The notes under the pieces: model-generated
Database searches by the model: none
The model's input: only the letters and a program-made list of their open reading frames with translations
Told to the model about the DNA's origin: nothing
Part shown: positions 1 to 52,893 of the stretch, piece by piece
How positions within the stretch are numbered: the stretch's first letter is position 1
Layout of the letters: each line of letters starts with the position of its first letter
Program-made: the position numbers and the translations under genes
DNA from: an archaeon
GTDB lineage: Archaea > B1Sed10-29 > JAJSAI01
Assembly (NCBI GenBank): GCA_024274695.1
Contig: JAJSAI010000006.1
Location: forward strand, 1-52,893
Length of the DNA: 52,893 nucleotides
Direction: 5' to 3'

Positions 1-1
1 A

Positions 2-397
2 AAAGCACTCCGGCTCTGGATCTTCCTGAAGAGCGTGTACTGGAAGACAAAAGAGTTCGTGCTCCCAGCAAAAGCGTACTTCCCGAAAAAGATTGAAGGA
101 AAACAGATCAACGACGAGGACATGAACGTGACGTTCCTGCTCGTAATCCTCTACATAGTCTTCCTGCTGTTCGGTTCACTTGTCCTGACCGCGACAATGC
201 CCGTGAACGGAGAACAGGCCTTCTTTGAGGTGGCCAGCGCGCAGGGCAACGCGGGACTCACCCTCGGCATAACACAGCCGAACATGCCGGAAGCGGCCAA
301 GATAATGCTTTGCATTAACATGATCGTGGGAAGGCTTGAAATCATACCCCTTTTAATAGCAGGAGGCTTCTTGTTAAAGATAAGGAGGAGAGACTGA
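2..397 (+). CDS. trkH: Trk/Ktr-type potassium transporter membrane subunit, C-terminal part (5' truncated by window)
   Basis: Frame open from base 2; hydrophobic C-terminus with 'MIVGRLEIIPLL' typical of TrkH; followed immediately by TrkA. Confidence 0.85.
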   Translation, partial: KALRLWIFLKSVYWKTKEFVLPAKAYFPKKIEGKQINDEDMNVTFLLVILYIVFLLFGSLVLTATMPVNGEQAFFEVASAQGNAGLTLGITQPNMPEAAKIMLCINMIVGRLEIIPLLIAGGFLLKIRRRD

Positions 398-1051
398 ATG
401 TACGTGGTCATAGTAGGCGCGGGGATGATCGGATCCCATCTTGCCAGGCTGCTCATAAAAGAAGAGTGTGACGTCGTGGTCATAGACAAGAATGGGGACG
501 TTTGCCAGGAGCTCTCACAAGAACTTGAAATACTCGCGATCAGGGGGGACGCTACAAAACCGAAGACCCTGGAAGACGCGGGAGTCAAAGAAGCTGACGC
601 TGTGGTCGTGCTAACTGGTTCTGACGAAACCAACCTGATAGTCTCGCTGATAGCCAAGCAGGTTGGGGCAGAGTACGTGGTAACAAGGCTAGGAGCGCTG
701 CACTATGACGAGAAGGTTCTGAAAAACCTGGGCATAGACATGGTAGTATACCCAGAAGCGGCTGCAGCAGGATACATTTCCCAGATAATAACCAAGCCAG
801 AAGTGCTTGACCTCACTTTCCTCAGCAGGGGAGACGCAGAAATAATAGAACTCAAAGTAAAACCGGAATCCAAGATCGCCGGCAAAAAACTCTCAGAAAT
901 CACCCAGCCCAAGGGAACAAAGATCATAGCAGTGATAAGGGAAGGTAAACTGTCAATACCCGAGGAGGACACGGTAATAGAACCCGATTCCAAGATACTA
1001 GTGCTGTCCAAAGTGGACAGCGTGAAAGAAGCGAGAAGACTGGCTGATTAA
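398..1051 (+). CDS. trkA: Trk system potassium uptake protein TrkA (NAD-binding + TrkA-C)
   Basis: MYVVIVGAGMIGSHLARLL Rossmann start, GDAT motif, TrkA-C domain. Confidence 0.93.
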   Translation: MYVVIVGAGMIGSHLARLLIKEECDVVVIDKNGDVCQELSQELEILAIRGDATKPKTLEDAGVKEADAVVVLTGSDETNLIVSLIAKQVGAEYVVTRLGALHYDEKVLKNLGIDMVVYPEAAAAGYISQIITKPEVLDLTFLSRGDAEIIELKVKPESKIAGKKLSEITQPKGTKIIAVIREGKLSIPEEDTVIEPDSKILVLSKVDSVKEARRLAD

Positions 1052-1052
1052 A

Positions 1053-1385
1053 ATGCCCGTCAAGTTCGAGGCGGCTGGAGAAAAGCACGAAACAGAAGAC
1101 CTCGTGCAAGGGCTCGGGAGAGTGCTGGAAAAAGCATATCCATTGATATGGAAACAGCTTGACGGGCTCATCATACGAAGCGAACTCGTCAGAGAAGCGG
1201 CGGAAAGACTAGTCCCAGAACCCTTCGACTGGAAGGAGGATACTGAAAAAGCCGCAAGAGCCATCGCAGGGATAAGTTCTCCCAAGATCACTAGAATGCT
1301 TGAACCGCGGAACGACGAGGAAAAAGAGATGATGAAAGCCCTTCTCACGAGAATAGTACTTGAAAGAATAGGCATGATAAAATGA
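1053..1385 (+). CDS. hypothetical protein
   Basis: 110 aa ORF in tight array with trkA and next gene. Confidence 0.6.
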   Translation: MPVKFEAAGEKHETEDLVQGLGRVLEKAYPLIWKQLDGLIIRSELVREAAERLVPEPFDWKEDTEKAARAIAGISSPKITRMLEPRNDEEKEMMKALLTRIVLERIGMIK

Positions 1386-1792
1386 GGGTGGCCCTAGAAG
1401 CAGAAGAAGGGAAGTGGGTGTGCATAAAAAAGGGAGAGTTTGCAGACTCTCCCGAAGAGAGAATAGACTGCGCAAGACTGCTCGCGAGCATAGTAGAATC
1501 TGCCAGAAGAAAACTGAGGCAAGAGAAAGGAATAGACCCTGAAACGATCGCGAGAATCTGCGGGGCCAAGTACAACAGGAGGCAGAAAAAGTATGTTCTC
1601 AAGGGAAGGAAAAAACCTGAACAGGTAAAAGAGTGGCTTGAAAGGGTCAAGGGACTGGACGAGCCTGACGAGTCCGCGGTCCTGCTGCTTGAAATGCTCG
1701 GGTACGACACCGTGCCATCGCAGAAAACGTTTGAAGAGTACTTAAAGAAGATGAGCCTGGGAACAGAGGGATACTGTCCAAGAGAAAACTAA
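1382..1792 (+). CDS. hypothetical protein
   Basis: 136 aa ORF, 4-nt overlap with upstream ORF. Confidence 0.6.
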   Translation: MRVALEAEEGKWVCIKKGEFADSPEERIDCARLLASIVESARRKLRQEKGIDPETIARICGAKYNRRQKKYVLKGRKKPEQVKEWLERVKGLDEPDESAVLLLEMLGYDTVPSQKTFEEYLKKMSLGTEGYCPREN

Positions 1793-2331
1793 CTCTTCTT
1801 GTCGGGGATCTTGCTCTCAAGCCAGCCTTCCAGCATTGCGGCCACTTCGTCCCCCAGGGTCTTCCTAACCTCCTCAACAACCCCTTTAGCCAGCTTTCTA
1901 AGGCTTTCTGGAGTTGGGTGCAGGGGATCAACGTAGTACTTCCTCATCTGCGCGAACAAAAGTTTGTTAACGTAGTCATCAACGTCCAGCAGGTACCTCT
2001 TCTCTTGAGACACCTCCTCAGCAGAAAGGGAAGGTCTGAACTCATGCTCCTTCAAACAGTTTGTCATTACCCTCCTGAACCCGTCAAACCAAGGGCCGGG
2101 AGAAAGTGTGCCCTCCTCCAGGGCAGTTATCCTGTCGTGGACAAGGTCTTTCATGAACCTTTCCTCAGCCTCCCTTAGCTTGCGCCTGGCCTCCCTGTCC
2201 CTCCTGATGCGGTAAACGGCCTTGTCGTACCACGGCCTGTAAACCTTTTCCAGAATCTCCCTCGGGTGAGGGAAATAATCCCTCATCGTCTTTCCTTCAA
2301 GCTTCCTCTTACGCCGCTTCGCGTCAGCCAT
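1789..2331 (-). CDS. hypothetical helical protein
   Basis: 180 aa minus-strand ORF, charged helical composition, convergent with upstream gene. Confidence 0.6.
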   Translation of the reverse strand: MADAKRRKRKLEGKTMRDYFPHPREILEKVYRPWYDKAVYRIRRDREARRKLREAEERFMKDLVHDRITALEEGTLSPGPWFDGFRRVMTNCLKEHEFRPSLSAEEVSQEKRYLLDVDDYVNKLLFAQMRKYYVDPLHPTPESLRKLAKGVVEEVRKTLGDEVAAMLEGWLESKIPDKKS

Positions 2332-2426
2332 CCAATTAGATAACTCAACAAGTGTTTATAACTCCCGCAGGAGTGCCTCCAGCCCAAAGGTTTAAAACGG
2401 TTCCTGAAGAAAAATAAAACCTGGCC

Positions 2427-2600
2427 GGGGCCATAGGGTAGCCTGGTGATCCTACCGGCTTTGGGAGGGGAGACACCTACGGTTTCTCCCTCTACCCTCT
2501 TCCCTTCGAGGGAAATCAGAAATACTAACTGTAGGGGGAGAGACCAAGGATTTCCCAAAAACAGCCGGTGACTCCGGTTCGAATCCGGGTGGCCCCACCA
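2427..2600 (+). tRNA. tRNA-Pro(UGG) with 97-nt intron (about 2466-2562) at 37/38; CCA encoded
   Basis: Acceptor GGGGCCA/TGGCCCC, anticodon stem CCGGC/GCCGG, loop TTTGGG|intron|A, T-arm GGTTCGAATCC. Confidence 0.88.
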
Positions 2601-2602
2601 CC

Positions 2603-3406
2603 CTACTCTTCAAGAAGGCGTCTTAAACGGTTGACGTACTCCTCGTAACTCCTTTTTGACAGGGACAGGGCGGAGACTTCTTCAACAGCGCTCCTAGCGT
2701 CCTCAGGAAGCCTCTTCAGGACACTGGCCGGAACGTTCCCCTCCGCCAGGGCCCTTGAAATGTTCTTGATACCAGCGTCCCTGAACGCCTGCCGGACCTC
2801 TTTGCGGGACAGCAGGCTCTTTGAGACCTCATCAATCCTTGAAGAAATCTTGCTCACGTTACGCTCGTACTCTGAAAGCCTCTTGAGCAGGATTTCCCTG
2901 CTGATCCCCAGACCACGCGCTGCTGAAGCCTGGCCAGGAGCCTCAGCCTCGCGGGCCTTCTTCACTTCCTTTCTCTTGATCTTCTTCTTCGCCCTCGCGA
3001 TCTCCGAGTCAATGATCCTCAAGGCCTCCTTACGCAGGGACTCCGCCAATTTCCTGCGCTCCCGCCTGAGGACCACTTCAGAATCCGAGTCCCACCTGCC
3101 CGCGCTCTTGAGGAACTTCACCACTTCCTCAACATTCCCCTCCTCCACGAGAAGAACAGGGTTCGGGTAAACCTTACGGTCCAGGAGAAGCTTCCTGAAC
3201 TCCTGCAAGTGCACGAGCCGCTGACGAGGGTCCTGGGGCAGGCTTTCCAGCACGCTGTCAACATACCTTTTCGCGGCGTGCGGCACCTTGGCATGAAAGT
3301 CCTCATGCTGGAACACCATGCTGTGCTCGTCCCCTTCCACGACAAGCCTCGCGTTCTTCTTCGCGAGCTCTCTTGCCCTCTTCCTTGAAACGGTCCTGGC
3401 CCTCAC
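2603..3406 (-). CDS. hypothetical coiled-coil-like protein
   Basis: 267 aa minus-strand ORF rich in K/R/E. Confidence 0.6.
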   Translation of the reverse strand: MRARTVSRKRARELAKKNARLVVEGDEHSMVFQHEDFHAKVPHAAKRYVDSVLESLPQDPRQRLVHLQEFRKLLLDRKVYPNPVLLVEEGNVEEVVKFLKSAGRWDSDSEVVLRRERRKLAESLRKEALRIIDSEIARAKKKIKRKEVKKAREAEAPGQASAARGLGISREILLKRLSEYERNVSKISSRIDEVSKSLLSRKEVRQAFRDAGIKNISRALAEGNVPASVLKRLPEDARSAVEEVSALSLSKRSYEEYVNRLRRLLEE

Positions 3407-3468
3407 GTTCCTCCACCTGAAAGAGTATAAGGAAGAAAGGGCTAATAAAAGGAGAGGTTGGAGGTCCT

Positions 3469-3681
3469 GTGACGAAAGGCAACTATGTTATCCTTGTCCG
3501 CCTGGACAAGAAATTGGAAATAACCGGAGGGCTTCTCAACGACCTTGTGCTAGAGCCGGGAGTGTACGCGTACGCTGGGTCAGCGATGAACGGGGTGGAA
3601 GCCAGGGTCAGGAGGCACTACAGGAAAGGCAAGAGCAGAAGGTGCACGCTGAGACTGCCGCGTGGCTGGAAAAGTACCTGA
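3469..3681 (+). pseudogene. DUF123-like (GIY-YIG-related) protein, truncated
   Basis: GNYVILVRLDKK...GVYAYAGSAMNGVEARVRRHYRKG matches the DUF123 N-terminal half; the rest is missing and the tail changes character; a neighbouring frame continues as KVHAETAAWLEKYLKG. Confidence 0.5.
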
Positions 3682-3734
3682 AGGGCTAACCGCTCCTTTT
3701 AAATCACAAAAAGCACAAAATCATTTGGTAGCGA

Positions 3735-3819
3735 GCGGGAGTTGCCTAGCCAGGTCATGGCGCAGGGCTTAGGACCCTGTGGGTTAGTCCCGTCGAGGGT
3801 TCAAATCCCTCCTCCCGCA
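3735..3819 (+). tRNA. tRNA-Leu(UAG)
   Basis: GCGGGAG/CTCCCGC acceptor, CAGGG-CTTAGGA-CCCTG anticodon arm, long variable arm GGG-TTAGT-CCC. Confidence 0.93.
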
Positions 3820-3845
3820 TCAAGAAAAAGGAAGGGAGTGTGAGC

Positions 3846-4511
3846 ATGGCCAAAAAGGAGAGAACCGTCTTCAACCTGATAGAGGACGCGTTAAAGGCGC
3901 ACGGGGTCAAGCCAACCCCTGAAGCCGTGGACGCCGTCTGGAACAAGCTCTACGTAGAACTAAAGTACGAGATCAACCCGCGCGAGCTCCAGGAAGAAAT
4001 AAGAAAGGGAGTCACTGGAAAAGCCACACTCAAGGCATACGAGATCGTCTCTGACATGATAAAAGACAGGCAACTCAAGACAAGAGAGAGCCTGCCTGAG
4101 GGCGTTAAACGGTCCAGGATAAGCACTAAGGTTGACAAACTTTTCTACGATTACTACACCGCGAAAGGCATTGACAGGGTCATAGCGGACACGCTTGTGA
4201 TGATGGGCGTGAAACCCTCCAGGGAACAAATAGAAGATATCAGGGCAAGCGTCCAAGCCAGGCTGGCCGGCGAAGCGGATCCCAGGGTGATAAAAGAAGA
4301 GATAAGAACAGGAAAACCCGGCCCAGTGACGTACGCGGTCATGGACCTCGTCAAAGAAAGGAAGAACAGGCTGGAGCCCCTGTCGCCCGAGGAGCTTGAG
4401 CGCCTGAGAGAAATGGAGAAGGTGACAAAGGAGAAGATGAAAAAACCGGTGCTCACAAAACCAAAGTTCATAGAAGACCTGGAGAAAAGGCTGAGGAGAA
4501 GGAAGCGCTAA
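3846..4511 (+). CDS. hypothetical protein with two internal repeats
   Basis: 221-223 aa; two related ~65-aa segments (see finding). Confidence 0.7.
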   Translation: MAKKERTVFNLIEDALKAHGVKPTPEAVDAVWNKLYVELKYEINPRELQEEIRKGVTGKATLKAYEIVSDMIKDRQLKTRESLPEGVKRSRISTKVDKLFYDYYTAKGIDRVIADTLVMMGVKPSREQIEDIRASVQARLAGEADPRVIKEEIRTGKPGPVTYAVMDLVKERKNRLEPLSPEELERLREMEKVTKEKMKKPVLTKPKFIEDLEKRLRRRKR

Positions 4512-4552
4512 CCTTTTTTAAACAACCTCCCAGAAAAAATAAGGGAGGGACT

Positions 4553-4626
4553 GCCTCGGTAGCTCAGCGTGGCGGAGCGCTTGCTTGGTAAGCAAGAGGT
4601 CCCGGGTTCAAATCCCGGCCGAGGCT
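4553..4626 (+). tRNA. tRNA-Thr(GGU)
   Basis: GCCTCGG/CCGAGGC; CTTGC-TTGGTAA-GCAAG. Confidence 0.93.
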
Positions 4627-4633
4627 CTCAAAC

Positions 4634-4716
4634 GCCGGGATTGCGGAGTGGTTAACGCGCCAGCCTTGAGAGCTGGTGGGCTTCGGCCCACGTGGGTTCG
4701 AATCCCACTCCCGGCG
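4634..4716 (+). tRNA. tRNA-Ser(UGA)
   Basis: GCCGGGA/TCCCGGC-G; CCAGC-CTTGAGA-GCTGG; long variable arm. Confidence 0.93.
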
Positions 4717-4752
4717 TTCTATTAACATCCAAAAAGAAGGGAGTAAAAGAAC

Positions 4753-5388
4753 ATGGAGCCCTTGACAATACTCGGAATAATCTTCCTGGGAATAATCCTC
4801 TTCCTAACGTGCGGGATAGCCATCACGGGAATCACGCTCCTGCTGGCAGTGAACAAGGGCCACTCCAGGTTCCAGAGGCTGTTCATGATACTTGCAGGCT
4901 TTTTTGAAAGCCCTCTGAAAACAATGGCAAAACTTTTCCGGCTCGATCCCAAGGTCATAGACAACATGATAATAGAAATAGAGAACAACCTAATGAGAAA
5001 CGACTACATGCGGACAGATTACAAGGACAGGCTCATGATAGTCCCGCAGTGCCTGAGGCACCCTAACTGTCCCGCCAGGACAAGCCCTAACACGATAGAG
5101 TGCATCGGGTGCGGGCTTTGCAGCATAAAGGAAATAAAAAAAGAAGCAGAAGAGTTGGGGTACACCTTCGTGATATCCCCCGGAGGCACGTTCTCCAAGA
5201 GGAGGATAAAAGAGGTGAAGCCCAAGGCAGTGCTCGGAGTCGCCTGCGAGTTCGAGCTAAGGGAGGGGCTTGACGCCTGCATGGAGTACGGAGTACCAGC
5301 ACAGGGAATCCCCCTCTTGAAGGGAGGGTGCGTGCAGACCCTAGTTGACTGGGACAAGGTAAGAGAGACCATGAGGGCAAAAATATAA
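4753..5388 (+). CDS. DUF116 family membrane-anchored Cys-rich protein
   Basis: N-terminal TM segments, VPQCLRHPNCPA...CIGCGLC...GVACEFELREG...LKGGCVQTLVDW. Confidence 0.8.
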   Translation: MEPLTILGIIFLGIILFLTCGIAITGITLLLAVNKGHSRFQRLFMILAGFFESPLKTMAKLFRLDPKVIDNMIIEIENNLMRNDYMRTDYKDRLMIVPQCLRHPNCPARTSPNTIECIGCGLCSIKEIKKEAEELGYTFVISPGGTFSKRRIKEVKPKAVLGVACEFELREGLDACMEYGVPAQGIPLLKGGCVQTLVDWDKVRETMRAKI

Positions 5389-5420
5389 AACCCTGACAAG
5401 CCCAAAACAATACGAAAGAT

Positions 5421-5495
5421 GCCGGGGTGGCTTAGCCTGGTCAGAGCGCCTGACTCATAATCAGGAGGTCGCTGGTTCAAATCCGGCCCCCGGCA
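5421..5495 (+). tRNA. tRNA with CAU anticodon (elongator Met or Ile2)
   Basis: GCCGGGG/CCCCGGC; CCTGA-CTCATAA-TCAGG. Confidence 0.9.
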
Positions 5496-5511
5496 CTACC
5501 GAACAACACTG

Positions 5512-5520
5512 TTTTTATAT
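5512..5520 (+). promoter_or_regulatory. TATA-like box upstream of carbamate kinase
   Basis: TTTTTATAT upstream of ORF. Confidence 0.45.
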
Positions 5521-5561
5521 GCCGGCTCTTTTTCTCTTGTGAAGGAAAGACATTCCTGAGA

Positions 5562-6404
5562 GTGATCTCCTTGAAAGTGATAGCCGTCGGAGGAAACTAT
5601 ATTAAAGGAAAAGAGGAGATTGCACGCGCCGCGGAGACCATCGCCAGGCACTTCAAGTCCCCCTTCATAGTAACCCACGGGAACGGCCCTCAAGCAGGAG
5701 AACTGCAGGAAAAAACGGGCCTGCCCCTGGACGAAGTTGTTGCGCTAACCCAGGCGAGCATAGGCTATCCCCTCGCCCAGGAGATAGAAAGAAGAACGCG
5801 CAAAAGCGCGGTTGTAGTGCTCACGCGCTCGCTCGTCTCAGAAAGAGATCCTGCGTTCAAGAGCCCTTCAAAACCGGTAGGAGAATACAAGAGAAAAAGG
5901 TTTCCCGGAGCAAAGTACTTTCCAGGAAGGGGCTGGAGAAGAGTAGTGCCCTCTCCACAACCCCTTAGGATAGTAGAGGCAGGAGTGATAAAAGAGATTG
6001 TCAAAAAAGCAGGAGCCAGCGTGGTCTGCTGTGGAGGAGGAGGAATTCCAGTAACCCGAACGAGAGGGGGGCTGAAGGGAGTACAGGCCGTTGTTGACAA
6101 GGACCTCGCCAGCGCAGTGCTCGCAAGGCAGCTGGGCGCAAGAGAACTGGTGATACTAATGCAGGAGCCATGCGTTTACAGGGACTATGGGAAGCGGGCT
6201 CAGGAGAGGATTCCTTGCATGACCCCTGCCAGCGCGCTCAGGATGTTGAGACAGGGGGCTTTCGAGCAGGGAACGATCGCCCCGAAGATCCTTGCCGCGG
6301 CAAGGTTCGCGAGAACAGGAGGCAGGGCGATCATAACAAACTCCGAAAGCCTTGGCAGGGCCCTAAAAGGGGAGGAGGGAACATGCGTGCAAAACACCTG
6401 CTGA
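5562..6404 (+). CDS. arcC: carbamate kinase (compact)
   Basis: VIAVGGNYIKG, THGNGPQAG, CCGGGGIPV, VVDKDLASAVLA; AAK-family fold motifs. Confidence 0.85.
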   Translation: MISLKVIAVGGNYIKGKEEIARAAETIARHFKSPFIVTHGNGPQAGELQEKTGLPLDEVVALTQASIGYPLAQEIERRTRKSAVVVLTRSLVSERDPAFKSPSKPVGEYKRKRFPGAKYFPGRGWRRVVPSPQPLRIVEAGVIKEIVKKAGASVVCCGGGGIPVTRTRGGLKGVQAVVDKDLASAVLARQLGARELVILMQEPCVYRDYGKRAQERIPCMTPASALRMLRQGAFEQGTIAPKILAAARFARTGGRAIITNSESLGRALKGEEGTCVQNTC

Positions 6405-7237
6405 GCATAAAAGATCTTTCCAGAAAAGAGTGCCAGAGGATCGTGAAAGGCAAGTTCAAGAAGAGTAAAGGGAACGCCATCCTTTTCTTCCAGCTCCCGA
6501 GCACCAGGACCAGGAGCGCGTTCGAGCTCGGCCTGAAAGAAATGGGAATGGTAACAGAATACGTTGACGCGAGAACCACGCACCTGAACAGAGGAGAGAC
6601 AATCCAGGACACTGCGAGGGTACTGTCGTCCTACTGTGACGTAATAGTAGCCAGGATCCAGGAGCACGACACCCTCCTGGAATTCGCTTCAGCCTCGGAA
6701 GCCACAGTGGTCAACGCGCTAACAAACCTAGAGCATCCCACTCAGGCGCTGAACGACTTCTACACAATAGAAAAGGAGATAGGGCTGAAGAACGCACGGA
6801 TAGCATGGGTGGGAGACGGGACCAACGTATGCAATTCAATAGTCCTCTTGTCCGAGAAAATGGGCGTTCCCCTGAAGGTTTCCACACCCAGAGGGTACGA
6901 GCCCGCGTACGAGTGCGACTGGACAGAAGACCCTGAAGAAGCGGTTGAAGGAGCGAACGTTATAATGACGGACGCGTGGGTCAGCATGGGACAAGAAAAA
7001 CAAGCGAAGAAAAAACTGAAAGCCCTGAAAGAATACCAGGTGAACAAAAAACTTTTAGAGCACGCCAGCCCTGACTGGGTTTTCATGCACTGCCTTCCCG
7101 CGCACAGGGGACAGGAGGTCACAGGAGAAGTTATTGACGGGCCGAGGAGCCTGGTGTGGGAACAGGCCAAGAACAAGAAGAAAACAGCGAAGGCAGTGGT
7201 GTCAGAACTCCTCCAAAACCGCGGGAAAAGATTATAA
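6383..7237 (+). CDS. argF: ornithine carbamoyltransferase
   Basis: PSTRTRSAFELG, LEHPTQALNDFYT, VWVGDG-like, MHCLPAHRGQEV; ATG at 6383 overlaps the carbamate kinase end. Confidence 0.9.
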   Translation: MRAKHLLSIKDLSRKECQRIVKGKFKKSKGNAILFFQLPSTRTRSAFELGLKEMGMVTEYVDARTTHLNRGETIQDTARVLSSYCDVIVARIQEHDTLLEFASASEATVVNALTNLEHPTQALNDFYTIEKEIGLKNARIAWVGDGTNVCNSIVLLSEKMGVPLKVSTPRGYEPAYECDWTEDPEEAVEGANVIMTDAWVSMGQEKQAKKKLKALKEYQVNKKLLEHASPDWVFMHCLPAHRGQEVTGEVIDGPRSLVWEQAKNKKKTAKAVVSELLQNRGKRL

Positions 7238-7261
7238 CCCCTGACGTCCAGAAGGAATATC

Positions 7262-7684
7262 ATGAAGAATACCCTGCTCGCAGGAGCAATCATGCTAGGC
7301 GTGCTCGCGCTCGCGGGCTGCATTAAGATCACGCACAACAACGTGGACATACACCTCACAAGGTACGTTGGAAACTGCGAGGACCCGGAAAAGTACTGCG
7401 AGTGCGAGCCATTCCCGATGAAGAACACGGAAATCTGGGTGGACGACCAATACTACTACACTGACTCCCAGGGGAGAGTATCCCTGGAGCTTGAGGAAGG
7501 AGAGCACAAGATCTTCTACCCAGGATGCTACGACAAGAACATGACCAACGAGCTGGACTTCAAGATAGACCAAGGAAAGATCTACTACATTAAGAACAGA
7601 GTGTACCGGAACGGGTACAACGAGAGCCTGCCCACGCAGTCAGACCGGCTGATAGAAGTGAACGTGTACTGCTGCAGGGCCTGA
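7262..7684 (+). CDS. putative lipoprotein, hypothetical
   Basis: Signal peptide with lipobox ALAGC; carboxypeptidase-regulatory-like repeat composition. Confidence 0.7.
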   Translation: MKNTLLAGAIMLGVLALAGCIKITHNNVDIHLTRYVGNCEDPEKYCECEPFPMKNTEIWVDDQYYYTDSQGRVSLELEEGEHKIFYPGCYDKNMTNELDFKIDQGKIYYIKNRVYRNGYNESLPTQSDRLIEVNVYCCRA

Positions 7685-7727
7685 AAAAACATTTTTATAC
7701 CACCAGCACAAAACAAGAATGCTGGAG

Positions 7728-7852
7728 GCCTCGGTAGCACAGCGGTAGTGCGGCTGCCTTGTAAGAGCCCTTTGCGCTGAACGCGCAAAGCCCTCGGGGA
7801 AAGGCTCTAGGAAAGCAGCAGGCCGTGGGTTCGAATCCCACCCGAGGCTCCA
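7728..7852 (+). tRNA. tRNA-Thr(UGU) with 50-nt intron (7764-7813) at 37/38; CCA encoded
   Basis: GCCTCGG/CCGAGGC; GCTGC-CTTGTA|intron|A-GCAGC. Confidence 0.9.
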
Positions 7853-7889
7853 ACCCCCACCTCCATTCTCTCAAGAAAGGGTGAACAAA

Positions 7890-8804
7890 ATGAGCGAAAT
7901 AGAGTGTGACGTGCTAATCATAGGAGCAGGCCCTGCAGGGCTCGCGGCCAGTATCTGGACGAGCAGAAGAAAGCTCAGCACTGTGGTAGTGGAAAAAGCA
8001 ATGCCCGGCGGGCAAATGCTCTTGGCCCACGACATAGAAAACTATCCTGGAATCGAGAGGATTTCTGGACAGGAACTGGCAGAGAGGATGAAAAAGCATG
8101 CTGAAAAATTCGGTGCCAAAATAGTGTATGACATGATAACGAGAGTGTACACTGAAGGGGACAAGAAAAAAGCCGTCGGCAACACTAACACCTACACCGC
8201 AAAAGCACTGATAATAGCCACAGGCGGACAGCACAGGCCCCTCAAGGTCCCCGGGGAAGAAGAACTCGTTGGCAAGGGAGTCGCGTACTGCGCCACCTGC
8301 GACGCGCCCTTCTACAAAGGAAAAGAAGTGGCAGTCATAGGAGGAGGGAACAGCGCAGTAGAGGACGCAATATACCTGTCCAAAATAGCCAGCAAAACGT
8401 ACATCGTGCACAGGAGAGAAGAATTCAGGGCAGAGCCTGACAGGGTAGAGGAGATGGAAAGACTTGGAGTGGAAAAAATCCTGGGAAAGTCCCCCGAAAA
8501 GTTCGAAAAAAAGGAGGACGGCAGGATAGTAGTGCACTTCAAGGAAGGAGGATCTCTTGAGGTTGACGGGGTGTTCGTGTCCATAGGATACATCCCCGCC
8601 TCAGAGCTCTTCAAGGAAACAGGAATAGAATTCACCGAAACAGGGCACATAAAGACAGACCTGCAGCAGAGGACCAACATCCCTGGAATCTTCGCTGCAG
8701 GAGACGTGACAGGCAGGCTCGCCCAGATCGCCACCGCGGTAGGGGACGGGGCCGTGGCTGGGATGAACGCTTACAAGTACATTCAAAAACCTTACTGGGG
8801 ATGA
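7890..8804 (+). CDS. trxB: thioredoxin reductase
   Basis: IIGAGPAGLAA, GVAYCATCDAPFYKGKEVAVIGGGNSAVEDA, GIFAAGDV; MSEIECDV start at 7890 or 7881. Confidence 0.95.
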   Translation: MSEIECDVLIIGAGPAGLAASIWTSRRKLSTVVVEKAMPGGQMLLAHDIENYPGIERISGQELAERMKKHAEKFGAKIVYDMITRVYTEGDKKKAVGNTNTYTAKALIIATGGQHRPLKVPGEEELVGKGVAYCATCDAPFYKGKEVAVIGGGNSAVEDAIYLSKIASKTYIVHRREEFRAEPDRVEEMERLGVEKILGKSPEKFEKKEDGRIVVHFKEGGSLEVDGVFVSIGYIPASELFKETGIEFTETGHIKTDLQQRTNIPGIFAAGDVTGRLAQIATAVGDGAVAGMNAYKYIQKPYWG

Positions 8805-9139
8805 AAATGATAAGAGTTTACAAGATAAGCGCTGAAGCGCTCAAGAACGTGAAAAAAGTCCTGGAAGCACAGGAGACCGTGGACGAGCAGGGGAACCTGG
8901 AAAAGAACGAGTTCGCCCGGAACGGGTACACCCTGCAGAACGCAAGATCACTGGACCTAGAAGGAGAAGAGTACTACCTGTACATTGACGCCCCAGAAGA
9001 CTTCTGGGAAAGGAACGAGAAAAAACTGGAGATAGAAGGAGTCACAAGACTGGAAGGAGAAGAGTACGAAAAGGTCAAGAACGCGTTCGAGAAAGGAAAA
9101 GAAGGAGTCGCCACAGGCATAGGAGCAATGTTCGGGTGA
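8801..9139 (+). CDS. hypothetical protein
   Basis: 112 aa ORF overlapping trxB stop by 4 nt. Confidence 0.6.
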   Translation: MKMIRVYKISAEALKNVKKVLEAQETVDEQGNLEKNEFARNGYTLQNARSLDLEGEEYYLYIDAPEDFWERNEKKLEIEGVTRLEGEEYEKVKNAFEKGKEGVATGIGAMFG

Positions 9140-9169
9140 AAAAAGGGAGGCGAGACCCCCTTTTCTCAC

Positions 9170-9348
9170 GGGGCCGTGGGGTAGCCTGGCAGCCTTCCAG
9201 CTTCGGGAGGGAAACCGCCAGCGGGTATACCCGAAACCTTTGGTTCGGGATAATCCAAAAGGCGAAAGCCTTTTGGTATTTTCCTCTACCTTCCCGCGAC
9301 CGGAGCCCGGAAGAGCTGGCGAGCCGAGTTCAAATCTCGGCGGCCCCA
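9170..9348 (+). tRNA. tRNA-Pro(CGG) with 106-nt intron (9208-9313) at 37/38
   Basis: GGGGCCG/CGGCCCC; CCAGC-TTCGGG|intron|A-GCTGG; T-arm CCGAGTTCAAATCTCGG. Confidence 0.9.
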
Positions 9349-9408
9349 TCACCCTGGCTGGAAAGAAACCATTTAAAAACCAGAAAGTGCCAACTATAAA
9401 CTGCTCGC

Positions 9409-9533
9409 CCCGTGGTAGCATAGTGGTAGTGCGCCCGGCTGTAGTAGAGTCTCTCGCGCTCTCGCGCGAGACCCCCTGGGGAAACCCTGCGGGGACCGGG
9501 AGATCGCCGGTTCAAATCCGGCCCACGGGACCA
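9409..9533 (+). tRNA. tRNA-Tyr(GUA) with 50-nt intron (9445-9494); CCA encoded
   Basis: CCCGTGG/CCACGGG; CCCGG-CTGTAG|intron|A-CCGGG. Confidence 0.88.
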
Positions 9534-9542
9534 TTTTTTCAA

Positions 9543-9617
9543 GGGCCTGTAGATCAGTGGAAGATCGCCTGCCTTGCACGCAGGAGGTCGGGGGTTCAAA
9601 TCCCCCCGGGTCCACCA
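9543..9617 (+). tRNA. tRNA-Ala(UGC), CCA encoded
   Basis: GGGCCTG/CGGGTCC; CCTGC-CTTGCAC-GCAGG. Confidence 0.93.
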
Positions 9618-9618
9618 A

Positions 9619-9658
9619 GGGAAACCTCCAGCGGGTTTCCTCTACCTTCCAGCAACCG
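9619..9658 (+). repeat. dispersed hairpin element copy C (downstream of tRNA-Ala)
   Basis: GGAAACC-TCCAGCG-GGTTTCC then TCTACCTTCCAGCAACCG; related to 2467-2504, 9209-9304 and (reverse) 41011-41053. Confidence 0.6.
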
Positions 9659-9661
9659 AAA

Positions 9662-9720
9662 ATAAGGGGCCGCACCCCCCTTATCAACCCTCCTCACCAG
9701 AACGAGGGGCCGCACCCCTC
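9662..9720 (+). repeat. two short hairpins with identical AGGGGCCGCACCCC core
   Basis: AGGGGCCGCACCCC at 9665-9678 and 9705-9718, each a G4/C4 stem-loop. Confidence 0.65.
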
Positions 9721-9738
9721 TGAAACCAGAGCACGGGC

Positions 9739-9814
9739 GGGTCCGTGGTCTAGTGGCTAGGACGCCACCCTCACACGGTGGAGATCGGTGGTTCAAATCC
9801 GCCCGGACCCACCA
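9739..9814 (+). tRNA. tRNA-Val(CAC), CCA encoded
   Basis: GGGTCCG/CGGACCC; CCACC-CTCACAC-GGTGG. Confidence 0.93.
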
Positions 9815-9844
9815 AAACAAAAAAACCAGCACACCAGAAAAACA

Positions 9845-9922
9845 GGTCCCGTAGTCTAGTCCGGCTAAGGATATCGGCCTTTCGAGCCGAAGACCCGGGT
9901 TCAAATCCCGGCGGGACCACCA
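9845..9922 (+). tRNA. tRNA-Glu(UUC), CCA encoded
   Basis: GGTCCCG/CGGGACC; TCGGC-CTTTCGA-GCCGA. Confidence 0.93.
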
Positions 9923-9933
9923 AACCGTGAGAC

Positions 9934-10009
9934 GCCCCGGTAGTCTAGCGGCCTAGGATACCGGACTGTCGATCCGGTGACCCGGGTTCAAATCCCGGCT
10001 GGGGCGCCA
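9934..10009 (+). tRNA. tRNA-Asp(GUC), CCA encoded
   Basis: GCCCCGG/CTGGGGC; CCGGA-CTGTCGA-TCCGG. Confidence 0.93.
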
Positions 10010-10027
10010 TACCCTCTTTCCAATCAT

Positions 10028-10103
10028 AGCCCCGTAGTCTAGCGGCCAAGGATACAGGGCTCTGGACCCTGGGACGGCGGTTCGAATCCGCCCGGGGCTA
10101 CCA
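10028..10103 (+). tRNA. tRNA-Gln(CUG), CCA encoded
   Basis: AGCCCCG/CGGGGCT; CAGGG-CTCTGGA-CCCTG. Confidence 0.92.
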
Positions 10104-10123
10104 AAAGGGAAACCGCTTGAGCT

Positions 10124-10198
10124 GGTCCCGTAGTCTAGTCCGGCTAAGGATATCGGCCTCTCGAGCCGAAGACCCGGGTTCAAATCCCGGCGGGACCA
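10124..10198 (+). tRNA. tRNA-Glu(CUC)
   Basis: GGTCCCG/CGGGACC; TCGGC-CTCTCGA-GCCGA. Confidence 0.93.
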
Positions 10199-10219
10199 CG
10201 TCAAAAGCACAAAAAAGAG

Positions 10220-10323
10220 AGCCCCGTAGTCTAGCGGCCAATCCTGTTCGGCGTTGCCAGCGGGAGCCGAAAGGATGGCGGGCTTTGGACCCGCAGACGG
10301 CGGTTCGAATCCGCCCGGGGCTA
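10220..10323 (+). tRNA. tRNA-Gln(UUG) with 31-nt insertion/intron in the D-arm (10242-10272)
   Basis: Same body as tRNA-Gln(CUG); GCGGG-CTTTGGA-CCCGC anticodon arm; extra TCCTGTTCGGCGTTGCCAGCGGGAGCCGAAA between CCAA and GGAT. Confidence 0.85.
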
Positions 10324-10346
10324 CTAGAGAGGCTGTCAAGCGGGAC

Positions 10347-10422
10347 GGGTCCGTGGTCTAGTGGCTAGGACGCCACCCTTACAAGGTGGAGATCGGTGGT
10401 TCAAATCCGCCCGGACCCACCA
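10347..10422 (+). tRNA. tRNA-Val(UAC), CCA encoded
   Basis: GGGTCCG/CGGACCC; CCACC-CTTACAA-GGTGG. Confidence 0.93.
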
Positions 10423-10467
10423 GGAAACAATTTAAACCCCTGCCGCGAGAACAATAATCTGGGAGAA

Positions 10468-10543
10468 GGGTCCGTGGTCTAGTGGCTAGGACGTCGCCTT
10501 GACGTGGCGAAGATCGGTGGTTCGAATCCGCCCGGACCCACCA
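10468..10543 (+). tRNA. tRNA-Val(GAC), CCA encoded
   Basis: GGGTCCG/CGGACCC; TCGCC-TTGACGT-GGCGA. Confidence 0.93.
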
Positions 10544-10573
10544 AAACAAAAAAAAACTTGGGGCACAGAAAAG

Positions 10574-10584
10574 TTTTTATATAA
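10574..10584 (+). promoter_or_regulatory. TATA box for RNA polymerase operon
   Basis: TTTTTATATAA ~50 nt before rpoH start. Confidence 0.6.
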
Positions 10585-10630
10585 GTGGGCTTGAACATTT
10601 CATATCCAGCTAGTTTTCGGGGGGAAACTT

Positions 10631-10864
10631 TTGAAGAAAAGCATCATCCTGGAGCATCAGCTCGTGCCGAAACACGAGATAATGACGGACGAGGAAGTCC
10701 GGGCTCTCCTCAAGGAGTATGGAGTGACCTTAGAACAGCTTCCGAAGATATTCTCAGACGATCCTGTCGTGAAAGCGATAGGCGCCAAAAAAGGACAGGT
10801 TCTTAGGATAACCAGGAACAGCCCCACGGCTGGAGAATATTACTATTACAGGGTCGTGGTCTGA
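10631..10864 (+). CDS. rpoH: DNA-directed RNA polymerase subunit H
   Basis: ILEHQLVPKHEIMTDEEV...LPKIFSDDPVVKAIGAKKGQVLRITRNSPTAGEYYYYRVV; TTG start. Confidence 0.95.
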   Translation: MKKSIILEHQLVPKHEIMTDEEVRALLKEYGVTLEQLPKIFSDDPVVKAIGAKKGQVLRITRNSPTAGEYYYYRVVV

Positions 10865-10888
10865 GGCCCTGCAAAAGGAGACGATCGG

Positions 10889-12349
10889 ATGCCCTACTGG
10901 GAGGTAGCAGAGGCTTTCATAAAAGAGTATGGTGTTGTAAGGCAACACATTGACTCGTACAACGAGCTCATAACACACAGGATCCCACAGATAATAGAAA
11001 ACTATCCTCTTATTGAAACCAACAAGGAAAACTGTTACATAAAACTGCATTCTGTCAGAATGGAAAAACCAATAGTAGTGGAAGCAGACGGCTCAAGAAA
11101 GCCCATCCTGCCCATTGACTGCAGGCTAAGGAACAAGAGCTACTCCAGCATGATCTACGCGGACATAAGCATTCTGGACGGGGAAAAAGAGATAGACAGG
11201 GACGAGGTGATGATAGGAAAGTTCCCTGTCATGGTAAAGTCCAAGCTCTGTTACCTTTCTGAAATGAGCGAGAAGGAGCTCATCAAAGCAAAGGAAGACC
11301 CCCTGGACCAAGGAGGGTACTTCATAATAAACGGGAACGAAAGATCCCTGGTGAGCATAGAAAACCCCGTCTACAACAGGATAATGCTTGACACGGAAAA
11401 AAGATCAGGACAACTCTTGTACGTCAGCACAGTGTTCTCCCAGAGCATGTACCACTCCGGAAAGAACACTGTGAGGAGAACGCCTGACGGGTACCTTTAC
11501 GTGGAATTTCCCGCATCCCCCAAAAACCTTAACCTGTTCCTGCTCCTCAAAGCCCTGGGCCTTGAAACCACGCAAAAGATACTGAACGCATTCTCCGAAA
11601 AAGCGAGGAACGACGTGTTCCTGAACCTTGAGAAAGTGCAGGCCGAAAGCGCTGAGGAAGCGCTTGACCAGATAGGAAAGAGGCTCGCGGCAAGCCAGTC
11701 AGAGGAATACAGGAAGAGGAGGGCCGCGCACGTTATAGACAACTACCTACTGCCCCACCTGGGAAGAACACCTGAGGACAGGAAGACCAAGGCATTCTAT
11801 CTCATAAGAATGGCCGAAAGGACGATTGAAGGTGCTAGAGGAGAGAGAAAGCCTGATGACAAAGACCACTACGCGAACAAGAGGCTCAAGATATCAGGGC
11901 ACCTGCTAGAAGACCTGTTCAAGCTCGCGCTGACCGCGTTCGCAAGGGACCTGAGGTACCAGGTTGACAGGGCCCACACCAGGAGAAGAAAACTCCAGAT
12001 AAAGACCCTGGTGAGGCCGGACATTTTCACCACCAAGGTGTTCGGAGCCATGGCCACAGGAAACTGGGTCGGAGGAAGAACTGGAGTGTCCCAGCCAATA
12101 GACAGGCACTCGTACGCATCAGCAATGTCACAGATGAGAAGAGTGAGAACCCCGTTGTCCCAGACGTACCCGCACTACGAGGCCAGGGACGCACACCCGA
12201 CGACCTTCGGAAAAATATGTCCTGTGGAAACACCTGAAGGACACAACGTCGGGCTCCAGAAGCACCTTGCGATAGGATGCCTTATTTCCAGCAGGCTCGT
12301 TCCCGACGTTGAGGATGTCCTTAAGAAAATGGGAGTCAAAAGCAAGTGA
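10889..12349 (+). CDS. rpoB2: RNA polymerase subunit B''
   Basis: Split RpoB N-terminal half; GGYFIINGNERSLV, CPVETPEGHNVGLQKHLA. Confidence 0.95.
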   Translation: MPYWEVAEAFIKEYGVVRQHIDSYNELITHRIPQIIENYPLIETNKENCYIKLHSVRMEKPIVVEADGSRKPILPIDCRLRNKSYSSMIYADISILDGEKEIDRDEVMIGKFPVMVKSKLCYLSEMSEKELIKAKEDPLDQGGYFIINGNERSLVSIENPVYNRIMLDTEKRSGQLLYVSTVFSQSMYHSGKNTVRRTPDGYLYVEFPASPKNLNLFLLLKALGLETTQKILNAFSEKARNDVFLNLEKVQAESAEEALDQIGKRLAASQSEEYRKRRAAHVIDNYLLPHLGRTPEDRKTKAFYLIRMAERTIEGARGERKPDDKDHYANKRLKISGHLLEDLFKLALTAFARDLRYQVDRAHTRRRKLQIKTLVRPDIFTTKVFGAMATGNWVGGRTGVSQPIDRHSYASAMSQMRRVRTPLSQTYPHYEARDAHPTTFGKICPVETPEGHNVGLQKHLAIGCLISSRLVPDVEDVLKKMGVKSK

Positions 12350-12354
12350 TTCTT

Positions 12355-14172
12355 ATGAAGAAGGAAGCAAGCGTTTACTGTAACGGGAAGCTCATAGGCT
12401 TCCACCCTAACCCTGAACAGCTCGTGAAGGCTGTCCGGGAAAAAAGAAGAAAAGGAGAACTGCCCTACGATGTCACGGTAGCGTACTATCACGACCTGAA
12501 TGAAGTGTACATCAACAGCGACCCGGGCAGGGCAATGAGGCCCCTCATTATCGTAGAGAACGGCAAGCCCAAGCTCACCAAAGAACACCTGAAAATGCTC
12601 AAGGAGGGCAAGATAAAGTTCAGTGACCTTGTTAGCATGGGGGTCATAGAATTCCTTGACGCGGAAGAAGAGGAAAACGCGTACATAGCACTCAGCGAAA
12701 AAGAGCTGACCCCAGAGCACACTCACCTGGAAGTCTACCCTGCAATGCTCTTCGGGGCAATAGCATCAATGCTACCGTACCCTGAACACAACACCTCGCC
12801 CAGGGACAGCATGGCAACACAGTACATAAAACAGTCCTTGGGGCTGTTCGCGTCCAACTTCACCAAAAGGGTTGACACAAGAGCCCACGTGATGTTATAT
12901 CCTCAGAGAACGCTCGTGACCTCAAAGTTTTACGATGCCCTGGGAGCCAGCAGGAGGCCCGCCGGGCAGAACTTCGTTGTCGCAGTCCTCCCGTACTACG
13001 GTTACAACATTGACGACGCCATAGTAATGAACAAGGCAAGCATAGAAAGGGGCATTGGAAGGACGATGAGCTTCAGGACGTACGAGAACGAGGAAAGGAG
13101 GTACCCCGGAGGACAGAGGGACAGGTTCGAGAGACCCAGGCCAGAAGTCTTCGGCTACAGGGGAGAAGAGGCATACCAGTACCTTGACGAGGACGGGATA
13201 ATAGAGCCAGAGTTTGACGTGAACGAAGGAGACGTGCTCATAGGAAAAACCTCTCCCCCAAGATTCCTTGAGGACGTGAGAGAACTTGAGGTCCTGGAGG
13301 AAAAGAGAAGGGAGAACTCCACCACGGTCAGGCACAGGGAGCACGGTACCGTGGACTGGGTGCTGGCAACAGAAGGCGAAGGGAAGAACAGGCTCGTCAA
13401 GGTAAGAGTAAGGACCCTGATGATACCCGAGATCGGGGACAAGTTCGCGGCAAGGCACGGGCAAAAGGGAGTCATCGGGCTCATAGCAGACGAGGCAGAC
13501 ATGCCCTTCACCGAAAAAGGAATAATCCCTGACCTCATCTTCAACCCTCACGCTGTTCCAAGCAGAACCACGGTCGGATACCTGCTGGAAACCCTCGGGG
13601 GCAAGGTAGCCTGCATGAGAGGAAAAGAAGTTGACGCAACTCCATTTGACGGGGAGAACGAGAAAGACCTGAGGAACTTCATGAAACAGTACGGGTTCAG
13701 GGACTCAGGAAAAGAAATCCTGTACAACGGAATAACAGGAGAAAAGATGGAAGCCAGAATATTCGTGGGAGTCACGTACTACATGAGGCTCAAGCACCTG
13801 GTGGCTGACAAGATGTACGCCAGGGCAAGAGGGCCTGTCCAGATCCTAACAAGACAGCCGACAGAAGGAAGGGCCAGAGAAGGAGGACTCAGGTTCGGGG
13901 AAATGGAAAGGGACACCCTGATAGGACACGGGGCAGCGATGCTCCTGAAGGAGAGGCTGCTTGAAGAGTCTGACAAGGTAATCGAGCACGTGTGCGGAAA
14001 GTGCGGTGTGATAGCAGTGTACGACCAGGTCAGGGGAAGAAAATGGTGCCCGATATGCGGAGAGAGCAAGGACATTCACCCGATTGAAATGAGCTACGCG
14101 TTCAAGCTCCTCTTGAACGAGATAATGGCCCTCGGAATATACCCGCGGCTCGTCCTGAAGGACAGGGTGTGA
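12355..14172 (+). CDS. rpoB1: RNA polymerase subunit B'
   Basis: GYNIDDAIVMNKAS, GDKFAARHGQKGV, CGKCG...CPICG. Confidence 0.95.
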   Translation: MKKEASVYCNGKLIGFHPNPEQLVKAVREKRRKGELPYDVTVAYYHDLNEVYINSDPGRAMRPLIIVENGKPKLTKEHLKMLKEGKIKFSDLVSMGVIEFLDAEEEENAYIALSEKELTPEHTHLEVYPAMLFGAIASMLPYPEHNTSPRDSMATQYIKQSLGLFASNFTKRVDTRAHVMLYPQRTLVTSKFYDALGASRRPAGQNFVVAVLPYYGYNIDDAIVMNKASIERGIGRTMSFRTYENEERRYPGGQRDRFERPRPEVFGYRGEEAYQYLDEDGIIEPEFDVNEGDVLIGKTSPPRFLEDVRELEVLEEKRRENSTTVRHREHGTVDWVLATEGEGKNRLVKVRVRTLMIPEIGDKFAARHGQKGVIGLIADEADMPFTEKGIIPDLIFNPHAVPSRTTVGYLLETLGGKVACMRGKEVDATPFDGENEKDLRNFMKQYGFRDSGKEILYNGITGEKMEARIFVGVTYYMRLKHLVADKMYARARGPVQILTRQPTEGRAREGGLRFGEMERDTLIGHGAAMLLKERLLEESDKVIEHVCGKCGVIAVYDQVRGRKWCPICGESKDIHPIEMSYAFKLLLNEIMALGIYPRLVLKDRV

Positions 14173-16826
14173 TTAAGATGATGATACCGAAAGAGATAGG
14201 ATCCGTAAGGTTCGGGATACTTGACCCTGAAAAAATAAGGAAGATGTCCCAGGTAAGGGTCATCACCCCTGACACTTACGATGACGACGGATACCCGATA
14301 GAAGGAGGGCTCATGGACCTTAGGATGGGAGTAATAGACCCTGGGCTGAGGTGCAAGACCTGCTCGGGAAGGCCAGCAACATGCCCAGGTCACTTCGGCC
14401 ACATAGAACTCGTAAGGCCCGTCATCCACATAGGCTACGTGAAAATAATCTACTCTCTTCTCAGATCAACCTGCCGGAAGTGCGGCAGGATACTACTACC
14501 AGAAGACGAAATAGAGACCCTGAAGAGGATCCTGTTCTCCGAAGAACTCCCAGAAAAGCCATCCCACGAGGAAAAAGAAGGGGAAGAAGAACTCAAGACA
14601 AGCGTGGAAGAAGAGGAAATGGAGCAGATGGCCCTCAACCTGATAGACAAGAGCAAGAGGATCACAAAGTGCCCCCACTGCGGAGAAGAGCAGGGGAAGA
14701 TAAAGCTTGTCAGGCCAACCACGTTCTACGAGAACGATCAAAGACTGTTCCCATCACAGATCAGGGAAAGGCTGGAGAGAATCCCCGACGACGAGCTCAG
14801 GATATTCGGGATAGACCCGAAGGTCGCAAGACCTGAATGGGCTGTGCTGACAGTACTCCCTGTTCCTCCCGTGACCACAAGGCCAAGCATCACCCTGGAA
14901 ACAGGGGAAAGGTCAGAAGACGATCTCACTCACAAACTCGTGGACATAATCAGGATAAACCAGAGGCTCGCTGACAACATCTCCGCAGGAGCACCACAGC
15001 TCATCATAGAGGACCTGTGGGACCTTCTCCAGTACCATGTCACCACATACTTTAACAACAACGTGAGCGGGATACCCCCCGCAAAGCACAGGTCAGGAAG
15101 AGCACTTAAAACACTGTACCAGAGGCTGAAAGGAAAGGAGGGAAGGTTCAGGTACTACCTCTCAGGAAAGAGGGTCAACTTCTCTGCCAGGACAGTAATC
15201 ACTCCTGACCCCAACATAAAAATAGAAGAAGTGGGCGTGCCTCAGCAGATCGCCGAAGAACTAACAGTCCCCGTGACTGTCACGGAATGGAACATAGACA
15301 AGCTAAAGAAGATGGTACTGAGCGACAAGTACCCGAGAGTAAAGTACGTGATAAGCCCTGAAGGACGCAAGAAGATAATAACAGAATTCAACAAGGAAGA
15401 AGTGGCAGAAGAGCTCGCGCCAGGGTACGTCGTAGAAAGACAACTGCTGGACGGGGACGTGGTAGTATTCAACAGGCAACCGTCACTGCACAGGATGTCC
15501 ATGATGGGACACCTTGTGAGAGTAATGCCAGGAAAAACATTCAGGCTGAACGACGCCGCTGCAAGACCGTACAACGCGGACTTCGACGGAGACGAAATGA
15601 ACCTGCACGTGCCACAAACCGAAGAAGCCAGACAGGAAGTAGAAGAGCTAATGCTAATACCTAAGAACATCATCTCAGTAAGGCACGGGGAAGCGATCAT
15701 GGGCGCTAACCTGGAACAGGTAACAGGAACGTACCTGCTCACCAAGGGCAACAGAAAGTTTGACAGGAAAACCGCGATGAGACTGCTCGGAAGAATAGGA
15801 ATCAAAGACCTGCCCAAGAAGGAAACGTTCACAGGAAAAGAAATCTTCAGCATGCTACTACCAGACGACCTGAACGTAGAGTACATTGGAAAAACGTGCA
15901 AGAAATGTGCCACCTGCGAAAAAGAAAAATGCCCGTTCGAAGCTTACATAAAAATAAAAGACGGAAAGCTCGTGGCAGGAGCTGTAGAAGGAGCGGGAGT
16001 GAAGAGCCCTGGGCACATAATAAAAGAGATTTATCACAAGCACGGCCCGCAGGCAGCTGCTGATTTCATAAACAACCTGACCGTGCTCGCCCTGCACGTG
16101 ATCTCAGAAATCGGTTTCACCACGAGCCTTGAAGAAGGAGACCTTCCTGAAGAGATACTGAAGGAAATAAAGAAGGTCGCCGACAAAGCAGAAAAAGAAG
16201 TTGACAAGCTCATAGAAAAGTACAAGCAAGGGCAACTGCCGGAAGTTCCTGGAAAAACGCCGGAAGAAGTTCTTGAAGACCTGATAATGGCAGAACTGAG
16301 CAAGGCCAGGAAGATCGCGATAAGCCTCACCCAGAGGGGCCTTGGCCAGGACAACGCTGACGTTATAATGGCGACGATAGGAGCCAAAGGAAACCCACTC
16401 AACCTCGTGCAAATGCAGGGAATGCTGGGCCAGTCCAGCCTCAGAGGAAAGAGACTTACCCAGAGAGGATACAGGTACAAAATGCTTCCCCACTTCAAGC
16501 CAGGCGACATATCCGCAAAGCCAGGAGGGTTCATAAAAAGCAGTTTCAAGAAAGGCCTTGACCCAATAGAAGCATTCCTCCAGGCTATGAGCGGAAGGGA
16601 CAGTATAGTGGACAAGGGAATTAACACCTCAAGGTCAGGGTACTTCTACAGGAGAGCCCTGCACGCCATGCTGGACATGTGGGTGAGAGAAGACGGAACA
16701 GTCAGGGACTCATCCGGAGCGATAATACAGTTCAGATTCGGAGAAGACGGAATAAACCCGATGAACACGTGGAACGGAAAAATAGACGTGGACAGAATCA
16801 TAAAAGAAGTGAAAGAGGGATCATGA
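14169..16826 (+). CDS. rpoA1: RNA polymerase subunit A'
   Basis: [40 protein letters not shown]. Confidence 0.96.
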
Positions 16827-17923
16827 TGGAAGAACTCTTCAAAGAATACTCTTATCTCCCGAAAAGCCTGCTGGAAGAGATAAAGGAAAAAGCAAAAGGT
16901 TTAAATAAAGAACAGCTCAGAAAAGTACTTGAAAAGGCAGCCTCTTATTATGAGGTTTCCAAAGTAGAGCCTGGGGAGGCAGTTGGAACAGTCGCTGCCG
17001 AATCAATTGGGGAACCAGGCACCCAAATGACCATGCTAACATTCCACTTCGCAGGAGTAGCAGAAATGGGTATATCCCAAGGGTTCCCGAGGCTGCTGGA
17101 ACTCGTGGACGCTGTGAAAAAGCCGAAGGACCCGATGATGTGGATATACCTGAAGGAAGGCAAGAAAGAAGAAAAAGCAAGGGAATTCGCGGAAAAAATA
17201 CAGGAAAAAAGCCTTGGAAAAGTGGCTGTCATAAACGAGGACCTGAAGGAAAAAAGCATAGTAATAGAACTCAAGACCAAAGGAATAAACGCGAAAGAAC
17301 TCGCGGAAAAAATAGAAAAGAAGATCAAAATAAAACCCGCTGAAGTAACAGGCAAAAAAATCGTGATAAAATCAAAGTCATACACCAGGCAGAAGCTCAG
17401 GAGAATAGCAATGAACCTGCACAAGCTCCAAGTGTCAGGAGTGAAAGGAATAATAAAAGCAGGAGTAGTCCAGGAAAACGGGGAGTACGTGGTGCAGACT
17501 CTCGGAACTAACCTGAAAGAAGTGCTGGAAATGCCTGAAGTTGATGCCACAAGAACAGTGTCCAACAACATCCACGAAGTACACAAGGTACTCGGAATAG
17601 AAGCCGCGAGAAACATGCTGCTCTCAGAAATCTCTGACGTGCTAACCGCCAACAAACTCAAGGTGGACATCAGGCACATAATGCTCTTGTGCGACACAAT
17701 GTGCTTTGAAGGGCAGGTGCTCCCAATAGGAAGGAAAGGGGTTTCAGGCAGGAAAACATCAGTCTTCGCAAGAGCTGCTTTCGAGGAAACGGTCGCGCAC
17801 CTGCTCAACGCCGCGATAAGCGGTGCGGAAGACGAACTGAAAGGGGTTGCTGAAAACATAATAGTCGGGAAAACAATACCCCTCGGAACAGGAAGCGTTA
17901 AACTCAGCATGAGTAGGAAGTGA
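16823..17923 (+). CDS. rpoA2: RNA polymerase subunit A''
   Basis: [34 protein letters not shown] at 16823/16826. Confidence 0.95.
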
Positions 17924-17928
17924 ACAGG

Positions 17929-18225
17929 ATGGATGTGAACACAGCGCTCAAAAAAATGCTCAAGACAGGACAGCTGGAGTTCGGATACCGCAGGGGAGTC
18001 AAGAACCTCCTCGCGGGAAACGCGAAAGCAGTCATAATCGCAAGCGAAGGGCCTGAAAGAATAAAGAGCGACATAATAAAATACGCGTCAGCAGCGGGCG
18101 TGCCAGTGCTAAATTTCCCTGGCACCAGCCTGGAGCTCGGCAGAGCCTGCGGAAAACCTTTCCTGATAAGCACAATAACAGTGCTAAACCCAGGAGACGT
18201 TTCAGTAAAAGAGGTTGAACAATGA
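17929..18225 (+). CDS. rpl30e: ribosomal protein L30e
   Basis: L7Ae/L30e-like fold; position between rpoA'' and nusA. Confidence 0.88.
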   Translation: MDVNTALKKMLKTGQLEFGYRRGVKNLLAGNAKAVIIASEGPERIKSDIIKYASAAGVPVLNFPGTSLELGRACGKPFLISTITVLNPGDVSVKEVEQ

Positions 18226-18629
18226 GAAAACTGAGCGCCGAAGAAATAGGGTACATGAACCTGTTCGAGGAGATGACCAAAGCAAAGGTCATAGACTGCA
18301 TCCTCAAGGACAATGACATAACTTTCATAGTAGACAAAGGGAACATCGGGCTCGCGATCGGGAAAAAAGGAGTGATCGTAGAAAGGGTTAAAAACAAGAT
18401 GGGGAAAGAGATACACGTATACGAGTACTCCCCCGACCCAAAACAGTTCGTCAAAAACCTGCTGTTCCCAATAAAGGTGAACGAGGTAACCATTGAAGAT
18501 AACAAGATGATTATAAAAGTAAACCCTGAAGAAAAGAAGAGAGCCATCGGAAGGGATGGTAAGAAAATAAGAAATGTTAAAGAAATCATGGAAAGGCACT
18601 TTGGTATAACCGAGATCAAGGTCATGTGA
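18222..18629 (+). CDS. nusA: NusA-like KH domain transcription factor
   Basis: [27 protein letters not shown] double KH motifs. Confidence 0.92.
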
Positions 18630-18640
18630 GGGTGAAAATA

Positions 18641-19069
18641 ATGCCAGGAGAATTCGCAGCAAGAAAACTCGCGAGGGACAGACAAAGGTTCAGGTGGAAG
18701 TCTGTCAAGTACGTGGAAAGAATGAGGCGCAAAATGGGTAAAGCAGCCGACCCGCTGGAAGGAGCGCCTCAGGCCACGGGAATAGTCATAGAAAAGACCA
18801 GCAGGGAGCAGAAGCAACCTAGCTCTGGACTCATCAAGGCAGTGAGAGTCCAGCTTAGGAAGAACGGTAAAATGGTCACCGCGCACGTTCCAAAGGACAA
18901 GTCAATAAACTACATTGACGAGCACGACGAGGTCATGATAGAAGGCCTTGGAGGATCACAGGGAGGAGCGATAGGAACCATGTGGGGGATAAAGTACAGG
19001 GTAATAAAAGTGAACGGAGTCGCCCTATTAGAAATAAGGAAAGGAAAGAAGGAGAAGCCGAGGAGATAA
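18641..19069 (+). CDS. rpsL: ribosomal protein S12
   Basis: [15 protein letters not shown]-like, archaeal uS12. Confidence 0.93.
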
Positions 19070-19070
19070 C

Positions 19071-19670
19071 ATGAACGCACTCGTTTTCGGCAAGTATGAC
19101 ACAAAGGTTGAGGTCGCGGACCCCGGGCTGAAAGCATACATTAACCTAGAGCCCAGGATAGTAGTGCACACCCAGGGAAGGCACGCCAAGAAGAACTTCG
19201 GACGGAAAAATGTTCACGTCGTGGAAAGGCTCATCAACAACCTGATGAGAAGCGGCACTGGAGGAAAGATAGGAGGAAAGCTCATAAGAGACAGGGGAGC
19301 CTGCGGTAAGAAGACAAAGGTCATGAACGCTCTGATGGAAGCGTTTGAGATAATAGAAAAAAGGGAGAAACAGAACCCCCTGCAGGTCCTGGTAAGAGCC
19401 ATAGAAAACGCGGCCCCGAGAGAAGAGGTCACCAGGATCAGGACAGGTGGAGTAATCTCACCCATTGCTGTTGACATTTCTCCACTGAGAAGGCTTGACA
19501 TAGCCCTCAGGAACATCGGGCTGGCCGTCGTGATACAATCATTCAACAATCCCAAGTCTTTTTCTCAGGCCATTGCCGATGAGATAATCCTCGCGTCCAA
19601 GAACGATCCTGCCAGCTACGCCATCAAAAGGAAGCTGGAGATCGAGAGAATCGCCAAGAGCTCAAGGTGA
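19071..19670 (+). CDS. rpsG: ribosomal protein S7
   Basis: GRKNVHVVERLINNLMRSGTGGKIGGKLIR...PLRRLDIALRNI. Confidence 0.93.
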   Translation: MNALVFGKYDTKVEVADPGLKAYINLEPRIVVHTQGRHAKKNFGRKNVHVVERLINNLMRSGTGGKIGGKLIRDRGACGKKTKVMNALMEAFEIIEKREKQNPLQVLVRAIENAAPREEVTRIRTGGVISPIAVDISPLRRLDIALRNIGLAVVIQSFNNPKSFSQAIADEIILASKNDPASYAIKRKLEIERIAKSSR

Positions 19671-19677
19671 GTTTTAG

Positions 19678-21873
19678 ATGGGAAGAAGAGAACAAATGGT
19701 AGAAAAGATAAAGGAATTAATGGACAAGCCTGAGATGATAAGGAACATAGGAATCGTGGCGCACATAGACCACGGCAAGACAACCCTGTCAGACAACCTT
19801 GTGGCAGGAGCAGGCCTGCTGAGCGAACAGCTTGCCGGGAAAGAGTGCGTCATGGACTCCTACGAGCTGGAAGCAGAGAGAGGGATCACAATCTTCTCTG
19901 CTAACATCTCCCTCGTTTTCCCTCACCAGAACAAGGAGTACCTTGTCAACATGATTGATACCCCCGGGCACGTTGACTTCGGAGGAGCCGTGACAAGAGC
20001 AATGAGGGCCGTTGACGGAATCATACTCGTCGTGTGCGCCGTGGAAGGAGTAATGCCTCAGACTGAAAGGAACCTGATAACCGCACTAAAGGAAAAGGTA
20101 AAGCCCGTCCTGTTCATAAACAAGGTGGACAGACTCATCAACGAGCTCCAACTGGACGAGAACCAAATGCAAGAGAGACTGCTGAAGATCATAAACAAGG
20201 TTAACGAGCTCATAAGAAAACACGCTCCAGAAGAGTTCAAAGAATCCTGGCAGGTCAGGGTACAGGACGGGTCAGTGGCCTTCGGGTCAGCGTATAACAA
20301 CTGGGCCATCTCCGTTCCCCTGATGCAGGAGACTGGGATAAAGTTCAAGGACATATACCAGTACTGCAGGGACGGCAAGCAGGACGAGCTTGCCAAAAAG
20401 ATCCCAGGACACAAGGCAGTCGTGGACATGATAATAAAACACATTCCTAACCCCAAGGACGCGCAGAAGTACAGAATACCGAAAATATGGAAGAACGGAG
20501 ACCTCAATTCGGACATAGGAAAGGCAATGCTTTCATGCGATCCTAACGGGAAGACCGTGATCATGATAACCAGCGTGGATATTGATCCGCACGCTGGAGA
20601 AATCGCCACAGGAAGAGTGTACTCCGGGAAGGTCAGGAGAGGAATGAAGCTCCACATGATAAACTCTAAGACAGTGGACACAGTACAGCAGGTCGCGTTC
20701 TACATGAACACCGGAAGAGCGCAGGTGGACGAGATTCCTGCAGGGAACATTGCTGCGCTCTCCGGGCTCAAGTCAGCCTTCGCGGGAGAAACCGCTGCCG
20801 AGGAAGAGATAGCTCCTTTCGAGTCAATAAAACACTATTCAGAGCCAGTCATGACAAAAGCGGTAGAGGCAAAGAACCCAAGAGACCTCCCCAAGCTCAT
20901 TGAGGTCCTGCACGACATTGCCAAGGAAGACCCCACCGTGAAGGTGGAAATAGACGAGGAAACCGGGGAGCACAGGATCTCAGGAATGGGAGAACTGCAC
21001 CTTGAAATCATAGAGCACAGGATCTCCCACGACAAGGGAATCCCGATAACAACATCTCCTCCTATAGTCGTGTACAGGGAGACCGTGAAGTCAACAGGAC
21101 AGCAGATAGAAGCGAAGTCTCCTAACAAGCACAACAGGTTCTACATCGTCGTGGAGCCCCTGGAGGATGAAGTGTACAAGGCAATAATAGAGGGAGAAAT
21201 CCCAGAAGGAAAAATAAAGGACTCAAAGACCCTTGCCAAGAAACTCGCAGAGTACGGCATGCCCCTTGACCAGGCCAAGGGAATCTGGGAAGTGAAGAAC
21301 GGGAACGTGTTCCTGGACAACACCAAGGGAGTTCAGTACCTGAACGAAGCCAAAGAGCTTATCCTGCAAGGGTTCGAGGAGGCCATGGAAAAAGGGCCTC
21401 TGGCCAACGAGAAGGTTACCAAAGTAAAGGTAAGGCTCGTGGACGCTGTCCTGCACGAGGACGCGGTCCACAGGGGTCCGTCACAAGTAATCCCAGCAGT
21501 AAAAAGAGGAATACTAGCGGCGATACTCACCGCGGACCCGATACTCCTGGAGCCAAAGCAAAAGATATTTATTACCGTGCCCCAGGAATATATGGGTGCT
21601 GTTAGCACGGACATACAAGGGAGAAGAGGGCAAATCCTGGACATAGAACAGGACGGAGAACTCCTCACAATAATAACAAAGGTTCCTGTTGCTGAAACCT
21701 TCGGGTTCGCTGGAGAGATAAGGTCAGCGACCCAGGGCAGGGCCCAATGGTCCACAGAGTACTTCGGGTACGAGCCCCTGCCCAGGGACTTGCAACAGAA
21801 TGTTATAAAAAGGATTAGAGAAAGAAAAGGATTAAAACCAGAGATACCAACCCCTGAAGAACTGCTTTCATGA
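19678..21873 (+). CDS. fusA: translation elongation factor 2
   Basis: [26 protein letters not shown]. Confidence 0.97.
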
Positions 21874-21904
21874 TAACACAAAAAGACAAAGAGGTGTATG
21901 GGAT

Positions 21905-23179
21905 ATGGCAGACAAGAAGCCGCACATGAACCTTGTGTTCATAGGACACGTGGACCACGGAAAGTCCACCACAGTAGGAAGACTGCTGTTCGACTCGAAG
22001 GCACTTCCAGAACAGGAGCTCAGGAAGCTCAGGGAAGAAGCAGAAAGGCTCGGTAAGGCCACCTTCGAGTTCGCCTTCGCCATGGACAGGCTGAAGGAAG
22101 AGAGGGAAAGGGGAGTAACAATAGACGTTGCTCACAAGGACTTCCAGACCAACAAGTACTACTTCACAATCATAGACGCTCCTGGACACAAGGACTTCAT
22201 CAAGAACATGATCACAGGGACCAGCCAGGCTGACGCCGCGGTGCTCGTGGTATCAGCAAAGGACGGTCCCCAGGAGCAGACGAGAGAGCACGCGTTCCTG
22301 GCAAGGACTCTCGGAGTCGGCCAGATGATCGTGGCCCTGAACAAGATGGATGCTGTTGACTACAGCCAGGACGCTTACAACAAGGTAAAACAAGAGCTTA
22401 TTGACAAGATACTCAAGCCCATTGGGTACAAAGTAGACCAGATGCACTTCATCCCTATCTCCGCATACAAGGGAGACAATGTGGTGCACAAGTCAGAGAA
22501 CATGCCATGGTACAACGGTCCTACCCTGGTAGAAGCGCTGGACCAGCTTCAGCCTCCTGAAAAGCCGATAGACAAGCCTCTCAGGCTACCGGTCCAGGAC
22601 GTCTACAACATCAGGGGAGTGGGACTCGTTCCTGTCGGAAGAGTAGAAACAGGAGTCCTGAGGGTAGGAGACAAGGTCTCCATAATGCCCGCAGGAGTGG
22701 TAGGAGAAGTGAAGAGCATAGAAATGCACCACCAGGCAATGCAGCAGGCAGAACCCGGAGACAACATCGGGTTCAACCTGAAGGGAGTGGACAAGAAGAA
22801 CATAAGCAGAGGATCAGTAATCGGGCCTGCAGACAACCCACCGACAGTGGCAGAGGAGTTCACGGCACAGATAATCGTACTCAACCACCCGACAGCAATA
22901 ACAGTAGGATACCAGCCAGTCGTACACTGCCACACAGCACAAGTCGCCTGCAGCATCGTGGCAATAGAGAAGAAGATAGACCCGAGGAGCGGTCAGGTCA
23001 TAGAAGAGAACCCAGAGTTCATCAAAACAGGAGACGCTGCCATAGTAAGAATGAAGCCAACAAGGCCAATGGTCATAGAAAAGGCAAGCGAGTTCTCCCC
23101 TCTCGGGAGGTTCGCGGTCAGGGACATGGGAATGACCGTGGCAGCAGGAATGGTACTAGATGTAAAGAAGAAAGCGTGA
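21905..23179 (+). CDS. tuf: translation elongation factor 1-alpha
   Basis: [29 protein letters not shown]. Confidence 0.97.
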
Positions 23180-23186
23180 TACGAGA

Positions 23187-23504
23187 ATGGCTGCACAGAT
23201 AGCTAGCATCAAGCTGGTAAGCCCGGACTACAAGAAGCTTGAGAGCGTCTGCTCTGAAATCAAGGAGATTGCCAAGAGGACAGGAGCCAATGTGAAGGGC
23301 CCCATACCCCTTCCCACCAGGAAACTTGTCGTCCCGACCATGAAATCACCGTGCGGCGACGGGTCGGAGACATACGAGCACTGGCAGATGAGGATACACA
23401 AGAGGCTCATAAACATAGAAGCAGACGAGCGGACGCTCAGGCAGATAATGAGAGTCCAAGTGCCCGACCAAGTACACATAGAAATAGAGCTCAAGACAGT
23501 CTAA
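23187..23504 (+). CDS. rpsJ: ribosomal protein S10
   Basis: [38 protein letters not shown]. Confidence 0.95.
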
Positions 23505-23616
23505 AAACCCCTTCTTTTAAACCCCACCACTCCTTTTGTTTTTGACGAACTTTTTCTCGCAGAACAACGAAAGGTTTTTAAATGGCTGCTTTTTCTTAGG
23601 ATACAGGTGAAAGAGT

Positions 23617-23967
23617 ATGGACCTGGACACAATAGGGGGCTATGCATTCATAGCCGGAATCCTCATAGCACTAGGGCTCGGAATAGCAGCGGCAGTAACC
23701 ACGCTAAGCATAAACATAGTGACATGGCTTGTAGCAGTACTAGTAATACTAGGACTCATAGTAGGATTCGTCAACATAGGCAAGAAAGAAATGAGGGACT
23801 TCCTGATAGCAGTGATCGCAATCGGAGTAATCGGCTCAGCAAACCTGGGAGTAATCCCGTACGTAGGAGACGTCCTCGCCAAGATAGTAGCGTACATAGC
23901 AGTGTTCGTAGCACCAGCAGCGCTGATAGTGGCAATCAAAGAGATCCTGAACCTGGCAAAAGCATGA
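23617..23967 (+). CDS. small multi-pass membrane protein, hypothetical
   Basis: 116 aa with four hydrophobic segments. Confidence 0.65.
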   Translation: MDLDTIGGYAFIAGILIALGLGIAAAVTTLSINIVTWLVAVLVILGLIVGFVNIGKKEMRDFLIAVIAIGVIGSANLGVIPYVGDVLAKIVAYIAVFVAPAALIVAIKEILNLAKA

Positions 23968-24067
23968 ATGCGCAAAAAACCATTTTCCTTATTTAAACCC
24001 TCTCTTTTTTATTTACCAGAGTAAAAGGGGAGATCTTAATAAACAACAGGAAGAAAAAGAATATCTA

Positions 24068-24490
24068 ATGAGCTACTTCACTTTCGAGCACGAAGCAGAC
24101 ACAGGAATAAGGGGCGAAGGAAAAACCCTTGAAGAAGCATTCCAGGAAACCGCAAGAGCAATGTTCAGCGTAATGGCCAACCTTGAAAAGGTTGAAGAAA
24201 AAGAAAAGGTTTCTGGAAAAACAGAAGGCAGGGACCTCATCTCCCTACTCGTGAACTGGCTGAACCAACTGCTCGCAGAAAAAGACATCAACGGAATGGT
24301 GTTCAAATCATTCAACGTCAAAATAAAAAAAGAAGGCGAAGGATACTCAATAGAATGGGATGCCTGGGGAGAAGAAATGGACCCTGAAAAACACCAGCTG
24401 GACATAGAGGTAAAAGCAGCCACCTTCCACCAGGCTGCAGTGGAAGAAAAAAACGGCAAGTGGACCGCACAGTGCATTGTGGACGTGTAA
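24068..24490 (+). CDS. archease
   Basis: FEHEADTGIRGEGKTLEEAF, LLVNWLNQLL, VKAATFHQ; next to RtcB. Confidence 0.93.
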   Translation: MSYFTFEHEADTGIRGEGKTLEEAFQETARAMFSVMANLEKVEEKEKVSGKTEGRDLISLLVNWLNQLLAEKDINGMVFKSFNVKIKKEGEGYSIEWDAWGEEMDPEKHQLDIEVKAATFHQAAVEEKNGKWTAQCIVDV

Positions 24491-24505
24491 AAAGGAGGAG
24501 AAAAA

Positions 24506-25936
24506 ATGGACGTGAGCATGTTCACGAAAATAAACGACTACGAGTGGATGATCCCAAAAAAAGGAGACATGAGAGTCCCAGGAATAGTGTTCGGGGACGA
24601 ACCAATAATCAGGGACCTGGACGAGAAAGTATGGGAACAGGTATCAAACGTGGCAACACTCCCGGGAATACAGCTCGCGAGCATTGCCATGCCTGACGCC
24701 CACTGGGGCTACGGTTTCCCTATAGGAGGAGTGGCCGCATTCGATCCCAAAGAAGGAGGCATCATCAGCGCTGGAGGCGTCGGATACGACATCAGCTGCG
24801 GGGTCAGGACCCTGAAAACGAACATGAAAAAAGAAGAAGTGCTCCCAAAGCTTTCGGAGCTGATGGAAGAACTCTTCAGAACCATCCCTGCAGGCCTGGG
24901 GTCAGAGGGAGAAATAACCCTCACAAAAGACCAGGAGGACGAAATGCTCGCCAAGGGAGCGAAATGGGCTGTGGAACAAGGTTACGGGACAGAAGAAGAC
25001 CTGGAGTACACCGAGATGCACGGGACAGCGCCTGACGCTGACCCGAGTAAGGTAAGCGATCTCGCGAAAAAAAGAGAAAAGAAGCAAGCGGGAACCCTGG
25101 GCTCAGGAAACCACTACCTTGAAGTCCAGTGGGTGGAAGAGGTTTACGATCCTGAAATAGCCAGGATATACGGCCTGGAAAAGGACCAGATCCTAATAAC
25201 ATTCCACTGCGGGTCAAGAGGACTCGGGCACCAGGTCGCCTCAGACTACATGAAAGTGCTGGACCAGGCAGCGCCGAAGTACGGGATAAAACTTCCAGAC
25301 AGACAGCTAGCGTGCGCGCCAATAGATTCCCAAGAGGGCAGGGACTACTGGCAGGCCATGAACGCAGCAATAAACAACGCGCTCGCGAACAGGCAGATAA
25401 TATCCCACCTCGCGCGGAAAGCGTTCAAGAGAGTGTTCCCGGACGCCGAACTGCCCCAGTTGTACGACACGAGCCACAACACGTGCAGGAGAGAAGAGCA
25501 CGTAGTGGACGGGGTCAAGAAGATAGTGTACGTGCACAGAAAAGGAGCCACGAGTGCCCTGGGGCCCGGCCGGCCGGAAATCCCGAAAGCATACATGAAC
25601 GCGGGCCAGCCTGTGCTGATAGGAGGAACCATGGGCACGTACTCCTACATCCTCGCGGGAACAAGAGAAGGGATGGAAAAAGCGTTCGGAAGCGCGTGCC
25701 ACGGGGCGGGCAGGAGGATGAGCAGGGCGAAAGCAAAGAAAACGTGGAAAGGAGAACAAGTCATCAGGGACCTCGCAGAAAGGGGGATAATAGTGAAAGC
25801 CCACTCCTTCAGAGGAGCTGCAGAAGAAGCCCCCGGAGCGTACAAGGACGTCAGACAGGTCGTGGACGCGGTGCACAACGCGGGCCTCGCCAAGAAGGTC
25901 GTAAGAGTAAGGCCGCTCGGGGTAGTGAAAGGGTGA
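24506..25936 (+). CDS. rtcB: RNA-splicing ligase RtcB (intein-free)
   Basis: PDAHWGYGFPIGGVAAFD, GVGYDISCGVR, HCGSRGLGHQV, YDTSHNTCRREEH, RKGATSALGPG. Confidence 0.96.
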   Translation: MDVSMFTKINDYEWMIPKKGDMRVPGIVFGDEPIIRDLDEKVWEQVSNVATLPGIQLASIAMPDAHWGYGFPIGGVAAFDPKEGGIISAGGVGYDISCGVRTLKTNMKKEEVLPKLSELMEELFRTIPAGLGSEGEITLTKDQEDEMLAKGAKWAVEQGYGTEEDLEYTEMHGTAPDADPSKVSDLAKKREKKQAGTLGSGNHYLEVQWVEEVYDPEIARIYGLEKDQILITFHCGSRGLGHQVASDYMKVLDQAAPKYGIKLPDRQLACAPIDSQEGRDYWQAMNAAINNALANRQIISHLARKAFKRVFPDAELPQLYDTSHNTCRREEHVVDGVKKIVYVHRKGATSALGPGRPEIPKAYMNAGQPVLIGGTMGTYSYILAGTREGMEKAFGSACHGAGRRMSRAKAKKTWKGEQVIRDLAERGIIVKAHSFRGAAEEAPGAYKDVRQVVDAVHNAGLAKKVVRVRPLGVVKG

Positions 25937-25975
25937 ATAAAAGCGCCCGCAGTAACCTTTAAATACCCTTTGCTG

Positions 25976-26094
25976 TGAAAAAAATACTAACTCCTGCTGT
26001 AAAAAGGAGTGGGAAAGGTCCAGCCCCAGAGGCTCTTGCCTTTCGGGCGATGAAGACCGCAGGGATCCGAAAAATGTTTTGAGGCTGTGTAAGA
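25976..26094 (+). promoter_or_regulatory. 5' leader of rpl3 operon, shared with rps13 operon leader
   Basis: Block similarity to 41107-41219 (GGGAAA, CTTTCGGGCGATGA, ATGTTTTGAGG). Confidence 0.55.
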
Positions 26095-27066
26095 ATGGCA
26101 AAGAGGCATGCACCTAGGAGAGGGTCCAGAGCATTCTACCCTCGCAAGAGAGCCAAGAGGATATACCCCAGGGTGAACTCTTACCCTGAAACCAGCGAGG
26201 TGTGCGTGCAGGCATTCCCCGTGTACAAAGCGGGAATGACCCAGCTCATAACAATAAACGAGGACGAGAAGTCACCCAAGTTCAAGCAAGAAGAAGCAAT
26301 CCCCGTGACAATACTTGAAGCCCCCGCAGTCAAGGTATACGGGATCAGGGCGTACAAAGCGTACCCTGAAGGCCTGAAAGCATTCACAGAGGTGTACGCT
26401 GAAAAACTTGACAAGAGGCTCGCGCGCAAGATCACTCTTCCTAAGGAATACTCCGCAGAAGACAGGATCAAAGCAATAGAATCAAACTTAGATGACATTG
26501 CCGAGATAAGGCTGCTCGTTCACACACAACCTCCGTTCAAGAAAACCCCTGAAATCCTTGAGCTCACCGTGTTCGGCCCGATAAAGGAAGCGTGGGAGTA
26601 CGCAAAGCAGAAGCTCGGGCAGGAACTAGAGGCCAAGGAAGTGTTCCAGGAAGGGAAAATGGTTGACGCGATCGCTGTCACCAAAGGAAAGGGAACCCAA
26701 GGCCCTGTAAAGAGGTTCGGGATCAGAATCCAGATAAGGAAGAACAAGTGGCACAGGAGGAACCCAGGGTCCCTGGGAGCGTTCAGCGTCGCGAGAACAT
26801 TCTGGACCGTGCCAATGTCAGGGCAGATGGGATTCCAGACAAGGACAGAGTACAACAAGTTCCTGCTCAAGATGGGAGAAAACGGTGAAGAAGCCACTCC
26901 CAAAGGAGGCCTGGTCCACTACGGAGTAGTGAGAGGCCCGTACATTCTGGTCAAAGGAAGCGTGCCAGGACCAAAGAAAAGGCTTGTGGTCCTCAGGAAC
27001 GCGATAAGACCCTACGAAATGAAAATGCCCACAATAAAAGAAGTAGTAACAACACCACAACAGTGA
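26095..27066 (+). CDS. rpl3: ribosomal protein L3
   Basis: RRGSRAFYPRKRAKRIYPRV, GKGTQGPVKRFG. Confidence 0.96.
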   Translation: MAKRHAPRRGSRAFYPRKRAKRIYPRVNSYPETSEVCVQAFPVYKAGMTQLITINEDEKSPKFKQEEAIPVTILEAPAVKVYGIRAYKAYPEGLKAFTEVYAEKLDKRLARKITLPKEYSAEDRIKAIESNLDDIAEIRLLVHTQPPFKKTPEILELTVFGPIKEAWEYAKQKLGQELEAKEVFQEGKMVDAIAVTKGKGTQGPVKRFGIRIQIRKNKWHRRNPGSLGAFSVARTFWTVPMSGQMGFQTRTEYNKFLLKMGENGEEATPKGGLVHYGVVRGPYILVKGSVPGPKKRLVVLRNAIRPYEMKMPTIKEVVTTPQQ

Positions 27067-27072
27067 TAAAAG

Positions 27073-27870
27073 ATGAAGGCAAAGGTTTACGATCTTAACG
27101 GGAACGAAGTGAAAGAAATAGACCTGCCGAGAGTGTTCTCGGAAGAAATAAGGCCCGATCTCATAAGAAGGGCCACCCTCGCGATACTGAGCTCAGGATA
27201 CCAGCCGAAGGGAACATTCCCCCTGGCAGGACTGCAAACAAGCGCAAAGTATGTCGGGAGAAGAGGAAGATATCACGCCATGATAAACAGGGGAATCTCA
27301 AGACTGCCCAGAATAATAGGACCCAAGGGATACATAGGAGAAGTAAGAAGAGTGCCCCAAGCCAAGGGAGGGCACAGAGCACATCCCCCGAAGGTTGAAA
27401 AGATAATAGAAGAAAAAATAAACAAGAAGGAGAAAAGGAAGGCGACCGCGAGCGCCATAGCCGCGACGGCCGTACCCGAGCTAGTCAAAAAGAGGGGTCA
27501 CAGAACAGAAGAGCTCAAGAGCCTGCCCATAATAGTCACTGACGATCTTGAAAAACTCAGCAAAACAAAAGAGGTCAAGAGAGTCCTTGAAAAACTCGGG
27601 CTTTCCGCAGAGCTCGAGAGGACGTCCGAAAAGAAGATAAGAGCAGGAAAAGGAAAAATGAGAGGAAGAAAGTACAAGAAAAAGAAGGGAGTTCTCATAG
27701 TCACAGGATCGCACGCGCCAGTGCACAAGGCCACTCGGAACATCCCTGGAACTGACGTGTGCCCAGCCAAAGAGCTTAACGCGTACCTGCTCGCTCCAGG
27801 AGGAGACCCTGGAAGGCTCACGATATACACCGAGTCCGCAATAACAGAAATCGGAAAGAGGTTCGGGTGA
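27073..27870 (+). CDS. rpl4: ribosomal protein L4
   Basis: GISRLPRI, GGHRAHPPK, operon position. Confidence 0.95.
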   Translation: MKAKVYDLNGNEVKEIDLPRVFSEEIRPDLIRRATLAILSSGYQPKGTFPLAGLQTSAKYVGRRGRYHAMINRGISRLPRIIGPKGYIGEVRRVPQAKGGHRAHPPKVEKIIEEKINKKEKRKATASAIAATAVPELVKKRGHRTEELKSLPIIVTDDLEKLSKTKEVKRVLEKLGLSAELERTSEKKIRAGKGKMRGRKYKKKKGVLIVTGSHAPVHKATRNIPGTDVCPAKELNAYLLAPGGDPGRLTIYTESAITEIGKRFG

Positions 27871-28121
27871 AAATGAAGATAAAGTATCCGCTGCTCTCGG
27901 AAAAAGCCGTTGGACTCATAGAAAAAGAGAACAAGATAGTGTTCATCGTTGACCCGAAAGCCACAAAAGATGAAATAAGAAGCGAGGTAGAACAGGAGTA
28001 CGGAGTGAAGGTGAAAAAAGTGAACGTGGTCAACACTATGAGGGGAGAAAAGAAAGCGTACGTGCAGCTCTCTCCCGAGCACAGCGCTGTAGACCTCGCC
28101 ACAAAACTTAAGATACTGTGA
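27867..28121 (+). CDS. rpl23: ribosomal protein L23
   Basis: YPLLSEKAVGLIEKENKIVFIVD. Confidence 0.93.
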   Translation: MKMKIKYPLLSEKAVGLIEKENKIVFIVDPKATKDEIRSEVEQEYGVKVKKVNVVNTMRGEKKAYVQLSPEHSAVDLATKLKIL

Positions 28122-28127
28122 TGCAGG

Positions 28128-28844
28128 ATGGGAAAGCCACTAATCCATCAGAGGAGAGGAAAAGGAAGCCCTGCCTTCAGGGCTCCAAGCACAAGGTTCA
28201 AAGTAGAAGTAGGGTACAGGCCGCTTGACAAGACAGGCCTGCTGAGAGGAGAGGTAGTAGAGTTCATAGACAATCCTGCTCACACTGCCCTCCTCATGAG
28301 GGTAGCGTACGAGGACGGCACCCAGTCGATAATCCCAGCGCCAGAGGGAATATTCATAGGAGACACAGTATACTACGGGGAAACAGCACCCCTATCCCTA
28401 GGGAACACGCTCCCGCTCAAGAGCATCCCTGAAGGATTCCCAGTATACAACATAGAAACGAGGGTAGGGGACGGAGGAAGCCTCGTCAGGGCGAGCGGAG
28501 GAGTAGCCTACGTCTCCTCAAAAGAGGGGGACGTTGTATACGTAAAACTCCCGAGCAAACAGGTAAGGAAATTTAACGCTAACTGCAGAGCAACCATAGG
28601 AAACATTTCAGGAGGAGGAAGAACAGACAAGCCCCTAATGAAAGCAGGGGCAGCACACTACAAGAACAGGATCGCGAGGAACAAGTGGTGGCCGAGAGTA
28701 AGAGGAGTCCACATGAACGCAGTGGACCACCCGTACGGAGGAAAACAGCACCACGGAGCAAAGACCAAGAAAGGCAAGGGAGCGCCTCCAGGACAGCACG
28801 TAGGATCCTTCGGAGCAAGGAGAACAGGACGGAGGAAGAGGTGA
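28128..28844 (+). CDS. rpl2: ribosomal protein L2
   Basis: RRGKGSPAFRAPS, WWPRVRGVHMNAVDHPYGG. Confidence 0.97.
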   Translation: MGKPLIHQRRGKGSPAFRAPSTRFKVEVGYRPLDKTGLLRGEVVEFIDNPAHTALLMRVAYEDGTQSIIPAPEGIFIGDTVYYGETAPLSLGNTLPLKSIPEGFPVYNIETRVGDGGSLVRASGGVAYVSSKEGDVVYVKLPSKQVRKFNANCRATIGNISGGGRTDKPLMKAGAAHYKNRIARNKWWPRVRGVHMNAVDHPYGGKQHHGAKTKKGKGAPPGQHVGSFGARRTGRRKR

Positions 28845-28845
28845 A

Positions 28846-29238
28846 ATGGCAAAAAAAGTGTTCAAGTACAGGGGGAAAACGCTTGAAGAACTGCAGAAGA
28901 TGAGCCTGGAAGAGTTCGCCAAGCTCGTTCCAGCCAGGGAAAGGCGGACGCTCCTGAGAGGATTCACAGAACAAGAGAAAAAACTGCTGAAAAAACTGAG
29001 GGCCTGGAAGCCGGGCCAAAAACCCGTTAGAACGCACGTCAGAGAAATGATCATCCTCCCTGAAATGGTCGGAAAAGAGGTTGCAGTCTACAACGGAAAA
29101 GACTGGAATGTCGTCAGAATAAAACCCGAAATGATCGCCATGAGGCTGGGAGACTTCAGCCTCACGAGAAAGCCTGTAAAACACTCCGGCCCAGGAATAG
29201 GGGCCACAAGATCAACCAAGTTCATCTCAGCCAAGTGA
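28846..29238 (+). CDS. rps19: ribosomal protein S19
   Basis: RTHVREMIILPEMVGKEVAVYNGK. Confidence 0.95.
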   Translation: MAKKVFKYRGKTLEELQKMSLEEFAKLVPARERRTLLRGFTEQEKKLLKKLRAWKPGQKPVRTHVREMIILPEMVGKEVAVYNGKDWNVVRIKPEMIAMRLGDFSLTRKPVKHSGPGIGATRSTKFISAK

Positions 29239-29244
29239 TGAGGT

Positions 29245-29679
29245 ATGGGATACTCTTACCAGGGTGACATGACAAAAGCCGCCAGGGCAATGGCAAGAGA
29301 AGAGGACGTGAGCAGAAAACTCGCTAGAGAGGCCTGCAACGCCATAAAAGGAATGAAGCTAGAGAGAGCAATACAGTACCTGGAGAACGTGATACAGCAC
29401 AAGGAGTACATCCCTCTGAAAAGGTACAACAGGAAACAGCCCCACAGGAAGGGAGGGCAGCCTGGAAAGTACCCTGAAAAAGCCTGCAGGATACTACTCA
29501 AAACCCTAAAGAACCTGAAGAACAATGCTGAGCAGAAAAACCTTGACCCCGAGAAAATGAAAATCGTGCACGCTGCGGCCTACAAAGGCCTTGAGATCCC
29601 AAGGGTCAGACCAAGGGGGAGAACAAAAGCATCAAACATAGAACTCACTAACATAGAAGTCGTGGCACGCGAGGTATGA
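29245..29679 (+). CDS. rpl22: ribosomal protein L22
   Basis: AIKGMKLERAIQYLE, VRPRGRTKASNI. Confidence 0.94.
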   Translation: MGYSYQGDMTKAARAMAREEDVSRKLAREACNAIKGMKLERAIQYLENVIQHKEYIPLKRYNRKQPHRKGGQPGKYPEKACRILLKTLKNLKNNAEQKNLDPEKMKIVHAAAYKGLEIPRVRPRGRTKASNIELTNIEVVAREV

Positions 29680-30356
29680 ACATGATTGAGAAAAAGTTCG
29701 TTGAAGACGGAATAACAAGGATGCAGACAAAGGAGTTCATAAAAAATGAGATCAAGAGAGCGGGAGTAGTCAACGTTAACATACAGAGGACAACCCTCTC
29801 AACCAGGATAAGCGTGCTCGCAGAAAATCCCGGGATCGTCATAGGAAGGAAAGGGAGAGGAATCCGGGAAATGGTGGAAAAAATAGAAAAAGAGATGAAC
29901 ATAGAGAACCCGCAGATAGAAGTGAGCGGTGTAGAAGAAGGAAGCCTTGAGCCAGTGGTCATAGGAAACTGGATAGCAAGAATGATTGAAAGAGGGTTCA
30001 CGCCAAAAAGGGCGATGGCCAGAGCCCTCCAAAGAGTCATGTCAGCTCACGCTCAAGGATGCGAGATCATAGTAAAAGGAGTAGTAAGAGGAAAAGGAAA
30101 GAAAGCAGGAAAACTAAGGATGTCCGCAGGATACCTGAAAAAAGCAGGATACGGAACCAATCTCGTGAAAGAGTACAAGGGAGTAGCAGTCCTCAAGCAA
30201 GGAGTCCTTGGAATCACCGTCAGAATAGTACCTCCAGACGTCATATTCCCAGACTACGTGAGGATCCCCGCAGAGGAAACAGCGGTTGAAGCCGCTGTTG
30301 TAGAAAAAGAAGCAGAGGTAAAAGAGAATGGCGATAATCAGAAAGAAGGAGCTTAA
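29676..30356 (+). CDS. rps3: ribosomal protein S3
   Basis: KH motif GIVIGRKGRGIREM. Confidence 0.94.
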   Translation: MNMIEKKFVEDGITRMQTKEFIKNEIKRAGVVNVNIQRTTLSTRISVLAENPGIVIGRKGRGIREMVEKIEKEMNIENPQIEVSGVEEGSLEPVVIGNWIARMIERGFTPKRAMARALQRVMSAHAQGCEIIVKGVVRGKGKKAGKLRMSAGYLKKAGYGTNLVKEYKGVAVLKQGVLGITVRIVPPDVIFPDYVRIPAEETAVEAAVVEKEAEVKENGDNQKEGA

Positions 30357-30528
30357 AGGAATGAGCAAAGAAGAACTGCTCGCCAAGGAAAAGGAAATCC
30401 GCTCAGAGCTCATGAGAGAACTGGGAGCCGCAAGAAGCGGCACCAGGCCAGAAAACCCAGGAAAAATAAGAGAGATGAAAAGAACAATAGCAAGGATAAA
30501 GACGTACCTGAGAGGTGTAAACGAGTAA
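30328..30528 (+). CDS. rpl29: ribosomal protein L29
   Basis: LKGMSKEELLAKEKEIRSELMRE. Confidence 0.93.
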   Translation: MAIIRKKELKGMSKEELLAKEKEIRSELMRELGAARSGTRPENPGKIREMKRTIARIKTYLRGVNE

Positions 30529-30834
30529 ATGGGAGAAATCTGCGAGATCTGCGGGCTGCCTAAGGAAATATGCACCTGCGAGGAAATGACAAAGGAAGAG
30601 CAGAAGATACAAATATACGAAAAACAGGCCAAAGGAAGAAAATACGTCACGATCATCGAAGGCTTTGAGCCTTCATTCAACATAGAAAAACTTGCGAAAG
30701 AACTGAAACAGGAACTCGCGTGCGGAGGAACAACCAAAAAAGGAAGAATAGAACTGCAGGGACAACACAAGCAAAAGGTGAAGGCCGCACTGATAAAACG
30801 CGGCTTCAAAGAAAACCAGATAGACGTGTATTAG
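30529..30834 (+). CDS. translation initiation factor SUI1/eIF1-like
   Basis: ICGLPKEICTCEE, LACGGTTKKGRIELQGQH. Confidence 0.93.
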   Translation: MGEICEICGLPKEICTCEEMTKEEQKIQIYEKQAKGRKYVTIIEGFEPSFNIEKLAKELKQELACGGTTKKGRIELQGQHKQKVKAALIKRGFKENQIDVY

Positions 30835-31119
30835 ATGCACAAAATAGTAATGGAAGAACTGATAGGCAAGAAAGTCAGAATCAAGAAAAGCAGCATGCCA
30901 GAACTCGAGGGAACGGAAGGAACAGTAACAGGAGAAACCCTGAAAACCCTGAAAATCCGGACGAACGGAAAAGAAATCACAGTACCAAAAAAAGACTGCA
31001 CGTTTGAGTTCGAAAGAAAAGGAAGATGGGTGGAAGTAAAAGGAAAGGACATCATGTTCAGACCCGAAGAACGGATAAAAAAGCACTGGAGGAAAATGCA
31101 TGCAAGAATGCGGAGATAA
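30835..31119 (+). CDS. rnp1: RNase P protein component 1 (Rpp29/Pop4)
   Basis: [24 protein letters not shown], operon position. Confidence 0.92.
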
Positions 31120-31390
31120 GAACTGCCCGATCCACGGGAACCTTAGAGTCAGGGGTAGCGTGCTCACTGGAGTAGTGGTGAGCAAGAAAACAAAGAACAC
31201 GGTAACCGTGGAAAGACACTACCTCCACTACGTGCCGAAGTACGAAAGGTACGAGAGAAGAAAGAGCAAGATACACGCTCACCTCCCGCAGTGCATGCAG
31301 AAAGAAGTTAATGTGGGAGACACAGTCGTCATAGGAGAATGTAGGAAAATAAGCCGTGGGAAAGCGTTTGTAGTGGTGAGCAAAAAATGA
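31100..31390 (+). CDS. rps17: ribosomal protein S17
   Basis: [20 protein letters not shown]. Confidence 0.94.
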
Positions 31391-31785
31391 GAGGAATATC
31401 CAGCAAGGTGACAGGAGGAGTATCAATAGGCTCTCTGGTAGCCTGTGACGACAACTCGGGAGCCAAGGTACTCAAGGTCATAGGAAAAGAAGGATACAGA
31501 GGAAGAAAGAACAGGAGAGCAACAATAGGAGTTGGGGACATATTCATAGCATCAGTAGTCAAGGGCAACGTTAGAATGAGGAAAAAGAAGGTAAGATGCG
31601 TGCTCATCAGGCAAAGGAAAGAATACAGGAGAGCCAACGGAATGAGAGTAAAATTCGAGGACAACGCCGCAATCATAATCACAGACAAGAACGAACCCCA
31701 AAGCTCTGAAATAAAAGGGGTCGTAGCGAAAGAGGTTGCTGAAAGATTCCCCAAGATCGCAACAATAGCCAAAAACGTGGTGTGA
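31387..31785 (+). CDS. rpl14: ribosomal protein L14
   Basis: [19 protein letters not shown]. Confidence 0.96.
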
Positions 31786-32141
31786 AAATGAAGCCCGGAA
31801 AACAGAGGAAAAAAATCGAAGAGCTTCCCAAGCACGCTAGAAGAAAGCAGATGTCTGCAAGACTGTCCAAAGAACTCTCCGAGAAGTACAAGAGGAGAAA
31901 CTTCAGGATAAGGAAAGGAGACAGAGTAAGGATAATGAGGGGAAAGCACAAGGGAAAAGAAGCAAAAGTCACGAAAGTGCTGCTGAAGGACTACAAGGTT
32001 CTCCTAGAGGGAATAACCTACAAGAAAAAAGACGGGACCGAAAAACAAGTCCCAATAAGCCCGAGCAACCTCATGATCATAGAACTAGACCTCTCTGACA
32101 AGAGAAGGGTTGAAGCCCTAGAAAGAAAGATAAAGGGTTGA
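31782..32141 (+). CDS. rpl24: ribosomal protein L24
   Basis: KGDRVRIMRGKHKGKEAKVTKV (KOW). Confidence 0.95.
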   Translation: MKMKPGKQRKKIEELPKHARRKQMSARLSKELSEKYKRRNFRIRKGDRVRIMRGKHKGKEAKVTKVLLKDYKVLLEGITYKKKDGTEKQVPISPSNLMIIELDLSDKRRVEALERKIKG

Positions 32142-32145
32142 TTAT

Positions 32146-32850
32146 ATGCACATGAAAAGACTCAACGCACCAAGAGCATGGAACATACCACGCAAAGGAA
32201 AGGTATGGGCCCCGAGAACAGTTCCAGGAGCTCATCCGAAGGAGAAAAGCGTTCCGCTCCTAGTGGTAATCAGGGACATGCTCAAAAAAGCAGATAACGC
32301 AAGAGAAGCCATCAAGATAATAAAAGAAGGAAAAGTTCTTGTGGACGGGAGAGTCATAAAAGAACCCAAGTTCGGCGTTGGGTTCATGGACGTTGTTTCA
32401 ATACCGCTCATAGAAGAGTACTACAGGGTATTGTACGACAAGAAAGGAAGGATAGTACTGGAACAGATAGACGAGAGCGAGAAGGATTTCAAACTCTGCA
32501 AGATACGCAATAAAACAATCTTGAAGAAAGGAAGGCTCCAGCTCAACCTGCATGACGGAAGGAACCAACTTGCAGACAATGATGTTTACAAGACAGGGGA
32601 TGTTATCAAAATAACAATACCAGAACAGAAGATCGTCAAGCACATTCCTCTAGAAAAGGGCTCTCTCGTGTACCTCAGCGGAGGAAAGCACGCTGGAATA
32701 ACCGCGAGAGTCAAGGAGATACTCCCAGGGACCATGACAAGAAAACCAATAGTGGTCCTGGAAAGCGAGGACGGCAAGGAAATAAGAGCCCTCAAGGATC
32801 ACGCGTTCGTGATAGGAAAGGACAAGCCTGAAGTCAAGGTAGGTGTTTGA
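32146..32850 (+). CDS. rps4e: ribosomal protein S4e
   Basis: KRLNAPRAWNIPRKGKVWAPRTVPGAHPKEKSVPL. Confidence 0.96.
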   Translation: MHMKRLNAPRAWNIPRKGKVWAPRTVPGAHPKEKSVPLLVVIRDMLKKADNAREAIKIIKEGKVLVDGRVIKEPKFGVGFMDVVSIPLIEEYYRVLYDKKGRIVLEQIDESEKDFKLCKIRNKTILKKGRLQLNLHDGRNQLADNDVYKTGDVIKITIPEQKIVKHIPLEKGSLVYLSGGKHAGITARVKEILPGTMTRKPIVVLESEDGKEIRALKDHAFVIGKDKPEVKVGV

Positions 32851-33347
32851 AAGTGATCAGCATAGACAAGGTAGTAATAAACATTGGGGTTGGATCAGCA
32901 GGAGAAGAACTTGAAAAAGCGAAGACACTAGTAGAAAGAATAAGCGGACAAAAGGCAGTCATCACGAAAGCAAAGAAGAGGATACCAACCTGGGGAATAA
33001 GAAAAAGAATGCCCATAGGCGTGAAAGTCACCCTCAGGAAAGAAAAGGCAGAAAAGTTCCTGAAAGAAGCGCTTGAAGCAGTGGATAACCAAATAAAAGA
33101 ATCCTCCATATCTGACAACGGAACGTTCTCGTTTGGAGTGAAAGAATACATTGACCTGCCAAACATCAAGTACGATCCTGACATAGGAATCTTCGGCTTT
33201 GATGTTTGCGTGAACCTTAAAAAATGGGGTTACAGAATAAGCAAGAGAAAAAGACAGAAGAGAAAAATACCCAAAAAACACAGGATCACTCGTGAGGATG
33301 TCAAAAAGTTCCTGGAAGAAAAATATGCTGTTAAGGTGATCGAATGA
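32847..33347 (+). CDS. rpl5: ribosomal protein L5
   Basis: [36 protein letters not shown] start. Confidence 0.95.
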
Positions 33348-33514
33348 AGAAGGTCAGAAAGCCAAGATTCAAGAGGCCTAGGAGGAAAGAAGAGGGGAGA
33401 GCCTGCAGGATCTGCGGAAGGCCTGAAGGGCTCATCAGAAAGTACGGCATAAACATGTGCAGGCAGTGCTTCAAAAGAAAGGCGAGGGAGATAGGCTTCG
33501 AAAAATACAACTGA
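33344..33514 (+). CDS. rps14: ribosomal protein S14 (zinc form; not in supplied ORF track)
   Basis: Hand translation [56 protein letters not shown]. Confidence 0.95.
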
Positions 33515-33518
33515 GGTA

Positions 33519-33908
33519 ATGCTCATGGACCCGATAGCAGACGGACTCATCAACCTGAAAAACTGTGAGATGGTAGGAAAGAAGGAATGCAGGATAAAGC
33601 CAGCCTCCAAGCTAATGGGGGAAATCCTCAGGCTAATGCAGAAAGAAGGGTACATAGGAGAATTCGAGTTCATAGAAAACGGCAGAGGAGGAGAATACAA
33701 GGTAAAGCTCTTGGGAAGAATAAACAACTGCAAGGCCATCAAACCAAGATACCCCGTAAAAAAGGATGAGTACCCCGACTGGGAAAAGAGGTACCTTCCC
33801 GCCAAGAACTTCGGAATGCTCATAGTCTCAACACCAAAAGGTCTCATGACCCACAACGAGGCCAAAAAAGAGGGCACAGGAGGAAGGCTTATTGCCTTCG
33901 TCTACTGA
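33519..33908 (+). CDS. rps8: ribosomal protein S8
   Basis: [15 protein letters not shown]. Confidence 0.94.
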
Positions 33909-33918
33909 GGTGCGGAGA

Positions 33919-34443
33919 ATGGAAAGAGTAATCCCAATACCAGAAGGCGTTGAAGTAACACCCACGACAACAGGATTCAAGGTAAAAGGGAAACTGGGAG
34001 AGCTTGAAAGAGAGTTTGACATGAGCATGATAAAAACAGAAAAGAGAGGAGACTCAATCGCCATAATCATGGACAAGCCCAAGATAAGGAGGAAGGACAA
34101 AGCAATGCTCGGAACAATAGCCGCGCACCTGAAGAACATGATAAGAGGAGTTAATGAAGGATTCGAGTACAAGCTCAAGATAATCTACACTCACTTCCCC
34201 ATGAACGTTAGCGTTCAAGGCAATGAAGTGGTGATAAAGAACTTCTTCGGAGAAAAACACCCGAGGAAGGCCAAGATAGTGGGGAACGTCCAGGTAGAGA
34301 TCAATGGCCAGGAAGTCATAGTCAAGGGGATAAACAGAGAAGAGGTCGGACAGACCGCCGCTAACATAGAACAAGCAACAAGAGTAAAAGGAAGGGACGT
34401 TAGGAAATTCCAGGACGGAATATACATCGTGTCTAAGGGATGA
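33919..34443 (+). CDS. rpl6: ribosomal protein L6
   Basis: IPEGVEV...FKVKGKLGELEREF. Confidence 0.94.
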   Translation: MERVIPIPEGVEVTPTTTGFKVKGKLGELEREFDMSMIKTEKRGDSIAIIMDKPKIRRKDKAMLGTIAAHLKNMIRGVNEGFEYKLKIIYTHFPMNVSVQGNEVVIKNFFGEKHPRKAKIVGNVQVEINGQEVIVKGINREEVGQTAANIEQATRVKGRDVRKFQDGIYIVSKG

Positions 34444-34448
34444 TGCTC

Positions 34449-34796
34449 ATGGAGAAAAGAAAGAAGCCTTCGTTCCACAGGCAAAACTCGCACAGGAAAG
34501 AAAGGGTCTCGGACAGCTGGAGAAGGCCGAGAGGAATAGACTCCAAGCAGGCCCTCAAGAAAAAGTACATGGGCGCAAGGCCAACTCCAGGGTACGGGCA
34601 GCCTAAAAAAGTCAGGGGGAAACACCCTTCTGGACTTGAGGACGTTCTCGTCCACAACCCGAAAGAACTTGAAGGGCTTGACAAAGAAAAGCATGCTGTG
34701 AGGATAGCACACACTGTAGGAAAGAAAAAGAGGCTTGAAATAATAAAACAGGCGGAGGAAATGGGCCTCAAGATACTTAACAAGGGTGTAGCGTGA
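34449..34796 (+). CDS. rpl32e: ribosomal protein L32e
   Basis: SWRRPRGIDSK, PTPGYGQPKKVRGKHPSGLEDVLV. Confidence 0.95.
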   Translation: MEKRKKPSFHRQNSHRKERVSDSWRRPRGIDSKQALKKKYMGARPTPGYGQPKKVRGKHPSGLEDVLVHNPKELEGLDKEKHAVRIAHTVGKKKRLEIIKQAEEMGLKILNKGVA

Positions 34797-35230
34797 TGGA
34801 GCTAAAGCAGGTAAAAAGGCTGGCAGCAAGAGTAACTGGCGCCGGAGAAAAGAGGATCAGGATCAGGGACCCAGAGAAAGCGCAGCAGGCGATGACAGGA
34901 GATGACATAAGAGCACTCATCAAGCAAGGCGCGATAGAAGTAATCCAGAAGAAGGGAGTCAGCAGGGCAAGGGCTAACAAAATAAGAGCCCAGAAGAAAA
35001 AGGGCCTCAGGAAAGGCAGGGGAAAAAGAAAGGGAGGAACAAAGAGCAGGACTCCCAAGAAAGAAAAGTGGATGAAGAGAGTGAGAGCCCTCAGAAGAAA
35101 ACTCAGAGGAGAGAAGAAGAACCTCACACCCAACGCGTACCAGAGACTCTACAGGATGATAAAAGGAGGGTTCTTCAGGGATAAGGGCCACCTAGAGCTC
35201 TACCTGAAGGAAAGAGGAATAAAGAAGTGA
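34793..35230 (+). CDS. rpl19e: ribosomal protein L19e
   Basis: KQVKRLAARVTGAGEKRIRI...RKGRGKRKGGTKSRTPKKEKWMKRVRALRR. Confidence 0.95.
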   Translation: MMELKQVKRLAARVTGAGEKRIRIRDPEKAQQAMTGDDIRALIKQGAIEVIQKKGVSRARANKIRAQKKKGLRKGRGKRKGGTKSRTPKKEKWMKRVRALRRKLRGEKKNLTPNAYQRLYRMIKGGFFRDKGHLELYLKERGIKK

Positions 35231-35235
35231 TGCTA

Positions 35236-35736
35236 ATGGCCAACAAACCAACGTACAAGGTTCCGAGAAGAAGGAGAAGAGAAGGGAAAACGAACTACAG
35301 GAAAAGGCTAGAGCTCCTTAAGAGCGGTAAGCCAAGGCTAGTCGTCAGGATGACACACAATCAGGCGATAGCCCAGGTCATAGAATACCATCCTGAAGGA
35401 GACAGAACAATTGTCTCCGCGACCAGCAGAGAACTCAAAAAATACGGGTGGACAGGGCACGGAGGAAACTGCGCCGCAGCATACCTCACAGGATACCTGT
35501 GCGGAAAGAAAGCGTTAAAGGCGGGAATAAAAGAACTCGTGCCGGACATAGGACTGCACACTCCAGTCCACGGTTCCAACGTATTCGCGGTCATAAAAGG
35601 AGGGATAGACGCGGGAGTGCTCATTCCTGCTGACGAAAGCGCGTTCCCGGCAGCGGACAGGCTGGCAGGAAAGCACTTGAAAAACAAGCAGGACGTGGAG
35701 AGCATAAAAAACAAAATAGGTGAAGAGAATGTCTGA
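35236..35736 (+). CDS. rpl18: ribosomal protein L18
   Basis: YKVPRRRRREGKTNYRKRLELLKSGKPRLVVR. Confidence 0.95.
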   Translation: MANKPTYKVPRRRRREGKTNYRKRLELLKSGKPRLVVRMTHNQAIAQVIEYHPEGDRTIVSATSRELKKYGWTGHGGNCAAAYLTGYLCGKKALKAGIKELVPDIGLHTPVHGSNVFAVIKGGIDAGVLIPADESAFPAADRLAGKHLKNKQDVESIKNKIGEENV

Positions 35737-36322
35737 ATGGACTCCTAAGACCAAGCTCGGCAGAATGGTGCTCAACGGGGAGATCACCAATCTTGAAGAA
35801 GTGTACTCCCGGAACATGGCAATACTCGAGCCAGAGATAATAGACCTACTTGTACCCAACCTAGAGCACGAAATACTCCAGAAGAACAGCGTGCAGAGGA
35901 TAACAAAGAACGGTAGAAGGATCTCCTTCAGGGTCGTGTCAGCCGTAGGGAACAAGGACGGATACGTTGGTGTAGGAGTCGGAAAAGGCCTTGAAATGAG
36001 AACAGCCATAGAAAAGTCAATCAAAAACGCGAAAAGAAACCTGATCCACATTCACAGGGGCTGCGGGAGCTGGGAATGCGCCTGCGGCGAAGAACACAGC
36101 CTCCCGTTCAAGGTTTCAGGAAAGAACTCTTCAGTAAAAATAGAGATATACCCTGCCCCGAAGGGAACAGGGGTCGTGGCAGGAGGGACAGCAAGGAAGA
36201 TACTGGAACTCGCTGGAATAAAGGACGCGTGGTCCAAGACCTTCGGCCAGACCACCACAAGAGTAAACTTCGCGCTCGCAACCCTTGACGCGCTGAGACA
36301 ACTTAGGAAGATAAGAAGGTGA
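35729..36322 (+). CDS. rps5: ribosomal protein S5
   Basis: WTPKTKLGRMVLNGEI, GVGVGKGLEMRTAIEKSIKNAK, GCGSWECAC. Confidence 0.96.
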   Translation: MSEWTPKTKLGRMVLNGEITNLEEVYSRNMAILEPEIIDLLVPNLEHEILQKNSVQRITKNGRRISFRVVSAVGNKDGYVGVGVGKGLEMRTAIEKSIKNAKRNLIHIHRGCGSWECACGEEHSLPFKVSGKNSSVKIEIYPAPKGTGVVAGGTARKILELAGIKDAWSKTFGQTTTRVNFALATLDALRQLRKIRR

Positions 36323-36329
36323 ACACGGG

Positions 36330-36779
36330 ATGATAGTAGCAATAAGAGTCAGAGGCCCAGCAGACGTGAAAAAAGAGATTAACGATACCCTGGAAATGCT
36401 TAAGCTAAAAAAGCCTAACAACTGTGTCGTGCTTCCTGAAAATGACTCAATAAAGGGAATGCTCCAGAAGGCGAAGGACTACATAACCTGGGGAGAAATT
36501 AACAGGGACAACCTGGAAAGACTCCTGTTCAAGTGGGGAAGAGTCCCCGGAGGAAGGATAACAGAAGAATACCTGAAGGAAAAAGGTTATACTAAAGCAA
36601 AGTTCTTGGACGACGTTTACAACGGAAAAATAAAGCTGAAAGACTACGGGATAAAACAGCCGTTCAGACTACACCCCCCGAGGAAAGGCTGGGGAAGCGT
36701 GAAGAAAGGGTTCCATGAAAAGGGAGCCCTTGGATACAGGGGAGAAAAAATAAACGAGCTCCTTGAAAGAATGCTGTGA
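36330..36779 (+). CDS. rpl30: ribosomal protein L30
   Basis: IRVRGPADVKKEINDTLEMLKLKKPNNCVVLPE. Confidence 0.94.
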   Translation: MIVAIRVRGPADVKKEINDTLEMLKLKKPNNCVVLPENDSIKGMLQKAKDYITWGEINRDNLERLLFKWGRVPGGRITEEYLKEKGYTKAKFLDDVYNGKIKLKDYGIKQPFRLHPPRKGWGSVKKGFHEKGALGYRGEKINELLERML

Positions 36780-36790
36780 GGGAGACAAAA

Positions 36791-37195
36791 ATGAAGAGGA
36801 GGAAAAGAAAGATACACAAGAAAGGAAGAGGAACAAGGACAGTATTCAGGGGAAACACCAAGAAAGGCAGAGGAAGAGGAAGCAGGATGGGGAACCCAAG
36901 CGTCAAGTCAAAAGGAGGGGGAGGAGAGAGAAACATACAGCACGTTTACAAAAAACAGAGGCACAGACTGCTTGAAAGAAAAGGGTTTACTTCAATCAAG
37001 AAAAAACCAAGAGCAATAAACCTGAAGGACCTTGACTACTCGCAAAAAGAGATTGACGTCACGAAAATGGGCTACGAGAAGGTTCTCGGGGCTGGAGAAG
37101 TCCTAGCACCTGTCACTATCATCGCAAAGTTTTTTACCCAGAAGGCCATTGAAAAGATCGAGAAAGCAGGCGGAAAGGCGATGGTGAAACAGTGA
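36791..37195 (+). CDS. rpl15: ribosomal protein L15
   Basis: GRGTRT...GNTKKGRGRGSRMGNPS, operon position. Confidence 0.93.
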   Translation: MKRRKRKIHKKGRGTRTVFRGNTKKGRGRGSRMGNPSVKSKGGGGERNIQHVYKKQRHRLLERKGFTSIKKKPRAINLKDLDYSQKEIDVTKMGYEKVLGAGEVLAPVTIIAKFFTQKAIEKIEKAGGKAMVKQ

Positions 37196-38637
37196 TGGAC
37201 ATAAAAGTGTTCGAAAAGCTCGGGTCCTTTCTCCCAGAAATACAGCCCCCGAGCGGAAAACCTCCCCTGAAAGCAAGGGTAAAATGGACGTTAGCGGCGC
37301 TTATCCTTTTCTTTCTGCTAGGAATAGTAACACCAGTAGGCCTTGCTCCTGCAGCGCAGGCACAGCACCTTGAAAGCCTGCAGATGATACTCGCTAGCAA
37401 GATAGGAACAATAGCAACACTGGGTATCGGACCCATAGTGATGGGAAGCATAATCCTACAGCTGCTGGTGGGCGCCGGGCTCATAAAAATGGACAGGAGC
37501 AGCCCTAAGGACAGGAGAGCGTTCCAAACAGCTCAGAAGATTTTAGCCATATTCTTCTGCTTCTTTGAAGCAGGAATTTACACCATGTCAGGGTACATAC
37601 CCGCGGCGCCCGGAATGCAGGCTCTTGTGCTACTGCAGATCGCGTTCGGCGGTATAATCATAATGTACCTTGACGAGCTGATAAACAAGTACGGTATAGG
37701 ATCTGGAGTCGGAATATTCATCGCAGCAGGAGTCTCACAATCAATAGTCTGGAAAGCATTCTCCTTCTTCCAGACAGGGGGGACATTCATAGGGCTGGTG
37801 CCCCAGCTCCTAGCAGGGCTCGGCGCAGGAGAAATTTCAGAGGCTGCTTTGACACCCCTGCTGTTCACGCTACTCGTGTTCCTGATAGTAGTATACTTTG
37901 AGTCCATGAAAATAGAGATACCACTCACCTTCGGGCAGATAAGGGGAATGGGTGCAAGGTATCCTCTGAAGTTCTTGTACGTGAGCAACATTCCAGTGAT
38001 CTTCGCGATAGCCCTGTTCGCCAACGTCCAGCTGGTGGGCGCCGCGTTTGACAGCATGGGAATGCCCATCCTAGGACACTTTGAGGGAGGGAGAGCCACT
38101 CAAGAACCAATAATGTGCCTGGGAGGAGAGATGATAACAAAGGGGAGCACTGTGGTGTGCCAGGGAGGAATAGGCGTGCCTGGAATAGCGTACTTCCTTT
38201 CAACACCCTACAGGTACCTTGCAACAAGCCAGGAAATAAGCATTACTCTAGCAAGCCCCCTCAGGATAATGCAGATAGTATTCTTCACGATCGCACTAAT
38301 GCTAATGTGCGTGGTCTTCGGCAAAATATGGGTAGAACTCTCTGGAATGAGCGCTAGGGATGTTGCAAGACAACTGCAGCAGGTCGGCCTGCACGTGCCA
38401 GGATTCAGGAGAGACCCGAGAGTCATAGAAAGAGTGCTAGAAAGGTACATCCCCACCGTCACCGTGCTAGGATCACTGGCAGTAGGGTTCCTGGCGGTGC
38501 TCGCGGACCTTACCGGCGCGCTGGGAACCGGAACAGGGATACTCCTGACAGTAGGAATACTCTACAGGCTGTACGAGGAGCTGGCGTCCGAGCAAGCCAT
38601 GGAAATGATGCCCGCCCTGAAAAAGTTCATGAGCTGA
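37195..38637 (+). CDS. secY: protein translocase SecY
   Basis: Multi-pass; GIGSGVGIFIAAGVSQSIVW, DVARQLQQVGLHVPGFRRDPR. Confidence 0.96.
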   Translation: MDIKVFEKLGSFLPEIQPPSGKPPLKARVKWTLAALILFFLLGIVTPVGLAPAAQAQHLESLQMILASKIGTIATLGIGPIVMGSIILQLLVGAGLIKMDRSSPKDRRAFQTAQKILAIFFCFFEAGIYTMSGYIPAAPGMQALVLLQIAFGGIIIMYLDELINKYGIGSGVGIFIAAGVSQSIVWKAFSFFQTGGTFIGLVPQLLAGLGAGEISEAALTPLLFTLLVFLIVVYFESMKIEIPLTFGQIRGMGARYPLKFLYVSNIPVIFAIALFANVQLVGAAFDSMGMPILGHFEGGRATQEPIMCLGGEMITKGSTVVCQGGIGVPGIAYFLSTPYRYLATSQEISITLASPLRIMQIVFFTIALMLMCVVFGKIWVELSGMSARDVARQLQQVGLHVPGFRRDPRVIERVLERYIPTVTVLGSLAVGFLAVLADLTGALGTGTGILLTVGILYRLYEELASEQAMEMMPALKKFMS

Positions 38638-38640
38638 AGG

Positions 38641-38650
38641 CTTTTTATAA
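38641..38650 (+). promoter_or_regulatory. TATA-like box between secY and DUF106 gene
   Basis: CTTTTTATAA. Confidence 0.45.
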
Positions 38651-38674
38651 AAGATTCCTGGAATAAAAAGAAAG

Positions 38675-39139
38675 GTGAATAGAATGTCCGCCGCTCTGGA
38701 AGTTGCCCTGATCGCGTTCCTGGTCTCACTCGGCAGCATAGCCCTGAGCAAGAAAATGGTTGACCAGGACAGGGTAGAGGAAATAAAGGCAAGAATAAAA
38801 GAGTACAACAAGAAGTACCGGAAGGCCCTAAAAGAGAACGATAAGCAGGCTCTCAAGAAACTAGAGGCAGAGGGCAAGGAGGTCACGAGGATGAGCATGG
38901 AACTGATGAAGTACTCCTTCAAGCCCACGATGTTCACGATAATACCCATCCTCATAGTCATAAGCGCGATAAGAGCAAACTACGGGAACCAAGTTGTCGC
39001 GTCACTTCCCCTGATAGGAGGGGTTGACGCGTTCTGGTGGTATGTTATAGTGGCAATGGCCACTAGCATAACCCTAGAAATAGTGTACAGCGCTTACAGG
39101 AGGAGAAAAAAGAATGGTGGAACCAGGAAAAAGGACTAA
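38675..39139 (+). CDS. DUF106 (EMC3/TMCO1, Oxa1-superfamily) membrane protein
   Basis: N-terminal TM, coiled coil RIKEYNKKYRKALKENDKQALKKLE, C-terminal TMs; located after secY. Confidence 0.85.
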   Translation: MNRMSAALEVALIAFLVSLGSIALSKKMVDQDRVEEIKARIKEYNKKYRKALKENDKQALKKLEAEGKEVTRMSMELMKYSFKPTMFTIIPILIVISAIRANYGNQVVASLPLIGGVDAFWWYVIVAMATSITLEIVYSAYRRRKKNGGTRKKD

Positions 39140-39389
39140 GAAGATGAGGAAGATATTCTACAGGACACCAGGAGGAGAAACAAGAACAAGGTACAAGAGA
39201 AGGAAGAGCAAGAAGAAGAGCTGCGAGATCTGCGGGAGGCAGATACAAGGAAAAAGACCCGGCAGAGCGTACTCTCAGAAACTGTGCCCGTCCTGCCTTG
39301 AAGAGTTCCTAAAGGCCAAAGCAAGAGCAGAAGAAGGACAACCCATCCCCCTAAAGTTCAGGCACCTGCTCAAGAGTGAAGCCGAATGA
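39114..39389 (+). CDS. rpl34e: ribosomal protein L34e
   Basis: RTPGGETRTRYKRRKSKKKSCEICGRQIQGKRPGRAYSQKLCPSCL. Confidence 0.94.
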   Translation: MVEPGKRTKKMRKIFYRTPGGETRTRYKRRKSKKKSCEICGRQIQGKRPGRAYSQKLCPSCLEEFLKAKARAEEGQPIPLKFRHLLKSEAE

Positions 39390-39898
39390 TAATAGCCATA
39401 AGCGGCACAACAGGCTCGGGAAAAGACACTCTGGCAAAGGAACTCGCGGACAGGCTCGGACTACGCCTCGTGAAAGGAAGCCTGAAGGAGTACGCGAAAA
39501 GAGAAGGAGAAGACGTGCTGGAATTCGTAGAAAGAGAGAATATAATAGAATACGACAAAACGCTTGACCAGAAACTCAAAAAAGAAGCGTCCAAGGGAGA
39601 CTGCGTGATAGCAAGCAGGCTCTCAGCAGCCATGATCGCCCCAAACGCTGACCTAAGAATATGGCTTGACGCACCGGAAGAGGAGAGAGCGAGAAGAATA
39701 GAAAAAAGGGATGGAATAAGAAACGGGCTTGAGTACGTTCGCCTGAGGGACAAAGAAAGCAGGGAAAGATTCATCAAAACATACGGGATAGATTACGCTG
39801 ACCTGAAGTATTATGACATGTACCTGAACACAGCAAAATGGAGGCCAAGACAGCTCGCTGACATTGTAATAAAAGCGCTGGAGGGGATGAAAAAATGA
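39386..39898 (+). CDS. cmk: cytidylate kinase
   Basis: IAISGTTGSGKDTLAKELADRLGL. Confidence 0.92.
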   Translation: MIIAISGTTGSGKDTLAKELADRLGLRLVKGSLKEYAKREGEDVLEFVERENIIEYDKTLDQKLKKEASKGDCVIASRLSAAMIAPNADLRIWLDAPEEERARRIEKRDGIRNGLEYVRLRDKESRERFIKTYGIDYADLKYYDMYLNTAKWRPRQLADIVIKALEGMKK

Positions 39899-40059
39899 TA
39901 AAAGAAGGAACAGAGTGCATCATCCTTAAGGGAAGTGATGCTGGAAAAAAGGTAGTAGTCAAAAAGGTGCTTGATAACACTTTCGTGGAAATAGAAGGAG
40001 AAAGAGTAAAGAGAAGGAGAATAAACGTAAGGCACATAGAACCCTTGCTCAAGGGCTGA
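39895..40059 (+). CDS. rpl14e: ribosomal protein L14e, short (not in ORF track)
   Basis: Hand translation MIKEGTECIILKGSDAGKKVVVKKVLDNTFVEIEGERVKRRRINVRHIEPLLKG; between cmk and cbf5. Confidence 0.87.
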   Translation: MIKEGTECIILKGSDAGKKVVVKKVLDNTFVEIEGERVKRRRINVRHIEPLLKG

Positions 40060-40066
40060 GCAGAAG

Positions 40067-40882
40067 ATGAATGCTCTTGTTCTCGTGGACAAGCCCCCTG
40101 GCATAACCTGCGCCAGAATAGACCTCCTGGTCAGAGAATGGTCAGGGGAAAAAGTAGCGCACGCGGGAACCCTTGACCCGCAGGTCACAGGGGTCCTCCC
40201 ACTCCTGATAGGCAAGAAGGCGATCAAGCTCCTTGAGTACCTGCAGAAGAGCGAGAAGGAGTACGTCTGCCTCATGAGGGTCCAAAACGCGCAGGAAGAA
40301 AGGGTAAAGGAAGTGCTAAAGGAGTTCGTCGGAAAAGTTTACCAGACTCCCCCCGAAACCTCTGCGGTCGCGAAGAAGACGAGGGTCAGGAAGATATACA
40401 GGATAGACATTCTGGACATAGACGGAGATTACTTTCTCATAAAAGTGGCCTGCCAGCACGGGACATACATCCGCGTTCTCGTCAGGGACGTGGGAAGAGT
40501 GCTCGGGACAAAAACAGAAATGATAGAACTAAGGAGGATCAGGAGCAACGGGTTCTCAGAAGAAGAATGCGTTCCACTCGTCAGGCTAAAGGACGCGCTG
40601 AGCCTAGAGAACCCTCCAGAAGGAGTCCTCCTTCCTCTGGAAGAGGCAGTAAGGAGTCTTCCGAAGATAAAGGTTAAGAAAACTGCTGAAAAGAATATCA
40701 TAAAGGGAGCCCCGGTCATGGCCCCCGGGGTTCTTGAGAAAAATGGACACATACAAAAAGGAAAGCCTGTCGCAATACTTTCAGAGGACGGAAAGCTGAT
40801 CGGCGTTGGGATAGCGGAGTATGATAAAAACGAGTTTCCAGAGAGAGGGATTGTGGTAAGGACTCGGAAGGTCCTTGCGTAA
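40067..40882 (+). CDS. cbf5: tRNA pseudouridine synthase / dyskerin Cbf5
   Basis: VDKPPGITC, HAGTLDPQVTGVLPLLIGKA-like, PPETSAVAKKTRVRKIY, HGTYIRVLVRDVG, PUA domain. Confidence 0.94.
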   Translation: MNALVLVDKPPGITCARIDLLVREWSGEKVAHAGTLDPQVTGVLPLLIGKKAIKLLEYLQKSEKEYVCLMRVQNAQEERVKEVLKEFVGKVYQTPPETSAVAKKTRVRKIYRIDILDIDGDYFLIKVACQHGTYIRVLVRDVGRVLGTKTEMIELRRIRSNGFSEEECVPLVRLKDALSLENPPEGVLLPLEEAVRSLPKIKVKKTAEKNIIKGAPVMAPGVLEKNGHIQKGKPVAILSEDGKLIGVGIAEYDKNEFPERGIVVRTRKVLA

Positions 40883-40919
40883 ACATTAAAATAACCTCTT
40901 CGGAAAAAGTATTAACAAT

Positions 40920-41002
40920 GCCGGGATTGCGGAGTGGTTAACGCGCCAGCCTGGAGAGCTGGTGGGCTTCGGCCCACGTGGGTTCGAATCCCACTCCCGG
41001 CG
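40920..41002 (+). tRNA. tRNA-Ser(GGA)
   Basis: Body identical to tRNA-Ser(UGA) apart from anticodon loop CTGGAGA. Confidence 0.93.
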
Positions 41003-41065
41003 TAGCCGGCCGGTGGCAGGAGGGTAGAGGGAACCCGCTGGAGGTTCCCCTTCCCGCTCCCGGCG
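41003..41065 (-). repeat. 63-bp insertion: reverse-orientation hairpin element D ending in duplicated tRNA-Ser 3' end
   Basis: Hairpin GGGAACC-CGCTGGA-GGTTCCC (41029-41049); TTCCCGCTCCCGGCG at 41051-41065 vs ATCCCACTCCCGGCG at 40988-41002. Confidence 0.6.
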
Positions 41066-41106
41066 TCATTAACAGCGCCCGCGGAGGACAGAAACCTTTT
41101 TAAACA

Positions 41107-41219
41107 CCAGCATGAGAAAAAATAATACTCCTTTGGAGAGTACTTGGGAAAAACTGGCGAGGCCTTTCGGCCGGTGACCTACAGATAACCCCGCAAATTG
41201 TTTGAGGATCGGTGAATGT
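41107..41219 (+). promoter_or_regulatory. 5' leader of rps13 operon, shared with rpl3 leader
   Basis: Block similarity to 25976-26094. Confidence 0.55.
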
Positions 41220-41678
41220 ATGGCAGAGTTCAAAGGACGTCTTAGGATAGCCGGGAAAGACGTTGACGGAAACCTCCCCATACCCAAAGCCCTGAAACTG
41301 ATAAAGGGCATAGGAACGAACCTTGCTGACAGCATAGCCAAGGTGTTCTCTGCATAAGCAGGCGTCGCTTTTTCAGAGAAAGCAGGGAACCTTACTGAAG
41401 AACAGATAGCACTAATAGAAAAGATAATAGCCAACCCGACAGCCTACGGTATTCCAGCGTACATGGTGAACAGAAGAAAAGATCCCGAGACAGGGGAGGA
41501 TGTACACCTCACAGGCTCTGACCTTGACTTCGCAATAAAACAGGACAAAGAAAAGCACATGGCCCTGAAGAGCTGGAAGGGAGTAAGGTACGCTGCAGGA
41601 CTCCCTGTAAGGGGCCAGAGGACCAGAACCATGGGAAGAAAGGGTAAGACCGTTGGAGTGCACAGGAAGAAGAAGTGA
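41220..41678 (+). CDS. rps13: ribosomal protein S13, interrupted by in-frame TAA at 41355-41357
   Basis: MAEFKGRLRIAGKDVDGNLPIPKALKLIKGIGTNLADSIAKVFSA-*-AGVAFSEKAGNLTEEQI...VRGQRTRTMGRKGKTVGVHRKKK, one continuous frame. Confidence 0.92.
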
Positions 41679-41683
41679 TACTC

Positions 41684-42238
41684 ATGGGAGATCCTAGGAG
41701 ACTGAGGAAAAAGTATGACACCCCAAACCACCCTTGGGAGAAGAAAAGGATAGAAGAAGAAAAAAAGCTCGTTATAGAGTACGGTCTTAAGAACAAGAGA
41801 GAGCTCTGGCGCGCCCAGACATTGCTCAGGAAGTACAGACACCTCGCAAGAAGCCTTGTAGGACTTCCTCAAGAAGAGAGGGCAGACAAGGAAAAGGTTA
41901 TCCTCGGCAAAATGATTGACCTCGGGCTGATAAAAGAGGGAGGAAGCCTTGATGATATCCTGTCCCTGAAGGTGGAGGATATTCTTGAAAGAAGGCTTCA
42001 GACCCTCGTGTGGAAGAAGGGAATGGCTCTGACGCCAAAACAGGCGAGGCAGTTCATCGTGCACGGGCACATACAAGTCAACGGAAGGCGCACTACCGCG
42101 CCAGGGATGATCGTGGACAAGAAAACAGAGCCCACAATAGACTGGGTCAAGGAACCCATACAACTGGCTCCGCCGAAACAGCAGGCGATGGTGGAAGCGC
42201 AGGATAAAGCAATAGGAGAAGGTGAGTCGAATGCCTGA
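41684..42238 (+). CDS. rps4: ribosomal protein S4
   Basis: [26 protein letters not shown]...LARSLVG. Confidence 0.95.
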
Positions 42239-42617
42239 ACACTGGGGCGTAGCACACATTTACTCTAGCCAGAACAACACGATAATCACCCTGACAGACC
42301 TCACAGGGGCTGAAACAATAGCAAAATGCTCTGGCGGCATGGTGGTGGACGCGCAGAGAAAAGAAGGAAGCCCCTACGCCGCAATGCTCGCGGCCCAAAA
42401 GGTTGCCGAGATAGCAAAAGCAAAGGGAATAACAGGAGTGCACATAAAAGTGAGAGCCCCAGGAGGCCACTTCAGCAAGATACCTGGGCCAGGAGCACAA
42501 GCGTGCATAAGAGCCCTCGCGAGAAGCGGTCTCAGGATAGGAAGGATAGAGGACGTTACCCCAATACCACACGACACCACCAGAAGACCTGGTGGAAAGA
42601 GAGGAAGAAGACCATGA
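42231..42617 (+). CDS. rps11: ribosomal protein S11
   Basis: [25 protein letters not shown]...[18 protein letters not shown]. Confidence 0.96.
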
Positions 42618-43213
42618 AGCTCACCATAAAAAAAGAGGACGAGAACAGGATAAAATTCGAGCTTACTGACGCGAACTACGCGTACGCGAACGCCCTGAGG
42701 AGAACACTCATGAGAGAAGTTCCCGTTATGGCAGTAAGAGAAATAGACCTGTACGAGAACACGAGCAGCATATTCCCGGAGTACATCGCCCACAGGATAG
42801 GAATGATCCCCCTCAAAACAGACCTGAAAAGGTACGTGCTTCCCGAAGAATGCTGCGGAGGCAACTGCTCAAAATGCTCCACCATACTAACCCTTGACGT
42901 GGAAGGGCCTAGAACAGTGTACGCGGAGGACCTCAAACCAACAGACCCTAACATCTCCCCGGTGTACGGGAGGATCCCAATAATAAAGCTGGCCGAGGGC
43001 CAGAGGCTAAGGCTGGAAGCAAAAGCAGTGCTCGGAAAGGCAAAGGACCACGCAAGATGGCAAGCGTGTCACGTGACATACAACACGAGCAACGGGAAAG
43101 ACTTCAAGTTCGAGCTGGAATCCTACGGTAACCTGCCCGCCAAGAAGATTCTTGAAAAAGGGATAAAAATACTTGAGGCCCAGGTCAAGGAGATAAAACA
43201 GAAGGTCAAATGA
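42614..43213 (+). CDS. rpoD: RNA polymerase subunit D
   Basis: [34 protein letters not shown]. Confidence 0.95.
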
Positions 43214-43229
43214 AGGAGAGGACGCAGCC

Positions 43230-43595
43230 ATGAAGAGAACAGAAAAGAAGGCAAGAGAAAAAACAAACCCGTTCATACTAGAGACTGTGATAGCCCTCAA
43301 CAAGACGAAGGCAAGAGTATGGAGGGACGTTGCCGAGAGGATAGTGGCGCCCACGAGGCAGATCAAGGGAGTTCCCCTGTGGAGGATAAACAAGTACACC
43401 AACGAAGGGGACACGATAGTGGTGCCCGGGAAAGTTCTTGGCAACGGGAATATTGACCACAAGGTGACAGTGGCAGCATTGTCCTACTCGCAGGCCGCAC
43501 TTGAAAAGCTCAAGGCGGCCAAGTGCAAAACGCTCACAATAAGAGAACTGTCCAAAAAGAATCCCAAGGGCAGCGGGGTCAAGATCATAGGGTGA
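43230..43595 (+). CDS. rpl18e: ribosomal protein L18e
   Basis: KTNPFILETVIALNK, VVPGKVLGNGNIDHKVTVAALSYS. Confidence 0.94.
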   Translation: MKRTEKKAREKTNPFILETVIALNKTKARVWRDVAERIVAPTRQIKGVPLWRINKYTNEGDTIVVPGKVLGNGNIDHKVTVAALSYSQAALEKLKAAKCKTLTIRELSKKNPKGSGVKIIG

Positions 43596-43602
43596 AAGGA
43601 GA

Positions 43603-44022
43603 ATGAAAGTCTACGACGGGGAAAACAGTGTTCTCGGAAGACTCGCCTCCAGAGTAGCACAGGACCTGCTGGAGGGAGAGGAAGTCAGGATAATAAACGC
43701 TGAAAAGATAGTCATCACAGGAAACGAAAAGGACATAAAAGCTAAGTACGCGCACAGGTTCCAGCAGCTCACAAACGCAGCAAACCCTCGGAAAGGACCC
43801 AACAGGAGCAGGAGACCAGACTACTTCGTGAAAAGGGTCATAAGAGGAATGGTCCCAAGGAAAACAGCAAGAGGAAGAGAGGCCCTCTCCCGTCTAAAAG
43901 TTTACATCGCAGATCCTGAGCAGCTAAAAGAAAAGGCAGAAAAGTACGCTGAGTGCAGGAGCCGGAAGAAAATGACCGTGCTCGAGCTGTGCACGTGGCT
44001 CGGGTGGAGGGGTAGAGCATGA
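43603..44022 (+). CDS. rpl13: ribosomal protein L13
   Basis: NSVLGRLASRVAQDLLEGEEVRIINAEKIVITG. Confidence 0.95.
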   Translation: MKVYDGENSVLGRLASRVAQDLLEGEEVRIINAEKIVITGNEKDIKAKYAHRFQQLTNAANPRKGPNRSRRPDYFVKRVIRGMVPRKTARGREALSRLKVYIADPEQLKEKAEKYAECRSRKKMTVLELCTWLGWRGRA

Positions 44023-44456
44023 CCGCGAAGAAAAAGAAAGAGGAAAAGATAGTCCTTGCAAGAGGAAAGAAGAAGAGCGCGGTAGCAAGAGCGAGAATAC
44101 GCGCGGGGCCCAAGAGCCTGAAGATAAACGGCAGGCCCGTGGAGACACTTAACCCTAAGATAGTCCAGGAGATAATAACCGAGCCCATAAAGCTTGCTGA
44201 GAACGTGCTCGGCGAGGGGTTCGACAACAACCTTGACATTGATGTTAACGTTTACGGCGGAGGGATAATGGGCCAAGCGTTCGCCACAAGAACCGCGATC
44301 GGGAAGGCACTGATCGCATGGACAGAATCAGAAGAGCTCAAAAAACTCTTCTCAGAGTATGACACCACCCTCGTGAAAGAGGACGTGAGGAGAAAAGAGC
44401 CTAAGAAGTACCTCAGGAAGGGAGCGAGAGCAAGGCCCACAACGTCGTACAGGTGA
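44019..44456 (+). CDS. rps9: ribosomal protein S9
   Basis: [15 protein letters not shown]...[13 protein letters not shown]. Confidence 0.95.
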
Positions 44457-44463
44457 GAAAAAC

Positions 44464-44658
44464 ATGATGATCCCAGTAAGGTGCTTCTCCTGCGGCAAGC
44501 CCATAGGACACCTGTGGGAAGAGTACAAGAACAGAATAAAAGAAGAGGATCCAGAGAAAGTGCTGGACTCGCTCGGACTAGAAAGGTACTGCTGCAGGAG
44601 AATGCTTATATCCCACGTTGACCTCATAGACGATATAATCGCGTACGACCAGAAATGA
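44464..44658 (+). CDS. rpoN: RNA polymerase subunit N
   Basis: [21 protein letters not shown]...[20 protein letters not shown]. Confidence 0.96.
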
Positions 44659-44682
44659 AAAAAAAGCCCCCTGCTACTATCC

Positions 44683-44758
44683 GGGGCCGTGGGGTAGCCT
44701 GGCAGCCTTTCACCTTGGGGTGGTGGCGACCCGAGTTCAAATCTCGGCGGCCCCACCA
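44683..44758 (+). tRNA. tRNA-Pro(GGG), intronless, CCA encoded
   Basis: GGGGCCG/CGGCCCC; loop TTGGGGT. Confidence 0.9.
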
Positions 44759-44759
44759 A

Positions 44760-44784
44760 ATAAGGGCGCCTTCCCCGCCCTTAT
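44760..44784 (+). terminator. hairpin after tRNA-Pro(GGG)
   Basis: ATAAGGGCG-CCTTCCC-CGCCCTTAT perfect 9-bp stem. Confidence 0.5.
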
Positions 44785-44823
44785 GAACCCTTCCGTGCCG
44801 AATAAAAGTGAATTTCCCCCGCC

Positions 44824-44900
44824 GCGCGGTTAGTCTAGTCTGGTTAGGACATTGGCCTTCCAAGCCAATGACCCGGGTTCGAATCCCGGACCGCGCACCA
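44824..44900 (+). tRNA. tRNA-Gly(UCC), CCA encoded
   Basis: GCGCGGT/ACCGCGC; TTGGC-CTTCCAA-GCCAA. Confidence 0.93.
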
Positions 44901-44953
44901 CCACCCAAGAACTACAAACAGTTTTAAAGCACTCCTCTTTCTCTTATACTCTG

Positions 44954-46051
44954 ATGAAAAAGTTCAGAGAACTCAGCCTGCAGGAAAGAACAGAACTGCT
45001 AGGGATAGGGAAAAAGCTCTTAGAACGTTCCCTGGCCCCTGAAGACCTTGAAAGGATAGGCGAGAACCCTGCAGGCGTGCACGAGCTCCCCATCAGGATC
45101 CTGGACAGGCTGCCCGTGAACGGCAGGGAGTACACCGTGCCCCTGGTGACAGAAGAGGCTTCTGTTGTGGCCGGCGCGTGCTACGGGGCCAAGCTCTGCA
45201 GGCTTGCCGGAGGAATCCAAGCTAATGTCACAGAATCGCTGGCAAGAGCACAGGTCCTGCTGACGAGACCCTTAAAAAAGTTTGACAAGCGCAGGCTCCT
45301 GGAAAAAGCCAATGAAGGGCACAAGCATTCCAGGGCCGTTGACATTATAATAAAAAATGCTGGCAGTAAGAGGGTTCTGGAAATAGTTTTTGACCCGGGA
45401 GATGCCATGGGGGCTGCTGTGGCGAGCAGTATGGCCGAGGCAGTATCCGAGGAAATAGGCCAGGGTCTGGGGAGAGTGGTTTGCAACAAGTACGGGAGGA
45501 GAGTGCGCGCGAGCGTCAGAATCCCCGTGCAGTTGCTCGAACGAAAGCATGATGGAAGAACGATTCCTGGAGAGGAGGTCGCGCGCAGGATACAAAAGCT
45601 GAGCGAGTGGGCAGAGTCAGACCCTGACAGGGCAGTCACCCACAACAAAGGAATCATGAACGGGATCACGGCAGTCGCTCTCGCCACAGGACAAGACACC
45701 AGGGCAATAGAAGCAGCATGCCACGCGCACGCCGCCGCTAACGGAGATTATTCTCCCCTGAGCAGGTGGAGGGTTTCAGAGAAAGTGCTAGAGGGAACGC
45801 TTGAAGCAGTACTCCCGTGCGGGATTGTGGGCGGAGAACTGAAAACCTATCCGAAAACAAGGATTGCTTTGGAGATAATGGGCGTGCGCAGCGCGAACGA
45901 GCTTGCGCAGGTCATGGCAGGGGTTGGACTGGCACAGAACCTTGCTGCTTTGAGCATGCTCGCGACCATAGGCGTAACCAAAGGCCACGGAGGCCACAGG
46001 ATCCGGCTGACACCCTCAGAGGAGAAGGAAACCAATAAAAGCAGGTGGTAA
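44954..46051 (+). CDS. hydroxymethylglutaryl-CoA reductase, class II-like
   Basis: ENPAGVHELPIRI, VPLVTEEASVVAGACYGAKLCRLAGG, GDAMGAAVASSMAEA, KGHGGH. Confidence 0.9.
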   Translation: MKKFRELSLQERTELLGIGKKLLERSLAPEDLERIGENPAGVHELPIRILDRLPVNGREYTVPLVTEEASVVAGACYGAKLCRLAGGIQANVTESLARAQVLLTRPLKKFDKRRLLEKANEGHKHSRAVDIIIKNAGSKRVLEIVFDPGDAMGAAVASSMAEAVSEEIGQGLGRVVCNKYGRRVRASVRIPVQLLERKHDGRTIPGEEVARRIQKLSEWAESDPDRAVTHNKGIMNGITAVALATGQDTRAIEAACHAHAAANGDYSPLSRWRVSEKVLEGTLEAVLPCGIVGGELKTYPKTRIALEIMGVRSANELAQVMAGVGLAQNLAALSMLATIGVTKGHGGHRIRLTPSEEKETNKSRW

Positions 46052-46067
46052 CAGAATAAAGGATAGC

Positions 46068-46235
46068 GCGGGAGTCGCCTAGCCAGGTATGGCGCTGGAC
46101 TCAAGGAACCCTTTCCGCTGGGCGCGCGAAAGCGTTCACGGAAAAGTTGGGGACATCCAGTGGCTTAGTGTGTTTCGCCCTCCGAAGGACGGAGCGCGAG
46201 AACTGCCGCCGAGGGTTCAAATCCCTCCTCCCGCA
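46068..46235 (+). tRNA. tRNA-Leu(CAA) with two introns: 46106-46154 (37/38) and about 46170-46204 (variable arm)
   Basis: GCGGGAG/CTCCCGC; CTGGA-CTCAAG|intron|A-TCCAG; variable arm GGC-TTAGT|intron|GCC. Confidence 0.85.
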
Positions 46236-46308
46236 TCAAGAAAAAGGAAGGGGGTAACAGGGGGAAACCAATGGGTGTCCCCCGTTTCAAATCCCTCCTC
46301 CCGCACCA
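46236..46308 (+). repeat. ~70-bp insertion ending in a second tRNA-Leu 3' end with CCA
   Basis: TTCAAATCCCTCCTCCCGCA at 46216-46235 and exactly again at 46286-46305, the second followed by CCA. Confidence 0.7.
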
Positions 46309-46404
46309 GCATCCTGCAAGCCTGCCGAAAGAGTATTAAAGGTATTCAAAGGAAAATCCAAACAGACGACCTCAAAAAAAAGCGTGACAGAGGAGGGTAC
46401 AGGC

Positions 46405-46480
46405 GCGCCGTTAGTCTAGTCTGGTAGGACACGGCCCTGCCACGGCCGTGGCCCGGGTTCGAATCCCGGACGGCGCACCA
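46405..46480 (+). tRNA. tRNA-Gly(GCC), CCA encoded
   Basis: GCGCCGT/ACGGCGC; CGGCC-CTGCCAC-GGCCG. Confidence 0.9.
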
Positions 46481-46513
46481 TCCCCTAAAAAGGAAGAAGA
46501 GCAATGGTGCTGG

Positions 46514-47698
46514 ATGAGGAACAAGATAACTGCCGTAAAGCTAAGGACAGTGCTGGACTCCACAGGAAGGAAAACAGTGGAGGCAGAGGTAGTAACAGAC
46601 TTTGGCAGGGGAATTGCAGCATCCCCCAGGGGAACAAGCACAGGAAAACACGAAGCCGTTTTTGCCCCAAGACCAATTGAAGAACTTGTCTCCCAGGCAG
46701 AAAGAGGGCTCGTGCCAAGGCTCTTGACCCTGGAGTCCCAGGCCGAAGTGGACACGGAAATAGAAGAGTATGACGGGACAGGGAACTTCTCGTTCGTGGG
46801 AGGCGCGGTGTCCACAGCAGTATCCATGGCAGCGGCAAAAGCGTTCGCCAGCGCGTTCGGAATGCCGTTGTACCAGACGCTCGCGCTCACTAACACCCTG
46901 CCATTCCTGCTCTCAAAAGTGATCGGGGGAGGAATGCACGCGCATAACGGGTGCGACGTACAAGAGATCCTGGTCCTGGGAAAAGGAAGGAGCGTAAGAG
47001 AGTGCGCGGAGATCAACAGGACGGTGCACGAGAGGATAGGGAACATCCTCAGGACAGGAACAGACCTTGAAGGAGGATGGGTAGCGCCCCTCACATGCGA
47101 GGAGGCCCTTGGGCTCGTCACGGACGTGATAACAGAAGCAGGGCTCAGGGCAAGCGTCGGTATTGACGTGGCAGGGAGCACCATCTACCGCAGGGGAGCA
47201 TACTTTTATAAACGAGAGGGAAGGAAAAGAGATTCAGGGGAACAAGCCGAGTTCATAAAATCGCTCGTCAAAAACTACAAGCTCGTTTACGTGGAAGACC
47301 CCTTCCACGAAGAAGATTTCGAAAACCACCGCCAACTGACAAAAGCCCTTGGGAAAAGGGTTTTCGTGTGCGGAGACGATCTTTACGCGACCAACCTGAA
47401 GAGAGTAGAAGAAAACCCCAAGGCGACCAACACCGTGCTCATAAAACCAAACCAGGCGGGCACGCTCACCCGAATGTTCAATGCGATAACAGCCGCTCAG
47501 AACAACGGGCAGGGCATTGTCCTCTCCCACAGGTCCGCCGAAACAAACGATGCGAGCATCGCACACTACGCGGTCGCGTTCGATGCCAAGATGATAAAGA
47601 TAGGGATAGTCGGCGGAGAGAGGACAGCAAAGATAAACGAGCTCATAAGAATAGAAGAGCAAATGGAAAAACCGCGGATGATCGCACTAAAAAAATGA
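46514..47698 (+). CDS. eno: enolase (divergent archaeal)
   Basis: LDSTGRKTVEAEV, GGGMHAHNGCDVQE, EDPFHEEDFE, LIKPNQAGTLT, LSHRSAETND; upstream of rps2. Confidence 0.85.
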   Translation: MRNKITAVKLRTVLDSTGRKTVEAEVVTDFGRGIAASPRGTSTGKHEAVFAPRPIEELVSQAERGLVPRLLTLESQAEVDTEIEEYDGTGNFSFVGGAVSTAVSMAAAKAFASAFGMPLYQTLALTNTLPFLLSKVIGGGMHAHNGCDVQEILVLGKGRSVRECAEINRTVHERIGNILRTGTDLEGGWVAPLTCEEALGLVTDVITEAGLRASVGIDVAGSTIYRRGAYFYKREGRKRDSGEQAEFIKSLVKNYKLVYVEDPFHEEDFENHRQLTKALGKRVFVCGDDLYATNLKRVEENPKATNTVLIKPNQAGTLTRMFNAITAAQNNGQGIVLSHRSAETNDASIAHYAVAFDAKMIKIGIVGGERTAKINELIRIEEQMEKPRMIALKK

Positions 47699-47712
47699 CA
47701 AAGAATTGATAA

Positions 47713-47746
47713 CCCGCATTGTTTTCTTGCGGGAGAAAAGGAGGTG
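47713..47746 (+). promoter_or_regulatory. rps2 leader with two mutually exclusive hairpins before the Shine-Dalgarno
   Basis: CCCGCA-TTGTTTTCT-TGCGGG versus TTTTCT-TGCGGG-AGAAAA, then GGAGGTG. Confidence 0.45.
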
Positions 47747-47753
47747 CATAAAT

Positions 47754-48374
47754 TTGGCTGAAACAACAAACCAACTGGTACCCCTTGAAAAACTGTTGGA
47801 AGCAGGAGTGCACATAGGCAGCAAGTTCAAGACAGGGAACATGAAAAGGTTCGTGTACAAGCACAGGAACGATGGCCTGTGCGTGCTTGACGTGAACCAG
47901 ACCCAGGAAAGGATAAGGATTGCTGCAAGGTTCTTGGCCACGTACGATCCGGAGGACATCCTGATAGTCGCAGGAAGGGCGTATGCTCAAAAGCCAGCCA
48001 AGACCATGGCGGAAACGATACAAGCGAAGTATGTTATAGGAAGGTTCATTCCAGGAACCCTGACCAACCCTGCTAACGAGAACTTCGTGGAACCACGGGT
48101 AGTGCTCGTAGCAGACCCTCCGATAGACAGGCAGGCGATACAAGAAGCGAAGAAGGCAAAGATACCTGTCATCTCCTTGTGCGACAGCAGCAACCTTACC
48201 AAGAACATTGACCTGGTTATACCAGCCAACAACAAGGGGAAGAAGAGCCTTGCCCTCATCTTCTGGCTTCTGACAAGGGAGTTCCTGAAGAACAAGGGCA
48301 TCATAAAATCTGACTCCGAGTTCAAGAAAAGGCCTGAGGAGTATGAGTCAGGAAGAGAAAGGAGGCAGTCTTAG
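47754..48374 (+). CDS. rpsB: ribosomal protein S2
   Basis: LEAGVHIGSKFKTGNMKRFVYKHRNDGLCVLDV; TTG start after GGAGGTG. Confidence 0.95.
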   Translation: MAETTNQLVPLEKLLEAGVHIGSKFKTGNMKRFVYKHRNDGLCVLDVNQTQERIRIAARFLATYDPEDILIVAGRAYAQKPAKTMAETIQAKYVIGRFIPGTLTNPANENFVEPRVVLVADPPIDRQAIQEAKKAKIPVISLCDSSNLTKNIDLVIPANNKGKKSLALIFWLLTREFLKNKGIIKSDSEFKKRPEEYESGRERRQS

Positions 48375-49167
48375 AAGCCCCGCAGTAGCAGGAACATTTT
48401 ATCCTGGAGAGAAGAAAGCGCTCGAAAGAGCACTTCAAAACCTTTTCAAACCCCCTGCCGAAAAGCCCGAGGGGAACATTGTGGGGCTCGTGTGTCCCCA
48501 CGCGGGTTACATTTATTCCGGCAGGACTGCCGCGCGAGCATACTCTCTCCTGCAAGGCTCAACAAGACGGAGTGTTGTGGTAATAGGCCCGAACCACACG
48601 GGCCTAGGCGCTCCCGTCTCCGTTTACCCCGAGGGAGAGTGGGAGACTCCCCTCGGGAGAGTGCCAGTGGACTCCGAAAAAGCCGAAAGGCTGGGGAGCT
48701 TGTTCTGGAAAGACGAGCTGGCTCACCTGCACGAGCACTCGGTCGAAGTCCAGATACCCTTTTTACAGCACACGCTGAAGGAGTTTAGGCTCGTGGCAGT
48801 GTGCATGATGGACCAGAGAATCGGAACGGCCAGGCGCTTGGGCCAAGCCTTGCACGAGATCCTCGACCCAGAGAAAGACCTTGTGGTGGCTTCCACAGAC
48901 TTTTCTCATTACGTTCCCCAGAACGTGGCAGAAGAAAACGACCGGATGGCGATAAAGGCCATAGAAGAAGGAGATCAGGAAGGCCTTTACTCTCTGGTGC
49001 GCAGGGGCCTTAGCATGTGCGGCTACGGGCCAGTGTGCGCGCTAATGGAGTACGTGAGGCTCTTGAAAGGGAGAATTCGGAACATAGAGTACTCCACCAG
49101 CGCTGAAACTAACGGGGACTATTACAATGTTGTCGGGTACGCTTCTTTTTATGCAGAGGTGGAATGA
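48343..49167 (+). CDS. MEMO1 family (AmmeMemoRadiSam system protein B)
   Basis: RSPAVAGTFYPG, CPHAGYIYSGRTAARAY, SSDFSHY-like. Confidence 0.92.
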   Translation: MSQEEKGGSLRSPAVAGTFYPGEKKALERALQNLFKPPAEKPEGNIVGLVCPHAGYIYSGRTAARAYSLLQGSTRRSVVVIGPNHTGLGAPVSVYPEGEWETPLGRVPVDSEKAERLGSLFWKDELAHLHEHSVEVQIPFLQHTLKEFRLVAVCMMDQRIGTARRLGQALHEILDPEKDLVVASTDFSHYVPQNVAEENDRMAIKAIEEGDQEGLYSLVRRGLSMCGYGPVCALMEYVRLLKGRIRNIEYSTSAETNGDYYNVVGYASFYAEVE

Positions 49168-50172
49168 ATGGGGAAAGCTTCGGCACCGGGAAAAATAACC
49201 ATACTCGGAGAATACGCTGTGCTGTACGGAAAGCTTGGGATAGCGGCCGCCGTTCAGGAGAGAGTGCACGCGGAGGCCTCAGAGCACGAGAACATCCTGA
49301 TTGACCTGAACGGAAAGAAAAAGGAGTACTCTATCCAGGAGGCCAAGAGGCTGTTCGTGGAATCAGAGGGAATGATAGAAAGGAAGGACGCGGAGTCCCT
49401 TCACAAGCTGGTCTCCGAAAGGTTTCCGGCGATCTGCGCCCTGGCCTGGAAGTGCCTGGAGCTAAAAGGATCTGAGAATGGAGTGCACCTGAAGATAACC
49501 CACACCCTCCCTGAGGAAAAGGGCCTTGGGTTTTCTTCAGCACTGTCTGTCGCGGTCGCTGGAGCGATAATAGGACACAACACGGACTCCGAGAAGAGAA
49601 GGGTTTTTGACGCGAGCCTGTTCGGTGACAGCATAGCCCACCTTAATCCCAGCGGTTTGGACTGTGAGACGAGCATAAAAGGAGGATTCATCTCGTACAG
49701 GAAAGGGTTCGGGCCGAAAAAAGTGGATGTTGACATGGAACTCCCGATAGTCATAGGAGACACAGGGACCAAGAGCGACGCGGTCAGGATGGTCAGGAGA
49801 GTAATGGACATGGTGAGCACGAACCCTGCTGCCAAGAGATGGATAGAAGAGCTTGACGAGGCTGCCAGGGACGGTCTCGAGGCCCTGAAGAAGAGGGACC
49901 TGGAAGAGCTCGCGTTCAACATAAACAAGTCCCAAGAGCTCTTAAGGCACCTGAGAGTGTCAACCCCGAAAATAGAGGACCTTATCATAGCCAGCCTGCG
50001 GGCAGGGGCGATCGCGGCAGAAATCGCGGGCCAAGGAGGCGGGGGAGCGATGTTCGCGCTGTGCGAGAAACCAGAGGACGTGGAAAAAGTGGCCATGGCC
50101 ATAGAAAAGGCAGGAGGGAGGGTCATAAAAACCACGATAGGCGGGCCAGGACTGCAGGTTACCGGAGAATAA
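49168..50172 (+). CDS. mvk: mevalonate kinase
   Basis: APGKITILGEYAVLYG, LPEEKGLGFSSALSVAV, GHMP-kinase. Confidence 0.93.
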   Translation: MGKASAPGKITILGEYAVLYGKLGIAAAVQERVHAEASEHENILIDLNGKKKEYSIQEAKRLFVESEGMIERKDAESLHKLVSERFPAICALAWKCLELKGSENGVHLKITHTLPEEKGLGFSSALSVAVAGAIIGHNTDSEKRRVFDASLFGDSIAHLNPSGLDCETSIKGGFISYRKGFGPKKVDVDMELPIVIGDTGTKSDAVRMVRRVMDMVSTNPAAKRWIEELDEAARDGLEALKKRDLEELAFNINKSQELLRHLRVSTPKIEDLIIASLRAGAIAAEIAGQGGGGAMFALCEKPEDVEKVAMAIEKAGGRVIKTTIGGPGLQVTGE

Positions 50173-50235
50173 CGGCGGATGCCGTGGCAAGCCTTTTATT
50201 ACGACCGGGAATAATTCCTTGCAGGTGACCGGAAA

Positions 50236-51030
50236 ATGGGGGAACTTATCATAGTCAAGCTCGGCGGGTCCGTAATAACAAAAAAAGACTCCGAGACTCC
50301 TGAAGTGAACAAGGAAACGCTGGACAGACTAGCAGGGGAACTGGGAGAGTGGTATTCTCCTGAAAAAAGGCTTGTGATCATTCACGGGGCCGGCAGCTAC
50401 GGGCACGTTATCGTCAGAAAAACAGGCATACACGAGGGCGTGAAGAATTTTGAGCAAAGGCTTGCTTTCGCAGAAACCCAGAGGCTGCAGAACGAGCTTG
50501 ACGTGATAGTGTGCAAAAGTATGATAAAAGAGGGTATTCCTGCGTTCCCTGTTCAGGCCAGTGCCACGGCGGTCATGAACAAAGGGAAACTGGAAAAAAT
50601 GGATTACGAGGTTGTGAAAGGACTCGTCAACGCTGGGATTGTGCCAGTACTCTACGGCGTGCCAGCGTATGATACCACGAGGGTCTGTTCAATACTGTCC
50701 GGAGACGTCATCGCCCCCTACCTTGCCGTGAGGCTGGGAGCGAAGATGATGATCCACGGGACTAATGTTAACGGAGTGTACACAAAAGATCCTCGGAAGC
50801 ATGAGGACGCAGAGCACATTCCAGAGGTAAGCCCTGAAAACTGGGAGAAAGTAAGAGAAGCGCTGGGAGGATCAGCGGACACGGACGTGACAGGGGGAAT
50901 GAGAGGCAAGGTGGAAGAAGCGTACGAGCTCGCGCGGAAAGGAGTCATGTCCAGGATAGTAGACATTACTGTCCCGGGAATGCTGTTAAAAGCCCTGAAC
51001 GGAGAAAGGGTTGGAACTCTCATAAGGTGA
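50236..51030 (+). CDS. ipk: isopentenyl phosphate kinase
   Basis: VKLGGSVITKKD, HGAGSYGHV, DVTGGMRGKVEEA. Confidence 0.94.
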   Translation: MGELIIVKLGGSVITKKDSETPEVNKETLDRLAGELGEWYSPEKRLVIIHGAGSYGHVIVRKTGIHEGVKNFEQRLAFAETQRLQNELDVIVCKSMIKEGIPAFPVQASATAVMNKGKLEKMDYEVVKGLVNAGIVPVLYGVPAYDTTRVCSILSGDVIAPYLAVRLGAKMMIHGTNVNGVYTKDPRKHEDAEHIPEVSPENWEKVREALGGSADTDVTGGMRGKVEEAYELARKGVMSRIVDITVPGMLLKALNGERVGTLIR

Positions 51031-51037
51031 AAAAAAG

Positions 51038-52060
51038 ATGACCAAGACCGAAGAAAGGAAAAACGACCACCTGAACATCTGTGTTAACGAGAATGTTGAG
51101 ACCGGGAGCACGTGGCTGGAGCACGTGAAGCTCGTTCACTATAGCCTGCCCGAGATTAACTTCAACGAGGTTGACACGAGCACGGAGTTCCTCGGCAAAA
51201 AGTTCAGCATGCCTCTGATGATAACCGCGATAACAGGGGGGACCAAAAGAGCTCAGGAGATTAACAGGAAGATCGCGCGCGTAGCGCAGGATAAAGGAAT
51301 CGGGATGGGAGTGGGAAGCCAGAGGATCATGATAGAAAAGCCTGGGACGAGCGAGACGTTCTACGTCAGGGACATCGCTCCCGACATTTTCCTGGCGGGA
51401 AACATTGGAGTCTATCAGATCAAACAGTACTCTCCAGAACAGGTGCTGGAAGCAACGGACAGGATAGAGGCTGACGCCTTGTGCGTTCACCTGAACGCCG
51501 CGCAGGAGGTGTTCCAGCCGGAGGGGGACACTGATTTTTCAGGATGCCTGGACGCACTGTCTGACCTGTGCAAAGCGGCAGGGATCCCGGTGATAGCAAA
51601 AGAGGTCGGAAACGGGATAAACAGGACACTGGCTAAAGAGCTCGTCAGCGCAGGAGTTAGCGCGATAGACACTGAAGGAGTAGGAGGAACCAGCTGGATA
51701 CTTGTGGACTCCTTGAGGGGAGGTCCTGACCCCTCACAGTTCCTTGACTGGGGAATCCCCACAGCCGCGTCCGTCATGGAATGCGCGGCCGCAGGCGTGC
51801 CCGTAATAGCTTCGGGAGGAATCAGGACCGGGCTTGACATGGCCAAGGCGATATCCCTTGGCGCGAGCCTGGCCGGGTTCGCGCTGCCTGCCCTGAAGGC
51901 CGTGGAAGAAAACAGGCTAATAGACCTGCTGGACAGGATAGGGTTTGAGCTCAAGACAAGCATGTTCCTTACAAGGTCCCGGACCGTTTCTGACCTGGCC
52001 AGGGCAGAAAAAGTGATTACAGGCCCCTTACTGGAATGGGCCGGACAGCGCATGAAATAA
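51038..52060 (+). CDS. fni: isopentenyl-diphosphate delta-isomerase type 2
   Basis: PLMITAITGGTKRAQEIN, GMGVGSQR, SGGIRTGLDMAKAI. Confidence 0.95.
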   Translation: MTKTEERKNDHLNICVNENVETGSTWLEHVKLVHYSLPEINFNEVDTSTEFLGKKFSMPLMITAITGGTKRAQEINRKIARVAQDKGIGMGVGSQRIMIEKPGTSETFYVRDIAPDIFLAGNIGVYQIKQYSPEQVLEATDRIEADALCVHLNAAQEVFQPEGDTDFSGCLDALSDLCKAAGIPVIAKEVGNGINRTLAKELVSAGVSAIDTEGVGGTSWILVDSLRGGPDPSQFLDWGIPTAASVMECAAAGVPVIASGGIRTGLDMAKAISLGASLAGFALPALKAVEENRLIDLLDRIGFELKTSMFLTRSRTVSDLARAEKVITGPLLEWAGQRMK

Positions 52061-52090
52061 ATACTCTCTGCCCCTATATCCTCTTTGAAC

Positions 52091-52893
52091 ATGAACACAG
52101 AGAGCACTTTCCTCCAGGTTTTCGACTCCCTGTCACAAAAGGCTTTGAAGAGAGCAGAGTACAGGGTAATGGACAGCACCGCCCCCCACTTCAATGAATT
52201 GTTCGACCAGGCCCTGAAGAGATTCCCCAAGCTTAAAAACAGCCCTAAGGTCAGAGAAATAAAAAAGAAGGCCATGCAGATCTATGCCCTGAACTTTTTC
52301 GAGCACGCGTACCACAGTGTCATGAAACGAGCGAAGGAACACGGCATAAAGGGCACGGTCAGCAAGCCGGAAGTGTACCTGTCAAAGATCAAGCCAAGGA
52401 TAACAGAACAAATGATGAAAAAAGGCATTCCCAAAGAGATTGCCGAAAACATTGCAGACGCTCCCATAGACAGGCACACCCTGCGGGGATACGCTGGAGA
52501 GCTCGTTACCGAGCTCCTGATGAAGGCAACCTACGGTAAGAAAAATTACTACGGGGAAGCGGGAGACATTTTCGCGCAGCCCAGGGTGTACTCTAAAGGG
52601 AAGAGGGGAAAGTACCTCACGGTGGACGGGAGCATAAAATACGTTCTCCCTGACGACAAGAGCACCCACTACTTTTTCGTGGAAGTGAAAACAGCGCCGA
52701 AGACAAGCGGACAGATAATGAAAATAGTTGATAAATACTCCAAGAAAACGTTGGACACTCCTGATGGGGTGAAAAAAGGAGAGAGGGGACTGTTGGTCTT
52801 GCTGGGCAACGAGGAAGTTGACTTCAAGACGAAACTAGAAGCCTACAAGAAGGGAGTGGTGATTATAGACAAGAGCACGTTCAACAGGCTCAT
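52091..52893 (+). CDS. putative PD-(D/E)XK-like nuclease, 3' truncated by window (not in ORF track)
   Basis: Hand translation MNTESTFLQVFDSLSQK...RGYAGELVTELLMKATYG...YLTVDGSIKYVLPDDKSTHYFFVEVKTAPKTSGQ...; D...EVK core. Confidence 0.55.
   Translation, partial: MNTESTFLQVFDSLSQKALKRAEYRVMDSTAPHFNELFDQALKRFPKLKNSPKVREIKKKAMQIYALNFFEHAYHSVMKRAKEHGIKGTVSKPEVYLSKIKPRITEQMMKKGIPKEIAENIADAPIDRHTLRGYAGELVTELLMKATYGKKNYYGEAGDIFAQPRVYSKGKRGKYLTVDGSIKYVLPDDKSTHYFFVEVKTAPKTSGQIMKIVDKYSKKTLDTPDGVKKGERGLLVLLGNEEVDFKTKLEAYKKGVVIIDKSTFNRL

Follow-up and report, generated by a model that had tools for sequence, protein, structure and literature searches.

It has long been asked how the tRNA genes of archaea come by their introns, which often lie in T-loops or other unusual positions. 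The nearest precedents for the elements described here are the tRNA introns that transpose in Thermoproteales (Fujishima et al. 2010, cited in PMC3293823) and the integration of mobile DNA at a tRNA of Caldiarchaeum, accompanied by intron gain (PMC3293823), and neither account appears to describe the hairpin element. Like the hairpins, the Thermoproteales introns place one insert in several tRNAs and occupy non-canonical positions, and bulge-helix-bulge introns resemble hairpin insertions in that the tRNA splicing endonuclease could in principle excise either. Unlike such introns, the hairpins are also found antisense, intergenic, in tandem and nested, with flanking duplications, and they have one fold that is conserved across phyla and not confined to tRNA introns.

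Several other systems consist of, or end in, short hairpins. REP/BIME sequences and the ends of RAYT/IS200-IS605 elements are likewise short hairpins with a conserved flank beside the stem and dispersed copies, and the likeness extends to base-triple-like contacts between stem and tail and to a plausible recognition as single strands. However, most carriers of the hairpins, the richest included, have no Y1_Tnp gene, the hairpins show duplications at their insertion site, and their conserved flank reads GGTTGCWGG on the reverse strand, whereas GTAG occurs in some subfamilies only; a tetranucleotide test gave GGTAGA in the subfamily of the window and GGTAATA, GATTCATA and others in the remaining subfamilies. 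MITEs are also very short, non-autonomous and multi-copy and cause target duplications, which among the hairpins accompany a minority of copies. They differ in that the hairpin occupies only the 5' part of its unit, with no apparent terminal inverted repeats spanning the whole, that its duplications are variable and often of about 20 nt, and that a non-systematic look met no parent transposon. The double-hairpin elements of mitochondria and the GC clusters of yeast are short mobile hairpins too, of other sequence and in another domain of life, and we know of no parallel third strand or tRNA-intron outcome in either. Casposon and CRISPR Cas1 integration places an insert between target duplications and may use a tRNA 3' end as target, but here the insert is one conserved hairpin, the length of the duplication is not fixed, and Cas1 is absent from 13 of 16 carriers. 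A literature search that included sequence strings, its scope leaving subscription papers and bioRxiv mostly aside, returned unrelated matches and no description of such an element, and at the gathering score Rfam 15 matched only tRNA in the window and rRNA or tRNA at the other loci, leaving the element itself without a match. The first-pass view that no named family fits is thus well supported, and we provisionally regard the family as new to Rfam and to the literature searched.

Copies in the window

The window, that is, the whole stretch of 52,893 nucleotides analysed, makes up contig C32 in the 825-kb genome of an archaeon (G000). The first-pass annotation, made from the letters alone, had reported four related hairpins, A to D, and all four were found, at tRNA introns or tRNA flanks. 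Copy C (9618-9657, + strand), a type I element, is a hairpin AGGGAAACC-TCCAGCG-GGTTTCCT with the tail CTACCTTCCAGCAACC, and its first base is the one right after the CCA of tRNA-Ala(TGC). Further downstream (9663-9720) two hairpins with the common core GGGGCCGCACCCC may represent another small hairpin repeat. Copy D (41012-41051, - strand), of the same type, lies antisense and adjoins tRNA-Ser(GGA). The compensatory A-T to G-C change said to separate C from D is real, and to the hairpin already described at D we add a broken duplicate of the tRNA-Ser(GGA) 3' end, which abuts the element (41052-41066, - strand; ACGCCGGGAGCGGGA versus ACGCCGGGAGTGGGA) and extends over 15 nt with one mismatch.

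Copy B (9208-9301, + strand), in the intron of tRNA-Pro(CGG), is of type I and is divided in two by 53 inserted nucleotides (9227-9279, + strand). This insert, a three-way-junction-like module ATACC...GGTAT with two hairpins, interrupts the 3' arm of the element, in which the first loop base W=G pairs with the tail base W'=C, the rarer combination. The tRNA-Pro(CGG) of another genome (G010) has a site equal to that of copy B. Modules of the ATACC...GGTAT kind are seen again near type II copies on contigs C19 (L042) and C26 (L053) of the window's own genome. Copy A (2466-2503, + strand; AGGGGAGACACC-TAC-GGTTTCTCCCTCTACCCTCTTCC) stands first in the intron of tRNA-Pro(TGG), and both A and B begin at the 5' splice position of their introns. 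Copy A had been taken for a diverged member of the same set; it belongs instead to a second subtype, type II, with a TRC loop and near-identical relatives, namely a copy located 3' of a 23S rRNA (L071, 37/38) and another at L193 (36/38), followed by Hestiella and an Aciduliprofundum locus (35/38 each).

A fifth copy, E (46246-46283, - strand), had been missed. It is a type II element, GGGGGACACC-CATT-GGTTTCCCCC-TGTTACCCCCTTCC, inserted antisense at the T-loop of a tRNA-Leu. On its 5' side stands a 20-nt duplicate of the tRNA-Leu 3' end, TGCGGGAGGAGGGATTTGAA (46286-46305, - strand), and the same 20 nt recur on its 3' side (46216-46235, - strand) within the intact tRNA-Leu, an intron-bearing gene that is retained at about 46067-46236. 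They also form the end of tRNA-Leu(TAG) (3800-3819). The intron-bearing tRNA-Leu was missed by ARAGORN, as run here, and by Rfam. Copies A and C show no clear flanking duplication. Elsewhere in the same genome two further type II copies, on C19 and C26, both follow GGGATCCGAA (an antisense T-loop), and at the C19 copy the 3' end of tRNA-Lys(CTT) is duplicated. All confident copies found in this genome are at a tRNA gene. The initial description, with every copy in a tRNA intron or right after a tRNA, does not extend to other archaea, in which about 70% of the copies collected are away from tRNAs.

That the hairpins form a family beyond chance, as first proposed, is borne out by their core CCAGCGGGT, with four occurrences against 0.35 expected from shuffles, and by copy C alone, which is matched at 40 of 40 positions (E = 3e-15) beside a tRNA in a genome from another family of the class (G018). 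Under the model of the wider family C scores 56 bits and D 50 bits, both being in the training set, and B, which is outside it, only 13 bits (E = 0.01).

Fold and subtypes

The type I core measures about 40 nt (40 nt in C and D) and the core of the whole family about 38-40 nt, with the consensus purine arm-AACC-W-CCAGCG-GGTT-pyrimidine arm-spacer-CC-W'-GCAACC. The fold is supported by covariation. Across 55 distinct copies, 94.7% of the cells of the hairpin and of W-W' are paired, 7 of 9 pairs are doubly changed, and doubly changed cells number 96 against 31.5 in shuffles. W pairs with W' in 96% of these rows, and the two are complementary in 144 of the 150 copies collected.

The tail also follows the stem. 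Positions b1-b3 of the stem and t1-t3 of the tail covary in the same direction, that is, in parallel; the covariation score of b/t together with W-W' is 0.51, against 0.16 when shuffled and less than 0.2 when slid, and the pairs with the highest mutual information are b-b', b'-t, b-t and W-W', all in register. Because the tail covaries with the stem base by base in parallel, the alignment suggests a compact three-stranded fold of one strand, RNA or DNA, in which the tail would be a parallel third strand. The common b-b'-t sets, G-C-C and A-T-T, are as expected of a pyrimidine third strand parallel to a purine arm. Since A-T-A and C-C-G sets occur too, the exact triples are uncertain. In type I the loop is WCCAGCG and the end GCAACC, while in type II, to which copies A and E belong, the loop is TRC-like, the end is CTTCC-CTT, and a mirror rule holds, t being equal to b' in 7 of 7 cases at each of the first three positions. 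A three-stranded fold of about 40 nt found across archaeal phyla would be a tractable target for biochemistry.

Distribution among genomes

With tRNA-Ala plus copy C as the query, 60 relatives were searched. Occupied and empty states of the locus, a comparison proposed at first pass, both exist, some relatives having tRNA-Ala without the element. G018 has additional copies besides the identical one, and in a distant archaeon (G041) a copy lies directly 3' of the tRNA-Ala in the 16S-23S spacer. A degenerate pattern applied to 85,462 genomes gave at least 118 loci, mostly archaeal among the matches listed, and the bacterial loci among these lack the extended stem. Likewise, 20 bacterial genomes with a pattern match yielded no model match better than E = 0.006 and none that was convincing, and five pattern matches in viral contigs came without a convincing stem. 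The archaeal carriers, mostly draft MAGs, belong to DPANN lineages, DHVE2/Aciduliprofundum, Thermoplasmata, Hydrothermarchaeota and Thermoproteota. With the family model, built from 55 copies, one DHVE2 genome (G062) has 64 matches and another 30, with 23, 20, 18, 15 and 13 elsewhere, and the copy load of the richest genomes is 18-64. Presence is patchy, with a strong model match in 16 of 397 archaeal genomes. Two single-contig genomes of a single genus, G116 and G260, probably Aciduliprofundum, are among those with copies. Larger intergenic palindromes with the ends CCTTCCCCAC...GTGGGGAAGG often enclose the copies of G062 (L237-L256).

Hestiella, a genus of Thermoproteota, has one locus with a nested pair (L087), and this 48-nt compound is identical at 48 of 48 positions to one in G018 (L066), which is of the window's class. 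Such identity may reflect either transfer between phyla or cross-contamination of MAGs.

Insertion at tRNA genes

Among 150 copies, 45 overlap a tRNA or lie within 150 nt of one, against about 6.5 expected, an approximately 7-fold enrichment that is somewhat inflated, as a few of these loci were fetched with a tRNA query; the association with tRNA genes suspected at first pass is confirmed. Within the T-loop the outcome depends on orientation. All eight antisense insertions (two of which share one locus) have a duplication of at least 15 nt, which leaves an intact tRNA, whereas 11 of 12 sense insertions, placed after a TTCGAA-like T-loop, have no long duplication, the twelfth showing a match to a neighbouring tRNA (p = 7e-5). 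The sense insertions, one of them in the tRNA-Gln of G008, look like introns interrupting the tRNA. In one genome (G072) a single element occupies one T-loop site in four different tRNAs, and some copies (A, B, L054, L055, L057, G072 and others) lie at a splice position of a tRNA whose exons join into a normal tRNA. In the predicted pre-tRNA fold of L055, TTCGAA pairs with TTCGAA across the exon-intron edges, and this modelled helix resembles the central helix of a bulge-helix-bulge; the folds of the G072 pre-tRNAs are not clear. The simplest reading is one of selection: sense insertions would survive where they are spliceable, and antisense insertions only where the tRNA is preserved by a duplication. 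Sense insertions are presumably spliced as introns.

Movement of the element

The elements are inserted in both orientations, nested in one another's loops and arranged in tandem arrays. Type I copies lie within the TAC loop of type II hairpins at L066, L070/L073 and L087, and the unoccupied form of that loop is found in copy A and L071. Tandem copies occur at L114, L188 and L182. Some arrays (L114, L094 and G041 contigs C30, C34, C40, C104 and C110) are located where contigs end and have apparently interrupted the assembly, with a period of 38 nt in G041. Direct repeats that abut the 5' edge and recur downstream with a score of at least 12 accompany 16.4% of 159 copies, against 0.6% of shuffled pairs; about 80% of the copies have no detectable flanking duplication. 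Duplications range from about 6 to more than 50 nt, perfect repeats being typically of 19-24 nt. At tRNAs they either start in the T-loop and reach the 3' end of the gene or cover the part between its 5' end and the D-loop (L167, L289). Elsewhere, an intergenic copy (L265) has a duplication of 24 nt, and a copy at the start of a gene (L115) has one of 28 nt that contains one mismatch. Between the 3' end of the element and the second repeat lie 0 to about 190 nt, which leaves the moving unit without a fixed 3' end.

Orientation, nesting, tandem arrays and flanking duplications lend good support to the mobile hairpin of the first-pass annotation. The alternative that it named, a structured RNA passing between the introns and the 3' flanks of tRNAs, is too narrow, since most copies collected from other archaea are away from tRNAs and insertions occur in both orientations. 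Movement at the level of DNA fits better; the initial interpretation is, overall, partly supported. We consider it probable that the hairpins make up an archaeal family of mobile elements, very short and non-autonomous, that move as DNA, and that their insertions in tRNA genes are either spliceable or rescued by a duplication.

Genes for a mover were sought among the carriers. Y1_Tnp (PF01797) is absent from 24 of 29 genomes, including that of the window, G062 with its 64 copies, G064, G065 and G076, and a Y1/RAYT transposase was rejected as partner, since most carriers are without the gene. Cas1 and reverse transcriptase are each present in three of 16 carriers and absent from 13, and a tyrosine recombinase was not detected in five of 16. 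As each is missing in several carriers, none can be the universal partner. No recurrent mobile-element protein was found beside the copies at 110 loci, and neighbouring proteins were set aside as partners, the largest clusters beside copies being ordinary housekeeping genes. No known mobilising family that was searched for thus fits all carriers. The mover would be an enzyme acting in trans, and the machinery would recognise the folded single strand.

The lack of an enzyme common to all carriers would also follow if no dedicated enzyme existed and the copies arose by template switching of the replication machinery at stalled stem-loops, the variable duplications and 3' ends being scars of repair. 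Such a process accounts for the variation in duplication length and 3' gap and for the many targets that are stem-loops. By itself, however, it leaves unexplained both the precise 5' boundary and a covarying fold conserved across phyla, and we regard it as a live alternative of low probability. The conserved fold may instead be kept for a function in the host, as a selected structured RNA (a small RNA or a trailer or leader signal) spread by duplication and horizontal transfer. The strong covariation with its apparent triple-strand geometry, the near-identity between phyla and the many copies that lie in sense where an intron begins or immediately 3' of a tRNA are in line with this. We nevertheless find it unlikely, as the copies lie in both orientations to genes, many of them antisense to their neighbours, form tandem and nested arrays, have flanking duplications, and occur in so patchy a set of archaeal genomes (16 of 397). 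Transposition of introns at the RNA level, in which an intron excised from one tRNA enters another by reverse splicing and then reaches the genome through reverse transcription and recombination, would explain the identical introns at one T-loop site of several G072 tRNAs and the elements that start at the splice site of anticodon-loop introns. It does not explain antisense, intergenic and nested copies or long duplications, 13 of 16 carriers are without reverse transcriptase, and this route is in our view quite improbable. Attachment-site scars of viruses or plasmids that integrate at the tRNA 3' end, suggested by 3'-end duplications that resemble attL/attR beside a retained intact tRNA, are very improbable, for what separates the repeats is the hairpin itself, over only about 40-250 nt, the same hairpins are also seen as introns, within D-loops, close to start codons and nested, and a tyrosine recombinase was not detected in five of 16 carriers.

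Returning to an element that moves as DNA, we hypothesize that the fold is kept as a single strand, with the WCCAGCG loop closed by AACC/GGTT and a 3' tail that pairs with the loop through W-W' and appears to run beside the stem, in parallel, as its third strand. The elements would insert, in either orientation, at various sites and into the loops of stem-loops, these being the T-loop, D-loop and anticodon loop of tRNA genes and the loops of other copies, and insertion would commonly duplicate about 20 nt on the 5' side. Within an essential tRNA gene only some insertions would persist: sense insertions because they may be removed as introns, the duplicated palindrome TTCGAA itself supplying, in the T-loop, the pairing for a bulge-helix-bulge-like splice structure, and antisense insertions only where, thanks to the duplication, a complete tRNA remains alongside. 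If so, a mobile hairpin would be a concrete agent of tRNA intron gain, its insertion could itself create the splice-site pairing, and the origin of such introns would become testable. More tentatively, and with more doubt than confidence, the elements may form a new class of ultra-short mobile DNA, in which a folded strand with a parallel third strand is moved by a putative archaeal machinery that cuts the loops of stem-loops, and spliceable introns are made on insertion. Since Rfam has no such family, it could now serve to annotate many tRNA introns and intergenic repeats of archaea.

Away from tRNAs, some copies of Pacearchaeota and Nanoarchaeota abut, as judged by eye, a start codon read from the opposite strand. 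A CAT near the 5' edge is found in 14 of 148 copies, only modestly above the control (38 of 715). At L079, L100, L181, L258, L287 and L288, all from these two lineages, the elements begin a few bases from CAT.
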